DNA of 64,000 bases. Origin: Blautia sp. An81. Lineage in GTDB: Bacteria; Bacillota; Clostridia; Lachnospirales; Lachnospiraceae. The notes below the pieces were generated by a model. That model was not told the DNA's origin and did no database searches. It worked only from the letters and a program-made list of their open reading frames with translations. Shown piece after piece: positions 1 through 64,000 of the stretch. The position numbers and the translations under genes were made by a program. The stretch is taken from the NCBI RefSeq assembly GCF_002161285.1, contig NZ_NFHH01000001.1, positions 1-64,000 of the forward strand. The letters run 5' to 3'. Each line of letters starts with the position of its first letter. Position 1 is the first letter of the stretch.

Positions 1-117
1 ATAAACAGATAAGTAATTCGACAGCCAAAAAGCAGAAGTTCCGACAAGACAATTATACATATCTGTTTCTTATCAAAGAAGAATTTTTCCCATAGACACA
101 GAAAATTTTACGCCCTC

Positions 118-153
118 CTGTCGTTGTGGAAACACCTCTTTCCATAACGACAG
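118..153. repeat. hairpin near window start
   Basis: The arms CTGTCGTT and AACGACAG, extended inward by TGGAAA/TTTCCA with one unpaired base, enclose a short loop. Neither strand has a U-run after the stem, so it is not a clear intrinsic terminator. It lies just beyond the end of the broken RloB-like gene. Bases 1-117 show no gene I can support. Confidence 0.45.
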
Positions 154-203
154 CTTTCAATTTCAAATCCTGCATCAATGTCGCTTTTTCAGCTTTAGAT
201 TAT

Positions 204-651
204 CTATTTTTCCAATTCTGCATTAATCTCATCAATCCATCTGCTGTCTTCACTTTCAAACAGCTCCATAAACTTTCCAAAATTGCTGCTTCCGGCAACT
301 GTATCAGTTGTTTCTAATCCGTCCACCCGGTGACGCATAATCCACTCCATGAAACTCATTAACTTTTCGTTTGATATCTACATACTGTTCGTGAGGTTTC
401 TTTTCTGTATCGCAAAATATAAGCACTAATTCATATGTACCATTCTGGTAACGATCCTGATATCTTGCCGGAATATTTCCATTTCCGCCTGCATTGTCAA
501 GGAAAATTTCGTACTGATCATTCCATACGTTCATGGACTTTAATTTGTCCAGATAAGCATACTCCTCATTTCCTTCACAGATAATACATATCTTTTGCTT
601 GTCAGAAAAAACAGGAAGCCTATTTATCATCCGTAACGCCTCCCTTTTCAT
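204..651 (-). pseudogene. RloB-like protein, broken by internal deletion/frameshift
   Basis: The 5' part (651 down to about 340) encodes an N-terminal segment typical of RloB-like proteins: CEGNEEYAYLDKL, then NAGGNGNIPARYQDRYQ, then LVLIFCDTEKKP. After the codons for HGVDYAS the frame runs into a stop at 304. In a shifted frame, from about 335 to 204, a C-terminal segment follows (GLETTDTVAG, SSNFGKFMELF, WIDEINAEL) that matches my memory of the end of this family. Intact members are around 200 residues, so a middle block of perhaps 60 residues is missing at the junction. The gene overlaps the 3' end of the ATPase gene by about 30 bases, as in RloA/RloB-type defence pairs. The family name rests on recalled sequence similarity; the frame break is directly visible. 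Confidence 0.7.
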
Positions 652-1897
652 TTCCCTTAATGTTTAAAAGAGAATTAATTAAATCAGGATCTGGAAGTGC
701 CCCTAATGCTCCTTTTCTATATTTTTCCATAATATCTGTAGTATCACGCACACCCTGCTGCGCAGTAAAATCTGCCAGTGAGTACACATATACCCCTTCT
801 TTATCTTTGTGCACAAACCAGATCTGCTCTTTTCGGAACATTTTTTTACAATCCATGAGATTTATATCATGAACAGTAAATATCATCTGTGCATTTACGT
901 TTAGTTCATTATTAAACATTGCTACGATTGCTCTGGTCAGTTTAAAATGTATACTGCTGTCAAGTTCATCTATTACAAGAATCCTTCCCTGTTCAAGTCC
1001 TTCTATCACATACCCTGCCAGTGCAGCGATTTTCTTTGTTCCGGTAGAATCAAACAGCATACTTGGAACATGGACACCTTTATAGGTAGATACAAGCCGA
1101 ATTTGATCCATAATTGTCTCTGGAAGCTCCAGAACCTTCTCATCCGGCTTTTCTCCTTCATCTTCTGCCCTCAATTTAATCTGATCCATATCCACGTATT
1201 CATAATTATCCATATAAAGATCCGCATTTTTAATAAAATCAACAATCTTCTGCTGAAGCTGATCTCGATTTTTCATCAGCTTAATCGTATGCTCCATAGG
1301 AATATTATTCATATTAATGATGTCGATTTTTTCTGCAAAAGCAATAATAATCTTTTTCATCTCTTCCAGATGTTCAAATTTACTGGTATCAATCAAATAA
1401 CACAGCAAATTATTTTTTGCCATTAAGGGCATCATCTGAATAGCATCTTTATCGGCGCAAAAATACTGCTCTTGTATAGCATCCTTTACCAGCCAAGATA
1501 CTTCTTTTTCATTTCCATACTGATCTTTTAATAATTCAGAGAAATTTTCATAAACAAATTCTTTTTTTTCAGCATCATATTTAAAATCATATGAAAACTT
1601 CCTGCCAAATCCAAGGAAAGTCACACCCAACTCGCAGATTGAACTGTCTGTAAAAATATTCGTCATTAGTCCCGGTTTTTTATTAAGTAAAATTTGTCTG
1701 ATTGCCTTTATACATTTTATAAGACAAGTTTTTCCAGCGTTATTAGGGCCATAAATCCCAGCCGTTTTCAAAATGTTAAAATTGTTTTCTTTATGCACAT
1801 TCGAAGCAAACTTCCTATTTCTCATATCAGCTTTCATAGAAAAGGCAATCTGTTCATCAAAGGCAAAACAGTTCTTTGCTCTAATCTCTATAATCAT
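620..1897 (-). CDS. AAA-family ATPase (AAA15/RloA-like), partner of RloB-like protein
   Basis: This 425-residue P-loop ATPase has Walker A GPNNAGKT at residues 50-57 and a Walker B-like VIDELDSS near residue 330, followed by a histidine-containing segment (FTVHDINL). The N-terminus (IRAKNCFAFDEQIAFSM) is the usual SMC/RecF-like first strand of AAA15 proteins. Family members paired with RloB-like proteins are linked to abortive anti-phage or anticodon-nuclease-type defence, but the biochemical role here is not shown by sequence. I chose the ATG at 1897 because GGAGG stands eight bases upstream; a longer frame to 1978 lacks a ribosome site and is AT-rich leader. The partner gene downstream is broken, so the system is probably not functional as a pair. 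Confidence 0.8.
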   Translation of the reverse strand: MIIEIRAKNCFAFDEQIAFSMKADMRNRKFASNVHKENNFNILKTAGIYGPNNAGKTCLIKCIKAIRQILLNKKPGLMTNIFTDSSICELGVTFLGFGRKFSYDFKYDAEKKEFVYENFSELLKDQYGNEKEVSWLVKDAIQEQYFCADKDAIQMMPLMAKNNLLCYLIDTSKFEHLEEMKKIIIAFAEKIDIINMNNIPMEHTIKLMKNRDQLQQKIVDFIKNADLYMDNYEYVDMDQIKLRAEDEGEKPDEKVLELPETIMDQIRLVSTYKGVHVPSMLFDSTGTKKIAALAGYVIEGLEQGRILVIDELDSSIHFKLTRAIVAMFNNELNVNAQMIFTVHDINLMDCKKMFRKEQIWFVHKDKEGVYVYSLADFTAQQGVRDTTDIMEKYRKGALGALPDPDLINSLLNIKGNEKGGVTDDK

Positions 1898-1937
1898 AAG
1901 TATTTCCTCCGTACTACAATTTTGTCGTTCTTTATAT

Positions 1938-1967
1938 ATTATATACCATTCTTTATTTTTTATGCAA
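1938..1967 (-). promoter_or_regulatory. putative sigma-A promoter of the AAA ATPase gene
   Basis: On the minus strand TTGCAT is followed after 18 bases by TATAAT (16 bases to an overlapping TATATA). The site sits about 40 bases before the ATG at 1897, in very AT-rich DNA. Confidence 0.45.
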
Positions 1968-2093
1968 TTTTTTTTCATAAAATATATATTTTGTCAATAA
2001 TTGTTCTTTTTCTTATTATATATATTACAGTACATACATTGGAGTAGATTGCAAAAGTGTTCCAAAGTTGTTGCTACACTCCCGAAAGTGCAA

Positions 2094-2136
2094 AAAGAGA
2101 ACGGCCAATCTCTCAAAATGCTTGGCCGCTCTCTTT
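2094..2136 (-). terminator. intrinsic terminator
   Basis: A 15-base arm (AAAGAGAACGGCCAA) pairs with TTGGCCGCTCTCTTT with one mismatch, and on the minus strand the stem runs into TTTTTG. It directly follows the kinase-like pseudogene, so transcription of that locus ends here. Confidence 0.75.
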
Positions 2137-2149
2137 CCAATTTTATTTA

Positions 2150-2642
2150 TCATCTCAAACCAAATGCTTTTTCTACCAAGGTCAGTGTTTGCTCAATACT
2201 TCTGTTTTCATCTCTATGTATTACATGAAACCCAGAATATAAAAAACGGTCATACCGCTCTTGAGAATGAATTCTCATTAAGCTCTGCCGATAGTTTTCC
2301 AATGCCTGCTCCGGGTCAGGTTCTTCCATGGTCGGCAATAGCTCTCAGCGTTTCAATGGAAATATTGGTATCTACAAAAATCGGCTTTTCTTCTTGGCTC
2401 ATATCCGATAATATTTTCAATTCTAAGGTTTCGCATTCTTTCGATGCCCCATCAATCCATGCTTCATATTCTTCTGGCGTTCTTCTGATAAAATCATGCC
2501 AATCAGTTAAATCTCGTGTATACGTCAGACAAGGAAAATCTTCTTTGCTCAATTCAGGTAATAGCTTGTCATGATAATTTTCTTCGCACGCAATTCTTGG
2601 AAAGTATCTGAAAATGGCACTTCTGGATGACCTTGTAGGCAT
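2150..2642 (-). pseudogene. degenerate nucleotide-kinase-like gene
   Basis: Two consecutive frames hold pieces of what looks like one protein. The first (about 2620-2302) contains ENYHDKLLPEL, DWHDFIRRTPEEYEAWIDG and KPIFVDTNISIETL; the second (2338-2150) contains EPDPEQALENYRQ, LMRIHSQERYDRFLYSG and FHVIHRDENRSIE. Both resemble uncharacterised AAA/kinase-like proteins of Lachnospiraceae, but the N-terminal P-loop is missing and the frame changes near 2320. The upstream end merges into unrelated DNA around 2610-2700. I treat it as a dead gene with a 5' truncation and an internal frameshift or deletion. The family assignment is from memory and uncertain; the frame change is visible. Confidence 0.55.
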
Positions 2643-2702
2643 TCTGGATATTATCCAGGTTGTGGATGCCGTGGCGGAACGGACCCGTTTTCCTTTATCT
2701 CC

Positions 2703-3596
2703 TTACAGCAGATTTCCCTCTTCCAAGATCCTGCGGATTTTCTCTGTCTCTTCTTCAGTAGACGCCAGCAGAGGCTGGGTGCAGAGAGGCTCCATCTCCA
2801 CTCCTCTTAAAACCATTGCCTTCTTAATAGTGGGAATAAACTGAGGCGCCACGTCATAAATAGCCATAAGGCCATCGATCTGCTGCTGACACTTCTTCAT
2901 TCCCTCCAAATCATCTGCTCTTGCCGCAGCGGCATAGGCAGAGGCCACATCCGGAGCAAAGTTAGACAGACCGGCTACACAGCCGTCTCCTCCGGATAAT
3001 ACATTGTGACCGAAAAACTCATCAAATCCCGAATAAACCAGAAAACCCGGAAACTCTTTTTTCACTTTCTGGATAATCCCTCTGGTATGGCCCATAGTAG
3101 CTACTGTATCTTTGATTCCCACAATATTTTTATGTCTGGATACCAAAGTATAAATCAGGTCCGGCGACAGGTCATGTCCCGTCCTGTCGGGAAAATTATA
3201 TAATAGCAGCGGGCCATTGACCCGGTCTGCCAAAGTGTCATAAAAATTCAGCAGAGCGCTGTCAGGAAGGCTGAAATAGTAAGGAGAGATCACCATCACC
3301 CCGTCTGCACCTTGTGCCAATGCATAGTTGGACAGTTCCACACACTGCTCAAACTCCATATGGCAGGTTCCCACATATACGGTCACCCGATGGCTGATAT
3401 GAGCTATAGCCTCTTTTATAAGCGCCTTTTTTTCTTCCATGGAAATAGCAAAAAACTCTCCGATACTGCCGAAAAGCAGGATCCCGTCCATTCCATGATC
3501 AATCAGGAAGTCATAAATTTTTTTATTGGCTTCAATATCAACATGTCCCTCTTTATCCAGCGCCGTCACTGCCGGCGTGATCCATTTTGCTTTCAT
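2703..3596 (-). CDS. dihydrodipicolinate synthase/N-acetylneuraminate lyase family aldolase
   Basis: A 297-residue TIM-barrel class I aldolase of the DapA family. The Schiff-base lysine is K162 in GIKDTV, the catalytic tyrosine Y133 is in LYNFPDRTG, and GSIGE (43-47) stands where DapA has GTTGE. Context argues against lysine biosynthesis: it lies 17 bases downstream of an IlvD/Edd dehydratase and near a dehydrogenase and a second dehydratase. The natural parallel is E. coli YagE/YagF or YjhH/YjhG, where a dehydratase makes a 2-keto-3-deoxy sugar acid that a DapA-family aldolase splits to pyruvate and an aldehyde. I infer a 2-keto-3-deoxy-aldonate aldolase; the exact substrate cannot be read from sequence. 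Confidence 0.82.
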   Translation of the reverse strand: MKAKWITPAVTALDKEGHVDIEANKKIYDFLIDHGMDGILLFGSIGEFFAISMEEKKALIKEAIAHISHRVTVYVGTCHMEFEQCVELSNYALAQGADGVMVISPYYFSLPDSALLNFYDTLADRVNGPLLLYNFPDRTGHDLSPDLIYTLVSRHKNIVGIKDTVATMGHTRGIIQKVKKEFPGFLVYSGFDEFFGHNVLSGGDGCVAGLSNFAPDVASAYAAAARADDLEGMKKCQQQIDGLMAIYDVAPQFIPTIKKAMVLRGVEMEPLCTQPLLASTEEETEKIRRILEEGNLL

Positions 3597-3613
3597 CTTC
3601 CTACTCCTTTTCT

Positions 3614-5341
3614 CTAACAGTCATAGCCGGCCCCTTCCATAGCGGAAAGAGCGTGGCTGGTATAACGCTTCAGCAGACCTTTTCTCTCTGGTCTTGGCAG
3701 TATTCCTGCTTTTCTTCTCTCCTGAAGTATCTCTTCAATCTCTTCCGGAGACTTTTCTTCTCCCCGGGTTCCTACAATATCCAGGCTCCGGTTTTTTACA
3801 CTGTAGGCCAGGAGATCCCCGTCCTCAACAAAAGCCAGAGGACCTCCTGCCGCAGCTTCCGGAGAAACATGACCGATAGCCGCCCCTCTGGTCGCACCGG
3901 AAAACCTTCCGTCTGTAATAAGCGCCACTTCTCCATTTAACTCTTCATCGCAGACAATGGCTTCCGTAGTCATCAGCATTTCCGGCATACCGGACCCTCT
4001 CGGCCCTTCATACCGTATGATCAGCATATCTCCCGGAGCTACTTTTTTATCCACTACTGCCTGATAGGCATCTTCCTCACAGTTAAATACCCTGGCAAGG
4101 CCCTTCCGTTCCCGCATGTCTTCTGTGCAGGCTGAATATTTGATCACCGCCCCGTCCGGAGCCAGATTTCCTCTTAAGATAGCCACCGAGCCCTTTTCTC
4201 TGGCTTTTTCCACTGGGAAGATCACCTGTTCTCTCTCCAGACCGTAATTGTGGAGATAACCCAGATTTCTCTGGAAAAAGTTTTCTTTTTCCAAGTCTTC
4301 CAGGTTTTCTCCCAGGGTCTTTCCTGTAACCGTCATCACATCCAGATGGAGCATATCCCGCAGCTCCAGCTCTACCATGGGAATTCCTCCTGCAAACCAG
4401 AATGCCTCGGTAAGGTGTTCTCCGCTGGGTGTAATATTTCCCAGATGAGGCACCTGATGATTGATCCGGTCAAAAAGTTCCGGTTCCAGAATAATTCCCA
4501 GTTCTCTGGCAATCGCCGGAAGATGGATGGTTGCATTAGTGGAACCTCCGATGGCGCTGTGAATGATCACTGCATTTTCCAGAGCCTCTCTGGTCACAAT
4601 ATCGCTGACCTTGATCCCCTTATCCACCAGTTCCATGATCTTGCGCCCTGCCATTCTGGCGCTTCCCAGAATATCCCGCATAGTAGCCGGCATAAGAGCC
4701 GCTCCTGGCAGGGTCAGTCCAAGAGCCTCTGCCATACACTGCATGGTGCTGGCAGTTCCCAGGAAGGTACATGCCCCACAGGAAGGGCAGCCGGTCAGTT
4801 TATAGTCCCGTACCTCCTGAGGAGTAACTGCGTCCTTCCTCTTCTGCCGCAGAGAAATATCCCCTGCCACCAGAGAGGTGGTCATATCCGGTCCCGGACG
4901 CATACTTCCTCCGGGAATAAAAATCGTAGGGATATCCAGTCTGGCCGCTGCCTTTAGCTGTGCAGGAATCGATTTGTCACAGGAGGCTGCCAGGATCATG
5001 CCGTCCCAGGGATAGACCGAACCATGGACTTCGATCATATCGCAGATAGCCTCTCTGGAAGCCAGAATATAATTCATGCCGTCATGGCCCTGAGCGCAGC
5101 CGTCACAGATATCTGTGGTATGGTACTGGGCGGGAAAACCTCCTTTTTCAAATACCCCGTACTTTGCCTGTTCCATAAGCCCCGCCAGGTGAACGCTGCC
5201 TGGATGGCTGTCTCCAAATACATCCTCCAGGAGTATCTGAGGCTTTGTAATGTCCTCTTCGTCCCAGCCTGATCCCATCTGCAGGGCGTCAAACTGGGCC
5301 CACAAAAGCCGCTGAGGCGCACTTTTCTGTCTGTTTTTCAT
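3614..5341 (-). CDS. IlvD/Edd family sugar-acid dehydratase (paralog 2)
   Basis: A 575-residue dehydratase with the iron-sulfur cysteine motifs of the family: TTDICDG near residue 85, [10 protein letters not shown] near 125 and [13 protein letters not shown] near 195, plus the C-terminal [11 protein letters not shown] and GHVSPEAA blocks. Members dehydrate dihydroxy acids or aldonates to 2-keto-3-deoxy acids. It is clearly distinct from the housekeeping ilvD at 32875-34545 and is related to the other dehydratase of this cluster. I prefer the ATG at 5341 (AGGA upstream) over a GTG at 5356. A terminator at 5435-5484 separates it from the SDR gene, so it and the aldolase downstream may form their own unit. 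Substrate is unknown (xylonate, arabinonate or gluconate are candidates). Confidence 0.85.
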
Positions 5342-5434
5342 TTTTCCAGTCCTCACATTACCTTAAAATTTTATCTTTATTGTACTACGGAAGATCGGGT
5401 TCCTCTATACAGTTATTGCTGAATTAAAGCAAAA

Positions 5435-5484
5435 AACGGGACATGGAAATGCCTTCTCTTCTTTCCGGCTGTCCATGTCCCGTT
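5435..5484 (-). terminator. intrinsic terminator after the SDR gene
   Basis: The arms AACGGGACATGGA and TCCATGTCCCGTT pair perfectly over 13 bases, and the minus-strand transcript continues with TTTT. It divides the sugar-acid cluster into two transcription units (dehydratase 1-SDR and dehydratase 2-aldolase) unless it is read through. Confidence 0.8.
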
Positions 5485-5500
5485 ATCCTGTATGCCTTAT

Positions 5501-6265
5501 TTATTTTACCAGATAGCCGCCGTCTACAGGAATCACTGCTCCGCTGACATAGTCGCTGGCATGGGAAGCCAGAAAAATAGCGGTTCCCTTCATATCCTCG
5601 CCGGTTCCCCAGCGGCCTGCCGGAATCCTCTCTGAAATACTTTTGAACCTGGGGTTCTCCGGATCCATCAGTGCTTTGTTCATTTCTGTGGCCATATAAC
5701 CCGGGGCAATGGCATTTACATTTACTCCTCTTCCCAGCCAGTCATTGGTAAGCTCTTTGGTAAGCTGAGCAACACCGCCCTTCGCCGCCGCATAGGCCGG
5801 GATGGTCTGTCCTCCAAAGAAAGAATTCATAGAGGCAATGGTAATAATTTTCCCATACCCTTTTTTCAGCATGATCTTTCCTGCTTCCTGACAAAGAATA
5901 AATATAGAAGTCAGATTGACATTAAGTACTTCATCCCATTCCTCTACTGGAAATTCCTCGGCGCTGTGACGTCTCTGTATTCCATGGGCCGTAAGGAGAA
6001 TATCCACATCGCCGCCCAGCTTTTCCAGACACTGATTAAAGACTGCATAGACTTCTTCCCTCACGCCAAGGTTTCCCTTTACACCCTGGCAGTTAAAGCC
6101 TCTGTTCCTGAAGTCTTCTGCCACATCATAAACCTTATCAGAAGTTCCGACGATCACCACCTGTGCACCGGCTTCCAGATAGCCCTCTGCAATCCCATAT
6201 CCCAGACCTCTGGTTCCTCCTGTGACAATGGCCTTTTTCCCTTTAATATCAAACAGATTCATCAT
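5501..6265 (-). CDS. SDR family oxidoreductase (KduD/gluconate 5-dehydrogenase-like)
   Basis: A 254-residue classical short-chain dehydrogenase. It has the TGGTRGLG nucleotide-binding loop (15-22), N116 in NVNL, S145, and the Y158-x3-K162 catalytic pair in PAYAAAKGG, ending in PVDGGYLVK. The family reduces or oxidises sugar-acid hydroxyls; the closest described types by overall pattern are 2-deoxy-D-gluconate 3-dehydrogenase and gluconate 5-dehydrogenase. Its start codon overlaps the stop of the upstream dehydratase by four bases (ATGA), implying translational coupling and a shared pathway. Exact substrate and direction are inference. Confidence 0.85.
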   Translation of the reverse strand: MMNLFDIKGKKAIVTGGTRGLGYGIAEGYLEAGAQVVIVGTSDKVYDVAEDFRNRGFNCQGVKGNLGVREEVYAVFNQCLEKLGGDVDILLTAHGIQRRHSAEEFPVEEWDEVLNVNLTSIFILCQEAGKIMLKKGYGKIITIASMNSFFGGQTIPAYAAAKGGVAQLTKELTNDWLGRGVNVNAIAPGYMATEMNKALMDPENPRFKSISERIPAGRWGTGEDMKGTAIFLASHASDYVSGAVIPVDGGYLVK

Positions 6266-7983
6266 TCCATGTAACCGCCCTTCATAGGAGATACAGCTTT
6301 TTCGGAGAAAATCTTCAGCACGCCTTTCTCATATTTGGCCGGCTTAGGTGTCCAGCGTTTCTTTCTCTCCTTTAATATCTCTTCAATTTCTTCCGGCGTC
6401 TTTTTCTCCCCGGCGATTCCCACGATCCGCAAGATACGTTTGGGAATGTTCACTTCGATCAAATCCCCTTCTTCCACCAGAGCAATAGGGCCTCCTGCCG
6501 CCGCCTCGGGAGAGATATGTCCGATAGCAGGACCTTTGGAAGCTCCTGAGAATCTGCCATCAGTGAGAAGAGCAATGGAAACTCCCAGCTCAGCGTCAGA
6601 GGCAATGGCTTCTGTAGTATAGAACATCTCCGGCATACCGCTGCCCTTTGGTCCTTCGTAACGGATAATCACCGCATCACCTGGTTTGATCTCATGAGTC
6701 AGAACTGCATGGATAGCATCCTCTTCACAGTCAAAAGGACGGGCTTTCAGAGTCGCCTCAAACATTTCTTTAGGCACTACTGTGTGCTTCACCACGGCGC
6801 CATCAGGGCAGAGATTTCCATACAAAATGGCAATACTTCCGTCTGTTCCAAACGGCTTGTCAAAGGGACGGATCACGTCTTCTCTTTTCAGACCTACCTT
6901 TGCCAGATAAGCGTCGCACTTATCATAAAATCCGTTTTTCTTCAAGTCCTCCAGATTTTCTCCCAAGGTCTTTCCTGTAACGGTCATTACATCCAGATGA
7001 AGCATATCCTTGATCTCTTCCATGATCGTAGGAACTCCTCCTGCATAGTAGAAGAACTGTGCGGGCCATTCTCCTGCAGGACGGATATTCAGCAGGTAAT
7101 GGGCTCCTCTGTGCAGTCTGTCAAAAGTATCGCCGTCAATTTCAATACCAAATTCATGGGCAATGGCCGGCAGATGAAGAAGAGAATTGGTAGAGCCAGA
7201 AATTGCTGCATGTACCATTATAGCGTTTTCAAAAGATTTCATGGTCACGATCTTGTCCGGAGTCAGATCATGAAGAGCCAGCCATACGGCCTGTTCCCCG
7301 GCTTTTCGTGCCACCTCTCTTAAATCCGGGCTTGTGGCAGGCATCAGGGCACTTCCCGGAAGCATCAGTCCCAGAGCTTCCGCCATGATCTGCATAGTGC
7401 TGGCCGTTCCCATGAAAGAACATGCGCCGCAGGAAGGGCAGGCATTGTGTTTATAATAAGTGAGCTTCTCCTCTGTAATCTCTCCTCTTTCACACATGGC
7501 GCTGTATTTTCCGATCTGTTCCAGGGTCAGAAGGTCCGGGCCGGCATCCATAACTCCTCCGGTCACAATGATGGAAGGAATATTGACTCTCCCCACACCC
7601 ATAAGATGGGCAGGCATTCCCTTATCGCAGCTTGCAATAAACACCCCGCCGTCAAAAGGCGTAGCATTTGCATGAATTTCAATCATATTGGCGATCATAT
7701 CCCTGGATGCCAGAGAGTAATTGATGCCGTCGTGTCCCTGGGCTTCTCCGTCACAGATATCAGTGGTAAAATATCTGGCTCCGTGTCCTCCGGCCTGAGC
7801 CACCCCTTTTCTGGCCTCTTCCACCAGTTCCAGCAAATGTCCGCTGCCTGGATGACTATCTCCAAAAGTGCTCTCGATCATAATCTGGGGTTTTGACAGA
7901 TCCTCCAGTTTCCATCCCGTTCCCAGACGCAGCGGGTCCAGTTCCGGAGCAATTTTTCTTAGTTCCTGACTTCTCAGCTTCAT
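6262..7983 (-). CDS. IlvD/Edd family sugar-acid dehydratase (paralog 1)
   Basis: A 573-residue dehydratase, first structural gene after the regulator. The family cysteines are in TTDICDGEAQGHDG (about 75), ASCDKGMPA (about 120) and ACPSCGACSFMGT (about 190); [11 protein letters not shown] and GHISPEAA close the C-terminal domain. It shares the N-terminal layout of paralog 2 (WxxEDxxKPQI then FGDSHPGS) rather than that of the biosynthetic IlvD, so both belong to the sugar-acid branch. The ATG at 7983 follows AAAGGAG. Its stop overlaps the SDR start. Why the cluster keeps two such enzymes is open: different sugar acids or successive epimers are possible. Confidence 0.86.
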   Translation of the reverse strand: MKLRSQELRKIAPELDPLRLGTGWKLEDLSKPQIMIESTFGDSHPGSGHLLELVEEARKGVAQAGGHGARYFTTDICDGEAQGHDGINYSLASRDMIANMIEIHANATPFDGGVFIASCDKGMPAHLMGVGRVNIPSIIVTGGVMDAGPDLLTLEQIGKYSAMCERGEITEEKLTYYKHNACPSCGACSFMGTASTMQIMAEALGLMLPGSALMPATSPDLREVARKAGEQAVWLALHDLTPDKIVTMKSFENAIMVHAAISGSTNSLLHLPAIAHEFGIEIDGDTFDRLHRGAHYLLNIRPAGEWPAQFFYYAGGVPTIMEEIKDMLHLDVMTVTGKTLGENLEDLKKNGFYDKCDAYLAKVGLKREDVIRPFDKPFGTDGSIAILYGNLCPDGAVVKHTVVPKEMFEATLKARPFDCEEDAIHAVLTHEIKPGDAVIIRYEGPKGSGMPEMFYTTEAIASDAELGVSIALLTDGRFSGASKGPAIGHISPEAAAGGPIALVEEGDLIEVNIPKRILRIVGIAGEKKTPEEIEEILKERKKRWTPKPAKYEKGVLKIFSEKAVSPMKGGYME

Positions 7984-8066
7984 AACTTTTCTCCTTTTCT
8001 TTTATCATATCAAGATCAACTGTTTCTGTATTTCATGGTTACATAACAGACATGAAAACAGTCTAT

Positions 8067-8083
8067 GTCATAACACGTATGAC
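8067..8083. promoter_or_regulatory. candidate GntR operator palindrome
   Basis: GTCATA and TATGAC form a perfect 6-base inverted repeat around a 5-base spacer, between the GntR gene and dehydratase 1. FCD-type GntR regulators bind short palindromes with a GT...AC core, and autoregulation at such a position is common. Binding is inferred from position and symmetry only. Confidence 0.5.
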
Positions 8084-8106
8084 GTCTTATGTTAAGAATA
8101 AACCTT

Positions 8107-8835
8107 TTATCCTTCTCCGTCAATAAAAGTTTCGGATTTATTCTCCCATAGCTTCTCCTGTATTTTTTTCTGATTCAGGAGAAGATGTTCCTTCATAGCT
8201 TCTCTGGCCCCCTGGGAATCATGATCCTGTATAGATGTCACGATCTTCCGGTGGGTCCTTAAAGTTTCTTCCGCCAGAGAAAGCTCCGTGACTTCTATAA
8301 ACAGGGAAACACCCTCCTGAATAATAGGCACTAATCTAGGCATTACATAGTTTCGGCTGATCCGGGCCAGCAGTTCATGAAACTCCATATCTTTTTTCAG
8401 ATAAGATTCTCCCTGCCTGCAAAGTTTTTCGATCTGTTCCTGGATCACCTCCAGTTTCCGGATCTCTTTTTCTCCTGCTCTTTTGGCCGCCAGGGCCGCC
8501 AGTTCCGGTTCCAGGATCAGACGGACCTCACACAGATCCAGAGCCAGTCTCTCCTTATCTTCCACCAGGGCAAGGCCCAGAGGATCCTCCATCAGTCCCG
8601 GATGCTCACATACAAATGTCCCCCTTCCTCTTCTGATCTCCACGATATTTCTGGATTCCAGGATTTTCACAGCCTCCCGGATGGTTCCCCTTCCCACAGA
8701 AAGCTGCTGGGCCATATCAAATTCATTAGGCAGCTTTTCCCCTGCCTGAAGCTGGTTTTCCCGGATCAGTTTTATGATCTGTTCCGCAGCCTGCCGGGGA
8801 AGCAGCTTTTTATTGTTATTTAATGATTCAAGCAT
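8107..8835 (-). CDS. GntR family transcriptional regulator, FadR/FCD subfamily
   Basis: A 242-residue repressor-like protein. The N-terminal winged helix spans roughly residues 12-80 (GEKLPNEFDMAQQLSVGRGT then IREAVKILESRNIVEIRRG), and the all-helical FCD ligand domain covers 95-230, with candidate metal-binding side chains in DMEFHELLA, THRKIV and EHLLLN. FCD regulators usually respond to small organic acids such as gluconate or keto-deoxy acids, which fits the downstream dehydratases. It lies upstream of them on the same strand with about 120 bases between, holding a palindrome at 8067-8083. I infer local control of the sugar-acid genes. Confidence 0.88.
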   Translation of the reverse strand: MLESLNNNKKLLPRQAAEQIIKLIRENQLQAGEKLPNEFDMAQQLSVGRGTIREAVKILESRNIVEIRRGRGTFVCEHPGLMEDPLGLALVEDKERLALDLCEVRLILEPELAALAAKRAGEKEIRKLEVIQEQIEKLCRQGESYLKKDMEFHELLARISRNYVMPRLVPIIQEGVSLFIEVTELSLAEETLRTHRKIVTSIQDHDSQGAREAMKEHLLLNQKKIQEKLWENKSETFIDGEG

Positions 8836-8897
8836 AGTCCTAACCTCTCTTGGATTCTTATCTGTATTATAGCAGGACCGAGTCTCGGATTCCAGAA

Positions 8898-9227
8898 TTA
8901 AAATACATACCAGATACTCAAACCTTCCACAAAAGCCAGAAGGAAAATGATAAAAAAGATTCTAAAGTAATACTGGCTCTCATTTCCTTCCATCCCCGTT
9001 TTATTAACCAGGCACCACTGTTTTACCCCAGGGATCCGGCTCACAAGCAAGATTCCTGCCTGAAGGGCCGGGAAGAGAAAAACCGCCCATTTTCCCGCAA
9101 ATCCGTCTGCTGTTCCGGCGCTCCAATGCACCGGTATCTGTTCCGGCAGAAAAGGGAAAGCCACCCCTGCGGCCAGGAGAGTGATTGCCCACAGGATCCA
9201 GGATTTTTTATTATTAAAAAATAACAT
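8898..9227 (-). CDS. DUF1648-type small membrane protein
   Basis: A 109-residue protein with three predicted membrane segments (about 10-28, 45-63 and 88-106). The segment FPFLPEQIPVHWSAGT is the DUF1648 signature, found in SdpI-like and other small clostridial membrane proteins of unknown activity. It is the last gene of a string that starts with a two-component system, 15 bases after a lipoprotein gene. No enzyme motif is seen. A role in envelope sensing or immunity is only a guess from context. Confidence 0.7.
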   Translation of the reverse strand: MLFFNNKKSWILWAITLLAAGVAFPFLPEQIPVHWSAGTADGFAGKWAVFLFPALQAGILLVSRIPGVKQWCLVNKTGMEGNESQYYFRIFFIIFLLAFVEGLSIWYVF

Positions 9228-9242
9228 TGCAAGATTACTCCC

Positions 9243-9671
9243 CTATTTCACATAAAAGCCTGCGCATTTCATATCCGTGTCAAAGGAAATGGTAAACATG
9301 ACTTTGCCATCTTCATAGGCTGCCAGGACCATGGCTGTGGCATAAGGAGTTCCAGTATCCCGGTCTGTGATCCCCCGGACCTGGATCCTGTTAAAGTCCT
9401 GAAATTCTCCTTTATCCTTCATATAATAGTCAATATTTTCCTGAAGTTCTTCCGGATCTGTCCCATTCTGCATGACCACATTAAAGGTATCTTCCCATAC
9501 TCCTTCCAGTTCCCCGGCATTGATTCTTTCTACCATTTCTTTCGCTTCTGCAATGACCTGGTCTTCCTGAAACTCATCTGAAAGAGATTCCTGACAGCCG
9601 GACAAAGCAGCCAGTGCCAGAATCCCCAAAAAGCCTGCCAGGATCTTTTTTCTCCATTTTCCTTTTGTCAT
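9243..9671 (-). CDS. lipoprotein, DUF3887-like
   Basis: A 142-residue exported lipoprotein: a lysine-rich start, a hydrophobic stretch and the lipobox ALSGC with the modified cysteine at residue 26. The mature part is small, acidic and resembles DUF3887 proteins (an NTF2-like fold is often assumed); the family link is from general pattern and is not certain. It sits between a DUF3784 membrane protein and a DUF1648 protein, 20 and 15 bases away, so the three probably form one operon with the two-component genes upstream. Confidence 0.7.
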   Translation of the reverse strand: MTKGKWRKKILAGFLGILALAALSGCQESLSDEFQEDQVIAEAKEMVERINAGELEGVWEDTFNVVMQNGTDPEELQENIDYYMKDKGEFQDFNRIQVRGITDRDTGTPYATAMVLAAYEDGKVMFTISFDTDMKCAGFYVK

Positions 9672-9691
9672 AAACTTTCTCCTTTCTGCCC

Positions 9692-10471
9692 CTACTCCAG
9701 CCCGGATGCCGCCAGGATCTTCTCATACAGCGTTCTGGTCTCTTCCGGAGTTTTCCCATTTATCACCAGCACGCCGTCTGTTGTTTCCATCACCACAAAA
9801 TCTTTACATCTGGCATAACTGTATATGGTGTACTCTCCAAACTCTTTGTTTTGAAAAGTTCCCTCATTAAGCTGCAGACTGTTGACTCCCATACGCTTAC
9901 TGCCTGTTTCAAAGTCCTCCCGGTAAGTAACGGCCTGTATTTCTGAAAGAGGCAGCTCATAGTCTGACCAGTAAGACCCCCGGATCTCCAACTGGTCATT
10001 CTGGATCACAACCTCCACATTTCCGGTAAAAAGCAGCACTGCCGAAAACACCAGAGCAGCTCCGGTAATGAGGATGGTAATGATAGTCCCTGTCTTCCGG
10101 GCCTTTTTCCTTTTTAATTCCTTTTCTGGACTTTCCTCCAGCAGGATTTCCTCTCCCGGTTTTATCCTGCAGCCCAGATTTGCATAGAGAAGAGTAGGGA
10201 TCAGTCCGATAAAGACACCACCCGTGGTCAGCGCCAGATACCAGTCCGGTATATTCTCTCCCATGATCTCCGCCCCCAGGACCAGGACTGTGATCAGAGC
10301 CAGATAAGTTCCTGTGGTCCTGCACAGTTTTTTCTCATTATATTTTCTCTTCTCTTTTTCTGAAGCTGTATTATACCCTGCTATGAGAAAACTACCCTTT
10401 CCCATCAGGAGCGCCAGAGAAATCCCTCCTCCGATCAGGATCGTCAGCAGAATCACGATTCTATCCATCAT
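9692..10471 (-). CDS. DUF3784 membrane protein with PH-like domain
   Basis: A 259-residue protein. The first 100 residues hold three membrane segments of the DUF3784 type, including LLMGKGSFLIAGYNT. A fourth membrane helix at about 132-152 is followed by a soluble part (GNVEVVIQNDQLEIRGSYWS onward) that looks like a bacterial PH-type domain. Function is not known for this family. It follows the histidine kinase gene by 74 bases on the same strand and precedes the lipoprotein, suggesting an envelope module under control of the adjacent system. Confidence 0.65.
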   Translation of the reverse strand: MMDRIVILLTILIGGGISLALLMGKGSFLIAGYNTASEKEKRKYNEKKLCRTTGTYLALITVLVLGAEIMGENIPDWYLALTTGGVFIGLIPTLLYANLGCRIKPGEEILLEESPEKELKRKKARKTGTIITILITGAALVFSAVLLFTGNVEVVIQNDQLEIRGSYWSDYELPLSEIQAVTYREDFETGSKRMGVNSLQLNEGTFQNKEFGEYTIYSYARCKDFVVMETTDGVLVINGKTPEETRTLYEKILAASGLE

Positions 10472-10545
10472 TTACTCCGCACCTCCTCTGTTTTCCTTCT
10501 TCTCCATAACCAGTCATATGACTTGCCGTATTTTTTATCCGTAGA

Positions 10546-11715
10546 CTATATCCGTCCATCTTTTTTCGCTGTATTGGGGATAAGGATCACTGCCAGAAAC
10601 CGTTTCTCCTCATCTGTAATGGTACAGTTCCCTTCATATGGTTTTATGGCTTCACTTACGTTTTCCAGCCCCAGTCCCTGATGGCCTTCCCACTTTTCCG
10701 GGTGCCTGGACTTGGAATTTTCCACCTGGATCATGAGAAACTCTTTTTCTCTTTTTGCCAGGATCTTCAGATACTTTTCTTCCGGTTCCTTATCCCTGCC
10801 CATGGCCTCAATGGCATTATCCAGAAGATTTGCAAAGATCGTTGTAATATCGATCTCCTGTATTCTGTCCAGACAGTTCTCCTCTATGTCAAGCTCCAGT
10901 CTGGCGTCCCGGAGATTTTCATGGCAGAGTTTTTCATTCAGGATAATATTCAGCATCCGGTTCTCCGTATACCAGGCGTGATTGTTCTGGTTCAAAAGAT
11001 GGAAAACTTCTTCTTTATATTTTTCTGCCTCTTCTGTCTGGCCTTCCTCATAAAGCTTTCCCAGGGCCTGGATATGATTCTTTACGTCATGAACGATCTT
11101 TCTGGACTGACGATAGCTTTCTTCCAGCTTCTGATAATGCTGGTACACCAGCATTTCTTTCTGCCGGTAAAGCCTGGACTTCTTTTCTGCCTCATTGCTC
11201 TGGGCCGCTGTAATATAAAAATATACCACAAATATATTCATAAACAGAAGGAGCAATACATTTACCAGCACCAGCAGATAGCCGTTCCAGCTTGCATAGT
11301 AATCGCTTAAGGTCAGAAAAGAGATCATCATCACCAGGGAGAGCAAAGGCATGACCAGACAGATAAAAAACTGGCCTTTGCTCAGATGGCCCCTCCTGCC
11401 CCGTTTCAGGATACTGCTAAGGAACCAGGCCCAGCCCCCTTGAGCCGCCCAACGGATGACTCCTGCGATCAGCTGGGCATTTCCATAGGGATTCAAAGTA
11501 GTGTTAAATCCGGAAAAGTTCAGCATATATCTGGTATAGATCTCATAGAGCAGTACCCGGGACAGGGCCCAGATCAGGACGATCCCTGCCAGATACAGCA
11601 GTCCGCTGAAAACATAATAGCCTTTGGACCGGACATTTTTCTTCCGGAGACGAAATATAAACCAGACAGAAACTCCCAGAATGATCAGAATATCCGGCAG
11701 CCATAAACTATACAA
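10546..11715 (-). CDS. sensor histidine kinase, GHKL/AgrC-like
   Basis: A 389-residue kinase. The first 170 residues contain about five or six membrane helices without a large outside loop, as in AgrC-type peptide sensors. A coiled stretch leads to the phospho-acceptor block KIVHDVKNHIQAL, then the ATP-binding domain with NLLDNAIEA and GLGLENV. It lies 52 bases downstream of the LytTR response regulator, its obvious partner. Such pairs commonly control peptide, bacteriocin or envelope genes. No precursor-peptide gene is visible next to it, so the signal remains unknown. Confidence 0.87.
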   Translation of the reverse strand: MYSLWLPDILIILGVSVWFIFRLRKKNVRSKGYYVFSGLLYLAGIVLIWALSRVLLYEIYTRYMLNFSGFNTTLNPYGNAQLIAGVIRWAAQGGWAWFLSSILKRGRRGHLSKGQFFICLVMPLLSLVMMISFLTLSDYYASWNGYLLVLVNVLLLLFMNIFVVYFYITAAQSNEAEKKSRLYRQKEMLVYQHYQKLEESYRQSRKIVHDVKNHIQALGKLYEEGQTEEAEKYKEEVFHLLNQNNHAWYTENRMLNIILNEKLCHENLRDARLELDIEENCLDRIQEIDITTIFANLLDNAIEAMGRDKEPEEKYLKILAKREKEFLMIQVENSKSRHPEKWEGHQGLGLENVSEAIKPYEGNCTITDEEKRFLAVILIPNTAKKDGRI

Positions 11716-11767
11716 AGTACTCCTCCCCTTTCTCTTCTTTTCTCCTGCGGCAGGTCAGGCAGCCCCC

Positions 11768-12481
11768 TTAAAAAGAGCTCCCGTTTTTTTCTGCCAGAAA
11801 TCTTCCCAGACATTCCTTAAAAGAAACTGCCTGTTTCTGGGACAGCGGAAGGATCTCCCCGCTCATCATGTAAATATCGTAGCCTTTGATATTCCGTATC
11901 TGATCCAGGTTTACCACAAAGCTTTTATGGGGAGAAGCAAATCCATAGTCCTTCATTCTTTCCCGAAGATCACCGATCTTTCCCCGCATTTCATAGCAGC
12001 CCTTTTCTGCCGCCAGCTTGATCTGTCTTCCCCGGATCTCAAAATAGTAAATATCTGCTGTATGGAGCCTGGTCCTTCCCTGGGAAGTCTCAAACTCCAG
12101 AACTGGACTGGGCTTCTGCTCCTCCTCCCGGTAAGCCAGGGCATCTGCCACCTGCTTGAGCACACTGGTCTTCTTCACCGGTTTGAGCAGATAGCCGAAA
12201 GCATGGACGGAAAAAGCTTTCCCTGCATATTCACTGTAGGCAGTCACATATACGATCTTTACTTTTTTATCCTTCAGCCGGATCTTTCTGGCGGTCTCTA
12301 TGCCGTCTATCCCTTCCATATCAATATCCAGAAACAGAAGATCATACTGTTCTGTTGACCGGAGAAGTTCTTCGCCGCTGAAATATACGTCTGTTTTCTC
12401 TATAGGTTCCGGGCACTCTTCAAGGATTTCCAGAAGGGCCTCCGAAGCTTTTTTCTCATCATCACAAATTGCTATCTTCAT
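11768..12481 (-). CDS. LytTR family response regulator
   Basis: A 237-residue two-domain regulator. The receiver domain has D7-D8 and the phospho-acceptor D52 in LLFLDIDMEG, then VTAYSEYA and LLKPVK. The LytTR DNA-binding domain follows from about residue 130 (IYYFEIRGRQI, HKSFVVNLDQI). I start it at the ATG at 12481, where the canonical MKIAICDDE begins and AAAGGAAAG lies upstream; a longer frame to 12580 runs through a terminator. It heads an operon with the GHKL kinase and three small envelope proteins. Confidence 0.9.
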   Translation of the reverse strand: MKIAICDDEKKASEALLEILEECPEPIEKTDVYFSGEELLRSTEQYDLLFLDIDMEGIDGIETARKIRLKDKKVKIVYVTAYSEYAGKAFSVHAFGYLLKPVKKTSVLKQVADALAYREEEQKPSPVLEFETSQGRTRLHTADIYYFEIRGRQIKLAAEKGCYEMRGKIGDLRERMKDYGFASPHKSFVVNLDQIRNIKGYDIYMMSGEILPLSQKQAVSFKECLGRFLAEKNGSSF

Positions 12482-12560
12482 TTTCTGTTTCTTTCCTTTG
12501 TTTTCTTTATTATAATTGAAAATATTCTCATAACACAAGAAATCTTCCCTCAAATACAGA

Positions 12561-12590
12561 AAAGACTGCACAACATACAATGCAGTCTTT
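12561..12590 (-). terminator. intrinsic terminator after the DUF6472 gene
   Basis: AAAGACTGCA and TGCAGTCTTT pair perfectly over ten bases around a ten-base loop, followed by TTTTCTG on the minus strand (and a longer T-run on the plus strand). It separates the DUF6472 gene from the response-regulator operon. Confidence 0.75.
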
Positions 12591-12598
12591 CCTCTTTT

Positions 12599-12790
12599 TT
12601 ACATCTGTTTTCTCACTACTGCGTATTCATCCTGATTCCGGTAATAAGGACACTGATAGTACCGGTCCGACAAAATCCTCACATAGTCATCCTCGTCCAT
12701 ATTCATGTCGCACAGATAGGCTTCGTATTCCTCATCATAGACATAGAAGGTGCAGGTCTCACAGCTTCCCCGTTCTTTTCCCTTTTTCAT
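12599..12790 (-). CDS. DUF6472 family small cysteine protein
   Basis: A 63-residue acidic protein with a CxxC pair (SCETCTFY) and two later cysteines (YLCDMNMD and YQCPYY), an arrangement that could bind a metal. The DUF6472 family is short and widespread in Lachnospiraceae; its function is unknown. I choose the ATG at 12790 because GGGAGG stands about ten bases upstream, whereas the ATG at 12799 is too close to it. It follows the MoxR ATPase gene by 68 bases and is closed by a terminator, so it probably belongs to that operon. Confidence 0.72.
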   Translation of the reverse strand: MKKGKERGSCETCTFYVYDEEYEAYLCDMNMDEDDYVRILSDRYYQCPYYRNQDEYAVVRKQM

Positions 12791-12858
12791 GGGCCTCATT
12801 CCTCCCTGCTCTTTTTCTCCGGCTCTGTCTGCAGGATCCCGTTTCGGACTTCCTGCTT

Positions 12859-14379
12859 TTAGAGCTCCTCTTCAATATTTTCCAGCTCTTCCAGGATCTC
12901 TCTCTGCTCCTGGTCGAAAAGGAGTTTTTTGTTATATTTATAATAACTGTCGCAGCCATTCTCACTGATAAATTCCATGCTGTAGGGGTTGGTATTCAGT
13001 TCTGTAACAAAGACTACCAGTTCCTGTCCTTCCTGGAAAACCAGCTCCAGGAAGTCAAAAGTATTCTGGAGCTTTTCTCCGGTGTCTTTTATCAATTCCT
13101 CACGCTCCCCGGCCTGGTCCTGGAAGGCTTCTTTAACTTTCTGGAAGATTTCTTCTTTTCCTTCTCCCCGGGCCTCTCCTTCTTTTGCCAGATCCCGGTA
13201 AATTCCCAGAAGTTTCAGGATCTCCTGTTTCAGATGTTCTTCCTCCCGTGTAAGAAGGTCTGCCTTCTTCTTTTCTTCCAGATCCTTTTCTCTCATAAAG
13301 ATCCGGTCCTCTAAAGCCTGCCAGGGATGTTCTGCAGATTCCAGAGCCTTTTTCCATCCTTTCAGGACTTCAAAAAATTCTGTGACCAGAAGGTCTTTTT
13401 CATGATAAGCTCGGCACCTTTCTCCCAGTTTTCCCATAAACAGTCCCACTACTGCAAACCGCTCGTCCATAGAAGCCAGCCGGAGCTTTTCCACGGCAAA
13501 TTTTTCAAAATGTCCCGCCAGGACCTGATCCACCTGGTAATCTGTCTGATATTTTTCAAACAGCTCCAGATAATTGGCAAAATCCTTTGCCACCTTCCAA
13601 TGCTGGATATACTGGCATACTACCTCCCGGTCCGGCCTTTTTCCCAGCTTTTCATATACATACAGAAGCTGGGAAAGATCCTCCCATCCTCTGGGGGTGG
13701 CAAACATTCTCCCGTCAATACTGGTTTCCATACGGTAAAAGTTTTCTCTCCGGATATCCAGATAGGAAAGCACCGCCGGGTGGATCCCTGCCTCATAGGC
13801 ATATTCTTTCCAGACTCCGAAGTCTTCCCGCACATCGATCTTCTTTACCCGGTCCAGAGTCACCACGTCAAAGTCCCGGACAGATTTATTGTACTCCGGA
13901 GGATTTCCCGCAGCCACAATGATCCAGCCGGAAGGCACCTGCTGGTTTCCGAAGGTCTTGCACTGGAGGAACTGGAGCATGGCAGGAGCCAGAGTCTCCG
14001 AAACACAGTTGATCTCATCGATAAACAGGATTCCCTCCCGGATTCCCGTAGCTTCCATTTTGTCATACACGGAAGCGATGATCTCGCTCATAGTATACTC
14101 AGTGACTGACCGGGCCTCTCCCCCGTAGCTTTTCTCTTTGATAAAAGGCAGTCCTATGGCGCTTTGCCTGGTATGGTGGGTAATGGTATAAGACACCAGG
14201 TTAATGCCGCATTCTCTGGCTGCCTGCTCCATGATCTGAGTCTTGCCGATCCCCGGAGGTCCCATAAGCAGTATAGGCCGCTGCCTTATAGCCGGGATAC
14301 AGTAATCCCCGTAATCGTCTTTTAAAAAATAGGCTGCCACCGTATCTTTGATCTCCTGTTTTGCTCTTTTTATATTCAT
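12859..14379 (-). CDS. MoxR-type AAA ATPase
   Basis: A 506-residue ATPase with Walker A GPPGIGKT (40-47), Walker B LFIDEIN (about 118-124), and the sensor stretch AAGNPPEYNKSVRDFD then VTLDR. The C-terminal third is glutamate/lysine-rich and probably helical (about 360-500). MoxR ATPases act as chaperones or metal-insertion and complex-remodelling factors and are normally coupled to a VWA protein, as here: its ATG overlaps the VWA stop by four bases. Unusually, the VWA gene precedes the ATPase gene. The client protein is unknown. Confidence 0.85.
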   Translation of the reverse strand: MNIKRAKQEIKDTVAAYFLKDDYGDYCIPAIRQRPILLMGPPGIGKTQIMEQAARECGINLVSYTITHHTRQSAIGLPFIKEKSYGGEARSVTEYTMSEIIASVYDKMEATGIREGILFIDEINCVSETLAPAMLQFLQCKTFGNQQVPSGWIIVAAGNPPEYNKSVRDFDVVTLDRVKKIDVREDFGVWKEYAYEAGIHPAVLSYLDIRRENFYRMETSIDGRMFATPRGWEDLSQLLYVYEKLGKRPDREVVCQYIQHWKVAKDFANYLELFEKYQTDYQVDQVLAGHFEKFAVEKLRLASMDERFAVVGLFMGKLGERCRAYHEKDLLVTEFFEVLKGWKKALESAEHPWQALEDRIFMREKDLEEKKKADLLTREEEHLKQEILKLLGIYRDLAKEGEARGEGKEEIFQKVKEAFQDQAGEREELIKDTGEKLQNTFDFLELVFQEGQELVVFVTELNTNPYSMEFISENGCDSYYKYNKKLLFDQEQREILEELENIEEEL

Positions 14380-15764
14380 TTTTCTGTCCTCTCGTTCCTC
14401 TCTAAAAGTTCTTCCTCATCCAGATACAGCTTCATGGCCCAACAGGGCACTTCAATCTCTTCATATTCCTTCTGCATCAACAGAAAAGCCACATCATAGG
14501 GAGGCATACACTCCGGAAAGATTCCTTTCCCGTCTGTAAAATACAAAAGCCCTTTTAGCCCCCTGAGTTCTCCTTTTCTCTGTTTTTCCTGAATGTATTG
14601 AAACACCGGACGAAAATCTGTCCCGCCCTTTCCTGCAAGCTCCAGGTTTTCCATATATTCTTTCAGTTCTTCCTGGCTGGTGATCAGCCGGTCACTCTGG
14701 ATCCTCTCGTCACACTGGATCACATGGATCTGCATTCTCCTGAAAAAGCATTCCTGCTCCCGGAGCACGGAATAGGTTTCTCTTAAAAATCCCCGAACCA
14801 GTTCTCCGGAACAGGACATGGAAGTGTCAATGGCAATGACAAAGTCCTGGATCTTTTTCACTTCCCGGGTCTCCTGAGGTTCCAGGAGAGGCATATTTCC
14901 GTAAAGGGACATGCCGTAGCTGTAAAAAATATAGTCGAAGCTATCCAGATCCACCATCTGCTCTTCCCGCAGCACTGCAAACTTGCTAAGAAACCGCCGG
15001 TAGTCTCTGGTGTCCCGGTTTTCTGCCTTGATCTGTTCCTTCAGGCCGGCCTGGCCCCGTGCCATATCCTGTCCAAAAGTTTCCATCTCTGTCTCCATAC
15101 GGTCCCGGATATCCTCCCAGTTTTTCTCCGGCCTCTGGAAGGGAGGATTCTTCCTTCCTCCCTTCCAGAGCCTGTGGTCGTCACAGTGAAACTCCCTTTC
15201 CCAAAGAAGGGCCTGCTCCTGGGAAGGCTGCATTTTCACCAGTTCTTCAAAAACCCCCTCTGCATTCAGGGTCTTCCTTTTCTTTCTGAGACTGGCATAG
15301 AGATTTCTCCGGTCTCCGGACATAGGCTTTCGCACACAATGAAGAGCCAGGCCGTCAATAATAGATTCCACACTGATATCGCAGGCCAGATCCCAGAGAA
15401 TATCTCTCAGATCCTCTTGCCCATTTTCTCCATCTTTCCAGGAAATCCCAAGAGTCTTGGCTGCCAGCTGCTTCCGGATCCTTACCTTTTTCCAAAGATG
15501 AGCAAAGAGACAATGGAGCATCATGTGAAGATAAGCCCGGTTTACCTCCCGCCGTCCCTGGCGGTAAAGACCGCCCAGATATCCGGGATCATAATAGATC
15601 CCCACGCCGTCGGTACCCAGTTCTCCATTCTGTTCTCCCATCACATATATAAAGGCTGACAGTGCCACATCAAAGAAACGCAGATGGATATAGAGTTCAT
15701 TTCTGGAAGATATAAGAATCCTGCTGCAGACTTCCTCTATTCTCTTTTCCATTTCCCTGGCCAT
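14376..15764 (-). CDS. VWA domain protein with DUF2201-like putative metallopeptidase N-terminus
   Basis: A 462-residue protein. The N-terminal half has a histidine cluster in LHMMLHCLFAHLW (about 80-92), in the position of the putative metallopeptidase motif of DUF2201 proteins, although the classic HExxH glutamate is not present. The C-terminal VWA domain carries the metal-adhesion motif DTSMS near residue 311 and LLYFTDGKG near 405. VWA/DUF2201 proteins are usual partners of MoxR ATPases, and the two genes overlap here. No signal peptide or membrane helix is visible, so it acts in the cytoplasm. The substrate is not known. Confidence 0.82.
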   Translation of the reverse strand: MAREMEKRIEEVCSRILISSRNELYIHLRFFDVALSAFIYVMGEQNGELGTDGVGIYYDPGYLGGLYRQGRREVNRAYLHMMLHCLFAHLWKKVRIRKQLAAKTLGISWKDGENGQEDLRDILWDLACDISVESIIDGLALHCVRKPMSGDRRNLYASLRKKRKTLNAEGVFEELVKMQPSQEQALLWEREFHCDDHRLWKGGRKNPPFQRPEKNWEDIRDRMETEMETFGQDMARGQAGLKEQIKAENRDTRDYRRFLSKFAVLREEQMVDLDSFDYIFYSYGMSLYGNMPLLEPQETREVKKIQDFVIAIDTSMSCSGELVRGFLRETYSVLREQECFFRRMQIHVIQCDERIQSDRLITSQEELKEYMENLELAGKGGTDFRPVFQYIQEKQRKGELRGLKGLLYFTDGKGIFPECMPPYDVAFLLMQKEYEEIEVPCWAMKLYLDEEELLERNERTEK

Positions 15765-15776
15765 ATTTTCTCTCTC

Positions 15777-16610
15777 CTATAGGTCAAAAGTTCTCTTTCG
15801 TTTTGCAAACAATCTCCGCTTCTCTTCCATGAGATAGCTGACCATCTCCGCTCTTCCTTTACCGGAAGCTTCCTTGATCACCTGATCCATGGCCTTCTCC
15901 GTCCACAGATTTCTCTGTCCAAGATAAGAAAAGGCCCGGTTCCACTCTTCCTGTTCCATATAATAAAGACCGCATTCCAGCACATGTTCTTTAATATATT
16001 CCAGATACTCTTCTTCTGCCTGGCTGCCAAGTTCCCAGGGCCAGAGCAGTCTTCCCATAGCCATAGGCAGAAGGATCTCCGGTTTTTCATTGATCTTTGC
16101 CAGATAAAACAGCCGGTCATATCCCTGGTAATCCACTTTCTTTTCCAGAAAGCACTGGCGGTATTTGTAGCCGCAGCCATGATAATGGGTCTCCAGGATC
16201 CTTGCTGGAGTGTTCTCCACTCCTTCCTCATAATATTCCGGGAAGATCAGCTCTGCTCCCTCACTGCTGTTCCGAAACCTGATGGAAACATAGACTTCAT
16301 GGAAAGTTTCACTGACCACATCCCGAATACAAGAGGTTCCCCCCGGCTCCATAAGCATATGAAGTTTCCGCAGGGCGCCGCAGCCGGTAAAAGAACCGCC
16401 CCCAATAGTTTTCACAGAATCTGTCATTTCCAAAGTCACCAGATTCCTGCATCCGTAAAAAGTATAATTTCCCAGCTCCCGGACCCCGTCGGGGATCCGG
16501 ATCTCCTGGATCTCCTGAAGTTCCCTCTGCTCCTCTTTGCTCCGGCCTTCCTTCCATGGAGACCAGGCGTAAGAGGGCAGGGAAACCCTGTTCTCTTTCT
16601 TCTCACACAT
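15777..16610 (-). CDS. BspA-type leucine-rich-repeat protein
   Basis: A 277-residue soluble protein. Residues about 33-85 hold BspA/LRR_5 repeats (IPDGVRELGNYTFYGCRNL, then SVKTIGGGSFTGCGALRKL). The remaining part has no recognised domain but contains alternating aromatic/charged helices, possibly TPR-like, and the C-terminus is basic. Unlike most BspA-type proteins it lacks an export signal. It sits 12 bases upstream of the VWA gene, so it is likely an adaptor for the VWA/MoxR pair. Its ATG overlaps the end of a small lipoprotein gene. Confidence 0.72.
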   Translation of the reverse strand: MCEKKENRVSLPSYAWSPWKEGRSKEEQRELQEIQEIRIPDGVRELGNYTFYGCRNLVTLEMTDSVKTIGGGSFTGCGALRKLHMLMEPGGTSCIRDVVSETFHEVYVSIRFRNSSEGAELIFPEYYEEGVENTPARILETHYHGCGYKYRQCFLEKKVDYQGYDRLFYLAKINEKPEILLPMAMGRLLWPWELGSQAEEEYLEYIKEHVLECGLYYMEQEEWNRAFSYLGQRNLWTEKAMDQVIKEASGKGRAEMVSYLMEEKRRLFAKRKRTFDL

Positions 16611-16749
16611 ATGTATCCTGTCCTTTATCTGATTCTAACTCCCATACCAGTTCCAGATTGTCCTCTTCTTCCTTCTCGTTACAGCCTGTAAAAGCAGTTC
16701 CCAGAACTGCCAAAAGCAGCAGCATTATCCCAATTCTTATTTTCATCAT
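16603..16749 (-). CDS. 48-residue lipoprotein precursor
   Basis: A short gene with AAAGGA before ATG-ATG, a basic start, a hydrophobic run of leucines and a lipobox-like TAFTGC with the cysteine at residue 23, then a very acidic 25-residue tail (NEKEEEDNLELVWELES). It ends in GTG-TGA, overlapping the ATG of the leucine-rich-repeat gene by eight bases, a typical coupled arrangement. Function is unknown; the mature peptide would be only about 26 residues anchored outside the membrane. Predicted from ribosome site, lipobox and overlap. Confidence 0.65.
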   Translation of the reverse strand: MMKIRIGIMLLLLAVLGTAFTGCNEKEEEDNLELVWELESDKGQDTYV

Positions 16750-16937
16750 AAATCCTTTCCGTCCTGCAGTTTTATGTGTACTTCTGCATTTCTATACGCC
16801 TCAGCATTTTGTATGCCATTGTATCTGAGTACAGTATGCATGCTTGACGGGATTTTTATACATCCTGGCTAAAGTCACCTGCAAAATGGTTTGAAATAGA
16901 TAGCTCGCTCTGCCGGCTGCATATTATCATATATAAA

Positions 16938-16980
16938 GGGAAATGGCTGCAATCCTGCAAGCGGATCACAGCCATTTCCC
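16938..16980 (-). terminator. terminator-like hairpin downstream of tRNA-Thr
   Basis: GGGAAATGGCTG and CAGCCATTTCCC pair perfectly over twelve bases, followed on the minus strand by TTTATATA. It begins a few bases after the tRNA 3' end. The U-run is weak, but stem strength and position fit tRNA termination. Confidence 0.65.
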
Positions 16981-16986
16981 CGGATA

Positions 16987-17059
16987 AGCTGAAAATGGGA
17001 CTCGAACCCACGACCCCTTCATTACGAGTGAAGTGCTCTACCAACTGAGCTATTTCAGC
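16987..17059 (-). tRNA. tRNA-Thr (anticodon CGT)
   Basis: The minus strand folds into a complete cloverleaf of 73 bases. The acceptor stem GCTGAAA pairs with TTTCAGC, the D-arm contains GCTCAGTTGGTAGAGC, the anticodon stem CTTCA/TGAAG encloses CTCGTAA (anticodon CGT, codon ACG), and the T-arm is GTGGG-TTCGAGT-CCCAT. The discriminator is T and CCA is not encoded. A consensus promoter lies 19 bases upstream and a strong hairpin follows. Confidence 0.95.
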
Positions 17060-17077
17060 AATTCTCTGCAAGAATTG

Positions 17078-17106
17078 ATTTTACTGGATTTTTTAAGATA
17101 TGTCAA
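17078..17106 (-). promoter_or_regulatory. sigma-A promoter of tRNA-Thr
   Basis: On the minus strand TTGACA is followed after exactly 17 bases by TAAAAT, 19 bases before the mature tRNA 5' end. Confidence 0.75.
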
Positions 17107-17115
17107 GAATTTCTT

Positions 17116-17532
17116 TCACAAAAGAATCGCCAATGCCTTAGAATATTTGTTCTTAAGTCTTTCGGTCAGAGTGTCCCGCTGGCTTAGATGATCTTTCATA
17201 TCTGCCAGCTTCACCCACCATACCTCCGGATAAATGGTCTGGGCATTTTTGATAGAGATTATATAGTCCTCATAGGATTCTTCATTTTTCCCATGAGTGA
17301 TGTAATTCATATACTTTACCAGCCTCCTGGTTTCATCCAGGGCAAGTATCTCTGCTGTCCCGCAGTCGGAGTCCTCCCACACATCATGGATCCAGGCCAG
17401 GGCAATACACCGCTCCCTCAAGTGTTCCGGTATCATGCGGTTCTGTTCTGTATACCTGGCTACTCTCTCTGAATGCTGGTAGGTTTTCTCATCAAGATAC
17501 TTTTCGGCAAGTTTTTTCGCTTCCTCTATCAC
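17116..17532 (-). CDS. HD-domain protein (RelA/SpoT hydrolase-like)
   Basis: A 138-residue protein with HSERVARY and, 29 residues later, the HD pair in LAWIHDVWEDSD, the pattern of metal-dependent HD phosphohydrolases, especially the short (p)ppGpp-hydrolase-like proteins; KLADMKDHLS further on supports this (MESH1-like proteins have a similar block). I prefer a GTG start at 17532, because AAAGGAG stands eight bases before it; the ATG at 17559 has no ribosome site. It is a single gene upstream of the tRNA. Substrate is not established; a nucleotide phosphate is most likely. Confidence 0.72.
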   Translation of the reverse strand: MIEEAKKLAEKYLDEKTYQHSERVARYTEQNRMIPEHLRERCIALAWIHDVWEDSDCGTAEILALDETRRLVKYMNYITHGKNEESYEDYIISIKNAQTIYPEVWWVKLADMKDHLSQRDTLTERLKNKYSKALAILL

Positions 17533-17837
17533 CCTGACCACTCCTTTTCTGAAGGACATCTTTTTATCTGATTTAACAATACCTTATATTTTCGCATTTT
17601 GCAACTTGTGATTTTCACGAATTTCACATTTTTAATCCTCTTGCTAAAATATCTGACAAAAGACATTTCGGGTTCAAATGCTGATGATGCAGCGGGAAAG
17701 GGCATGACAGTAATGTTCCTCTGTACAGGTATCCTGGAATTTTTTTCAGTATCTTCTGGATAAAAAATCGGAGTATCCGGGAGATATCCAGAACGGACTA
17801 GACAACTACTTAAAGAAAGCCTGTTTAATAGTCAGCG

Positions 17838-18170
17838 TACGGTTCATATTGCAAAAATCTAATTTTAAACCGTATAATTTGCCTGTAAACTACGGTTCAA
17901 ATTCACAAAAACTGTTTCTGAACCGTACAACTACCTGTAAATATACGGCTCAATTCCACGAAAACTGGTTCTAGACCGTATAACTACCTGTAAATATACG
18001 GCTCAATTCCACAAAAACTGGTTCTAGACCGTATAACTGCCTGTAATTGTACGGTTCAAATTCACAAAAACTGTTTCTGAACCGTACAACCGCCTTAAAT
18101 ATACCGCTCAGATTAGCAAAAACAATTTCTGGACCGTACAACTGCCTGTAAATGGACGACTCAGATAAAA
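17838..18170. repeat. array of 53-bp hairpin-forming tandem repeats
   Basis: Six units plus a degenerate seventh start at 17838, 17891, 17944, 17997, 18050, 18102 and 18155: spacing 53, 53, 53, 53, 52, 53. Each begins with TACGGYTCA and carries its approximate inverse (TGAACCGTA or TAGACCGTA) about 28 bases later, so each unit folds into a hairpin; the linker TAYAACTRCCTGTAAATA is also conserved. The second and fifth units have perfect 9-base arms. The period is not a multiple of three, which argues against coding. The surrounding gap 17560-18210 holds no gene I can support. Confidence 0.85.
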
Positions 18171-18212
18171 ATCTTCCGGGTAAAAGATTTTTAAGCTTAT
18201 AAATTGCATATA

Positions 18213-18279
18213 AAAAGACCATTTCTCAAAGATCCAGGCCTTAATCTAAGCCTGCATCTCAGGAAATGGTCTCTTTTTT
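18213..18279 (-). terminator. bidirectional intrinsic terminator
   Basis: AGACCATTTC pairs with GAAATGGTCT, with an inner AGGC/GCCT stem; the plus strand ends in seven Ts and the minus strand in TTTTTA. It closes the flavodoxin/zinc-ribbon operon and isolates the hairpin array from it. Confidence 0.8.
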
Positions 18280-18318
18280 TACTAATTAGAACATCAAAAT
18301 CGGCATTAGCCTATAACC

Positions 18319-18735
18319 TTAACTTTTTTTCACAAATTCTGCTCCGCATTTCGGACAGCGGATACTGATCTTCCCTTTTCCTCTGGGAATCCGAATCTTC
18401 TGTCTGCACTGAGGGCAGGTATAGATATGAAAGTCTTTTCTCTGTTCCTGTATGTATTTCTGTTTTCCGAAAAATCTTTTCACCTTATTTTCCAGCACCA
18501 GATACTTCTGGTTTTCTGCATATCTTTTGCTGATATTTTTAGAAAACATCCGGTAATAAATCAATATCAGCAGCAGAAATTCCCATGAAGTAAGAAGGAT
18601 GCTGAAATATCCGGTCCGCACAAAGAGATTAATCACTGCGCAGACCAGAAGCACGATTACCATAAATATATTCAGTCGGTCACTTCCATAGCGTCCATAC
18701 ATAAATCTTGAAAGCTTTTCTTTTAACTTATCCAT
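18319..18735 (-). CDS. membrane protein with C-terminal zinc ribbon
   Basis: A 138-residue protein. Two hydrophobic segments (about 22-42 and 46-64) are followed by a basic linker and a C-terminal zinc ribbon, CPQCRQKIRIP then CPKCGAEF, a CxxC-x16-18-CxxC pattern. No enzyme motif is visible. Its start overlaps the stop of the flavodoxin gene by eight bases, so the two are translationally coupled; a shared redox or envelope role is inference. Similar small proteins are usually annotated as hypothetical. Confidence 0.65.
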   Translation of the reverse strand: MDKLKEKLSRFMYGRYGSDRLNIFMVIVLLVCAVINLFVRTGYFSILLTSWEFLLLILIYYRMFSKNISKRYAENQKYLVLENKVKRFFGKQKYIQEQRKDFHIYTCPQCRQKIRIPRGKGKISIRCPKCGAEFVKKS

Positions 18736-19261
18736 TTTCCTGCTCTTCTTTCTCTATTTTTTCAAAGACTTCTTTTACAAATTTCCTCGCTCCCTGAAGA
18801 TCCTGTTCATCAGGATGAAGCATCGCCATATCAAAATTCTGAATCATAGCCTCCACCTGCTTCTTATTGCTGGAATTCTTCATATGCTCATATTTTTCCC
18901 TTACAGTCATCGGCATCTTTCCCTGGCAGATATAGGCTCCCATATATTCATTATCATCCTCTATAAAAACCCGTATATTATCTTCGATCTTTTTATAGTA
19001 GTCTGGACTCTGGCCCATACCGCAGGTGCCGAAAAGTGCGATCCGCTTTCCCTGAAGGCTGCCCAGATAGTCCAGCACATCCATGCTGGCGCTTCCCCGG
19101 TCTGTCCAGAATCCTATGAAGTATATATCTCCCATATCATAGTCTGTCTGTCCCTGAAACGGAGCAATATCTTTATTTTTTCCGGGTATTGCTTCAAAAA
19201 TGGCTTTTGCCAGCTTCTCTGTGTTGCCCGTTCTGCTTTTATAGAGTACTTGTGTTCTCAT
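18728..19261 (-). CDS. flavodoxin family protein
   Basis: A 177-residue flavodoxin-like protein. The FMN phosphate loop is seen in YKSRTGNTEKLA (residues 7-18), and the later loops IGFWTDRGSA (about 54) and FGTCGMGQSPDYY (about 78-90) occupy the flavin-ring positions. It probably carries electrons or acts as a reductase in the cytoplasm. It is followed by a coupled zinc-ribbon membrane protein. Some gut Lachnospiraceae use flavodoxins of this sort with partner reductases, but no partner reductase gene is next to it here, so I leave the role open. Confidence 0.82.
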   Translation of the reverse strand: MRTQVLYKSRTGNTEKLAKAIFEAIPGKNKDIAPFQGQTDYDMGDIYFIGFWTDRGSASMDVLDYLGSLQGKRIALFGTCGMGQSPDYYKKIEDNIRVFIEDDNEYMGAYICQGKMPMTVREKYEHMKNSSNKKQVEAMIQNFDMAMLHPDEQDLQGARKFVKEVFEKIEKEEQENG

Positions 19262-19389
19262 TTCACTATTCCTTCCTGGTATCTGATAATTTGTCCTAAA
19301 GTATATTCTAACACCAAGTATTTCGAAAAAGTATTTCTGGAATCTTAAAAATTATAAATTCTCTATAAAGCAGAATCTGTAAAAAGCCC

Positions 19390-20265
19390 CTATTGTTTTA
19401 TATGCACATCCATCTGAGTATATGGCAGTTCAATACCTTCTTCGTCAAATGTCAGCTTAATCTTTTCATTTAGTTTCCATCTGGTAGGCCAGTAATCATC
19501 AGATCCTACCCAGGCTCTGAGTCCAAGCACTACCCCATCTGCTGCAAGCTGATCTACAAAAACCTGGATCCCGTCATCATGTAAAATACAGGCTTCTCCA
19601 TAAAGCATGTTCTCCAAGATTCCTTTTGCCTTTTTCAGATCCGAACTGTAGGAAATCTGAACTTTCAAGTCCAGCTGCCGCTTATCCTGGGCAGTTACAT
19701 TTACAATACTTGCACTGGTAAGCGTTCCGTTTGGGATCGTGATCCGGCGGTTGTCTACTGTAGAAAGTGTGGTATAAAACAAATCAATCCTGACTACAGT
19801 TCCTTCCTGCTTATCTGTATTCTCAATAATATAATCTCCCACCACAAAAGGCTTTAGTGCCAGGATAATAACACCTCCGGCCAAATTGGATAGACCTCCC
19901 TGGAGGGCCAGACCAATGGCAACACCACCAGAAGCAACTAATGCAGCAATGGAAGATTCTTTCACCCCGAAGCTGGTAGCAATGGATACTACCAGCAGAC
20001 AGTACAGTGCCGCCTTCACCACTGATGAAACAAACTGGGTCACTCCCGTATCCACATTTGCCTTTCGCATGGAAGCGACAATAAATCTGGTAAGTTTCTG
20101 GATCAGTTTACTGGCTATGATGTAGACTACAATAGCCAGGATCACTCTGCCCACAAAGGTTCCGATGACCGGGAGCTGCTTTTCCCAGAAAGCCCAGGTA
20201 AAATAGTGGTGAAAGAAGTCGCGGATACTTTCAAATTCCAGCGTTTCTGATAAAAAAATGTTCAT
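19390..20265 (-). CDS. small-conductance mechanosensitive channel, MscS family
   Basis: A 291-residue channel. Three membrane helices occupy roughly residues 25-130; the third has the glycine/alanine-rich pore-lining pattern (ALVASGGVAIGLALQGGLSNL). The beta domain follows with VGDYIIENTDKQEGTVVRID and RITIPNGTLTSASIVN. The family releases solutes at the cytoplasmic membrane upon hypo-osmotic shock. It stands alone between the flavodoxin operon and glgB, after a hairpin at 20308-20360. Confidence 0.9.
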   Translation of the reverse strand: MNIFLSETLEFESIRDFFHHYFTWAFWEKQLPVIGTFVGRVILAIVVYIIASKLIQKLTRFIVASMRKANVDTGVTQFVSSVVKAALYCLLVVSIATSFGVKESSIAALVASGGVAIGLALQGGLSNLAGGVIILALKPFVVGDYIIENTDKQEGTVVRIDLFYTTLSTVDNRRITIPNGTLTSASIVNVTAQDKRQLDLKVQISYSSDLKKAKGILENMLYGEACILHDDGIQVFVDQLAADGVVLGLRAWVGSDDYWPTRWKLNEKIKLTFDEEGIELPYTQMDVHIKQ

Positions 20266-20307
20266 AGTCTTTATGTTTCCCTTTCCTTGTTTCCTTTCGC
20301 ATAGAAA

Positions 20308-20360
20308 GGGACTGTTGCAGAATTCCTTTTTATTTTTAAGATTTATTCTGCAAAAGCCCC
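20308..20360 (-). repeat. imperfect hairpin between glgB and the MscS gene
   Basis: GGGACTGTTGCAGAAT pairs with ATTCTGCAAAAGCCCC with two or three mismatches, around a 21-base AT-rich loop. It directly follows glgB on the minus strand; the downstream U-tract is short (TTTC), so termination would be weak. Confidence 0.5.
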
Positions 20361-20381
20361 TCTCCCTGTAATTCTATTTAA

Positions 20382-23003
20382 CTATTTTTTCGTAGTTCCT
20401 CTGGACCTTGTCCCGGTTTTTTTACCAGAAGCTTTTTTCTTCTCCTGTACTTTTTTCTCCGCCTCTGGTTTATATGTTTCTTCCTTACTTGTCTCTAATT
20501 TTTCCGGTTCCTTCTTGCTGGTCTCCAGTTTCTCCGGTTCCTTCTTGCTGGTCTCCAGTTTCTCCGGTTCTTTCTTGCTGGTCTCCAGCTTCTCCGGTTC
20601 CTTCTTATTGGTCTCTAATTTCTCCGGCTCTTTTTTCACTGTCTGGAGTTTTTTCTGAGGTTCTTTTGGAAGAACAATTTCCTGTTCCTTCTCTGCTTTT
20701 ATTCTTTCCTCTTCAATCTTCTGCTCCAGTTTCCTGCGCACTGTAGATACAGTTGTCTGTTCTTCTTTTTCTGCTTTCTTTCCGGTCCTCTTTGTCTCAT
20801 TCTTTGTATAAGAGAAAATCTGTACGGAAAGGGGCGCCACATTGATTACAATAGAGTTCTTTCTCTCATCCCACTCTTCTTTCTTGGAGACCTTGACTCT
20901 CGGATTCCCTACACCTGTTCCTCCATAGACTTTTGCATCACTGTTAAAAATCTCTTTATACTTTCCAGGATAGGGAACTCCCATCTGATATTTCTCATAG
21001 GGAAGTGCAGAAAAATTACAAACCACCACCAATGTACTGTCCTTTTTCTTACCTTTTCTGATAAAGGTAAGCATGTTTTTCTCAGTCTCCATAACATTGA
21101 TCCACTCAAATCCTGCTGGATCGTAGTCTTCTTCATAAAGAGCCGGCTGTTCTTTATACAACTTCAGCAGAGCTTTCATATAATCCTGCATCTGCTTGTG
21201 GTCTTTCTCCTCCAGAAGATTCCAATCCAGTTCTCTTTGTTCAGACCATTCTCTTTCCTGAGCAAATTCCTGTCCCATAAACAGCAGTTTTTTGCCGGGA
21301 TGGACGATCATATAGCCAAGAGCTGCCCGAAGATTTGCCATCTTCTTCTCCTTTTCTCCTGGCATTTTATTCAGGAGAGAACATTTTCCATGAACCACTT
21401 CATCATGAGACAGACTTAAAAGGAATTTTTCACTATACGCATAAATCATGCTGAAGGTCAGCTCATCATGAGCCCCGCTTCTGTATATAGGATCTTTCTT
21501 CATATAATCAATGAAGTCGTTCATCCATCCCATGTTCCATTTATAATCAAATCCAAGGCCATCATCTTCTACATCTCCGGTAATCTTCGGCCAGGCTGTA
21601 GACTCCTCTGCGATCAGAAGCACATCTGGGTGTTTCTTCTTGAAAACAGAATTCAGATGCTTCAGAAATTCGATAGCTTCCAGATTCTCATTCCCGCCGT
21701 AAATGTTGGCTACCCATTCTCCGTCATTCTTTCCATAATCCAGATAGAGCATAGATGCCACAGCATCCATACGGATTCCGTCCGCGTGATACTTCTCTGC
21801 CCAGAACAGAGCATTGGAAATCAGGAAGTTTTTCACCTGAGGACGTCCGTAATTATAGATTAAAGTTCCCCAGTGAGGATGCATCCCCTGTCTTGGGTCC
21901 AGGTGCTCATAAAGGCAGGTGCCGTCAAAGTTGGAAAGTCCAAAAGTATCTTTTGGAAAATGAGCAGGAACCCAGTCCAGAATCACACCTATTCCCTGCT
22001 GGTGCATGTAATCCATAAAGTACATAAAATCTTCACAGCTTCCATAGCGGCTGGTAGGCGCATAATATCCTGTTACCTGATATCCCCAGGACTCGTCCAG
22101 AGGGTGTTCCATAATGGGCATCAGTTCCACATGGGTATATCCCATCTCTTTAATATAATCAGCCAGAATAGGTGCAATCTCCCTGTAATTGTAGAAAAGT
22201 CTTCCTTCCTCCTCCGGTTTTCTCCAGGAGCCCAGGTGCATCTCATATACCGCCAGAGGTTTCTTCTCATCTTGGAGCTGCTTTCTGGATTTCATCCAAT
22301 CTCCGTCACTCCACTGATAACCTTTCAGATCTGTAACAACAGAAGCTGTCTTTGGCCGAAGCTCTGATTCGTTTCCATAAGGGTCTGACTTCAGATAAAC
22401 CAGAGAGCCTTTTGCCTTAATTTCATATTTGTACAAAGATCCTGCCTTGACTCCGGGAATAAAGAGCTCATAAATTCCCGAAACACTGAGGCGGTTCATC
22501 TGATGCCTTCTGCCATCCCAGTGGTTGAAGTCTCCCACGACACTGACACGTATAGCATTAGGCGCCCAAACAGCAAAATAAACACCGGACACTCCATGGA
22601 TAGTCATGGGATGCGCACCTAATTTTTCGTAAATATCATAACAGATTCCCGCACAGAACTGCTGCTCCTGTTCCACGGTAATCTGTTTATCAAAGGCATA
22701 GGGATCATAAAATTTCTCTACAACGCCTTCATCATACACTGCTTCATATTTATACTTGGGAATTTTATCCCCTGGGATCAGAACAGCAAAATATCCAGCC
22801 TCATCTTCCTGTTCCATCTCATACTCCTGTTTTCCCTTGGTGAGAACTACTTTCACCTGCCGGGCATCAGGAAGAAAACACTGGATCAGAATTCCCTCAG
22901 GGGTGACTCTGGGTCCCAAAAGTCTTCTTGGTTCACTTTCCTCAGAATATACAATGGCCTCAATTTCCGGCCAGTCCATCATCTCATATAATTTTTCAGA
23001 CAT
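20382..23003 (-). CDS. glgB: 1,4-alpha-glucan branching enzyme with repetitive C-terminal tail
   Basis: An 873-residue glycogen branching enzyme. CBM48-like beta domains occupy about residues 20-230 (VYFAVWAPNAIRVSVVGDFN), then the GH13 barrel with the nucleophile in DGIRMDAVASML, the acid in LLIAEESTAWP and LSHDEVVHGK, and a C-terminal beta domain ending near 740. The last 130 residues are not part of the enzyme family: a lysine/glutamate-rich, probably disordered tail with five tandem copies of KKEPEKLETS (790-839) and a lysine/arginine-rich end. Normal GlgB is 630-740 residues. It transfers alpha-1,4 segments to alpha-1,6 branch points of glycogen. No other glg gene is nearby. Confidence 0.92.
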   Translation of the reverse strand: MSEKLYEMMDWPEIEAIVYSEESEPRRLLGPRVTPEGILIQCFLPDARQVKVVLTKGKQEYEMEQEDEAGYFAVLIPGDKIPKYKYEAVYDEGVVEKFYDPYAFDKQITVEQEQQFCAGICYDIYEKLGAHPMTIHGVSGVYFAVWAPNAIRVSVVGDFNHWDGRRHQMNRLSVSGIYELFIPGVKAGSLYKYEIKAKGSLVYLKSDPYGNESELRPKTASVVTDLKGYQWSDGDWMKSRKQLQDEKKPLAVYEMHLGSWRKPEEEGRLFYNYREIAPILADYIKEMGYTHVELMPIMEHPLDESWGYQVTGYYAPTSRYGSCEDFMYFMDYMHQQGIGVILDWVPAHFPKDTFGLSNFDGTCLYEHLDPRQGMHPHWGTLIYNYGRPQVKNFLISNALFWAEKYHADGIRMDAVASMLYLDYGKNDGEWVANIYGGNENLEAIEFLKHLNSVFKKKHPDVLLIAEESTAWPKITGDVEDDGLGFDYKWNMGWMNDFIDYMKKDPIYRSGAHDELTFSMIYAYSEKFLLSLSHDEVVHGKCSLLNKMPGEKEKKMANLRAALGYMIVHPGKKLLFMGQEFAQEREWSEQRELDWNLLEEKDHKQMQDYMKALLKLYKEQPALYEEDYDPAGFEWINVMETEKNMLTFIRKGKKKDSTLVVVCNFSALPYEKYQMGVPYPGKYKEIFNSDAKVYGGTGVGNPRVKVSKKEEWDERKNSIVINVAPLSVQIFSYTKNETKRTGKKAEKEEQTTVSTVRRKLEQKIEEERIKAEKEQEIVLPKEPQKKLQTVKKEPEKLETNKKEPEKLETSKKEPEKLETSKKEPEKLETSKKEPEKLETSKEETYKPEAEKKVQEKKKASGKKTGTRSRGTTKK
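20487..20636 (-). repeat. 30-bp tandem repeats inside glgB
   Basis: Five consecutive 30-base units encode KKEPEKLETN once and KKEPEKLETS four times. The DNA copies are nearly identical, so copy number can change by slippage without breaking the frame. Confidence 0.92.
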
Positions 23004-23022
23004 AATGCTCCTCCTTTGTTTT

Positions 23023-23051
23023 ATTTTATCATCAAATTTTGGGGTTGTAAA
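23023..23051 (-). promoter_or_regulatory. putative glgB promoter
   Basis: TTTACA, a 17-base spacer and TAAAAT on the minus strand stand just before AAAGGAGG and the glgB ATG, giving a very short leader. A second candidate (TTGTAG-17-TACAAT) lies further upstream, so the true promoter is undecided. Confidence 0.4.
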
Positions 23052-23120
23052 GTTTCAAACTGCCGCGGTAAAGGGGATATCTGTAAATTGTATAAATTTT
23101 ATTTTTCTTCTACAAAAATG

Positions 23121-23149
23121 TTGTGCATTTTATACACATAAAGTATAAT
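23121..23149 (+). promoter_or_regulatory. putative hydCBA promoter
   Basis: TTGTGC is followed after 17 bases by a perfect TATAAT, about 70 bases before the hydC start codon. The region is shared with the divergent glgB gene. Confidence 0.7.
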
Positions 23150-23218
23150 TAGGATAACTTCGCATATAAATTTTTCTTAACAGCGATTTTACAATCACGA
23201 ACAAGGAGGTACTAATGC

Positions 23219-23698
23219 ATGCTCGACCAAAGCTACTACGAAAAAGCCGATGAGATCATTGACTACTATGGACGGAAAGCAAGTTCTCTGATTCCCATTA
23301 TGCAGGATATCCAGGGAGAATATCGTTATCTTCCCGGAGAACTTCTCACTTATGTAGCCAAGGAAATCGGCGTGACAGAGGCCAAGGCCTACAGTGTTGC
23401 AACCTTTTATGAAAACTTTTCTTTTGAGCCAAAAGGAAAATATATCATCAAGGTCTGTGACGGAACTGCCTGTCATGTGCGTAAATCTATCCCTATCCTG
23501 GAGGCCCTGCAGAAAGAGCTGGGACTGAGCCGGAAAAAGCATACCACAGACGATATGCTGTTCACTGTAGAAACTGTGTCTTGTCTGGGCGCCTGCGGAC
23601 TTGCTCCTACCCTGACAGTAAATAATGAAGTCCATCCTTCCATGACGCCTGAAAAAGCTCTGGAACTGATCACAGAACTGCGAGGTGACAATGTATGA
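23219..23698 (+). CDS. hydC: NADH-dependent [FeFe] hydrogenase subunit HydC (NuoE-like)
   Basis: A 159-residue thioredoxin-fold [2Fe-2S] protein of the NuoE/HydC family. The cluster ligands are C80 and C85 (VCDGTACH) and C122 and C126 (SCLGACGLAP). It forms the small subunit of the trimeric hydrogenase that couples NADH and ferredoxin oxidation to hydrogen production, or the reverse. I use the ATG at 23219, eight bases after AAGGAGGT; an ATG at 23215 is in the wrong frame. The stop overlaps hydB by four bases. Confidence 0.92.
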   Translation: MLDQSYYEKADEIIDYYGRKASSLIPIMQDIQGEYRYLPGELLTYVAKEIGVTEAKAYSVATFYENFSFEPKGKYIIKVCDGTACHVRKSIPILEALQKELGLSRKKHTTDDMLFTVETVSCLGACGLAPTLTVNNEVHPSMTPEKALELITELRGDNV

Positions 23699-25569
23699 TA
23701 ATTGAAAACAGAGACGCTCTGTTAAAAGAGCGGGAACTTGCCCAAAAAGAAATCGATTCCTTTGACTGCCGTATTCTGGTATGTGCAGGAACCGGCTGTG
23801 TTGCTTCCGGTTCAGAAAAAATCTATGAAAAAATGAAAGAATTATGCCAGGATTTACCTGGAGTATCTGTAGAATTCCAGAAAGATGTTCCTCACATCGG
23901 TACCGTAAAGACCGGATGTCAGGGAATCTGCGAATTAGGACCATTGGTGCGTATTGAGCCTTTACACTATCAGTATGTAAAAGTAAGCGAAGAAGACTGC
24001 CTGGAAATCTTCCAGCGAACAGTGCTGAATAAAGAGCCTGTGGAGCATCTGTTCTATAAAAAAGGCGGACAGTCTTACGCCTCACCTGATGAGATTCCTT
24101 TTATCGCTAAGCAGACCAGGATTGTTTTGGAAAACTGTGGAAAATTCGATGCAGAATCTCTGGATGAATACATAGCTTCCGGTGGATATGACGCCCTGAC
24201 AAAAGCTCTTTTTGATATGACTCCGGAAGATGTTCTGGAAGAAGTAGACAAGTCCAAATTAAGAGGCCGTGGAGGCGGCGGTTTTCCAGCAGGAAGAAAA
24301 TGGAAACAGGTAGCTGCCCATAAAGAAGAGCCTGTGCATTACATCGTCTGTAACGGCGACGAAGGAGACCCTGGCGCATTCATGGATGGAAGCGTAATGG
24401 AAGGGGATCCCTACCGTCTCATCGAAGGTATGACCATAGGGGCCTATGCCACTGCCTGTCATGATGGCTATATCTATGTACGTGCAGAATATCCCTTATC
24501 CGTAGCCCGTTTGCGCAAGGCTATCCGCCAGGCAGAAGAAAAGGGGCTTTTGGGAGAGAACATCCTGGGAAGCGGCTTTTCCTTCCGCCTCCACATCAAT
24601 CGGGGAGCCGGTGCCTTTGTATGCGGCGAAGGTTCTGCACTTACCGCCTCTATCGAAGGCGACAGAGGTATGCCCCGTGTGAAGCCTCCCAGAACTGTAG
24701 ATCATGGTCTCTGGGCGAAGCCTACAGTTTTAAATAATGTTGAAACCTTTGCCAACGTGCCTGGCATTATCTTAAAAGGCGCTGACTGGTTCCGCACTAT
24801 CGGAACAGAAGGCAGCCCGGGAACCAAGACCTTCTCCATTACCGGAGCTATTGAAAATACTGGTCTTATCGAAGTTCCCATGGGTACTACCCTCCGGGAG
24901 ATCATCTATGATATCGGAGGAGGCATCAAAGGGGGAGGAGACTTTAAAGCTATCCAGATCGGCGGCCCCTCAGGAGGATGTCTTACCAGTGAACATCTGG
25001 ATGTAGGTTTGGATTTTGACAATGTTAAGAAATACAACGCTATTATGGGTTCCGGCGGTCTGGTTGTCATGGATGAAAATACCTGTATGGTGGAAGTGGC
25101 CCGTTTCTTTATGAGCTTTACCCAGCGGGAATCCTGCGGTAAATGTGTTCCCTGCCGCGAGGGAACCAAGCGCATGCTGGAAATTCTGGAACGGATCGTA
25201 AACGGGGAAGGAAAGTTGGAAGATCTGGATACTCTGGAAGAGCTGGCTGCTATGGTCAAAAATATGGCTCTGTGCGGTCTTGGAAAGAGCGCTCCTCTTC
25301 CTGTTATCAGCACTTTAAAAACCTTCCGTAAGGAATATGAAGAACATATACTGGAACACAAATGTGCGGCAAAGAGCTGTACGGCTATGCGCAAGTACAT
25401 TATTAATCCGGAATTCTGTAAAGGCTGCGGCAAATGTGCTAAGAACTGTCCTGTAGGCGCCATTTCCGGTGTGCGCAAACAGGCCTACCACATCAATCCG
25501 GATGTATGTATCAAATGTGACGCCTGCCGTGAAAACTGTGCATTTGATGCGGTATACGTTGAATATTAG
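23695..25569 (+). CDS. hydB: NADH-dependent [FeFe] hydrogenase subunit HydB (NuoF-like)
   Basis: A 624-residue flavoprotein subunit. A thioredoxin-like [2Fe-2S] domain (CAGTGCVASG, about 32-41) precedes the NuoF core: the glycine-rich NADH/FMN site (GRGGGGFPAGRKW, about 190) and the [4Fe-4S] motif SCGKCVPCREGTKRM (about 479). The C-terminal extension carries two ferredoxin motifs, CKGCGKCAKNCPVG and CIKCDACRENCAFDA. This layout is that of electron-bifurcating HydB. It accepts or donates electrons at NAD(H) in the cytoplasm. Coupled to hydC by overlap, and followed by hydA after 12 bases. Confidence 0.94.
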   Translation: MIIENRDALLKERELAQKEIDSFDCRILVCAGTGCVASGSEKIYEKMKELCQDLPGVSVEFQKDVPHIGTVKTGCQGICELGPLVRIEPLHYQYVKVSEEDCLEIFQRTVLNKEPVEHLFYKKGGQSYASPDEIPFIAKQTRIVLENCGKFDAESLDEYIASGGYDALTKALFDMTPEDVLEEVDKSKLRGRGGGGFPAGRKWKQVAAHKEEPVHYIVCNGDEGDPGAFMDGSVMEGDPYRLIEGMTIGAYATACHDGYIYVRAEYPLSVARLRKAIRQAEEKGLLGENILGSGFSFRLHINRGAGAFVCGEGSALTASIEGDRGMPRVKPPRTVDHGLWAKPTVLNNVETFANVPGIILKGADWFRTIGTEGSPGTKTFSITGAIENTGLIEVPMGTTLREIIYDIGGGIKGGGDFKAIQIGGPSGGCLTSEHLDVGLDFDNVKKYNAIMGSGGLVVMDENTCMVEVARFFMSFTQRESCGKCVPCREGTKRMLEILERIVNGEGKLEDLDTLEELAAMVKNMALCGLGKSAPLPVISTLKTFRKEYEEHILEHKCAAKSCTAMRKYIINPEFCKGCGKCAKNCPVGAISGVRKQAYHINPDVCIKCDACRENCAFDAVYVEY

Positions 25570-25581
25570 GAGGGATAATTT

Positions 25582-27270
25582 ATGGGATTTATGACAATAG
25601 ACGGCAGAAAAGTTGAATTTACAGACGAGAAAAATGTCCTTTCTGTCATTCGGAATGCCGGTATCAATCTGCCTACGCTTTGCTATCATTCAGAAGTGTC
25701 CACTTTCGGTGCCTGTCGCTTGTGTACTGTAGAGGATGACAGAGGAAGAACCTTTGCCTCCTGCTCTGAGGTGCCGAGAGACGGCATGGTGATCTATACC
25801 AACTCCGGCAAAATAAAAAAATACAGAAAACTGATCGTAGAGCTGCTTCTTTCCGCCCATTGCCGTGACTGTACTACCTGTGTAAAAAGCGGCGAATGTG
25901 TGCTTCAGGACCTGGCTCACAGAATGAATATCACCACAGTTCGATTCCAGAATACCAGAGAGATCCGTCCTCTGGACACCAGTTCTCCTGCATTAGTCCG
26001 TGATCCTAATAAATGTATTCTCTGCGGTGACTGTGTCCGTGCCTGCAGCGAAATTCAGGGATTGGGTGTTTTAGGCTTTGCTTTCCGAGGCACTGATGCC
26101 ATGGTTATGCCGGCCTTTAATAAGACTCTGGCTGAAACGGGCTGTGTAAGCTGCGGCCAGTGCAGGGTCTACTGTCCTACAGGCGCTATCAGCGTAAAGA
26201 CCCACATGGATGAAGTATGGGAGGCCATTGCCGACCCCGATACCCGGGTAGTTGCACAGGTAGCTCCTGCTGTCCGGGTAGCCGTAGGGGACGCTTTCGG
26301 ACTGGACAAGGGTCACAGTGTTATGGGCAAACTGGTAGCTGTACTCCATCGTATGGGATTTGACGAGGTATATGATACAGCCTTTGCCGCTGACCTGACC
26401 ATCATGGAAGAATCCAAAGAATTCCTGGAACGTCTGGGACAGGGCGACAAACTTCCTCTCTTTACCTCCTGCTGTCCGGCATGGGTAAAATTCCTCTGCG
26501 ACCAGTATCCGGAATATAAAGATAATCTTTCTACCTGCCGTTCTCCTCAGGGAATGTTCTCCGCAGTTATGAAAGAATATTACAGAGGCTATGAAAAAAA
26601 TCAGGGCAAAAAGACCTTTGTGGTTTCCATTATGCCCTGTACTGCAAAGAAGATGGAGATTCTCCGTCCCAACAACTTTACAAAAGGTGAGCAGGATACC
26701 GATGTGGTCATCACTACCACAGAAGTTATCCGCATGATCCGCAACTCCGGCATTGAGTTTGCTACCCTTGTGCCGGAAGCCTGTGACATGCCCTTTGGTT
26801 TCGGTTCCGGGGCTGGCGTGATCTTTGGCGTAACCGGTGGTGTTACGGAAGCTATGCTTCGCCGCTTTGCTGACAAACATGACAAGGCTACTATGGACTC
26901 TGTAGCAGAGGCCGGAGCCAGAGGCGATGAGGGAATCAAAGAATTCTCCGTTACCTACCAGGGAATTCCTCTTAATGTCTGCGTAGCCAGCGGTCTGGCT
27001 AATGCCCGGACAGTTATGGAAAATATCAAGAGTGGAAAAAAACATTATCATATCGTAGAGATCATGGCCTGCAGAAGAGGCTGTATCATGGGAGGAGGAC
27101 AGCCCCCAAGAGCTGGCAACCGCACTAAATCCGCCAGAAGAGACGGCTTGTATCAGGCAGATAATGTTACCAGCATCCGGAAAGCTGATGAAAATCCGCT
27201 GATTCTTTCCCTCTATGACGGTCTGTTAAAGGGCAAAGTGCATGAACTTCTTCATGTAGACAGCTATTAA
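25582..27270 (+). CDS. hydA: [FeFe] hydrogenase catalytic subunit HydA
   Basis: A 562-residue catalytic subunit. The N-terminus has a [2Fe-2S] ferredoxin domain (CYHSEVSTFGACRLC), a further cysteine/histidine region (CRDCTTCVKSGEC) and two [4Fe-4S] motifs (CILCGDCVRACSE, CVSCGQCRVYCPTG). The H-cluster domain contains TSCCPAW (about 295), MPCTAKKME (about 352) and MACRRGCIMGGGQP (about 496). The last differs from the common MACPGGC version at two positions next to the ligand cysteine but keeps all cluster cysteines. With HydB and HydC it makes or uses H2, balancing NADH and ferredoxin in fermentation. A bidirectional terminator follows. The maturation genes hydEFG are not in the window. Confidence 0.95.
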   Translation: MGFMTIDGRKVEFTDEKNVLSVIRNAGINLPTLCYHSEVSTFGACRLCTVEDDRGRTFASCSEVPRDGMVIYTNSGKIKKYRKLIVELLLSAHCRDCTTCVKSGECVLQDLAHRMNITTVRFQNTREIRPLDTSSPALVRDPNKCILCGDCVRACSEIQGLGVLGFAFRGTDAMVMPAFNKTLAETGCVSCGQCRVYCPTGAISVKTHMDEVWEAIADPDTRVVAQVAPAVRVAVGDAFGLDKGHSVMGKLVAVLHRMGFDEVYDTAFAADLTIMEESKEFLERLGQGDKLPLFTSCCPAWVKFLCDQYPEYKDNLSTCRSPQGMFSAVMKEYYRGYEKNQGKKTFVVSIMPCTAKKMEILRPNNFTKGEQDTDVVITTTEVIRMIRNSGIEFATLVPEACDMPFGFGSGAGVIFGVTGGVTEAMLRRFADKHDKATMDSVAEAGARGDEGIKEFSVTYQGIPLNVCVASGLANARTVMENIKSGKKHYHIVEIMACRRGCIMGGGQPPRAGNRTKSARRDGLYQADNVTSIRKADENPLILSLYDGLLKGKVHELLHVDSY

Positions 27271-27314
27271 ATCAAACGATAGGCAGCAGGTCTTTGAAAC
27301 TGTCTGTTATAATA

Positions 27315-27365
27315 AAAAGGAGCGGGACTCTGGTTTTGACACAATCCAGAATCTCCGCTCCTTTT
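27315..27365. terminator. bidirectional terminator between hydA and the DUF1015 gene
   Basis: AAAAGGAGCGG and CCGCTCCTTTT pair perfectly, with an inner CTGG/CCAG stem. Both strands leave the stem through a T-run. It serves the convergent hydCBA and serC-serA-DUF1015 operons. Confidence 0.88.
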
Positions 27366-27370
27366 CTTCG

Positions 27371-28606
27371 TTATATCCTGTGGATAAACAGGCCGCTTCT
27401 CAGCTTCGGCTCAAACCAGGTAGACTTTGGAGGCATGAGCTTACCCTCATCTGCCACTTTCACCAGTTCTTCCATACTGGTGGGATAAAGGGTAAAGGCA
27501 GCTCCATCTGTCTGGTCTGCCTCCTGCTCCAGTTCCTGGAGGCCTTGGACCCCGCCTTCAAACTGAATTCTGGGGTCTTCCTTGGGATTATGTATTCCCA
27601 GGACCGGTTCCAGGAGATAATCCTGAAGAATCGATACATCCAGGCTTTTTACAGAATCAGAAGAACGATATTCTTCCTTTATTTTCAGATTATACCAGGA
27701 TTTTCCCACATAAAGACCAAAAGTACCTTTTTTCTCAGGCTTCACCGGTGAGTCTCCGTTTTCCTTTACGAAAAAGTATTTTTCCACCTCACTTAAAAAC
27801 TCTTCTCTGGTTTTTCCTGCCAAATCTTTCACCACGCGGTTATACTCAATAATACGCAGCTCATCCCAGGGAAAAAGTACACTCATGAAATAGTTAAAAG
27901 GCTCTTTTCCTGTATACATTGGATTCTTTTCTCGCTGTTTCTGGGCAATCTTTACTGCTGCCGCCGCTCTGTGATGACCGTCAGCAATGTAGATACTGTC
28001 CATTTTTCCAAAAAGCTTCTGGATTTTTTCTATCACATTTCCCTGATATATGACCCAGACTTTATGGCGCACTCCATCCTCTGCCAGGAAATTATAAGAA
28101 GGGTAGCTCCGTTTCCGTATATCCAGAAGTCTTCGAAGTTCCGGGTCAGGACGATGAGCCAGATAAATAGGCCCTGTCTGGGACTGACATCCCTGGATAT
28201 GACGGATTCGGTCCAACTCCTTTTCCGGACGGGTATTTTCGTGGCATTTGATCACATGGTTCAAATAGTCATCTACAGACACACAGGCAGCCACCCCTGT
28301 CTGAACATGTTTTCCGTCATCAAGTTCATAGATATAGTAGCATTCTTCCATGTCCTGGCATAAGTCTCCTTTATCCAGGAGCTCCCAGAGATTATCTCCG
28401 GCTTTTTTGTAGACTTCCGGACTGTACATGTCTGTCTCATCAGGAAATTCCGTTTCCGGACGGTCAACCCGCAAAAAGGACAGGGGATGTTTTTTAATCT
28501 CTTCTCTGGCTTCCTCTTTGGTCACCACATCATAGGGAAGGGCCGCGATTTCTGCCGCTTTCACTGCCTGAGGCCGAATTGCGGAAAATGGTTTTACTAC
28601 TGCCAT
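27371..28606 (-). CDS. DUF1015 family protein, serine-operon associated
   Basis: A 411-residue cytoplasmic protein of the DUF1015 family (KPFSAIRPQ at the start, then ALPYDVVTKEEAREE). Its most striking block is SIYIADGHHRAAAAVKIA (about 205-222), a DGHHR motif like that of ParB/SerK-type phosphotransfer proteins. It lies downstream of serC and serA on the same strand, with a small reading frame between, and the window has no serB. The biochemical function is not established; a part in serine or phosphoserine metabolism is inferred from context and the DGHHR motif. The start follows AGGAGG. Confidence 0.85.
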   Translation of the reverse strand: MAVVKPFSAIRPQAVKAAEIAALPYDVVTKEEAREEIKKHPLSFLRVDRPETEFPDETDMYSPEVYKKAGDNLWELLDKGDLCQDMEECYYIYELDDGKHVQTGVAACVSVDDYLNHVIKCHENTRPEKELDRIRHIQGCQSQTGPIYLAHRPDPELRRLLDIRKRSYPSYNFLAEDGVRHKVWVIYQGNVIEKIQKLFGKMDSIYIADGHHRAAAAVKIAQKQREKNPMYTGKEPFNYFMSVLFPWDELRIIEYNRVVKDLAGKTREEFLSEVEKYFFVKENGDSPVKPEKKGTFGLYVGKSWYNLKIKEEYRSSDSVKSLDVSILQDYLLEPVLGIHNPKEDPRIQFEGGVQGLQELEQEADQTDGAAFTLYPTSMEELVKVADEGKLMPPKSTWFEPKLRSGLFIHRI

Positions 28607-28615
28607 AAAAACCTC

Positions 28616-28756
28616 CTAATCCTTGTGAATTTTCAATTTTTCAAGGAATTTTATCGTTTTGCCGATTCTTTTACGGTTCCTCCTTATAGAACCAAACAGT
28701 GTTTTTGCTTTCTTCATCTGTTTCAGCTTTCTTTGAAAAGATGTTTTCGTTTTCAT
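28616..28756 (-). CDS. small, very basic open reading frame between serA and DUF1015
   Basis: A 46-codon frame beginning MKTKTSFQRKLKQMKKAK and ending in KLKIHKD. About a third of residues are lysine or arginine, with no membrane segment and no cysteine. It starts 12 bases after the serA stop and ends just before the AGGAGG of the DUF1015 gene, so it fills the gap exactly. The upstream ribosome site is weak (ACGGGG). I recognise no family. It may be a real microprotein or an accidental frame. Confidence 0.4.
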   Translation of the reverse strand: MKTKTSFQRKLKQMKKAKTLFGSIRRNRKRIGKTIKFLEKLKIHKD

Positions 28757-28768
28757 TACTACCCCGTT

Positions 28769-29938
28769 TTATTTTACAATACGAACTCTGTATACGCCTT
28801 TAATGTTCTTTAAGGCTTTTGCCACCTCTTTGGAAATAGGGGAGGATACGTCGATCATTGTATAAGCGTAGTCTCCCTTACTCTTATTAGTCATATTTGA
28901 AATATTCACTCCGGCATCTCCCAAAGCTTTTGCAAACTGGCTGATCATATTTGGGATATTTTTGTGATTGATCGTCACACGCCCCACATCTACACAGGCT
29001 CCTGCATCGCAGTTGGGATAGTTTACGGAATTTTTAATATTACCGTTTTCCAGATAATCCATAAGTTCCTGGACCGCCATTACAGCACAGTTGTCCTCAG
29101 ACTCTTCTGTAGACGCTCCAAGATGAGGGGTCACCAGGGTGTTCGGTGTGCTGGCCACCAGAGGGTTGGCAAAGTCTGTCACATATTTCTTTACTTTTCC
29201 TTCCCGGAGGGCTTCTGCAAGAGCCTCCTCATCTACCAGCAGATCTCTGGCAAAATTCAGAAGAACAACACCTTCCTTCATCTGGGCAATTTCGTCTCTT
29301 CCGATCATATTTCTGGTGCTGTCCATAAGAGGCACATGTATGGTTATATAGTCACAATCCCGATAAATCATATTCACATCATTGATATGATGAATACTCC
29401 TGGACAGACTCCAGGCTGCATCTACAGAAATAAAGGGGTCATAGCCGTAAACTTCCATCCCCAGGTGTACTGCTGCGTTGGCTACTCTCACGCCGATGGC
29501 TCCCAGGCCGATGATTCCCAGCTTTTTCCCGCTGATCTCACAGCCGGCAAATTTTTTCTTCTGCTTCTCCGCCTTCTTGGCAATATCATCAGAAGCCTCC
29601 TGCTGTTCCAACCATTCAATACCGCCTACAATATCTCTGGACGCTAAAAGCATACCTGCAATGACCATTTCCTTTACGCCATTGGCGTTTGCACCGGGAG
29701 TATTAAAAACAACCACACCTTTTTTTGCCATATCCTCCAGAGGAATATTGTTTACGCCTGCCCCGGCTCTGGCTACAGCTACGGTCTTGTCAGAAAGTTC
29801 CAGGCTGTGCATATCCGCACTTCTTACCAATATGGCATCTGCCTGGGTAAGTTCCTCTGTATTCTCATATTTTCCCGGAAATTTCTCCAGGCCCACCGGT
29901 GAGATGGGATTTAAGCAATGATACTGAAACATGATCAT
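28769..29938 (-). CDS. serA: D-3-phosphoglycerate dehydrogenase
   Basis: A 389-residue NAD-dependent D-2-hydroxyacid dehydrogenase. The nucleotide-binding fold shows GIIGLGAIGVRVANAA (about 141-156), the catalytic arginine lies in LNFARDLLVDEEAL and the histidine in VTPHLGASTEESE. A C-terminal ACT-like domain (about 315-389, ISNMTNKSKGDYAYTMIDV) probably senses serine. It performs the first step of serine synthesis, 3-phosphoglycerate to 3-phosphohydroxypyruvate. Its ATG overlaps the serC stop (ATGA), so the two are coupled. The size matches the short clostridial form. Confidence 0.93.
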   Translation of the reverse strand: MIMFQYHCLNPISPVGLEKFPGKYENTEELTQADAILVRSADMHSLELSDKTVAVARAGAGVNNIPLEDMAKKGVVVFNTPGANANGVKEMVIAGMLLASRDIVGGIEWLEQQEASDDIAKKAEKQKKKFAGCEISGKKLGIIGLGAIGVRVANAAVHLGMEVYGYDPFISVDAAWSLSRSIHHINDVNMIYRDCDYITIHVPLMDSTRNMIGRDEIAQMKEGVVLLNFARDLLVDEEALAEALREGKVKKYVTDFANPLVASTPNTLVTPHLGASTEESEDNCAVMAVQELMDYLENGNIKNSVNYPNCDAGACVDVGRVTINHKNIPNMISQFAKALGDAGVNISNMTNKSKGDYAYTMIDVSSPISKEVAKALKNIKGVYRVRIVK

Positions 29939-31017
29939 CCATTCTCCTTTTCAAAGTTCTTCATAAAGTTCACAAGGGATTCCACCCCTTCTACCGGCAT
30001 AGCATTGTAAATGCTGGCTCTCATGCCGCCTACAGTCCGGTGTCCCTTCAGATTTTCAAATCCTGCTTCCTGGGCTTCTTTTACAAATTTGGCGTCCAGT
30101 TCCTTATTTCCTGTGATAAACGGTACGTTCATAAGGGATCGGTCTTCCGGCACCACTGTACCTTTAAACAGGCTGCTGGAATCCAGGAAATCATAGAGGA
30201 TTTTCGCTTTTCTCTCATTGCGCTCTTTCATTGCAGAAAGGCCGCCCATTTTCTTCAGCCATTTAAATACCTTGCCGCACATATAGATACAGTAGCAGTT
30301 TGGCGTATTGTACATTGAGCCTGCGTCAGCATGGGTTTTAAAAGTCAGCATAGTAGGCGTTCCCGGCAGAACATCCTCGGTGATCAGGTCTTCCCGGATA
30401 ATGGAGATTACCATGCCTGCAGGGCCGATATTTTTCTGTACTCCGCCATACAGAATGCCGTATTTGCTCACCTCTACCGGTTCGGAGAGGAAACAGGAAG
30501 ATACGTCTGCTACCAGGGTTTTTCCTTTTGTATTTGGAAGCTTTTTGAACTTTGTTCCATAGATAGTATTGTTCTCACAGATATATACGTAATCCGCATC
30601 AGGACTGATGGGAAGGTCAGAACAGTCCGGTATATAAGAATATGTTTTATCTTCGGAAGATGCGATTTTATTTGCCTTTCCGTATTTCTGGGCTTCCTGC
30701 CATGCCTTTTTTGCCCACTGGCCTGTAACGATATAATCTGCCACCCGATTCTTCATAAGGTTCATGGGAATCATGGCGAACTGCTGGCTGGCTCCTCCCT
30801 GAAGAAACAGTACCTTATAATTTTCCGGAATTTCTAGCAGGTCTCTTAAGTCAGACTCAGCTTCCTGGATAATGTTTTCAAACATTTTGGAGCGGTGGCT
30901 CATCTCCATAACGGACATTCCGCATCCCCTGTAATCCAGCATCTCCTCTGCTGCTTCTTTTAAAACTTCCTCCGGCAGTACCGCCGGACCTGCTGAAAAG
31001 TTATAAACTCTGCTCAC
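29935..31017 (-). CDS. serC: phosphoserine aminotransferase
   Basis: A 360-residue pyridoxal-phosphate enzyme of class V. Recognisable blocks are YNFSAGPAVLPEEVL at the start, LFLQGGASQQFAMIPMNL (about 69-86), and the lysine region GGVQKNIGPAGM (about 190-201) with the Schiff-base lysine. It transaminates 3-phosphohydroxypyruvate with glutamate. It starts with GTG at 31017 after AGGAGG. The transcript begins at a consensus promoter (31114-31142), so a leader of about 90 bases with a strong hairpin precedes the gene. Confidence 0.94.
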   Translation of the reverse strand: MSRVYNFSAGPAVLPEEVLKEAAEEMLDYRGCGMSVMEMSHRSKMFENIIQEAESDLRDLLEIPENYKVLFLQGGASQQFAMIPMNLMKNRVADYIVTGQWAKKAWQEAQKYGKANKIASSEDKTYSYIPDCSDLPISPDADYVYICENNTIYGTKFKKLPNTKGKTLVADVSSCFLSEPVEVSKYGILYGGVQKNIGPAGMVISIIREDLITEDVLPGTPTMLTFKTHADAGSMYNTPNCYCIYMCGKVFKWLKKMGGLSAMKERNERKAKILYDFLDSSSLFKGTVVPEDRSLMNVPFITGNKELDAKFVKEAQEAGFENLKGHRTVGGMRASIYNAMPVEGVESLVNFMKNFEKENG

Positions 31018-31051
31018 GACTCTTTCCTCCTCTTAGCTTTATTATAAAAGA

Positions 31052-31096
31052 ATGAGGTGCCGCAGTCTCTCATGACTTGCTGCTGCGTCACCTCAT
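31052..31096 (-). promoter_or_regulatory. leader hairpin of serC-serA (possible attenuator)
   Basis: ATGAGGTG and CACCTCAT close a stem that continues with GCAG/CTGC pairs, followed by TTCTTTTATAA and, about 12 bases later, the serC ribosome site. Because the promoter lies upstream, serC transcription has to pass this hairpin. It could also act as the weak terminator of ilvB. Confidence 0.6.
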
Positions 31097-31113
31097 ATCT
31101 ACGTACTGTACTT

Positions 31114-31142
31114 ATTCTAATCCTTTGATATATTTTTGTCAA
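31114..31142 (-). promoter_or_regulatory. sigma-A promoter of serC-serA
   Basis: TTGACA, a 17-base spacer and TAGAAT on the minus strand lie about 30-60 bases after the ilvB stop. Confidence 0.72.
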
Positions 31143-31171
31143 TAAAAACATTTGTCTTTTTCAGGAAGACA

Positions 31172-32854
31172 TTAGTTATCCGTTTTCAGATCCTCTGCAT
31201 CAAAGGCGTCTTCAATGTTGGCTCCCGGTGACACCATAGGGAATACCTTATCATCACTGTCAATCACGCAGTCGATCAGAACTGTGGTGTTTAAATCAAT
31301 AGCTTTGCGGATAGCGCCTGGAAGATCTTCCTTCTTTGTGACCCTTATACCTACAGCTCCCATGGCTTCTGCCAGCTTCACATAGTCTACTTTATCCTGA
31401 AGTATGGTATTGGAATACCGTTTTTCATAATAAAGAGTCTGCCACTGACGCACCATGCCCAGGACCTGATTATTGATGATCACCTCCACCAGAGCCATAT
31501 TGTTTCTGGTGGCTGTTGCCAGTTCATTCATATTCATACGGAAACATCCGTCTCCTGCCACATTAATGACTACCTTATCCGGATTTGCCATCTTGGCTCC
31601 AATAGCTGCTCCCAGGCCATATCCCATAGTGCCTAAGCCACCGGATGAAAGAAAAGTCCTTGGATTCTTAAATTTATAATACTGGGCCGCCCACATCTGG
31701 TTCTGCCCTACCTCTGTAGTGATAATGGCATCTCCCTTGGTCTGCCTGTACAGCTCTTCGATGACTGCCGGACCTGTAAGGCCCTGAGGATTATAAGTAA
31801 GAGGATATTTTGCCTTCAGGCCTTCGATTTCTTCTATCCATTCCTCATGTTTTGCCGGCTGTACCATAGGCAGAAGCTGTCTCAGCACTTCCCTGGCGTC
31901 TCCAATAATACGGCAGTCCACTAAAACATTTTTATTAATCTCTGCTCCATCCACATCAATATGGATGATCTTGGCATTCTTTGCAAAATTTTTGGCATTT
32001 CCAATTACACGGTCAGAAAATCGCACGCCTACAGCTACCAGAAGATCACATCTTGTAACGCCCAGATTGGAGGTTTTGGTTCCGTGCATCCCCAGCATAC
32101 CTGTGTAGTAGGGGTCCTCTCCTGAGAAAACACCTTTCCCCATAAGGGAATCTGTCACTGGTGACTGTATCTTATAAGCCAGTTCCCGGACTTCTTCCCA
32201 GGCATTGGAAGCTACTGCCCCTCCGCCTACAAAAATATATGGCTTTTTCGCTTTATTGATCATATCTGCTGCTGTCTGAAGATCTTCCTGTGTGATTTCC
32301 TCTACAGATGGCTTCACTTCCTTTGGAACAGCAGGGATAAACTCTGTTTTATTCGCAGTCACGTCCTTGGTAATATCTACCAGAACAGGGCCTGGCCTGC
32401 CTGTTTTTGCGATTCTGAAAGCTCTTCTGAGTGTCTTAGCCAGAGCTGCCACATCTTTTACAATAAAGCTGTGTTTTGTAATGGGCATGACCACTCCTGC
32501 AATATCTACCTCCTGAAAGCTGTCTTTTCCCAACAGGGGGAGACCAACATTACAGGTAATAGCCACCAGCGGGATAGAATCCATATGGGCTGTAGCGATT
32601 CCAGTAACCAGATTAGTAGCTCCCGGACCACTGGTAGCCATGCACACGCCTACCTTTCCTGTAGAACGGGCATAGCCGTCTGCCGCATGGGCGGCTCCCT
32701 GCTCATGGGATGTCAGGACATGATGGATTTCATCCTGATGTTTGTATAATTCATCATATATATTCAGAATGGTACCTCCCGGGTAACCAAAGACCGTATC
32801 CACCCCCTGTTCTTTCAGACATTCAATAACAATTTCCGCTCCTGTAAGCTGCAT
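31172..32854 (-). CDS. ilvB: acetolactate synthase large subunit
   Basis: A 560-residue thiamine-diphosphate enzyme. FGYPGGTILNIYDEL (about 22-36) and the catalytic glutamate in LTSHEQGAAHAADGYAR begin the PYR domain; the cofactor motif in the C-terminal domain is VAGDGCFRMN, continuing to IINNQVLGMVRQW. The anabolic forms condense pyruvate for valine/leucine and pyruvate with 2-ketobutyrate for isoleucine, using FAD. It follows ilvD by 20 bases and ends the leuB-ilvD-ilvB unit. No regulatory subunit gene (ilvN/ilvH) is next to it. Confidence 0.94.
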   Translation of the reverse strand: MQLTGAEIVIECLKEQGVDTVFGYPGGTILNIYDELYKHQDEIHHVLTSHEQGAAHAADGYARSTGKVGVCMATSGPGATNLVTGIATAHMDSIPLVAITCNVGLPLLGKDSFQEVDIAGVVMPITKHSFIVKDVAALAKTLRRAFRIAKTGRPGPVLVDITKDVTANKTEFIPAVPKEVKPSVEEITQEDLQTAADMINKAKKPYIFVGGGAVASNAWEEVRELAYKIQSPVTDSLMGKGVFSGEDPYYTGMLGMHGTKTSNLGVTRCDLLVAVGVRFSDRVIGNAKNFAKNAKIIHIDVDGAEINKNVLVDCRIIGDAREVLRQLLPMVQPAKHEEWIEEIEGLKAKYPLTYNPQGLTGPAVIEELYRQTKGDAIITTEVGQNQMWAAQYYKFKNPRTFLSSGGLGTMGYGLGAAIGAKMANPDKVVINVAGDGCFRMNMNELATATRNNMALVEVIINNQVLGMVRQWQTLYYEKRYSNTILQDKVDYVKLAEAMGAVGIRVTKKEDLPGAIRKAIDLNTTVLIDCVIDSDDKVFPMVSPGANIEDAFDAEDLKTDN

Positions 32855-32874
32855 AGAAATCTCCTCCCCTTTTT

Positions 32875-34545
32875 CTATCTTTTTGGTACCTCCAGTACAG
32901 CTCCTCTGTTTCCGCTGGTCACCATAGCTGCGTATCTTGCCAGATAGCCGGTGGTCACCTTCGGCTCTCTAGGCTGCCATTTTTCTTTTCTCTTAGCCAG
33001 TTCTTCTTCTGAAACTGCCAGTTCCAGTTTATTTTCCGGAATATTGATCCGGATCAGATCTCCTTCTTCTACCAGAGCAATGGGGCCGCCCACTGCTGCT
33101 TCCGGAGAAATATGTCCGATAGAAGCTCCTCTGGAAGCTCCTGAAAACCTTCCGTCTGTGATGAGAGCAACGGAAGAGCCCAATCCCATTCCCGCTATCG
33201 CTGAGGTTGGATTCAGCATTTCTCTCATGCCAGGGCCGCCTTTTGGTCCTTCATAGCGGATGACTACCACATCTCCAGGCACGATTTTGCCGCCTTTTAT
33301 AGCGGCAATGGCGTCTTCCTCACAGTCAAAGACTCTGGCAGGACCTTCATGTACCATCATTTCCTCACATACAGCACTTTTCTTTACTACTCCTCCGTCA
33401 GGAGCCAGATTTCCTGTAAGCACAGCCAGTCCTCCGGTCTGTGTATAAGGATTGTCAACCGGGCGGATAACCTCTGGATTTCTGTTCACACATCCTTCAA
33501 TATTTTCTCCTACGGTCTTTCCTGTTACTGTGATGCAGTCCAGGTTCAGCAGGTCTTTTTTTGCCAGCTCGTTCATTACTGCATAAACTCCTCCAGCCTC
33601 GTTAAGGTCCTCAATATAAGTGGGGCCTGCTGGGGCTAAGTGACAGAGATTGGGGGTCTTCTCACTGATTTGGTTAGCAAAAGTAATATCAAAATCCCAG
33701 CCGATTTCATGGGCGATAGCCGGCAGATGGAGCATACTGTTTGTAGAGCATCCCAGGGCCATATCTACCGTGAGGGCATTTAAAATAGCCTCCTTTGTCA
33801 TAATATCTCTGGGACGGATATTCCTTCTGTACATTTCCATAACCTGCATACCAGCATGTTTTGCCAGTTTAATACGCTCAGAATATACAGCAGGAATGGT
33901 TCCATTTCCTTTCAGTCCCATTCCCAGGACCTCAGTCAGACAGTTCATACTGTTGGCGGTGTACATTCCGGAACAGGAACCACAGGTAGGACATACTTTG
34001 TTTTCAAATTCTTCCACTTCCTCTTCTGTCATAGTCCCTGCACTGTAAGAACCTACTGCCTCAAACATGGAGGAAAGACTTCTCTTCTGTCCATGAACTC
34101 TTCCTGCCAGCATGGGGCCGCCGCTTACAAATACTGTTGGAACATTAATCCTGGCTGCTGCCATCAGCAGTCCGGGTACATTCTTATCACAGTTAGGCAC
34201 CATGACCAAAGCGTCAAACTGATGGGCCATAGCCATAGCTTCTGTGGAATCTGCGATCAGGTCTCTGGTAACCAGAGAATATTTCATGCCGATATGGCCC
34301 ATGGCAATACCATCGCACACAGCAATAGCCGGGAACACTATCGGAGTTCCTCCTGCCATAGCCACTCCCAGCTTCACGGCTTCTACGATTTTATCCAGGT
34401 TCATATGTCCCGGTACAATCTCATTATATGAGCTGACAATTCCCACCAGAGGCTTGGATAATTCCTCTTTTGTCAGTCCCAGTGCATTAAATAAAGAGCG
34501 GTGGGGTGCCTGCTGCATCCCTGTTTTTACGGCGTCACTTCTCAT
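32875..34545 (-). CDS. ilvD: dihydroxy-acid dehydratase
   Basis: A 556-residue iron-sulfur dehydratase of the biosynthetic type. The cysteines are in [15 protein letters not shown] (about 77), [14 protein letters not shown] (about 120) and [20 protein letters not shown] (about 188), and the C-terminal signature is [20 protein letters not shown]. It converts 2,3-dihydroxy-isovalerate and -methylvalerate to keto acids for valine and isoleucine. Its position between leuB and ilvB fixes the role, in contrast to the two sugar-acid paralogs at 3614-7983. Confidence 0.95.
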
Positions 34546-34569
34546 AATCTCTTTTCCTTTCTATGTATA

Positions 34570-35652
34570 CTATATGCGTTCTGCGATCAGATCTCCCATT
34601 TCTTTTGTGCCGACCTCTTTCATGCCTTCTGACATAATATCCACCGTACGGTATCCTTCTTTCAGCACCTGCTGTACCGCTGCCTCCACAGCGTCTGCTT
34701 CTTTATCCAGGTCCAGGGAGAACCGAAGCATCATAGCCGCAGAAAGAATAGTAGCAATGGGATTTGCGATTCCTTTTCCGGCAATGTCCGGAGCAGAACC
34801 ATGACTGGGCTCATAAAGGCCAAACTTTGTCTCGTTCAGGCTGGCAGAAGAAAGCATTCCAATAGATCCTGTGACCATGCTGGCTTCGTCAGATAAAATA
34901 TCTCCAAACATATTCTCTGTAAGAATCACATCAAACTGTCCCGGATTATGTACAAGCTGCATAGCACAGTTGTCTACCAGCATATGCTCCAGGGTAATGT
35001 CCGGATAATCTGCAGCCACCTCTTCCACCACTTTTCTCCAGAGTCTGGAAGAATCCAGCACATTAGCCTTATCCACACTGGTAACTTTCTTTCTTCTCTT
35101 TCCTGCAATTTCAAAGGCCTTTACAGCAATTCTGCGGATTTCTTTCTCATCGTAGGTCAGGGTGTCAACAGCTTTTCTCACCCCGTTTTCTTCTACCGTC
35201 TTTCTTTCTCCAAAATAAAGACCTCCTGTCAGTTCCCGGACAATGATCATATCAAATCCGTCTCCTATAACCTCTTCTTTCAAAGGGCAGGCGCCTTTCA
35301 GCTCCTCATATAAATAAGCAGGCCTCAGATTCGCAAAAAGATTCAGAGCCTTTCGGATAGCCAGGAGACCAGCCTCCGGTCTTTTGGAAGGTTCCAGCTT
35401 ATACCAGGGAGAAGTTTTGGCATCTCCGCCGATAGACCCCATCAGCACTGCATCAGAACTTTTGGCAGTATCAATAGCTTCCTGGGTAAGAGGCACTCCA
35501 CAGGCATCAATGGAAGCTCCTCCTAAAAGAACCTCTTCATAATTAAATTTATGCCCGTACTTTTCGCAGACCCTGTCTAATATTTTTTTAGCCTCGCCTA
35601 CGATTTCCGGGCCAATCCCATCTCCGGGAATCAGAGCAATTTTATATTCCAT
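34570..35652 (-). CDS. leuB: 3-isopropylmalate dehydrogenase
   Basis: A 360-residue NAD-dependent beta-decarboxylating dehydrogenase. It starts [18 protein letters not shown]; later blocks are [13 protein letters not shown] (about 106), [13 protein letters not shown], and the signature [21 protein letters not shown] (split here: [11 protein letters not shown] then [10 protein letters not shown]). [18 protein letters not shown] is the NAD-binding part. It carries out the third step of leucine synthesis. First gene of the leuB-ilvD-ilvB unit, behind a promoter at 35716-35744. leuA, leuC and leuD are not in the window. Confidence 0.95.
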
Positions 35653-35715
35653 AACTGATGTTCTCCTTTCCTATCCTTATCTCAATGTGCAAAGAGCCAA
35701 AGTGTAATTAGTAAT

Positions 35716-35744
35716 ATGATAATCCTTTTCTAAGTACAATTCAA
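35716..35744 (-). promoter_or_regulatory. putative promoter of leuB-ilvD-ilvB
   Basis: TTGAAT, 17 bases, TATCAT on the minus strand, about 65 bases before the leuB ATG. A dyad (ATAAC...GTTAT) lies 12 bases upstream of the -35. Confidence 0.6.
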
Positions 35745-35755
35745 GTCATAATACG

Positions 35756-35780
35756 ATAACCAGCTATGAATTTTCGTTAT
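35756..35780. promoter_or_regulatory. dyad upstream of the leuB promoter
   Basis: ATAAC (35756-35760) and GTTAT (35776-35780) form an inverted pair 15 bases apart in an AT-rich stretch, at an activator-like position (about -47 to -71). LysR-type regulators often use ATAAC/GTTAT half-sites, but no regulator gene is adjacent. No T-box sequence is seen in this leader. Confidence 0.3.
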
Positions 35781-36008
35781 GCCTTCCATTCTTTTCAGAG
35801 GATTTTCCATACATTCATACTTTTTTATCAGACTTTAGAAATCCTTTATTTTCCAGACACAGAGCCGTCACAATTATCCCCTATACTCATAAGTGTTCAG
35901 AAAGAAGACAGCGGCTGCACAGTCTGAAGCTGTTGTGGCCGCCGGGCTTCGCCAAAAAGTTCTCCTGCCTTACCGGCAGGTTTATATACAATATTTTTTC
36001 TCCTTTCT

Positions 36009-36047
36009 TTCCCAAATGCGGGGCTTTCCCCCTTTGGGAATTTTTTT
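36009..36047 (+). terminator. terminator-like hairpin without an upstream gene
   Basis: TTCCCAAA and TTTGGGAA enclose a GGGG/CCCC inner stem, and the plus strand ends in seven Ts. No plus-strand gene precedes it in the gap 35653-36188, so it probably belongs to the repeat complex or to an unseen small transcript. A smaller hairpin (CCTGCC/GGCAGG) lies at 35964-35980. Confidence 0.6.
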
Positions 36048-36060
36048 GTGCCGTAAGGTC

Positions 36061-36156
36061 GGAACAGGTATCTCTTTTCTTGCTCAGCCTGCGCTCCCTT
36101 GAGTCTTACGTCTCAAGAGATGCTCGGCAAATTCGCAGAAAAGAGATACCTGTTCC
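36061..36156. repeat. 96-bp element with perfect 20-bp terminal inverted repeats
   Basis: Bases 36061-36080 and 36137-36156 are exact reverse complements over 20 positions. The 56-base interior holds its own 6-base hairpin (CTTGAG/CTCAAG, 36099-36118) and the first copy of a 40-base direct repeat. The layout suggests a small non-autonomous repeat element of a genome-wide family, but no transposase is present and no target duplication is obvious. Confidence 0.8.
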
Positions 36157-36215
36157 TACGTTTCTGGCAATCCTATGAGCCTTACGTCTCAAGAGATGCT
36201 CGGCAAATTCGCAGA
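36100..36215. repeat. 40-bp direct repeat pair, second copy covering the end of sdaAA
   Basis: Bases 36100-36139 and 36176-36215 match at 39 of 40 positions, 76 bases apart. The second copy contains the last eight codons and the stop of sdaAA (minus strand SANLPSIS-stop), whereas the first copy is non-coding. Confidence 0.88.
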
Positions 36216-37082
36216 GAAAATCTCACAGACCCGGGCGCAGGCGGCGGGAGTCTGGGCGCAGCCGCCCAGGGCGCTTTCCCTCAGTTCAAAGGGGAGGCTC
36301 CTTCCTACGTGATACATGGCCTCTGCCATCTGGTCAAAGGGTATTACCTGGGTAATTCCTGCCAGAGCCTGCTGGGCACAGATCATAGCGTTAGCCGCCC
36401 CTACGGAATTTCTGTTCTGACAGGGGGCTTCTACTAAGCCTCCGATTGGGTCGCAGACCAAGCCCAGAAGATTTGCCAGAGCGCCAGAAGCTGCATGGAG
36501 ACACATGGCCGGGGTCCCTCCCATAACCTCTACAACGGCAGCGGCAGCCATTGCAGAAGCTGCTCCTACCTCTGCCTGACAGCCTGCTTCGGCTCCTGCC
36601 ACTGAAGCATTCCGCATAAGCAGATATCCTACTGCTCCTGCAGTATACAGACCCTTTATGATTTCTTCATCTGACAGATCATATTCCTCCTGAAGAGCCA
36701 GAAGCACCCCTGGCACTACCCCGGCGGAACCTGCCGTAGGCGCGGCTACGATAACGCCCATAGATGCGTTTACTTCCAATACAGCCATGGCATAGGTAAT
36801 GGCTTTTGACATCAGGCCCCCACAGACACTTCTGCCTTTCTCCTGATATTCCTTCAGCTTTTTCGCTTCTCCTCCGATCAGGCCTCCAATGGAAGGCACT
36901 GGATCTTTTAATGGCTTTCTGGCAGACTCTTTCATGATTTCCAGAGCCTTTTTCATTTTTTCTTCTACTTCTTCCTGAGTAATGCCTGAAAAGTCTGCCT
37001 CTCTCTTTTTCATAACCTGGGAAATGGGCAGTTTTTCTTTTTCACACAGCTTTAACAATTCTGTTCCATGATTAAAATCCAT
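36189..37082 (-). CDS. sdaAA: L-serine dehydratase, iron-sulfur dependent, alpha subunit
   Basis: A 297-residue subunit carrying the active site of the two-part clostridial enzyme. The family pattern is clear: GGLIGGEAKKL, KAITYAMAVLEVNASMGVIVAAPTAGSAG (given in parts: AMAVLEVNASMG and VIVAAPTAGSAG), LGLVCDPIGGLVEAPCQNRN and GGCAQTPAACARVCEIFS, with cysteines for a [4Fe-4S] cluster. It deaminates serine to pyruvate and ammonia. It follows sdaAB by 14 bases. The last eight residues and the stop codon lie in a repeat that is also found 76 bases downstream, so the C-terminus appears to have been altered by that element. Confidence 0.93.
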   Translation of the reverse strand: MDFNHGTELLKLCEKEKLPISQVMKKREADFSGITQEEVEEKMKKALEIMKESARKPLKDPVPSIGGLIGGEAKKLKEYQEKGRSVCGGLMSKAITYAMAVLEVNASMGVIVAAPTAGSAGVVPGVLLALQEEYDLSDEEIIKGLYTAGAVGYLLMRNASVAGAEAGCQAEVGAASAMAAAAVVEVMGGTPAMCLHAASGALANLLGLVCDPIGGLVEAPCQNRNSVGAANAMICAQQALAGITQVIPFDQMAEAMYHVGRSLPFELRESALGGCAQTPAACARVCEIFSANLPSIS

Positions 37083-37096
37083 TTTTCTCTCCTCCT

Positions 37097-37765
37097 CTAA
37101 AGCTGTACCAGCATAATGTCAGAAACCAAAGGATTTTCTTTGATCTTTTCCGGAATGTCTTCAGGTATCTTTTCATCGGATTCCACCACTGTATAGGCAG
37201 CAGCCCCCTTTTCTTCCCGAAACAGCCGCATAAAGGCAATATTCACCCCAGCTTCGCTCAGGACCTTGGTAATATGAGCCACTACTCCAGGCTTATCTGT
37301 CTGACTGACGATCAAGGTGCTGTATTCTCCTGTAAAATCCACAGAAATATTATTCAGCTTCACGATTTTAACCTTTCCCCCTCCTAAAGATTCTCCCCGG
37401 ACGAAAAGCTTCTCTCCCTTTGTTCCCTCAATATCCATGTCTGCCGTATTGGGATGGATACCGTCTGTCTCTTCTGAAGTTGTAAAGGTAAATGCAATCC
37501 CTGCTTTTTCTGCCAGTGAAAGAGAATCCCGTATTCTCAGATCGTCCGTCTCAAAGCCCAGCATGCCTCCCATCAAAGCCCGATCAGTGCCGTGTCCCCG
37601 ATAGGTTTTTGCAAAAGAACCATAGAGGGTAAAATCTACCTTTCTGATTTCTCCGGGAAACAGCTTTCTGGCCAGAAGGGCCATAGAAGCTGCACCTGCT
37701 GTATGAGAGCTGGAAGGTCCTACCATATTTGGACCGATTACTTCAAATAAACTGATAAACGCCAT
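37097..37765 (-). CDS. sdaAB: L-serine dehydratase, iron-sulfur dependent, beta subunit
   Basis: A 222-residue subunit. The N-terminal half has FEVIGPNMVGPSSSHTAGA, the hallmark of the family, and the C-terminal part is an ACT domain (LIVSQTDKPGVVAHITKVL, about 148-166) that may bind serine. I choose the ATG at 37765, preceded by CGGAGG; an in-frame ATG at 37858 would add 31 residues running through a terminator-like hairpin and has a poor ribosome site. The gene starts only 18 bases after that U-run, so it depends on read-through. Confidence 0.92.
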   Translation of the reverse strand: MAFISLFEVIGPNMVGPSSSHTAGAASMALLARKLFPGEIRKVDFTLYGSFAKTYRGHGTDRALMGGMLGFETDDLRIRDSLSLAEKAGIAFTFTTSEETDGIHPNTADMDIEGTKGEKLFVRGESLGGGKVKIVKLNNISVDFTGEYSTLIVSQTDKPGVVAHITKVLSEAGVNIAFMRLFREEKGAAAYTVVESDEKIPEDIPEKIKENPLVSDIMLVQL

Positions 37766-37782
37766 AATTAACCTCCGGATAT

Positions 37783-37844
37783 GAAAAAAGACTGCTGCAT
37801 CCACATATATCAAGATATATTCCAGACTAATGTAAATGCAGCAG
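37783..37844 (-). terminator. terminator or attenuator between yajC and sdaAB
   Basis: CTGCTGCAT and ATGCAGCAG pair perfectly and enclose an inner ATATATC/GATATAT stem; TCTTTTTTC follows on the minus strand. There is no room for a promoter between the U-run and the sdaAB ribosome site, so this structure is either the yajC terminator with partial read-through or a true attenuator for the serine dehydratase genes. Confidence 0.7.
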
Positions 37845-37876
37845 CCGCAAGTTTTCATTCTTATTCTTCCATTTTT

Positions 37877-38194
37877 TTATTCTGCTATTCCATCGCTTGC
37901 TTTTTCCACTTCTGCGATAGCGGATTTTCTCATGGGAATTCTGCAGTTTCTGTTATTTCCGAATTCAACGATCACGTCTTCCTCAGTAATATTGATCAGG
38001 ACTCCATAGAAGCCGCTGGTAGTCACTACTGTATCTCCTACTTCCATAGCGGCCAGCATATTCTTTACTCTCTGCTGTTCTTTCTTCTGCGGTCTCATGA
38101 TCATGAAATACATTAACAGAAAAAATACCGCAAGAGGCAATACCAGACTCAGCATTGCACCGGCACCGCCTGCTGTTGATGTTGATAATAACAT
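37877..38194 (-). CDS. yajC: preprotein translocase subunit YajC
   Basis: A 105-residue single-pass membrane protein. The helix (about 15-34, LSLVLPLAVFFLLMYFMIM) is followed by the signature RPQKKEQQRVKNML and the small beta domain GDTVVTTSGFYGVLINI. YajC associates with the SecYEG-SecDF export channel. Its place directly after tgt is a widely conserved gene order. secD/secF are not in the window, but a partial secG lies at its far end. Confidence 0.92.
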   Translation of the reverse strand: MLLSTSTAGGAGAMLSLVLPLAVFFLLMYFMIMRPQKKEQQRVKNMLAAMEVGDTVVTTSGFYGVLINITEEDVIVEFGNNRNCRIPMRKSAIAEVEKASDGIAE

Positions 38195-38312
38195 GTTGCT
38201 TCCTCCTAAAACTAAATACTAAACTTTCTCTGCCCACAAATAGACACTATGGCTATCATACACAATTTTTCCTTTTTCTTCAAGTCTTTTCTGGGATTTT
38301 TCGCAAATCCCT

Positions 38313-39449
38313 TCAGTCCCTGGGACCTGCAGCCATACCTGCCAGCTTCTGCGCCTTATATTCCTCATATCTTCCCTGGTCCAGAGCATCCCGGATTTCT
38401 TCCATCATGGTATTATAAAAATAGAGATTGTGGAGCACACAAAGGCGCATTCCCAGCATTTCCTTTGCCTTCAGCAGGTGGCGGATATAAGCTCTGCTGT
38501 AATGCCGGCAGGCAGGACACTGACAGCCTTCCTCAATAGGCCTGGAATCCAGCTCATATTTTGCATTAAATAGATTGATTTTGCCAAAGTTTGTATACAC
38601 ATGGCCATGGCGTCCGTTGCGGCTGGGATATACGCAGTCAAAAAAGTCCACGCCTCTTGACACAGCTTCCAGAATATTGGCCGGCGTTCCCACACCCATG
38701 AGATAAGTTGGCTTATTTACCGGAAGATGAGGAACTACACTGTCCAGTATCCGGTACATTTCCTCATGAGTCTCTCCTACAGCCAGACCGCCTACAGCAT
38801 AGCCGTCCAGATCCAGTTCTGAAATCTCATCTGCATGAGCGATACGAATGTCATCATAAACTCCTCCCTGATTAATTCCAAAGAGAAGCTGATGAGGATT
38901 CACCGTATCCTCCAGGGAATTCAGCCGGGCCATCTCTTCCTTGCACCGCTTCAGCCAACGGGTAGTACGGGCCACAGAATTTTCCACATACTTCCGGTCC
39001 GCCTTGCTGGGCGGGCACTCATCAAAGGCCATGGCAATAGTAGAGCCCAGATTGGACTGAATCTGCATACTTTCTTCAGGACCCATAAAAATCTTTCTTC
39101 CATCTACATGAGAATGGAAATAGACCCCTTCTTCTTTAATCTGTCGGAGCTTTGCCAGAGAAAAAACCTGGAATCCACCGGAATCCGTAAGAATAGGGCG
39201 GTCCCAGTTCATAAACTTATGCAGTCCTCCGAGCTGCTTCACTACCTTGTCTCCTGGTCTTACATGAAGATGATAGGTATTGGAAAGTTCCACCTGGGTC
39301 TTTATCTCATGGAGGTCCATGGTAGATACTGCTCCCTTAATAGCGGCAGCTGTTCCCACATTCATAAAGACCGGAGTTTCAATTGTTCCGTGTACGGTTT
39401 CCATCCGGGCTCTTTTAGCCCGTCCTTCCTGTTTCAATACTGTATACAT
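38313..39449 (-). CDS. tgt: queuine/preQ1 tRNA-guanine transglycosylase
   Basis: A 378-residue TIM-barrel enzyme that exchanges guanine 34 of GUN-anticodon tRNAs for a queuosine precursor. Blocks: LTDSGGFQVFSLAKLR (about 88-103), GINQGGVYDD and AVGGLAVGET, the nucleophile region DFFDCVYPSRNGRHG (about 270), and the zinc site CQCPACRHYSRAYI with a later histidine in LCVLHN. Bacterial forms are about 370-380 residues. It has its own promoter, divergent to the activase gene, and is followed by yajC after 118 bases. Confidence 0.95.
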   Translation of the reverse strand: MYTVLKQEGRAKRARMETVHGTIETPVFMNVGTAAAIKGAVSTMDLHEIKTQVELSNTYHLHVRPGDKVVKQLGGLHKFMNWDRPILTDSGGFQVFSLAKLRQIKEEGVYFHSHVDGRKIFMGPEESMQIQSNLGSTIAMAFDECPPSKADRKYVENSVARTTRWLKRCKEEMARLNSLEDTVNPHQLLFGINQGGVYDDIRIAHADEISELDLDGYAVGGLAVGETHEEMYRILDSVVPHLPVNKPTYLMGVGTPANILEAVSRGVDFFDCVYPSRNGRHGHVYTNFGKINLFNAKYELDSRPIEEGCQCPACRHYSRAYIRHLLKAKEMLGMRLCVLHNLYFYNTMMEEIRDALDQGRYEEYKAQKLAGMAAGPRD

Positions 39450-39564
39450 AAATTCTTTCCTCTTCTTACTTTATTTTTACATCTTTTCTTTCTCTCAGAA
39501 AAAATAGTCTGTAACATTAGAGAATCTGACCAAAAATAGTCCTGTTTCTTCCTATTACCCGACC

Positions 39565-39593
39565 ATTCTATCATATGGGCTTCTCAAAGGCAA
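39565..39593 (-). promoter_or_regulatory. putative tgt promoter
   Basis: TTGCCT, 17 bases, TAGAAT on the minus strand, giving a leader of about 110 bases before the tgt ATG. Confidence 0.55.
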
Positions 39594-39613
39594 TGGCTGA
39601 CAAATATTTGTAA

Positions 39614-39642
39614 TTGTTTTTTTTCATACTTTGTCGTATAAT
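39614..39642 (+). promoter_or_regulatory. putative promoter of the activase gene
   Basis: TTGTTT, 17 bases and a perfect TATAAT on the plus strand, about 120 bases before the start codon at 39766. The gap 39450-39765 holds this, the tgt promoter and a hairpin, and no gene. Confidence 0.65.
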
Positions 39643-39696
39643 GTACTGTGATTTTTCACAAACAATAAAAATAGGAAGAAACCCAAAAACAAAGCC

Positions 39697-39736
39697 AAAG
39701 CCCACGAATTGCTGCATGCTTTGAGACTGGGCTTTT
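39697..39736 (+). promoter_or_regulatory. leader hairpin before the activase gene
   Basis: AAAGCCCA and TGGGCTTT form an 8-base stem followed by TTTT, between the promoter and the GAGGAGG ribosome site. It resembles a weak terminator, so it could attenuate expression. Confidence 0.5.
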
Positions 39737-39765
39737 AAAGTAAATTAAGAGGAGGTCTTCTGACT

Positions 39766-42700
39766 ATGTCAGCAGATAATACAATGAAGCAAACTCTATA
39801 CCCATTAGGTATCGACATTGGCTCCACCACTGTAAAAATCGCAGTATTAAACGAGCAGCATGAGCTGCTGTTTTCTGATTATGAGCGTCATTTTGCCGAC
39901 ATTCAAAATACTCTGGCAGAGCTGTTAGATAAGGCTTATCAGGAATTAGGTGAAATCCAGGTATCCCCTGTGATCACCGGTTCCGGAGGTCTGACCCTGG
40001 CTAATCATCTGGAGGTTCCTTTTGTTCAGGAAGTTATCGCCGTATCCACTTCTCTTCAGGAAATGGCTCCAAAAACAGATGTTGCCATTGAGCTGGGAGG
40101 CGAAGACGCCAAGATCATTTACTTTGAAGGAGGCAACGTAGAACAGCGCATGAACGGCATCTGTGCCGGCGGTACCGGTTCCTTCATCGACCAGATGGCG
40201 TCTCTCCTTCAGACAGACGCTCCAGGGCTGAACGAATATGCAAAAAATTATAAGGCCCTTTATCCCATTGCAGCCAGATGCGGTGTTTTTGCCAAAACAG
40301 ATATCCAGCCCCTGATCAATGACGGAGCTACGAAAGAGGACCTGGCTGCTTCCATTTTCCAGGCAGTGGTAAATCAGACCATCAGCGGTCTTGCCTGTGG
40401 TAAACCTATTCGGGGACATGTGGCTTTTCTGGGCGGTCCCCTTCACTTCCTTTCCGAGTTAAAGGAAGCCTTTATCCGTACCTTAAAACTGGATGAGGAG
40501 CATACCATTGTTCCGGAAAATTCTCATCTGTTTGCAGCCATCGGCTCTGCTCTTAATGCAAAGCCAGAAGCTCAGGGAATTTCCGTAACTGCCATGAGAG
40601 ACCGGCTGAAAGCTTCCATAAAAATGGATTTTGAGGTAAACCGTATGGAGCCTCTCTTTGCCACAGAAGAGGATTATGAAGAATTTAACCGCCGCCAGAG
40701 CCAGTACAATGTAAAGACCGGCGATCTTTCTACATATGAAGGAAACTGCTACCTGGGCATCGATGCCGGCTCTACCACAACTAAGGCAGCCGTAGTAGGG
40801 GAAGACGGAACTCTGCTTTACTCTTTTTACAGCAACAATAACGGAAGCCCTCTGGCTACCTCTATCAAGGCTATCCAGGAAATCTATTCCCAGCTTCCAA
40901 AAGGCGCCAAAATCGCTTACTCCTGTTCCACTGGATATGGAGAAGCCCTTATCAAAGCGGCTCTCATGCTGGATGAAGGAGAAGTAGAGACTGTGGCCCA
41001 CTATTATGCTGCATCTTTCTTTGACCCAGAAGTAGACTGTATCCTGGACATCGGCGGTCAGGATATGAAATGTATCAAAATCAAGAATCAGACTGTAGAC
41101 AGCGTACAGCTTAACGAGGCATGCTCCTCAGGCTGCGGTTCTTTCATAGAAACTTTTGCCAAATCCTTGAACTACAGCGTTCAGGACTTTGCCAAGGCTG
41201 CTCTCTTTGCTGAGCATCCCATTGACCTTGGAACCAGATGTACAGTATTTATGAACTCCAAGGTAAAACAGGCACAGAAAGAAGGAGCTTCTGTGGCAGA
41301 TATCTCCGCCGGACTGGCCTATTCTGTCATTAAGAATGCTCTTTACAAAGTTATCAAGGTTTCGGATGCCTCAGAACTTGGAAAACATATTGTGGTCCAG
41401 GGCGGTACATTCTACAATGATGCCGTACTCCGCAGTTTTGAAAAAATCGCAGACTGCCATGCCATCCGTCCGGATATTGCAGGAATCATGGGAGCCTTTG
41501 GTGCCGCTCTCATCGCCAGAGAACGGTACGAACGTGGAAAAGCCACCACTATGCTCCCAATTGAAAAAATCAATACACTGGAATATAAGACTACCATGGC
41601 CAACTGTAAAGGCTGTACCAATAACTGCCGTCTGACCATTAATAAATTCTCCGGCGGACGTCAGTATATCTCCGGCAACCGGTGTGAGCGGGGTATTGGA
41701 AAAGAAAAGAATAAAGACCATATTCCCAACTTATTTGAATACAAATACAAGAAACTCTTCTCCTACACGCCTCTCTCTGAGGACAAGGCCGTGAGAGGAA
41801 AAGTAGGTCTTCCAAGAGTTCTGAATATGTTTGAAAACTATCCTTTCTGGTATACCTTCTTCACAAACCTGAAGTACCAGGTAGTTTTATCTCCTACCTC
41901 TACCAGAAAAATTTATGAGCTTGGCATTGAGTCCATTCCCAGTGAATCTGAATGTTATCCGGCCAAGCTGGCCCATGGTCATGTAAGCTGGCTGATCAAG
42001 AAGGGCGTTAAATACATATTTTATCCCTGTATCCCTTACGAACGTCCGGAATTTGAAGATGCTGTAAACCATTACAACTGCCCCATTGTTACTTCTTATG
42101 CTGAAAATATAAAGAACAATGTGGATGAATTAAAAGATCCGGATATCCGGTTCCACAATCCTTTCCTGGCTCTTACCAGTGAAGAGGCGGTCACCCAGAG
42201 ACTGGTGGAGGAATTCCCGGATATTCCTGAAGAAGAAGTCCGCCATGCAGCCAGAGAGGCCTGGCTGGAAATGGACCGGTGCAGAAAAGATATTATGCGC
42301 AAAGGTGAAGAGACTCTGAAATATCTGGAGGAAACAGGAAGGCGTGGTATCGTTCTGGCAGGACGTCCTTACCACATTGATCCGGAAATCCACCACGGTA
42401 TCCCGGATTTGATCAATTCCTATGGACTGGCTGTGCTGACAGAGGATTCTATTTCTCATCTGGCGCCTATTGACCGCCCTCTTCGTGTCAACGACCAGTG
42501 GATGTATCATACAAGACTATATGCTGCCGCCAACTTCGTAAAGGAAAAAGAGAATCTGGACCTGATCCAGTTAAATTCTTTCGGCTGCGGTCTGGATGCA
42601 GTAACTACTGACCAGGTAAATGAAATCTTATCCGACAGCGGCAAAATTTATACCTGTTTAAAGATCGATGAAGTAAATAACCTGGGTGCAGCCCGTATCC

Positions 42701-44013
42701 GTATCCGCTCTCTTATTGCTGCAATCCGCAATAAGGAAAAACAGCATGAAAAGAGAGACGTTGTTCCTTCTTCCATTGAAAGAGTACCTTTCACAGAGGA
42801 AATGCGGAAGAATTACACCATCCTTTGTCCTCAGATGTCACCTATCCATTTCTCCATTCTGGAGGCTGGCTTCAATGCCTGCGGTTATAATCTGGAGGTA
42901 CTGCCGAATGACAACAAAGAGGCTGTAGATGTAGGTCTGAAATACGTAAACAACGATGCCTGCTATCCTTCCCTTATGGTAGTGGGGCAGATCATGCAGG
43001 CCCTGTTATCAGGAAAATACGACTTACATAAGGTTGCCATCATCATGTCCCAGACAGGAGGAGGCTGCCGTGCTTCCAACTATATCGGCTTTATCCGCCG
43101 TGCCCTGAAAAAGGCAGACATGGACTTTATTCCTGTAATCTCTATTAACTTAAGCGGTCTGGAAGAAAATCCCGGCTTTAAGATTACGCCAAAACTGGCA
43201 ATCCGTCTTGCCTACGGAGCTGTATTCGGAGATATCCTGATGAAGTGTATCTACCGCATGCGTCCCTATGAGAAGGTAAAGGGTTCTGCCAATGCCCTGC
43301 ACAAAAAATGGGAAAAGAGATGCAAATCCTTCCTTTCTGGAAGACACGCCTCTTTTGCTCAGTTTAACCGTATCTGCCGGCAGATGATCCGGGAGTTCGA
43401 TTCTCTGCCTATTACAGACGAGAAAAAGCCAAGAGTTGGAATCGTAGGAGAAATCCTGGTAAAATTCCTTCCTGCTGCCAACAATTATCTGGCAGAACTT
43501 CTGGAAAAGGAAGGAGCTGAACCTGTATGCCCAGACCTTATCGACTTTATGTGCTACTGCTTCTACAATCTGAACTTCAAGTCCAACTATCTGGGCTTTA
43601 AGAAAACTTTGGCAAAAGAAGGAAATCTGGGGATTGCCGCTATTGAATTTGTAAGAAGTGCAGCCAATAAAGAGTTTGCCAAGAGTAAACATTTTACCCC
43701 TTCCGCCAAGATTTCAGACCTTGCGAAAATGGCAGAGCCTATTGTATCTCTGGGCAATCAGACCGGAGAGGGTTGGTTCCTGACAGGAGAAATGATGGAA
43801 CTGATCCATGGAGGCACTCCCAATATTGTGTGTATCCAGCCTTTCGGCTGCCTGCCGAACCACATTGTAGGAAAAGGCGTTATCAAGGCCATCCGCAAGG
43901 ATTATCCGGAGGCCAATATCGTAGCCGTGGACTATGACCCAGGCGCCAGTGAAGTAAACCAGCTGAATCGTATCAAGCTGATGCTCTCCACGGCCTTCAA
44001 GAAATTGAGTTAA
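39766..44013 (+). CDS. giant 2-hydroxyacyl-CoA dehydratase activase-related protein
   Basis: A 1,415-residue fusion. Two BadF/HgdC-type ATPase domains stand in tandem: [17 protein letters not shown] (about 13) with [15 protein letters not shown] and [10 protein letters not shown], then [17 protein letters not shown] (about 330) with [15 protein letters not shown] and [10 protein letters not shown]. In HgdC the matching cysteines hold a [4Fe-4S] cluster between two subunits; here both halves are on one chain. A cysteine cluster ([13 protein letters not shown], about 615) leads to a DUF2229/HgdB-like region (about 660-1400). Single HgdC proteins drive ATP-dependent radical dehydration of 2-hydroxyacyl-CoAs. 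No dehydratase genes are adjacent, and the substrate is unknown. Similar long proteins are common in clostridia. Confidence 0.88.
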
Positions 44014-44026
44014 GTATCTCTAAAAA

Positions 44027-44072
44027 AATCCCGTGAAATCCAGGCTTTTCAGCTTTGGATGCTCACGGGATT
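44027..44072 (-). terminator. terminator between the activase gene and the flippase gene
   Basis: AATCCCGTGA and TCACGGGATT pair perfectly, with inner CCA/GGA pairs; the minus strand ends in TTTTTTT. It terminates the ung-flippase unit and may also stop the convergent activase transcript. Confidence 0.82.
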
Positions 44073-44079
44073 CGTCCAT

Positions 44080-45720
44080 CTATCTATTCAGTATATGAAG
44101 CTTTTCCCCGATTTCTGCCAGCTTTCTTCCTCCAGGAAGTCCTGCCAGGTCTTCCTCCTTTGGATTAGAGATAAGCAGATAAATCAGGAAATAAATACAT
44201 GCAGCAATTCCTATGGCAGGTATAAGAGCGATCAGATTTCCTCCTGGAAGATTTCTTGTAAGGAAATACACGCCTCTGTACACCAGAAATGCTGCCGCTC
44301 CCATAGGCAAAGATGCCAGGAAAGGCATCAGATAAGCTTCTTTCCATGGGTTCCTGTAGTCCAATTCCTTCCGCATAGACATATGGTTCAGAATGCACAT
44401 CACCAAAGCATAAGCGATCATTGCGATAGGGATACTGTAAATTCCAAGATTTGTAGCAAACATCAGCACTACCATGACCACAATGTCCACCACCAGAGCT
44501 GCTGCCGCATGAATCATAGGCAGATGGGCCTTCCCGATACCCTGAAGGACGCCATTGGAAATATTGGACATTCCGTTCATGATCACTGTAACAACGCCGA
44601 TCATCATCAGATATCCTGCCACTCCGTCTGTTGCAGGAAACAGCAGTCTGGTAATGGGGCCTGCCAGAACAAACAAACCTACCGAACAAGGTATCGAAAT
44701 AAACATGCTCAGCCAGGTTGCCTTGTTAATCTTTTCCTTGGCCTCTTTGATATTTCCTGTGGCGTATGCACCAGAAACTTCAGGCAGCATAGAAGTAGGC
44801 GCCGTACTGGCCAGCGTCAGAGGGATATTGATCAATGTCATAAAATATCCGCATTCTGCATATAAGCTTTCGATAAGACTGCTGTCCAATCCCTGCATAC
44901 CTGAAATCTGGGAATAAATCCGGCTGTTCAAATAAGTATTTACATTATATAAAAAAGAGCTGAGGATAATAGGGGACACTATCAAGATGATATTCTTCAT
45001 TACAGAAGAATAACTCTCATTTACAGATACTGTATCCTTCTCTATTTTCTTCCCAATAATCTTTCTGTTGACCCAGTAAACCAGAAGCATAAAGATCAGG
45101 GCCGTAGCCACTCCTGCTCCGGTTCCCATGGTAGCCCCCGCCGCACTCCAGCTTCTCAGCACGTCTGTTTCCGCATCGGCGAAGTAATTCACCATAAAGT
45201 TTGCCATGACCAGGGCCACTACTGCCACTGCGATCTGCTCAAAAATCTGTGACAGAGAAGTTGGCAGCATATTCCTGTATGCCTGGAAATATCCACGGAA
45301 AACTCCCAGAATACCAGACAGGAAAATAGTCGGTGAAAGGAACTGAAGGGCCAGTCTTGCATTGGCCATACTATCCGGTATAAGGATAGGCGCTCCTACC
45401 ACACAAAAAATCGCAACTACACCGCCTACGATCACAGCGTAAAGAAGGGCTCCTTTAAAAATCCTCTGAGCGTCTCTGTATCGTTTAAAAGCAATCCTCT
45501 CTGCCATAATCTTTGACACTGCCTGAGGGATGCTGTAAGAAGCGATCATCAGAAGGATCAGGTACACATTCTGGGCAAAACTGAAGCACCCGAAGCTCTC
45601 ATTCCCAAGTGTGGCTGAAAGAGGACTTTTATAGATCAATCCGATAATCTTAGATACCAAAGCCGCCACCATAAGGAAAGAAGCATTTTTTAATAAAGTA
45701 TTGTCATTTTTCTTTTCCAT
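44080..45720 (-). CDS. SpoVB/MurJ-like lipid flippase (polysaccharide biosynthesis family)
   Basis: A 546-residue integral membrane protein with about 14 helices of the MVF/MATE superfamily. The N-terminus KNASFLMVAALVSKIIGLIYK and the block SYSIPQAVSKIMAERIA are typical of the SpoVB/YtgP group. Members move lipid-linked cell wall or capsule precursors, or act in spore cortex formation; exact cargo is not given by sequence. It follows ung by five bases. A paralog of housekeeping MurJ is likely elsewhere. Confidence 0.85.
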   Translation of the reverse strand: MEKKNDNTLLKNASFLMVAALVSKIIGLIYKSPLSATLGNESFGCFSFAQNVYLILLMIASYSIPQAVSKIMAERIAFKRYRDAQRIFKGALLYAVIVGGVVAIFCVVGAPILIPDSMANARLALQFLSPTIFLSGILGVFRGYFQAYRNMLPTSLSQIFEQIAVAVVALVMANFMVNYFADAETDVLRSWSAAGATMGTGAGVATALIFMLLVYWVNRKIIGKKIEKDTVSVNESYSSVMKNIILIVSPIILSSFLYNVNTYLNSRIYSQISGMQGLDSSLIESLYAECGYFMTLINIPLTLASTAPTSMLPEVSGAYATGNIKEAKEKINKATWLSMFISIPCSVGLFVLAGPITRLLFPATDGVAGYLMMIGVVTVIMNGMSNISNGVLQGIGKAHLPMIHAAAALVVDIVVMVVLMFATNLGIYSIPIAMIAYALVMCILNHMSMRKELDYRNPWKEAYLMPFLASLPMGAAAFLVYRGVYFLTRNLPGGNLIALIPAIGIAACIYFLIYLLISNPKEEDLAGLPGGRKLAEIGEKLHILNR

Positions 45721-45725
45721 GTATC

Positions 45726-46409
45726 TTAGTTCCCCTGTCTGTTTTCTATCTGCCAGTCAATAGGCTCCAATCCGTGCTCTTTCAGGAAAGCATTGGCCTT
45801 GCTGAAATGCCGGCAGCCAAAGAATCCCCGAAAAGCAGAAAGGGGACTGGGATGAGGGGCCTCAAGGATAAGATGTCTGGGATTATTCAGCATGCTTTTT
45901 TTCATCTGAGCAGGCCTGCCCCAGAGCATAAAGACTATAGGCCTGTCCTGCTCATTCAGCACCCGGATAGCCGCGTCTGTAAAGTCTTCCCAGCCAATTC
46001 CTCTGTGAGAATTGGCCTGATGAGCCCGGACAGTCAGGACTGTGTTTAACAGAAGCACTCCCTGCTGGGCCCACTTTATCAGATAACCATTATCCGGGAT
46101 ATAACATCCGCAATCGTTATGAAGTTCCTGATAAATATTTACCAGAGAAGGAGGAATTTCCACCTCCGGTTTCACAGAAAAGCAAAGCCCGTGGGCCTGT
46201 CCCTCATTATGATAAGGGTCCTGCCCTAAAATTACTACTTTCACCTGATCCAAAGGAGTCAGATGAAAGGCGTTAAAAATATCATCAGGGGCGGGAAAGA
46301 TCCTTCTTTGCCGATATTCCTGCCCCACTTTTGTAAATAATTCTTTATAATAGGGTTTCTTAAACTCTGGCTTTAACGCCTCAAGCCATTGTCCCTGTAA
46401 AGGCGGCAT
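45726..46409 (-). CDS. ung: uracil-DNA glycosylase
   Basis: A 227-residue family 1 glycosylase. The water-activating motif GQDPYH is at 62-67 with D64, LLLNTVLTVR follows near 118, and the DNA-intercalating loop HPSPLSA is near 189. It removes uracil from DNA in base excision repair. The length matches the family. GGAGGAAT precedes the ATG. It forms an unlikely-looking but tight pair with the flippase gene. Confidence 0.96.
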   Translation of the reverse strand: MPPLQGQWLEALKPEFKKPYYKELFTKVGQEYRQRRIFPAPDDIFNAFHLTPLDQVKVVILGQDPYHNEGQAHGLCFSVKPEVEIPPSLVNIYQELHNDCGCYIPDNGYLIKWAQQGVLLLNTVLTVRAHQANSHRGIGWEDFTDAAIRVLNEQDRPIVFMLWGRPAQMKKSMLNNPRHLILEAPHPSPLSAFRGFFGCRHFSKANAFLKEHGLEPIDWQIENRQGN

Positions 46410-46505
46410 ATTCCATTCCTCCTAAAAAGATATCTGCTTATTTTCATCCTTTTAGTTTAACAGAATACTACCAAAAATGCAAATTTCTCCTACAGATTTT
46501 TACAA

Positions 46506-48014
46506 TCACTCAGGGAAAATAGAGATTTCTGCCGGCCCGGCGCTTTGGAGTTCAAACCAGAATTCCACCCCATTATCATAATTCACCACACCGCACTTCT
46601 GATTCATGCTGTCCATAATGGCCTTTACAATAGACAGGCCAATCCCGCTGCCTCCATAGGCTCTGGTCCTTGCCTTGTCCACCTTATAAAACTTAATCCA
46701 GATTTTATCCAGGTCCTCCTGGGGAATAGGATCTCCTGTATTAAAAACAGATACCCTTACCAGGTTTCTCTTCTGAATAATCTTTACTTCAATCTTTTTA
46801 TCATAATCCACATGATTCAGAGCATTGGATACATAGTTTGTAACAACCTCTTCAATCTTAAACTCATCTCCCCAGACATAAACCGGATCTTTCTGGACAA
46901 AACGCAGCTCTGCTTCTTTCTGGGAAGCCAACAGCTGTGCAGAGTGGATAACGCCCTGAATCAAATCGGTAATATTAAACCTCTCCATAGTCACCTGGTC
47001 ATTTCCGAATTCCAGCTGATTTAAAGTAAGAAGCTTCTTCACCATATTATTCATTTTTCCAGCCTCATCAATGATTACATCACAGTAAAATTCTCTGCTC
47101 TCAGGGTCGTCATTGATGCACTCCTGAAGTCCCTCTGCGTAACCCTGGATCAAAGCGATAGGGGTTTTCAGCTCGTGGGACACATTGGATAGGAATTCTT
47201 TCCGCATTTCGTCAATCTGGGTCTTTCTTTCAATATCTTTCTGCAGCTCATTATTGGCTGTCTTTAGTTCCGAAATAGTCCGCTCCAGTTCCTCTGACAT
47301 TTTATTCAGGTTATTCCCCAGAACTCCTACTTCATCCTGACTGGGACTGTCATATTTTACGTTGAAGTTCAGATTTGCCATCTCCTGAGAAAGCTCAGAC
47401 AGCTTATGAAGAGGACTTGTAATTCTTCCCGAAAGGAGCAACACTACTACGGAGCTCAGGACAATCATCACACCTCCAATAGCCACATAGAACAAATTAG
47501 AAATCCTAGCACTTTCCTTCAGACTTTCTATAGGGGTAGTAATCAGAAATTCATCTCCGTTGTCCAGATTTCCATACATATTGATAGAATCTGTAATACT
47601 GGGAGTATTTACTCTTCTCTCCAAAATATAATTCTGGGAAGACCGGAGAATCTGCTGCTCTCCTTCAAGATTGAGCCGCAGACCAAAAATCAGCCGGTCT
47701 CTCATATCTTCCGCATCCTTAGCAAAAGATACGATCAAGGAAGCGTCTTCATCCAAAATGATCAGGGAAAGATTGTTTTCCAGAAGATAGTCTATAAAAT
47801 CCCGGTTAGATGCCAGGCTGCTGTAGTTTTTCACATCATTGATCATATCATAAGTCTCAAAGAAACACTGCTCTCTGCTGATCGTATAAACTCTTTCCAA
47901 GAAAAAGGTATTGATCAGGATTATAACCACCAGAAACAGCGCCATCATTCCAATAAAGGTCACTGCCAGCCGGTTCCTGATGGATTTTCCCATAAAGTTC
48001 TTGATAAATTTCAT
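46506..48014 (-). CDS. membrane sensor histidine kinase with HAMP domain
   Basis: A 502-residue kinase. Two membrane helices (about 17-37 and 172-194) flank an extracellular sensing part. A HAMP domain (about 195-245), a coiled coil, the phospho-acceptor block FLSNVSHELKTPIALIQGYA (about H285) and the ATP-binding domain (YVSNALNHVD, GSGIGLSIVKAIMD) follow. It starts three bases after the response regulator gene. The stimulus is not known; OmpR-type pairs like this often watch the cell envelope. Confidence 0.93.
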   Translation of the reverse strand: MKFIKNFMGKSIRNRLAVTFIGMMALFLVVIILINTFFLERVYTISREQCFFETYDMINDVKNYSSLASNRDFIDYLLENNLSLIILDEDASLIVSFAKDAEDMRDRLIFGLRLNLEGEQQILRSSQNYILERRVNTPSITDSINMYGNLDNGDEFLITTPIESLKESARISNLFYVAIGGVMIVLSSVVVLLLSGRITSPLHKLSELSQEMANLNFNVKYDSPSQDEVGVLGNNLNKMSEELERTISELKTANNELQKDIERKTQIDEMRKEFLSNVSHELKTPIALIQGYAEGLQECINDDPESREFYCDVIIDEAGKMNNMVKKLLTLNQLEFGNDQVTMERFNITDLIQGVIHSAQLLASQKEAELRFVQKDPVYVWGDEFKIEEVVTNYVSNALNHVDYDKKIEVKIIQKRNLVRVSVFNTGDPIPQEDLDKIWIKFYKVDKARTRAYGGSGIGLSIVKAIMDSMNQKCGVVNYDNGVEFWFELQSAGPAEISIFPE

Positions 48015-48017
48015 GGC

Positions 48018-48692
48018 TTACACCTCGAATTTGTAGCCCATGCCCCAGATTGTCTTGATATACTCTCCTTTTTTCCCCATTTTGCTCCGCAATTTCTTTA
48101 CGTGAGTATCGATAGTCCGGGCATCGCCGAAATAATCATAATTCCACACTGAATTGAGGATTTTTTCCCTGGACAGGGCAATGCCCTGATTTTCCATAAA
48201 GTAGGTGAGAAGTTCAAATTCTTTGTAGCTCAGCTCCATAGGCTCGCCGTCAATAGTGGCAATATGAGCGGATTTGTTGATTTCAATCCCCCCTGCCTGC
48301 AAAATATCCTCTGTACCTCTGGCGTTAGTCCTTCTCAGGATAGCTTCCACTCTGGCCACTAAAATCTTGGGGCTAAAAGGTTTTGAAATATATTCATCAA
48401 CTCCCAGTTCAAAGCCTAAAAGCTCATCCCGCTCATCTCCTCTGGCAGTAAGCATGATAATCGGTACTTTAGAATTCTTTCTTATCTCTCTGCATACTTC
48501 CCAGCCATCCATTTTCGGCATCATTACATCCAGAATAACCAGAGAAATATCCTTCTCTTCATAAAAAACATCCAGAGCTTCCTCTCCGTCACCGGCCTCC
48601 AGGACGTCAAAATCCTGCTTCACCAGGAAGTCACGGACCAGTTTTCTCATTCTGCTTTCATCATCTACTACTAAAATCTTACACTTATCCAT
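48018..48692 (-). CDS. OmpR/PhoB family response regulator
   Basis: A 224-residue regulator. D10-D11 and the phospho-acceptor D55 (LVILDVMMPKMDG), then IIMLTARGD and YISKPFSPK, complete the receiver domain. The winged helix spans about 130-224 (LSYKEFELLTYFMENQG, ARTIDTHVKKLRSKMG). It partners the kinase directly downstream. A foldable element at 48780-48846 lies about 90-150 bases upstream of the start. Confidence 0.94.
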   Translation of the reverse strand: MDKCKILVVDDESRMRKLVRDFLVKQDFDVLEAGDGEEALDVFYEEKDISLVILDVMMPKMDGWEVCREIRKNSKVPIIMLTARGDERDELLGFELGVDEYISKPFSPKILVARVEAILRRTNARGTEDILQAGGIEINKSAHIATIDGEPMELSYKEFELLTYFMENQGIALSREKILNSVWNYDYFGDARTIDTHVKKLRSKMGKKGEYIKTIWGMGYKFEV

Positions 48693-48779
48693 AATAAACT
48701 CCGCTCCTTTATTTAGCTATACCATAAAGCAAGGAGCCAAGCGAGCATTGAATCTCAATTTGGCGACTGCTGATGATAT

Positions 48780-48846
48780 TAGTGTACTGGCAGTACCATA
48801 ATTCATTCAATGTCATTAGTTGAATTATAGTCGCAGCAGTACACTA
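48780..48846. repeat. long two-stage hairpin upstream of the two-component operon
   Basis: The outer arms TAGTGTACTG and CAGTACACTA pair perfectly over ten bases, and the inner arms ATAATTCA (48798-48805) and TGAATTAT (48821-48828) over eight. Part of the outer arm can instead pair with ACTGCTG at 48766-48772, so two folds are mutually exclusive. It may be a regulatory leader or a small repeat element. Confidence 0.7.
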
Positions 48847-48912
48847 GCTACTATGTAGTTAGTATACCAGAGAATTTTGTCTGAAGTGTGAACTTTTTAT
48901 ACAACGCAATAG

Positions 48913-48938
48913 AAAAAAAGCCCAGCAAACACTGAGCT
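48913..48938 (-). terminator. tmRNA terminator
   Basis: AGCCCAG and CTGAGCT form a short stem (one wobble on the minus strand, read as AGCTCAG/CTGGGCT) followed by a run of seven Ts, starting nine bases after the tmRNA 3' end. Confidence 0.75.
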
Positions 48939-48946
48939 CTTTCCTA

Positions 48947-49296
48947 TGGACCTGAGGGGAATCGAACCCCTGTCCGAAAGTCTATCCCTTGAAGCATCTC
49001 CCATCACAGTTATTCTTTTAATTTTCCCTTACCCCAACGCCGAATAACAGGCTTTCGGGCTCGGTAGCTTCATAAAATCTTCCCCAATCTCAAAGCTTTG
49101 AAAGTGAAGTTCCCCGCAAGGTCGATGCCAGATTCCCGGACAGCGGGTGATCCAGGGCTGACAAGCTGCAATTAGGCAGCTAACGCTACTCTATTATTGT
49201 TTGCGTTTATATTTAAGTTCCAGGTTGATACGCAGTCCCGGAGTCTGCGGATGGCTTCCTCAACTTCAAAACCCCCGTCGAAACCAGTACAAGCCC
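48947..49296 (-). ncRNA. ssrA: transfer-messenger RNA (tmRNA)
   Basis: A 350-base RNA on the minus strand. The 5' end GGGCTTG pairs with CAGGTCC at the 3' end (two wobbles), TTTCGACGGGGG marks the 5' tRNA-like domain, and the T-arm is AGGGG-TTCGATT-CCCCT. The tag frame GCA...TAA (49204-49172) encodes ANNNRVALAA, giving an AANNNRVALAA tag with the tRNA-borne alanine. CCA is not encoded. It rescues stalled ribosomes with SmpB, whose gene is also in the window. Confidence 0.96.
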
Positions 49297-49347
49297 TCAT
49301 ATAAAAAGCTTTTCCTGTAACGCAAACCGGCAGTTTCAAGCATCCTT

Positions 49348-49376
49348 ATCTTATAATTTTTTTTCTCCTTTGTCAA
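49348..49376 (-). promoter_or_regulatory. putative ssrA promoter
   Basis: TTGACA, 17 bases, TAAGAT on the minus strand, giving a precursor with about 45 extra 5' bases for processing. Confidence 0.65.
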
Positions 49377-49491
49377 GGCGTAGCCGGTATTTTTCACGGA
49401 AGCATGAAATCAAAAAAGCATGAAATCCATGACCTTCGGACCCTGGTATCATATGATAAAGAGAGGGGATTTTTTGAAGGGAGGATTTTTT

Positions 49492-50580
49492 ATGGCTTTA
49501 AATGGAATTGATGTTTCTCAGTATCAGGGGAATGTGGACTGGAATCAGGTGAAGGGGGCCGGTATTGCTTTTGCTATGCTCCGAGGCGGGTACGGAAAGA
49601 ATAATGTGGATCCCTATTTTCATCAGAATGCCTCTGCCTGCCAGAAGCTGGGAATCCCCTTTGGCATTTACTGGTTTTCTTATGCATATAATGCCCAGAT
49701 GGCAGCACAGGAAGCAGAATATTGTGCAGCTCTGGCAAAGCAATATAAAGTTACATGGCCCCTGGCCTATGACTTGGAGTATGACACTGTCCGCTATGCT
49801 GCACAGCAGGGTATAACTATCGGAAAAGCTCTCGCCACTACCATGACCGCAGCTTTCTGCGACAAGGTGAAGGCTTCCGGTTATATTCCTATGTATTATT
49901 CAAATCTGGATTATTACCGTACAATGTTTGATACAGAGCGTCTGCCCTATGACTTATGGTTCGCCCAGTACGCATCTGCCGCTTCTGTATCGGATATGGC
50001 AATGTGGCAGTATACTTCCACAGGAAGCGTTCCTGGCATTTCAGGAAACTGCGACAGGAATTATAGTTACAAAGACTACGGAAAGGGCACCGTATCACCT
50101 GAACCTGCCCCCTCTGTTCCCGATATATATACCGTTCAGTCCGGGGATACTCTCTCAGGTATTGCCCTTCGTTTTGGCACTACAGTCAGCAGTCTTGCAA
50201 AAATAAACGGAATCTCAGATCCTGACGTGATTTATCCAGGACAGGTGCTCCGTCTCAGCGGCAGCCCCGTCTCCGGCCAGACTATCTACACTGTAAAAGC
50301 AGGAGACACACTCTCAAAGATTGCCGCAGATTTTGGCACCTCTTATCAGACTCTTGCACAACTAAACGGCATCTTGAATCCTGACCTCATTTATCCCGGT
50401 CAGAAGCTTAGTATCCCATCAGGCTCCTCGACCAGTATTTCCTACTATACCATACGTCCGGGAGACACACTCTCAGGAATCGCCCTCCGTTTTGGCACCA
50501 CAGTCAGCCGCCTCCAGAGTCTGAACAATATTTCCGATCCGGATAAAATCTATGCAGGAACTAAAATCCGTATAAACTGA
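49492..50580 (+). CDS. GH25 lysozyme with three C-terminal LysM domains
   Basis: A 362-residue muramidase. The GH25 domain (about 1-195) has [13 protein letters not shown] with D7, LRGGYG, and the catalytic D94-x-E96 in YDLEYD. Three LysM modules follow, each with a GDTLSxIA core, starting near residues 215, 263 and 319. The ATG at 49492 follows GGGAGG; an upstream in-frame ATG at 49420 has no good ribosome site. No signal peptide is visible, so release would need lysis, a holin or a non-classical route, as for phage endolysins, or it works during spore mother-cell lysis. No other phage gene is near. Confidence 0.9.
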
Positions 50581-50633
50581 TAAATATTTCAGCAGAGAAC
50601 GAGTAGTTTATTTAATTCCCTAATAGCAAAAAT

Positions 50634-50674
50634 CCCCAGAGACTGGATGGAACCAAATTTTCCAGTCTCTGGGG
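50634..50674 (-). terminator. intrinsic terminator of the lipoprotein gene
   Basis: CCCCAGAGACTGGA and TCCAGTCTCTGGGG are a perfect 14-base inverted repeat, followed by ATTTTTG on the minus strand. Confidence 0.85.
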
Positions 50675-50700
50675 CAAGTTATGTAGCAAGGCTGAAATCC

Positions 50701-51213
50701 TTATGACTGGATTGCCTCTGCAATTTCTGCCATATTACTGATATTCAGATAACTGACCTGTCCTTTCTCGTCGGTCTGGGCGCTTCCCTCAATACCGATA
50801 CTCTCTTCACTTTCCTCCCCACGGAGCTTAAGTTCGCCGCTGATTTCGTAGTCTCCCTGTACCTGCTGGACATCCAGATGCTCTAAAGACATTTCCCAGT
50901 TATTTTCACAGGCTTTCACAGAAATCTCATAAAATGCTGTTCCCGTCAGGTCTTCATATCCTTCTTCTGTCATATATTCCTGAAATCTTTCCTGAACCCA
51001 TTGAGGAAGTTCTGCCGTAACAAGATTTTCTGAAGCAGCTTCTCCACTGTCTGGGCTTATCAGCTCTTCATACTCTGATTCTTCCAGATTTTGAAAAAGA
51101 TTTTCTACTACTGCTTCCACATTTTCTGTTCCGTTGTTCATCTGCCCTTCACTGCATCCTGGAAATGCCAGACACAGGGCCGCTGCCGACAGTATTGCCA
51201 ATATTTTTTTCAT
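50701..51213 (-). CDS. putative lipoprotein of unknown function
   Basis: A 170-residue exported lipoprotein. MKKILAILSAAALCLAFPGC gives a signal peptide with the lipid-modified cysteine at residue 20. The mature part is strongly acidic, begins with a linker rich in N/E/S and ends in a small alternating beta pattern; I recognise no family with confidence. I use the ATG at 51213 because the signal peptide begins there and AGAGGGGCGG lies upstream, not the frame start at 51261. It is a single gene with its own terminator. Confidence 0.7.
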   Translation of the reverse strand: MKKILAILSAAALCLAFPGCSEGQMNNGTENVEAVVENLFQNLEESEYEELISPDSGEAASENLVTAELPQWVQERFQEYMTEEGYEDLTGTAFYEISVKACENNWEMSLEHLDVQQVQGDYEISGELKLRGEESEESIGIEGSAQTDEKGQVSYLNISNMAEIAEAIQS

Positions 51214-51489
51214 ATTCACCGCCCCTCTCTTCTTTTCCTTTTTATATACATAATCTTCCATGAGAGAAAACCTCTCAAGTATTTACACACATTTCATTAG
51301 TTACACTATCTATACAGCCAGTATACCCTATTCCACCCTCTGTTACAATATACATGGGAGTATATTTCTTGCATTATTCCTACAGCTTTTGCTATACTGT
51401 AAATACCGGCTGTTCCTATTATATTTTTTAGAATATCCGGGTTTAGAAATAAAGGAGAAATCCGGATATGCCACCGGAAGAAAAGACAA

Positions 51490-53169
51490 ATGCTGACACG
51501 AAAAGAATTGAAACAACGCGGAAAACACTCTCTGAAAAAACATTACCTGATTTTTACAGCCATATGCCTGATTTCCGCTTTTCTGGCCTCAGAATTCAGA
51601 GGATCCCTAAATTTTTCTACCCTTAGAAATTATGAAGAATTTATAGATAATCCCGTATTTGAGGGAGGGAAAGGCCTCCTTTTAAATATAATCCAGCAGC
51701 TGAACTCCGGGTCAATCCTGGTCACTATGTCTGCCTCTGTCAATTCCCTTGCAGTAACGGAAAAAGGCGGAATTGTTCTGCTGATCCTAACAGGCACTGT
51801 GGCCATGTTTGCATTCTGGGTGTTTATCCAGAATACCTTTGGCGTCATACTGCGGCGTATTTTTCTGGAAAGTCATACTTATGAGTCTGTTCCAATATCC
51901 AGGGTCCTGTTTCTTCTGAAAATAAAAAAATGGATGAAAGCCGCCTGGATCATGCTGGTAAAATCTGTTTTTCAGCTTCTGTGGTCTTTAACTATTATAG
52001 GAGGGATCATCAAACACTATTCCTATTTCCTGGTTCCTTACATTACTGCAGAAAATCCAGATATGACCGCCCGCCAGGCTGTCACCCTGTCCAGAAAAAT
52101 GATGAAAGGCCATAAATGGGAATGTTTTGTATTTGAGCTGTCCTTCCTTGGCTGGGAGATCCTGGGCATTCTGACTCTGGGAGTCTTCAATATCCTATAT
52201 ACGAATCCCTATAAGACTGCTGCTTTTACAGAATATTTTGTGCAGCTGCGTCAGGAATCGAAAAAAGCCAAAATTCCAGGCACAGAGCTTCTCAATGACA
52301 TTTATCTTTATGAAAAAGCTGATGCACTGCTGCTTATGGAAAAGTATGTAGATATCCTGGATATTATGGAAACACCATCTCCTCAGGAACCGGAACTTCC
52401 AGGTATCAGAGGCTTTTTTGCCAGGAATTTCGGTATTCTTTTGTTCTGGGGCAAACAGGAAAAACGCTATGAACAACTCCAGGCCCAGCATGTCCGGAAT
52501 GCTGAATTATATGAGGCATTAAAAGGTACTATGTATCCCACCCGTCTCCATCCGATTCCTGAAGAGAGTAAACGAAATCAGATTGAGTCTCTCAATTATA
52601 TGCGTCAGTACAGCATCTGGTCTCTGATCCTCATTTTTCTTGGGCTTTCCTTTTTCGGCTGGCTCTGGGAGGTAACCTTCCATTTGCTCCTCAGCGGAGA
52701 ATTTGCAAACCAGGGATTTCTGAATGGTCCATGGATTCCTATATATGGCAGCGCCTCTGTTTTAATCCTGACTTTACTGTACAGGCTGAGAAAAAATCCC
52801 GGCATGGAATTCCTTGCCTCCATTATTCTCTGCGGTTTTCTGGAATATATGACATCTCTGGTCCTGGAAACAATATCCGGAGGCATAAAATGGTGGGATT
52901 ACAGTGAATATTTTCTGAATCTCAACGGAAGAGTCTGTGCTGAAGGGCTTCTTGTCTTCGGGGCAGGGGGAATCATCGTTGTATATGTACTGGCCCCTTT
53001 AGCAGACAATCTTCTCCATGCAGCAGACCAAAAGCTTCTGAAACTTTTTACCCTTGTCCTTCTGGTCCTGTTTTGTGTGGATGCAGCATATTCTCCCTTT
53101 CATCCTAATACAGAAACAGGCATCACAGAAACCAGTTTTTCCATTCCTATCAGAAAAGGGCTTTCCTAA
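51490..53169 (+). CDS. DUF975 and CmpB (ABC-type IV) fusion membrane protein
   Basis: A 559-residue protein. The first 260 residues are a DUF975 membrane domain (RKELKQRGKHSLKKHYLIF at the start, four to five helices). After a soluble linker (about 260-370) the C-terminal domain has five or six helices with FFGWLWEVTFHLLL, GFLNGPWIPIYGSA and KWWDYSEYFLNLNGR, the pattern of putative ABC-transporter type IV (CmpB) proteins. The two families usually occur as separate proteins. No ATPase gene is adjacent. The ribosome site before this ATG is weak (GGAAG), while a good AAAGGAG serves an out-of-frame ATG at 51468, which might reduce expression. Function unknown. Confidence 0.78.
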   Translation: MLTRKELKQRGKHSLKKHYLIFTAICLISAFLASEFRGSLNFSTLRNYEEFIDNPVFEGGKGLLLNIIQQLNSGSILVTMSASVNSLAVTEKGGIVLLILTGTVAMFAFWVFIQNTFGVILRRIFLESHTYESVPISRVLFLLKIKKWMKAAWIMLVKSVFQLLWSLTIIGGIIKHYSYFLVPYITAENPDMTARQAVTLSRKMMKGHKWECFVFELSFLGWEILGILTLGVFNILYTNPYKTAAFTEYFVQLRQESKKAKIPGTELLNDIYLYEKADALLLMEKYVDILDIMETPSPQEPELPGIRGFFARNFGILLFWGKQEKRYEQLQAQHVRNAELYEALKGTMYPTRLHPIPEESKRNQIESLNYMRQYSIWSLILIFLGLSFFGWLWEVTFHLLLSGEFANQGFLNGPWIPIYGSASVLILTLLYRLRKNPGMEFLASIILCGFLEYMTSLVLETISGGIKWWDYSEYFLNLNGRVCAEGLLVFGAGGIIVVYVLAPLADNLLHAADQKLLKLFTLVLLVLFCVDAAYSPFHPNTETGITETSFSIPIRKGLS

Positions 53170-53170
53170 T

Positions 53171-53226
53171 AAAAAATCTGCCTTACAGCCGGTGTACTGA
53201 CACCAGAGCTGTAAAGCAGATTTTTT
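53171..53226. terminator. bidirectional terminator between the DUF975 and opp genes
   Basis: AAAAAATCTGC and GCAGATTTTTT form the base of a stem that continues with TTACAGC/GCTGTAA. It has T-runs on both strands and serves two convergent units. Confidence 0.88.
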
Positions 53227-53227
53227 A

Positions 53228-54184
53228 TTATTCCATATCCAGATGACAGGATACAAAGTGTCCTGGCCGTGCCTCTCTAAGCTTCGGTGATTCTTTATGG
53301 CACTTCTCTGTGGCATATTTACACCGGTTAGCAAATGGACAGCCTGGTTTTGGATTGATCGGACTTGGTACGTCTCCTGAAAGGACGCTGGCCTCTTTCT
53401 GAGCTTCCTTATCCGGGTCCGGAATAGGAACTGAGGCCAGAAGAGCCTGGCTGTATGGGTGAAGTGTATGAGCATAAATCTCATCACTGTCTGCCAGCTC
53501 TACCAGATTTCCAAGATACATAACCGCAATACGGTCAGAAATATATTTTACAATGTTCAGGTCATGGGCAATGAACATATAGGTAAAGCCATTTTTTTCC
53601 TGAAGGTCTTTTAACAGGTTGATGATCTGACTCTGAATGGAAACGTCCAGAGCGGAGATTGGCTCGTCACAGACAATAAATTCTGGTTCTACTGCCAGAG
53701 CCCGGGCGATACCGATACGCTGACGCTGTCCGCCGGAGAACTCATGAGGGAAACGGTTGGCGTGTTCCCTGTTCAGTCCTACAGTTTCCAGAAGTTCATA
53801 GACTCTCTGGGTACGTTTTTCCTTATCGTACATTTTATGGATCTCCATACCCTCGGCAATAATGCTTCCTACCGTCATACGGGGATTCAGAGAAGCATAG
53901 GGATCCTGGAAAATGATCTGAGCTTTCCGGGAATAATTGTAGCGGTCCTTTGTATGCTTCATGTTTACTTCTTTTCCATCGTAAAGGATTTTTCCGCTTG
54001 TGGCAGGGTAAATTCCCATTACCACACGTCCAAGAGTAGATTTACCACATCCGGACTCGCCTACCACACCCAGAGTCTCACCTTTATAGATGTCAAGGGA
54101 AATATCATTTACAGCCACCAGGTTCCTGCCTTTTCCTACATGGAAATGTTTGGACACATGGTCTAATGTGATCAGTTTATCCAT
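53228..54184 (-). CDS. oppF: oligopeptide ABC transporter ATP-binding protein OppF
   Basis: A 318-residue ATPase. Walker A GESGCGKSTLGR (about 38-49), the Q-loop QDPYASLNPRMTVG, the signature SGGQRQRIGIARAL (about 146) and Walker B FIVCDEPISALDVS are present; the C-terminal oligo_HPY extension has GCPFANRCKYATEKC, which in this subfamily can hold a [4Fe-4S] cluster. It powers peptide uptake together with OppD. It is the last gene of the operon and overlaps oppD by eight bases. Confidence 0.93.
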   Translation of the reverse strand: MDKLITLDHVSKHFHVGKGRNLVAVNDISLDIYKGETLGVVGESGCGKSTLGRVVMGIYPATSGKILYDGKEVNMKHTKDRYNYSRKAQIIFQDPYASLNPRMTVGSIIAEGMEIHKMYDKEKRTQRVYELLETVGLNREHANRFPHEFSGGQRQRIGIARALAVEPEFIVCDEPISALDVSIQSQIINLLKDLQEKNGFTYMFIAHDLNIVKYISDRIAVMYLGNLVELADSDEIYAHTLHPYSQALLASVPIPDPDKEAQKEASVLSGDVPSPINPKPGCPFANRCKYATEKCHKESPKLREARPGHFVSCHLDME

Positions 54185-55184
54185 TTACCTTTCCCTCCTT
54201 TGCTCCCGGGAAGTCCGGGTGAAGTCTCCAGCAGGAAGCGGTGTGTCCCTCTCCCAGCTCAAATACAGGCGGCTGATTTGCCTTACAGATCTTCATACAA
54301 TGCTCACACCTGCTGGCAAATCCACAGCCCTGAGGCGGTGCATACAGATCCGGAGGAGTACCTGGAATAGAGATCAGCTCCTCATCTTTCTTGGTATCAA
54401 TAGTAGGAAGGCTGCGAAGAAGAGCCACTGTATAGGGATGTCCCGGGTTGTAGAAGATATCTCTTACGGAACCTTTCTCCACAATCTTACCTGCATACAT
54501 AACAGACACTTCATCAGCCAGATTTGCCACAACTCCAAGGTCATGGGTAATCAGGATGATAGCGGTCTTTGTCTCTTCTTTGATCTTTGCCATGAGCTGC
54601 ATGATCTGAGCCTGGATGGTCACATCCAGAGCCGTAGTCGGCTCATCGGCAATGAGCAGCTGAGGGTTGCAGGCCAGTGCCATAGCGATCATGGCTCTCT
54701 GACGCATACCGCCGGAAAATTCATGAGGATACTGTTTTGCTCTTTCCTCCGGGTTGGGGATCTGCACCAGTTTCAGCAGACGGATGGCTTCTTTCTCCGC
54801 ATCTGCCTTGGAAATCTTCTTTTTCTTTACCAGAGTTTCTGTCAGCTGTTTTCCGACTTTCATAGTAGGATTCATACAAGTCATAGGGTCCTGGAAGATC
54901 ATGCTGACCACCTGGCCCCTGATTTCCTGCATTTCTTTTTCTGAGGCAGCTACGATGTCTCTGCCGCAGAGATCAATGCTTCCCTCCTTAATGCGGGCGG
55001 GAGGCATAGGGTTTAATTTCATGATTGTCTGGGCAGTAACACTTTTTCCACAGCCGGATTCTCCCACTATGGCCATTACTTCCCCTTTCTTTACCTCCAG
55101 GCTGACACCGCGGACAGCGTGAACCTCTCCTGCGTAAGTATCGAAGGAAACATGGAGGTTGTCAATCTTTAATACATTTTCCAT
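54177..55184 (-). CDS. oppD: oligopeptide ABC transporter ATP-binding protein OppD
   Basis: A 335-residue ATPase with Walker A GESGCGKSVTAQ (about 39-50), Q-loop QDPMTCMNPTMKVG, signature SGGMRQRAMIAMAL (about 157) and Walker B LIADEPTTALDVT. The C-terminal extension contains PQGCGFASRCEHCMKIC, again a cysteine-rich oligo_HPY end. It forms the second nucleotide-binding subunit of the peptide transporter. AAGGAGGT precedes the ATG, four bases after oppC. Confidence 0.93.
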   Translation of the reverse strand: MENVLKIDNLHVSFDTYAGEVHAVRGVSLEVKKGEVMAIVGESGCGKSVTAQTIMKLNPMPPARIKEGSIDLCGRDIVAASEKEMQEIRGQVVSMIFQDPMTCMNPTMKVGKQLTETLVKKKKISKADAEKEAIRLLKLVQIPNPEERAKQYPHEFSGGMRQRAMIAMALACNPQLLIADEPTTALDVTIQAQIMQLMAKIKEETKTAIILITHDLGVVANLADEVSVMYAGKIVEKGSVRDIFYNPGHPYTVALLRSLPTIDTKKDEELISIPGTPPDLYAPPQGCGFASRCEHCMKICKANQPPVFELGEGHTASCWRLHPDFPGAKEGKVNG

Positions 55185-55188
55185 TTTC

Positions 55189-56190
55189 TTACCTCCTTAA
55201 TTTCGGGTCGAATGCATCACGGAGCTGGTCTCCCAGCAGGTTAAAGGACAACATGGTCACACAGATAAACAGAGCTACCACGATCAGCTGTGTAGGATAC
55301 ATCTGGAATACCTGAATAGCATTATTTGCCATCATACCCCAGGAAGACTGAGGCGGAGCAATACCAAGGCCCAGCATGGACAGGAATGCTTCCGTAAAAA
55401 TAACATTCGGGATATCCAGAGTGATATTTACAATGATAACACTAAGTACGTTTGGAACCAGATGTTTTCCGATGATACGGGCTGGAGAAGCACCCATGGA
55501 TTTGGCTGCAATAACAAATTCCTGCTCCTTTAAGCTTACCACCTGGCCTCTTACCAGACGGGCCATACCGGTCCAGCCTGTAAGGGAGTAGGCCACGATG
55601 ATGGTTCCCATTCCTCTTTCCATAACAGTCATCAGAAGGATAACGATGATCAGATAAGGAATACCGCTGATGATCTCCAGGATACGCATCATAATTGTAT
55701 CCACCGCACCGCCGAAGTATCCGGAAATACCGCCGTAGAGAACACCTACAAAACAGTCGATAAGAGCCACGGCAACAGCGATAGTCAGAGAAATCCTGGC
55801 GCCGTACCATACTCTTGCAAATACATCACGGCCCAGATTATCTGTTCCGAAAATATGCATCTGTCCTGTAACAGAATCCGGGGACATGATGGGTTTATTC
55901 TGAAAAGCAACATTTTGCTGTTCATAGCCAAAAGGACATATCATAGGAAGGAAAATAGCTCCCAGTATGATCAGTGCCAGAATCGTCATACAGACAATGG
56001 CCACTTTACTTTTCCGTATACGGTTCCAGGCGTCTTTCATAAAGCTGATAGAAGGACGGGCAATAGCCTCCATGGAAGAAGCGTCAGAACCGATGACTTC
56101 GAAAGCATCTCCTCCGATCTTTCCGCTGACATCATAGGGAGTGTATTTCGTCGCTTGAGTCGCCTGCAGTTTTTTCTTCTTTGCCATCAT
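55189..56190 (-). CDS. oppC: oligopeptide ABC transporter permease OppC
   Basis: A 333-residue permease with six membrane helices: one near 65-87, then the OppC-type core from about 130. FGTDNLGRDVFARVWYGARI is the typical OppC N-terminal block, and the EAA loop is AAKSMGASPARIIGKHLVPN. AAAGGAG precedes ATG-ATG at 56190. It forms the channel with OppB. Four bases separate it from oppB and oppD. Confidence 0.93.
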   Translation of the reverse strand: MMAKKKKLQATQATKYTPYDVSGKIGGDAFEVIGSDASSMEAIARPSISFMKDAWNRIRKSKVAIVCMTILALIILGAIFLPMICPFGYEQQNVAFQNKPIMSPDSVTGQMHIFGTDNLGRDVFARVWYGARISLTIAVAVALIDCFVGVLYGGISGYFGGAVDTIMMRILEIISGIPYLIIVILLMTVMERGMGTIIVAYSLTGWTGMARLVRGQVVSLKEQEFVIAAKSMGASPARIIGKHLVPNVLSVIIVNITLDIPNVIFTEAFLSMLGLGIAPPQSSWGMMANNAIQVFQMYPTQLIVVALFICVTMLSFNLLGDQLRDAFDPKLRR

Positions 56191-56194
56191 ACTT

Positions 56195-57148
56195 TTACTC
56201 CTTTCTGCCTGTCAGTTTGATACGTGGATCGATCAGGCCGTAGATAATATCTACTACCAGATTGGCAAGAATCAGGAAAGTTCCATAAAATACCGTAGTA
56301 CCTGCGATCAGCGTATAATTACGGGTCTGTACACTGGTTACAAAGTATCTGCCCAGGCCCGGGATTGCAAAAATGTTTTCTACTACAAATGCTCCTGTAA
56401 GAACAGCAGCCACCAAAGGTCCCATTACTGTAATAACCGGCATGATGGCATTCCGGACAGCGTGTCTCCAGATGATCTGTCTCTGGCTCAATCCTTTTGC
56501 CTTTGCCGTTTTAATATAATCCTGGCTTAATACATCCAGCATACTGGTACGCATAAGACGGCTTACTGTAGCCATGGAACCAAAGGCCAGAGCAAAAGCC
56601 GGAAGGATTTTACTGTGCCAGTCAGTCCATCCAACAATGGAGAAGACCTGTACGCCTGTAGCCTGTCCAAGCTTCAGTGCAAGGAAATACTGTAATAATG
56701 CGCCCATAATGAAAGAAGGTACAGACACACCTACCAATGCCAGGAACATAGCGCCGCTGTCCCATGCAGTTCCTCTTTTTACCGCTGCAACGATACCCAG
56801 AAGGATACCCATGATAAATGCAAACAGCAGAGCCCGGACACCCAGATCAAAAGAGACTGGAAACGCATCCTTAATAATATCCGTGACCGCTCTTCCGTCC
56901 GGAATGGAAATTCCAAAATCTCCCTGAAGGGCATTGCCAATGTACATGATCAGCTGCTGAAGCACCGGTTTGTCCAGACCGTACTTTGCTTTCAGGGCTT
57001 CCATAACCGTATCAGGAATATCTTTTCCGCCGGTGAAGGGATCGCCCGGGAGCAGCTGCATCAGAAGGAAGGTAACACTTGTCAGAACTAAAATTGTGAT
57101 AAAGGAATAAATAATCCTCTTTAAAATATAGCGTAACTGATTCGCCAA
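56195..57148 (-). CDS. oppB: oligopeptide ABC transporter permease OppB
   Basis: A 317-residue permease with six membrane helices. The start region RYILKRIIYSFITILVLTSV, LPGDPFTGG and the EAA loop TAKAKGLSQRQIIWRHAVRN are typical for OppB. I choose the TTG at 57148: AAAGGAG lies eight bases upstream and the first residues then match the family (LANQLRYILKR). The longer frame to 57271 passes through the 21-bp hairpin at 57189-57233 and is therefore unlikely. First permease after the oppA-oppB hairpins. Confidence 0.92.
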   Translation of the reverse strand: MANQLRYILKRIIYSFITILVLTSVTFLLMQLLPGDPFTGGKDIPDTVMEALKAKYGLDKPVLQQLIMYIGNALQGDFGISIPDGRAVTDIIKDAFPVSFDLGVRALLFAFIMGILLGIVAAVKRGTAWDSGAMFLALVGVSVPSFIMGALLQYFLALKLGQATGVQVFSIVGWTDWHSKILPAFALAFGSMATVSRLMRTSMLDVLSQDYIKTAKAKGLSQRQIIWRHAVRNAIMPVITVMGPLVAAVLTGAFVVENIFAIPGLGRYFVTSVQTRNYTLIAGTTVFYGTFLILANLVVDIIYGLIDPRIKLTGRKE

Positions 57149-57188
57149 GATAACAGCTCCTTTCTTTTGTCTTTTATTTTTCACTTTA

Positions 57189-57233
57189 CTGTTTATGTAA
57201 ATCGCAAAGGTTCTTTGCGATTTACATAAACAG
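57189..57233 (-). repeat. perfect 21-bp hairpin between oppA and oppB
   Basis: CTGTTTATGTAAATCGCAAAG and its exact inverse form a 21-base stem with a 3-base loop (written here as arms 57189-57209 and 57213-57233; first bases CTGTTTATG). No U-run follows, so it is more likely an mRNA stabiliser or processing site that keeps oppA mRNA more abundant than the permease genes. Confidence 0.85.
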
Positions 57234-57235
57234 AC

Positions 57236-57279
57236 AGGAGCCCTGCCGGGAAGTTTTCTGCTCCCTGACAACGGCTCCT
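57236..57279 (-). repeat. second hairpin between oppA and oppB
   Basis: AGGAGCC and GGCTCCT close a stem around a loop holding GGGAG/CTTCCC. It lies immediately upstream of the 21-bp hairpin on the transcript, stacking two structures after oppA. Confidence 0.5.
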
Positions 57280-57324
57280 ATCCGTTAAATCACTTTATAC
57301 CTTTGTCAGCCGTATAAATCCGAA

Positions 57325-59010
57325 TTATTTTGCATCTGTAAAGTCAAACTCCTGGAATCCGGTACGTGTCATATTCTGTACCTTGTCAGATACTGCATAA
57401 GTAACACCGCTGAAGTACAGTGGGAAGATAGCCGCGTCGTCATTTGTAACAATCTTCTCTGCCTGAGCCAGCATATCCTGACGTGCAGCAACGTCTCCCT
57501 CTACCAGAGCACTTGCAACCAGGCTGTCATATTCTGCATTGGAATATTTACCATAGTTATTTCCGTTGGTAGTTGTGAACATATCCAGGAACGTCATTGG
57601 GTCATTGTAATCTGGTGACCAACCTGCGTAAACCATATCAAAATCACCGTGCTTCATAGAATCAAGACGGGATTTGAAAGGCTGCGGTGTGATCTCTACA
57701 TCAATACCCAGAACTTCTTTCCACTGTGCCTGGAAGAACTCTGCGTCTCTCTGTCCGCTTGTCTGGTCATCGCAGAGGATAGACAGCTTCAGATCTTCTG
57801 CAGAAAGTCCAGTTTCCTGAAGACCCTGCTCAAAATATTTTTTAGCTTCCTCTGCATTATAAGATACTACATCGCCTACAGCGTCACGATATTTTTCACC
57901 ATTAGCGCCAGCAATTGTAGTAGGTACCAGACCAGTAGCCGGAACAGAACCATTTCTTAAAATATCATCGCACAGGCTCTGTGTATTAATAGCCATACCA
58001 AGTCCTCTACGGATATTTGCATTGTCCAGACCTTTGTCTGTTTTCTGTGTATTGAACTGGATATACCAGTTTCCATTATCCACATAGCTTTCTGTCTTGA
58101 TACCAAGCTGTTCAGCCTGATCCATCTGGTCAGCATTCAGATTGATACAGTCAACCTGTCCGCCCTGGAAAGCGTTCATACGGGTGTTGGCATCATTCAT
58201 CATTGTATAACGGATGGTTCCAACTGCGCATCTGTCAGGATCATAGAAATCTTCGTTCTTAGTCAGAGTGATGTGATCGTTGTGTGTCCACTCGGAAATG
58301 GTATAAGCACCATTTGTTACGATCTTGTCAGCGTCATCTCCATATACATCAGCGCCAATCTCTTCATAAGCTTTCTGATTCACTGGGTAATAGGAAGCGA
58401 AAGAGAAAAGATGCTCTGCATATGGAATCGGATTCTCAAAAGTTACTTCCAGAGTATAGTCATCAAGAGCCTTTACTCCTAACTCTGAAGGATCCATAGT
58501 TCCTTCATATACTTCATTACCGTTTAACAGGTTGTCGTATACGATAAAGGCGTAGGAAGAAGCTGCTTCCTTACTGCAGATGGTCTGATAAGAGAACACG
58601 AAATCGTGTGCAGTTACAGGCTCACCGTTTGTCCATTTTGCATCCTGACGAAGAGTCATCGTATAAGTACGTCCGTCATCGCTGACTTCTGTTGTCTCAG
58701 CTAAGTCTGGCTGAGGAGTATCGTTCTCATCCAGCTTGTAAAGACCTACCATAACCTCACGGAGAATATCTCCGGAAGCAATGTCTGTTGTCAGAATACT
58801 GTTCAATTCAGGGGGTTCTGCACGAAGGTCCACTACATAAGTATCATCTTCAGCAGTTCCCGGGAAAGCTGAACTAGCTGCTTCTGTTCCATCGCTGGCT
58901 GCACTGGAATCTGAACCGGAAGTACTGCCGGAATCAGAGCTTCCACATGCGCCTAAGGACAGAACCATGGCGCTGGCTAAAGCCATTGCTAAGATTTTCT
59001 TCATTTTCAT
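57325..59010 (-). CDS. oppA: oligopeptide-binding lipoprotein OppA
   Basis: A 561-residue extracellular solute-binding protein of family 5. The signal peptide ends in LSLGAC with the lipid cysteine at residue 22, followed by a serine/glycine/aspartate linker. The binding domains show DLRAEPPELNSILTTD and YTMTLRQDAKWTNGEPVTAHDF (in two parts: YTMTLRQDAKW and TNGEPVTAHDF) and YAGWSPDYNDPMTFL. It captures peptides outside the membrane for OppBCDF. I start it at 59010 (GGGAGG upstream), not at 59052. It heads the operon, with a strong promoter at 59134-59161. Confidence 0.94.
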   Translation of the reverse strand: MKMKKILAMALASAMVLSLGACGSSDSGSTSGSDSSAASDGTEAASSAFPGTAEDDTYVVDLRAEPPELNSILTTDIASGDILREVMVGLYKLDENDTPQPDLAETTEVSDDGRTYTMTLRQDAKWTNGEPVTAHDFVFSYQTICSKEAASSYAFIVYDNLLNGNEVYEGTMDPSELGVKALDDYTLEVTFENPIPYAEHLFSFASYYPVNQKAYEEIGADVYGDDADKIVTNGAYTISEWTHNDHITLTKNEDFYDPDRCAVGTIRYTMMNDANTRMNAFQGGQVDCINLNADQMDQAEQLGIKTESYVDNGNWYIQFNTQKTDKGLDNANIRRGLGMAINTQSLCDDILRNGSVPATGLVPTTIAGANGEKYRDAVGDVVSYNAEEAKKYFEQGLQETGLSAEDLKLSILCDDQTSGQRDAEFFQAQWKEVLGIDVEITPQPFKSRLDSMKHGDFDMVYAGWSPDYNDPMTFLDMFTTTNGNNYGKYSNAEYDSLVASALVEGDVAARQDMLAQAEKIVTNDDAAIFPLYFSGVTYAVSDKVQNMTRTGFQEFDFTDAK

Positions 59011-59133
59011 CTTAGAATTCCTCCCTTTCTGATGTCTCAATCCTGAAGTCAAAATTAGTCTTCTCTACTTCTTCGCTTTACTATAGAAAACCAAACCATA
59101 CCAGTCTGCTATAGCGATTGAGCAATCCTCTTT

Positions 59134-59161
59134 ATTATAATTGAATCTGCATTTTTGTCAA
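59134..59161 (-). promoter_or_regulatory. sigma-A promoter of the opp operon
   Basis: A perfect TTGACA, a 16-base spacer and a perfect TATAAT on the minus strand, about 120 bases before the oppA start. Confidence 0.78.
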
Positions 59162-59231
59162 CCATTTATGACGAAATTGTGTATTTTGTGTGTTTTTACC
59201 AAAGACAAATATCTTTTCTTGGCAATATAAT

Positions 59232-60905
59232 TCATACTTCTTTTTCCAGATTTTCCACGATTTTACCTATGGTTCCGTCTGCAAAGGGAGAATCAATTCC
59301 TGCTTCCTTGAGAAGCTCTGTATGAAACTTTGAAGCGGACATCCTGCATAATTTCAAATAGCTCTCCCACGCTCTTTTATAGTCTTTGTCCATCCATGCC
59401 TTATATTCAAAGGCACAGAGCTGAGCGATCACATAGTCAATGTAGTACAGGGGGAAGCTGTAAATGTGATGCTGTTTCTGCCAGAAACATCCTTTTTCAA
59501 AGAAGGGCAGTCCATCATAATCCATATGAGGTTTATAGATTTTTTCCAGCTTTTTCCACACTTCTTTCCGCTCTTTCGGGCTCATTTCCGGATGGTCGTA
59601 TACTTCATGCTGGAATTCATCTACCATACAGCCGTAAGGCACGAACATCACCGCTTCTTCCAGATGCATTCTGGTGTAGTCCTCTGTAGTGTCTTTATCA
59701 AAGAACAGATGGTACCAGGGCTCTGTAAAGAATTCCATAGACATAGAATGGATCTCTGCAGTTTCCATTCCGATATCCGCATGTTCTCTGATAGGATCTG
59801 AAGCCGCCAGATAGCCCTGGAAAGCATGGCCGCACTCATGGGTCATAACGTCCACATCGCCGCTGGTGCCGTTAAAGTTTGCAAAGATAAAAGGAGCCTT
59901 GTAATCCGGCAGATAGGTCATATACCCTCCCACTGCCTTTGTCTTTCTTCCAAAGACATCCAGCAGTTCGTTCTCCATCATAAAGTCAAAGAATTCTTTT
60001 GTTTCCGGGGAAAGCTCTTCATACATCTGCTGACCTGCTGCCAGGATTTCTTCCGGTGTTCCCTTAGGGCTTGGGCTTCCCTCAGGGCCATATACCTGCT
60101 CATCGGAATAAGTCATATGAGAAAGCCCCAGCCGCTGCTGCCTTCTTTCATAAAGGCTTTCTGCAAAGGGAACAAAGACCTCTTTCACCTGACGGCGGAG
60201 ATTTTCCACTTCTTTCCTTCCGTAGCAGTTTCTCTGCATTCGGAGATACCCCAGAGGCGTATATGTCTCAAACCCCAGTTTTTCCGCCTGGAGCGTCCGG
60301 TTCTTCACCAGTTTGTCATAGAGCTCGTCCAGTTTCTCTTCTATACTGAGGAAAAATTCATTCTGCTTTTCAAAGGCCTTTCTTCTCACTTCCCGGTCTT
60401 TGCTCTTCAAATAGGGAGTAAGAAGAGAGAGATTCAGTGTTTCTCCCTCCCATTCTATTTTGGCTCCCGCCAGCAGCTTTTCGTATTCTGTCACTAATGC
60501 GTTCTCTTCCTGCATGAGAGGAATGACCTCATCAGACACAGATTTCATGGCAATTTCGATATTTTTGAAGGCCACAGGTCCGATCTTCTCTTCCAGGACC
60601 TCCCTGTACGGGGAAGCAAACAATTCTTTCTGATAAGCCACACATAAATTGGAGTAAGCCGGGGTTTCCTGGTCGTAATAGTCCTGCTCCTCCTGATAAA
60701 ATTTATCTGTGGTGTCTATGGAATGGCGGATGGAACAGAGGGTAGCCTGGGTGGACACCCGGTCTGTTAATGCATAATATTTTTTATGGATTTCAAACTG
60801 CTCCTCTCCGCTTTTGGCCTCTTTTAAGGCCTGGAGCAATCCTGCAAGCTCTTCTTTTGCCTTTTCAAAATCAATCCTCTCATAAGGCATATCCTTAAAT
60901 TTCAT
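59232..60905 (-). CDS. M3 family oligoendopeptidase (PepF-like)
   Basis: A 557-residue zinc peptidase. The zinc site is VMTHECGHAFQGYL (HExxH as HECGH, about 352-356), with the third ligand in METAEIHSMSMEFF (about 380). M3 oligoendopeptidases cut imported peptides of about 6-20 residues in the cytoplasm, which fits the opp operon downstream. I start at 60905, where MKFKDMPYERIDF matches the family start; a longer frame begins with TTG at 60971 and overlaps smpB. The size is normal. Confidence 0.9.
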   Translation of the reverse strand: MKFKDMPYERIDFEKAKEELAGLLQALKEAKSGEEQFEIHKKYYALTDRVSTQATLCSIRHSIDTTDKFYQEEQDYYDQETPAYSNLCVAYQKELFASPYREVLEEKIGPVAFKNIEIAMKSVSDEVIPLMQEENALVTEYEKLLAGAKIEWEGETLNLSLLTPYLKSKDREVRRKAFEKQNEFFLSIEEKLDELYDKLVKNRTLQAEKLGFETYTPLGYLRMQRNCYGRKEVENLRRQVKEVFVPFAESLYERRQQRLGLSHMTYSDEQVYGPEGSPSPKGTPEEILAAGQQMYEELSPETKEFFDFMMENELLDVFGRKTKAVGGYMTYLPDYKAPFIFANFNGTSGDVDVMTHECGHAFQGYLAASDPIREHADIGMETAEIHSMSMEFFTEPWYHLFFDKDTTEDYTRMHLEEAVMFVPYGCMVDEFQHEVYDHPEMSPKERKEVWKKLEKIYKPHMDYDGLPFFEKGCFWQKQHHIYSFPLYYIDYVIAQLCAFEYKAWMDKDYKRAWESYLKLCRMSASKFHTELLKEAGIDSPFADGTIGKIVENLEKEV

Positions 60906-60967
60906 AAATTCTGACTTCCTTTCTCCAGTAGTTTTCTCCACAATATCATATAAAGACCTATAAGGCA

Positions 60968-61438
60968 TCAATAAAGATTTTTCACCTTAAACTCTCTTTC
61001 TGCCTCCCGTCTCTGGTCTTTCTTGGCAATATCCTGGCGTTTGTCATAGAGTTTTTTACCCTTTGCCACACCAATCTCCACTTTTACAAGGCTGCCTTTA
61101 AAATATACTTTTAAAGGAACCAGGGTATAGCCCTTTTCCCGGATCTTCCCTTCGATTTTCCGGATTTCATAAGAATGAAGAAGAAGTTTTCTCACTCTCA
61201 GCGGATCTTTGTTAAATATGTTTCCCTTTTCATAGGGACTGATATGCATGCCCCAGACAAAAACTTCGCCTTTTTCGATCTGGACAAAGGACTCTTTAAT
61301 ACTGCACCTTCCCATGCGCAGGGACTTTACCTCAGTTCCCACCAGCTCGATGCCTGCCTCATAGGTGTCTTCTATAAAATAATCATGATAAGCCTTTTTA
61401 TTATTGGCGATCAGACGAATCCCTGATTCTTTAGCCAT
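60968..61438 (-). CDS. smpB: SsrA-binding protein SmpB
   Basis: A 156-residue RNA-binding beta-barrel. It has [20 protein letters not shown] (about 13-32), [19 protein letters not shown] and the C-terminal [20 protein letters not shown] tail that enters the ribosome's mRNA channel. It carries tmRNA to stalled ribosomes. AGGAGG precedes the ATG. It follows rnr by 15 bases; the order secG-rnr-smpB is conserved in many Firmicutes. Confidence 0.96.
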
Positions 61439-61453
61439 TTTCTAAACCTCCTG

Positions 61454-63661
61454 TTAATCTGCCAGGACAAAATCCACGGTCCGCTCCCTGGCATCTGCCT
61501 GGGCTACCCGGACCTTTACTTTCTGTCCAATAGCAAAACTTCTTTTCTTTTTTTCTCCTGTCAGCGTGTAATGGGCGCTGTCATAGACATAATAGTCATC
61601 CATAAGAGAATTTACATGTACCAGACCTTCCACTGTATTAGGAAGTTCCACATAAAGTCCCCAGTCTGTCACGCCGGAGATCACACCTTCAAAAGTCTCT
61701 CCGATCTGGCTCTCCATGTATTCTGCTTTTTTCATCTTAACAGTTTCTCTCTCTGCCTCTTCGGCCCGTCTCTCCATGGCGCTGGACTGTCTGGCCACCT
61801 CATCCAGGATTTCCTCGTAATGGCTCATCTTAGCCTCTGTCATCTTTCCCCGGAGATTTTCCTTGATGATCCGGTGGATCTGAAGATCCGGATATCGGCG
61901 GATAGGAGAGGTAAAATGACAGTAATATCTGGCTGCCAGCCCGAAATGTCCTGTACACTCTGTTGTATACCTGGCCTGTTTCATGGAACGGAGGATCAGA
62001 CGGGAGAAAAAGTCTTCCGAATCTTTTCCCTCCAGCTCTTTCAATATCTTCTGGACTTCTTTTGGCCGAATCTCCTCTTTGCTCTTCTTTACCTTTACTC
62101 CGGCTCTGTGTACCAGTTCCAGTACAGGTTCCATTTTTTCCATATCCGGAGTATCATGGGTCCGATATACAAAAGGAATCCCTGCCTGGGCATACTCCTG
62201 GGCAACTGTCTCATTGGCAGCCAGCATAAAGTCCTCGATGATCCTGGTAGCCACATTCTGTTCATAGGGATAAATCCTCACTGGTTTTCCATTTTCATCC
62301 AGCTCTATCTTGCTCTCCGGAAAATCAAAGTCTATGGCTCCTCTTTTCTTTCTCCGCTTTCTCAGAAGAGCAGAGAGCTCTTCCATCTGGAAAAACATAG
62401 GCAGCAGCTCTCTGTATCGTTCTGCCAGCTGCTGGTCTTCTTTTCGAAGGATTTTTTTTACGTCTGTGTATGTCATCCTTTCATTTACATGGATCACAGT
62501 CTCCGCAATCCCATGGGAAACCACTTTTCCCTTTTCATCAATATCCATAAGGCAGCTAAGGGCCAGACGGTCCTCCCCGGCATTTAAGGAACAGATGCCG
62601 TTGGAAAGCTTTTTGGGCAGCATGGGAATCACCCGGTCTACCAGATAAACACTGGTTCCTCTCTTTAAGGCCTCCCGATCCAAAGCGCTGCTGTACTGGA
62701 CATAATTGCTCACGTCTGCAATGTGGACACCCAGATGGAAAAGATTTCCCTCTTTAGAAAGGGAAACCGCATCATCCAGGTCCTTGGCGTCTTCTCCATC
62801 TATAGTGACCATAGGCACATCACGGAGATCCAGTCTGCCATAGAAATCTCCCTCGTTAAGAGATTCTCGTATCCTCTCTGCCTGATTCAGTACCTTTTCC
62901 GGAAATTCCATGGGAAGTCCGCAGCTTTTGGCCACACTGAGCACATCAATGCCTTTCTCCTCTGAATTTCCTAAAACCTGAATGATCTTTCCTTCGGGAG
63001 ATCTTTTTCTGGTCCCATAGTCCCGGATCTCCACCACTACTTTATCCTGGTTCCTGGCTCCCAGAAAGTTCTCCTTCTGTATAAAAATATCCCTCAGAAA
63101 TCTCTGATTATCCGGAACAACAAAGCCGAATCCGGCAGACTCCTGAAAAGTGCCGACGATTTCCCTGGTGCCTCGTTCCAGGATCTTTATCACCCGGCCT
63201 TCCCGTCTTTTTCCCGGTTTATTTTCTTTTTTCAGTGCAACCTGCACCTTATCTCCGTGAAATGCCCCGCCTGTCTCTTCCTCAGGAATATAGATATCCT
63301 CTCCATTTTCATCCAGAAGCTCTACAAATCCAAATCCCTTTGCATGTCCTGCAAAAATTCCAATAAGATACTTCTGGGTTTCTTTCTTTTTCTTCTCTTT
63401 CTTATCTCTTTTTCCTTTTTTCTCTTCTTTTTCCTGTTCCTTTTTGGAACCCCTTACTGCTTCATATTTTCCTCTTTTATTTACAGTGATCTTTCCTTCC
63501 TTCAGGAGCATGTCCAGGATTTCATGAAGTTCCTCTCTTTTTCCCGCCGGCACCTGAAGGAGTACGGCCAGATCTTTTGCCCTCATAGGCTGATACTCTT
63601 TACAGCATATAAGATCATATACAATTTTTTTTCTTTTTTTAGTCTGTTGATTTTTCTTCAA
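61454..63661 (-). CDS. rnr: ribonuclease R
   Basis: A 735-residue 3'-5' exoribonuclease. Order of domains: a winged-helix/basic N-terminus with a lysine/glutamate-rich stretch (about 70-95), two cold-shock OB folds (GFGFVELLDENGEDIYIP, then GFGFVVPDNQRFLRDIFI), the RNB catalytic domain with DGEDAKDLDDAVSL (about 282-295) and a C-terminal S1 domain (FEGVISGVTDWGLYVELP). It degrades structured RNA and the mRNAs of tmRNA-rescued ribosomes. It starts with TTG at 63661 behind AGGAGG. The lysine-rich insertion between the first two domains is longer than usual. Confidence 0.95.
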   Translation of the reverse strand: MKKNQQTKKRKKIVYDLICCKEYQPMRAKDLAVLLQVPAGKREELHEILDMLLKEGKITVNKRGKYEAVRGSKKEQEKEEKKGKRDKKEKKKKETQKYLIGIFAGHAKGFGFVELLDENGEDIYIPEEETGGAFHGDKVQVALKKENKPGKRREGRVIKILERGTREIVGTFQESAGFGFVVPDNQRFLRDIFIQKENFLGARNQDKVVVEIRDYGTRKRSPEGKIIQVLGNSEEKGIDVLSVAKSCGLPMEFPEKVLNQAERIRESLNEGDFYGRLDLRDVPMVTIDGEDAKDLDDAVSLSKEGNLFHLGVHIADVSNYVQYSSALDREALKRGTSVYLVDRVIPMLPKKLSNGICSLNAGEDRLALSCLMDIDEKGKVVSHGIAETVIHVNERMTYTDVKKILRKEDQQLAERYRELLPMFFQMEELSALLRKRRKKRGAIDFDFPESKIELDENGKPVRIYPYEQNVATRIIEDFMLAANETVAQEYAQAGIPFVYRTHDTPDMEKMEPVLELVHRAGVKVKKSKEEIRPKEVQKILKELEGKDSEDFFSRLILRSMKQARYTTECTGHFGLAARYYCHFTSPIRRYPDLQIHRIIKENLRGKMTEAKMSHYEEILDEVARQSSAMERRAEEAERETVKMKKAEYMESQIGETFEGVISGVTDWGLYVELPNTVEGLVHVNSLMDDYYVYDSAHYTLTGEKKKRSFAIGQKVKVRVAQADARERTVDFVLAD

Positions 63662-63683
63662 TTTTGCCTCCTAGGGATATCGA

Positions 63684-63718
63684 ACAATAGACAGTACGCC
63701 CGGCGAACTGTCTATTGT
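63684..63718 (-). repeat. hairpin between secG and rnr
   Basis: ACAATAGACAGT and ACTGTCTATTGT are a perfect 12-base inverted repeat around an 11-base GC-rich loop. No U-run follows, and the rnr ribosome site is about 15 bases further on. It may be an mRNA processing or stability element. Confidence 0.65.
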
Positions 63719-63775
63719 CGTGAACAAAAAGGCCGCCCCACTAAACCTCTCTCGTTTAATGCAGCAGCCTCATGC

Positions 63776-64000
63776 TTAAAAATTCAGATTTAATACTAAA
63801 GCCAGCACGAAAAACAAAACACCCATGATCCGTGTAGCCTTTACTAAAGCACCTTCCATGGAGCGGCCCTTGTTTTTGCCCCAGTAGGTTTCGGCCATTC
63901 CGGCGATGCTTCCAAGTCCCTGAGATTTTCCTTCCTGCATCAGAATGATCACAGTCAGTCCTATACAATCAATAACGAAAAGGATCGTTAATACAATTCT
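63776..64000 (-). CDS. secG: preprotein translocase subunit SecG (5' end cut by window)
   Basis: The last 74 residues of SecG: a first membrane helix (LTILFVIDCIGLTVIILMQ), the conserved EGKSQGLGSIAG loop, AETYWGKNKGRSMEGALVKA and a second helix ending in ALVLNLNF. The start codon lies beyond position 64000, probably only a few residues away. SecG is part of the SecYEG export channel. A different frame of the same stretch is open but is only a shadow. Confidence 0.88.
   Translation of the reverse strand, partial: RIVLTILFVIDCIGLTVIILMQEGKSQGLGSIAGMAETYWGKNKGRSMEGALVKATRIMGVLFFVLALVLNLNF

Follow-up and report, generated by a model that had tools for sequence, protein, structure and literature searches.

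ERIC, BOX, RUP and similar bacterial MITE-like repeats are non-coding, palindromic and intergenic, as is the Blautia repeat family described here from the genome of Blautia sp. An81. To our knowledge, the ERIC, BOX and RUP families conserve whole elements, whereas in the Blautia family only a core is conserved, the arms around it vary while staying complementary, and repeats can be found nested in repeats. No description of such a Blautia repeat family was found in the literature searched.

REP sequences and BIMEs, which form REPtrons together with RAYT, are also comparable. REP/RAYT systems are defined by a hairpin of 20-40 bp that bears the tetranucleotide GTAG or CGTC at its foot, and their repeats resemble the Blautia elements in being dispersed intergenic imperfect palindromes, present in tens per genome and confined to a taxon (PMC3733652). 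The Blautia elements, however, are far longer (96-150 bp) and have copy-specific arms. Among the copies of the An81 genome no invariant GTAG or CGTC tetranucleotide stands at the foot, and the Y1 (RAYT) transposase PF01797 was not found in genomes G002 and G012, although these contain 30 and 41 matches to the core, respectively. Membership of the REP/RAYT group was rejected, as there is neither a correlation with Y1 nor a foot tag.

Stem-loop-replacing transposition has been reported for IS1272, a member of the IS1182 family (PMC5678879). The Blautia family is like IS1272/IS1182 in that the end GGGGCTGTCGCA is common to a Blautia IS1182-family element and to the outer hairpin of the wrapped (A-type) copies; in addition, the targets would be stem-loops whose apical hairpin is lost, and no target duplication was seen. 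Unlike these insertion sequences, the Blautia repeat carries no transposase gene, its cargo is a hairpin, its transposition is proposed from sequence comparison, and several genomes rich in copies gave no match to the transposase domain. The wrapped form is best described as resembling IS1182-like stem-loop-replacing elements, and the family in general as REP-like dispersed palindromes. Taken as a whole, an explanation made up of a nested palindrome family, an IS1182-like spread of its A-type copies and a local half-copy at sdaAA is considered fairly probable.

The palindrome at the sdaAA 3' end

The family has a core of about 70 bp borne at the tip of hairpins whose arms are copy-specific and complementary. 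The B-type is the older form, inherited at fixed intergenic sites, and the A-type is a hairpin of the same kind enclosed by an outer one whose ends are IS1182-like. The window, a stretch of 64,000 nucleotides, contains one copy of this family, and the features of the locus are given below; R1 is a covariance model of the core.

36061-36156, plus strand: 96-bp hairpin element, an unwrapped B-type copy made of the core and copy-specific perfect arms (direct reading, R1 match, folding)
36061-36080, plus strand: left arm, locus-unique GGAACAGGTATCTC followed by family-type TTTTCT (direct reading, arm searches)
36137-36156, plus strand: right arm, perfect complement of the left arm (direct reading)
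36074-36143, plus strand: family core, with conserved 5' strand GCTCAGYCTGCGC, apical stem and conserved 3' strand GCTCGRCAAATTCGC (alignment, covariance model)
36100-36139, plus strand: copy 1 of a 40-bp unit, the right half of the core (direct reading)
36176-36215, plus strand: copy 2 of the unit, a partial tandem copy of the right half that overlaps the sdaAA 3' end (reading, weak R1 match)
36189-37082, minus strand: sdaAA, L-serine ammonia-lyase alpha subunit, with its last eight codons and stop inside copy 2 (profile matches, C-terminus comparison)
36009-36047, plus strand: intrinsic-terminator-like hairpin with a T7 tail (terminator scan, conservation, folding)
35886-36047, plus strand: candidate small RNA ending at the T-tailed hairpin, conserved in relatives, with a conserved TATACT just upstream (conservation; no Rfam match)

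Direct reading of the sequence confirms a 96-bp element at 36061-36156 with perfect 20-bp inverted ends, formed by the left arm GGAACAGGTATCTCTTTTCT at 36061-36080 together with 36137-36156, and two copies of a 40-bp unit (36100-36139 and 36176-36215) which are identical at 39 of 40 positions and lie 76 bases apart from start to start; the nested repeat complex had been correctly observed in the preliminary description. Both the 20-bp arm and a 35-base part of the unit match twice in the window, with no match in 100 shuffles. The hairpin folds with a z score of about -9 on one strand and about -8 on the other, and no shuffle was equally good. R1 matches the element at 36074-36143 with 84.1 bits, while the region of copy 2 gives a weak match only (36150-36219, E 0.07). 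On neither strand is 36061-36156 followed by the T-run that an intrinsic terminator has after its GC hairpin, and the terminator scan lists none there.

A conserved core within variable complementary arms

Of the earlier idea of a mobile or amplifying element, the dispersed nature of the repeat is borne out: it belongs to a family, according to a search of the An81 genome and to genome surveys. A DNA search of this genome gave further copies of the central part of the element, and 16 of them, the one in the window included, were aligned; they have about 70 bases in common, with outer arms that vary by copy and yet stay complementary. In the core, GCTCAGYCTGCGC as the 5' strand and GYGCTCGRCAAATTCGC as the 3' strand together make a nearly invariant asymmetric internal loop, and the apical stem CTTTGAG/CTCAAAG varies among copies in a compensated way. 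Compensated changes are found at 19 pairs, and 91% of cells are paired, a level reached by none of 500 shuffles.

R1 finds 43 strong copies in the 4.3-Mb An81 genome. Of the 20 Blautia genomes in a first survey, 13 gave matches, and no genome outside the genus did. In a further survey, which covered 220 genomes from the taxonomic family, matches were limited to G000 and G012, both Blautia, and one distant genome (40.9 bits, divergent). A few further copies can be found in public records of Ca. Egerieimonas. The members in Ca. Egerieimonas intestinavium (L227, L262, L276 and L280) are more divergent, with different arms, and have mainly the internal loop and the apical stem in common with the Blautia copies. 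With regard to carriage by phages, none of 17 viral-contig pattern matches gave a core match with the model. A long autonomous element ended by the two core halves was also considered and rejected, half-site searches having returned only known copies, partial copies and weak matches at chance level.

B-type copies with unique arms are present in the window and at C34:180337 and 180484, C13:57663, C10:53290, C28:28418 and C12:118342 of the An81 genome, with a reduced one at C45:133728. They occupy identical sites in several species, where the arms have changed in step: at orthologous sites, 42 double changes keep a pair versus 6 single changes that break it, C10 being left out of the single-change count because arm registration is one base off there. 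This pairing of the arms would be kept by selection or by self-correction of the palindrome. The comparison gave no site with a clean state before and after arrival of the core, and the sites that look empty resemble deletions (the mini-hairpin in G019 and G012 at C12); the G019 mini-hairpin GGAACATCTGTTCC could just as well have arisen when a short match led to a deletion, and was not taken as proof.

All these copies lie between genes, in most cases a short way downstream of one. One B-type hairpin (L124, C12:118342) lies between a T-box-like leader and the start codon of a methionyl-tRNA synthetase-like gene, and another (L313 and L053, C23:120013) between a T-box-like leader and the start of a tyrosyl-tRNA synthetase-like gene, so that a read-through mRNA must contain the hairpin. 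A cis-acting structured RNA, acting as a 3' or 5' UTR element with the arms as basal stem and with incidental dispersal, would agree with these positions, including the two copies between a T-box-like leader and its gene, as well as with the compensated changes at orthologous sites and with a nearly invariant internal loop that has covarying stems on both sides. However, although the core is asymmetric, the copies of the An81 genome that lie between tandem genes, called by a simple ORF rule, are evenly oriented (9 with the transcript, 12 against), which argues against an orientation-specific RNA signal without excluding one, and the Rfam covariance-model search of the element gave no match above gathering score. 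This explanation is held to be rather unlikely.

A constant core within variable complementary arms raises the concrete question of what recognises the loop. The nearly invariant internal loop might be the recognition site of a putative enzyme that places or copies the core into the tips of existing hairpins, which we regard as an unlikely idea. If it were true, arms of any sequence would flank a constant core, and the family would be a mobile element specific to the tips of hairpins, different from both REP and ordinary MITEs.

Wrapped copies and their IS1182-like ends

Most copies of the An81 genome, about 33-36, are A-type, i.e., composites with common inner arms GAATATTTATACA wrapped in an outer hairpin GGAGCTGTCGCATTARTC...GACTAATGCGACAGCCCC; the outer hairpin also occurs without the core, in versions of 40-75 bp. 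Over its first 12 bases, the outer hairpin agrees with one end of an IS1182-family insertion sequence from Blautia. This element, in the Blautia record L142 of G008 (NF033551 above cut-off), starts with GGGGCTGTCGCA, and the ends of the A-type copies (GGRGCTGTCGCA) correspond to those of the insertion sequence (GGGGCTGTCGCA and GGGGCTGTCGCT), so the outer hairpin has IS1182-like terminal repeats. The B-type copy of the window, whose arms (GGAACAGGTATCTC) are locus-specific, has no such ends. The transposase domain PF13751 is present in G000, G001, G008 and G014 and was not found in the copy-rich genomes G002, G006, G012 and G015, for which reason an ongoing mobilisation of A-type copies in trans is put forward as a candidate only.

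Nesting can be followed at two sites. At C13:57663, G002 has an intact B-type copy, G015 and G018 have a complete A-type copy in place of the apical stem-loop, and G012 has kept a remnant. At C23:120013 of the An81 genome, a B-type core is split into its two halves by an A-type copy, with TTTTCTTG..CAGTCTG preceding it and TGCTCGACAAATTTGCAGAAAA following it, while an intact B-type copy is found in the apparently corresponding leader in L313. By analogy, both cases fit the stem-loop-replacing transposition of the IS1272 type (PMC5678879). Moreover, for 25 A-type copies, the bases that immediately flank each copy on its two sides are complementary to one another (none of 2000 permutations gave so high a value; with the five nearest bases omitted, 1 of 2000 did), and A-type copies thus tend to be located within other hairpins or to lengthen them. 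The A-type would spread as a non-autonomous passenger of an IS1182-like transposition that exchanges stem-loop for stem-loop, and the Russian-doll nesting would arise because such transposition swaps stem-loops. In this respect, the Blautia family offers many natural snapshots that fit the mode documented for IS1272.

It is very unlikely that the copies are plain intrinsic transcription terminators with a common repeat. Many outer A-type hairpins are indeed flanked by A and T runs, many of them separate convergent genes and the core-less versions are typical terminators; yet most B-type copies, including that of the window, have no T-run after the hairpin, some copies lie in leaders upstream of genes, and a terminator has no need of an invariant internal loop.

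Several draft contigs end inside A-type copies (C14:68295, C40:16325, C19:54173 and C29:25 in the An81 genome), where the repeat breaks the assembly, and the family thus affects assembly. A similar TTTTATTCTATG motif and its complement border several A-type copies of the same genome (C12:116035, C45:91199, C6:67102 and C1:235203) and may represent another family of outer hairpins. The hairpins that take up A-type copies have also received a third repeat (ATTCCYGCGRGCAACGAGCC...), and a palindromic repeat ATTCCYGCGRGCAACGAGCCAAGCGGRCATGCTYGCATGTCCATTTGGCGACTGCCGCGAGGGTC can be found in or beside hairpins in G001 L085 (sdaAA slot), in G015 L198 (C12) and, in the An81 genome, in L078 beside C11:17289 and in L172.

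The C-terminus of sdaAA and the neighbouring plus-strand hairpin

The gene is identified as sdaAA by TIGR00718 (subunit alpha) above cut-off. It ends at 36189, and 27 bases, i.e., the eight last codons and TGA, lie inside copy 2 as previously described. In close relatives with about 90% protein identity, sdaAA ends with CEIFSADS, CQIFSADS, CEIFSTDS or CEIFSSTDS, and in the window with CEIFSANLPSIS, hence FSANLPSIS versus FS(A/T)DS or FSSTDS; a check for the window's C-terminus in repeat-free relatives gave none. The truly new codons are the last six (NLPSIS), since relatives too have SA or ST before the end, and the change from DS to NLPSIS adds four residues. The Pfam SDH_alpha domain covers residues 16-276 of 297 and the altered tail lies beyond it, so a functional effect is not expected.

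A contig of Ca. Blautia pullistercoris (L225) has an intact B-type copy at the same slot, with homologous arms GGAACAGGTGTCCC and no second unit, and its sdaAA DNA reads FSTDS, an unmodified end of the ancestral type. Because of this combination, copy 2 is seen as a separate local copy of the right half and not as an insertion. The rewriting of a C-terminus by a small mobile element, proposed in the preliminary description, is upheld in that the gene differs from its relatives exactly in the repeat-made stretch, but an insertion into sdaAA is not borne out, and the event would be a small, local templated duplication.

Elsewhere, the sdaAA slot harbors A-type copies (G006, G015 and G018), A-type remnants (G001 and G012), or little or nothing (G002, contig 188, and G019). 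In the sdaAA tree the lineage of the window branches outside these relatives (97/95 support), and the B-type, being found on both sides, was probably first at the slot, already in the common ancestor of a species group. The A and B forms at this slot differ also in the flanking ~50 bases, even between near-identical sdaAA genes (L082 and L225), and a replacement of B by A was not accepted here as proof of transposition; a recombination of segments is a possible cause of the exchange.

Between ..TTTTCYGC and TAAG, the sequence seen in relatives is replaced in the window by the matching stretch of the right half of the element, which suggests that the end of sdaAA was rewritten by a templated local copy joined at short matches. 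In the lineage of the window, DNA synthesis across the hairpin may have switched between the end of sdaAA (..TTTTCYGC..) and the right arm, which resembles it (..TTTTCTGC..), duplicating the right half before it resumed near TAAG; the end of the gene would thereby have been replaced and four residues added. The junctions of the half-copy are imprecise, the flanks having diverged. At the place where copy 1 reads GAGTCT, copy 2 does agree with the consensus of the family (GAGCCT), as would a decayed independent member of it; however, the apical-stem variant CTCAAGAG and the loop TACG are common to copies 1 and 2 and occur in no other An81 copy listed, and partial right-half copies also adjoin other B-type copies (C12:118342 in the An81 genome and L182, at C10, in G018), so that an independent origin appears highly improbable. 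With a local half-copy as the preferred reading, the Blautia hairpins show how small C-terminal changes in host genes can be seeded.

The T-rich hairpin noted on the plus strand beside the element is confirmed at 36009-36047. It had been described as having no gene to terminate, which appears not to hold, as a conserved, small-RNA-like stretch of the plus strand ends there. This stretch (35886-36047) is strongly conserved in close relatives and partly in more distant Blautia; its start follows closely on a conserved TATACT and its end is the T-tailed hairpin, and a small-RNA gene is the simplest reason for such a terminator. Scanning for promoters revealed no consensus sigma-70 site on the plus strand, and a search of Rfam gave no match. 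The stretch is taken as a candidate small RNA of about 160 nt, conserved and not annotated, for which the hairpin is the probable terminator. Before the terminator, this candidate has a pyrimidine-rich CTCCTTTCTTTCCC stretch.
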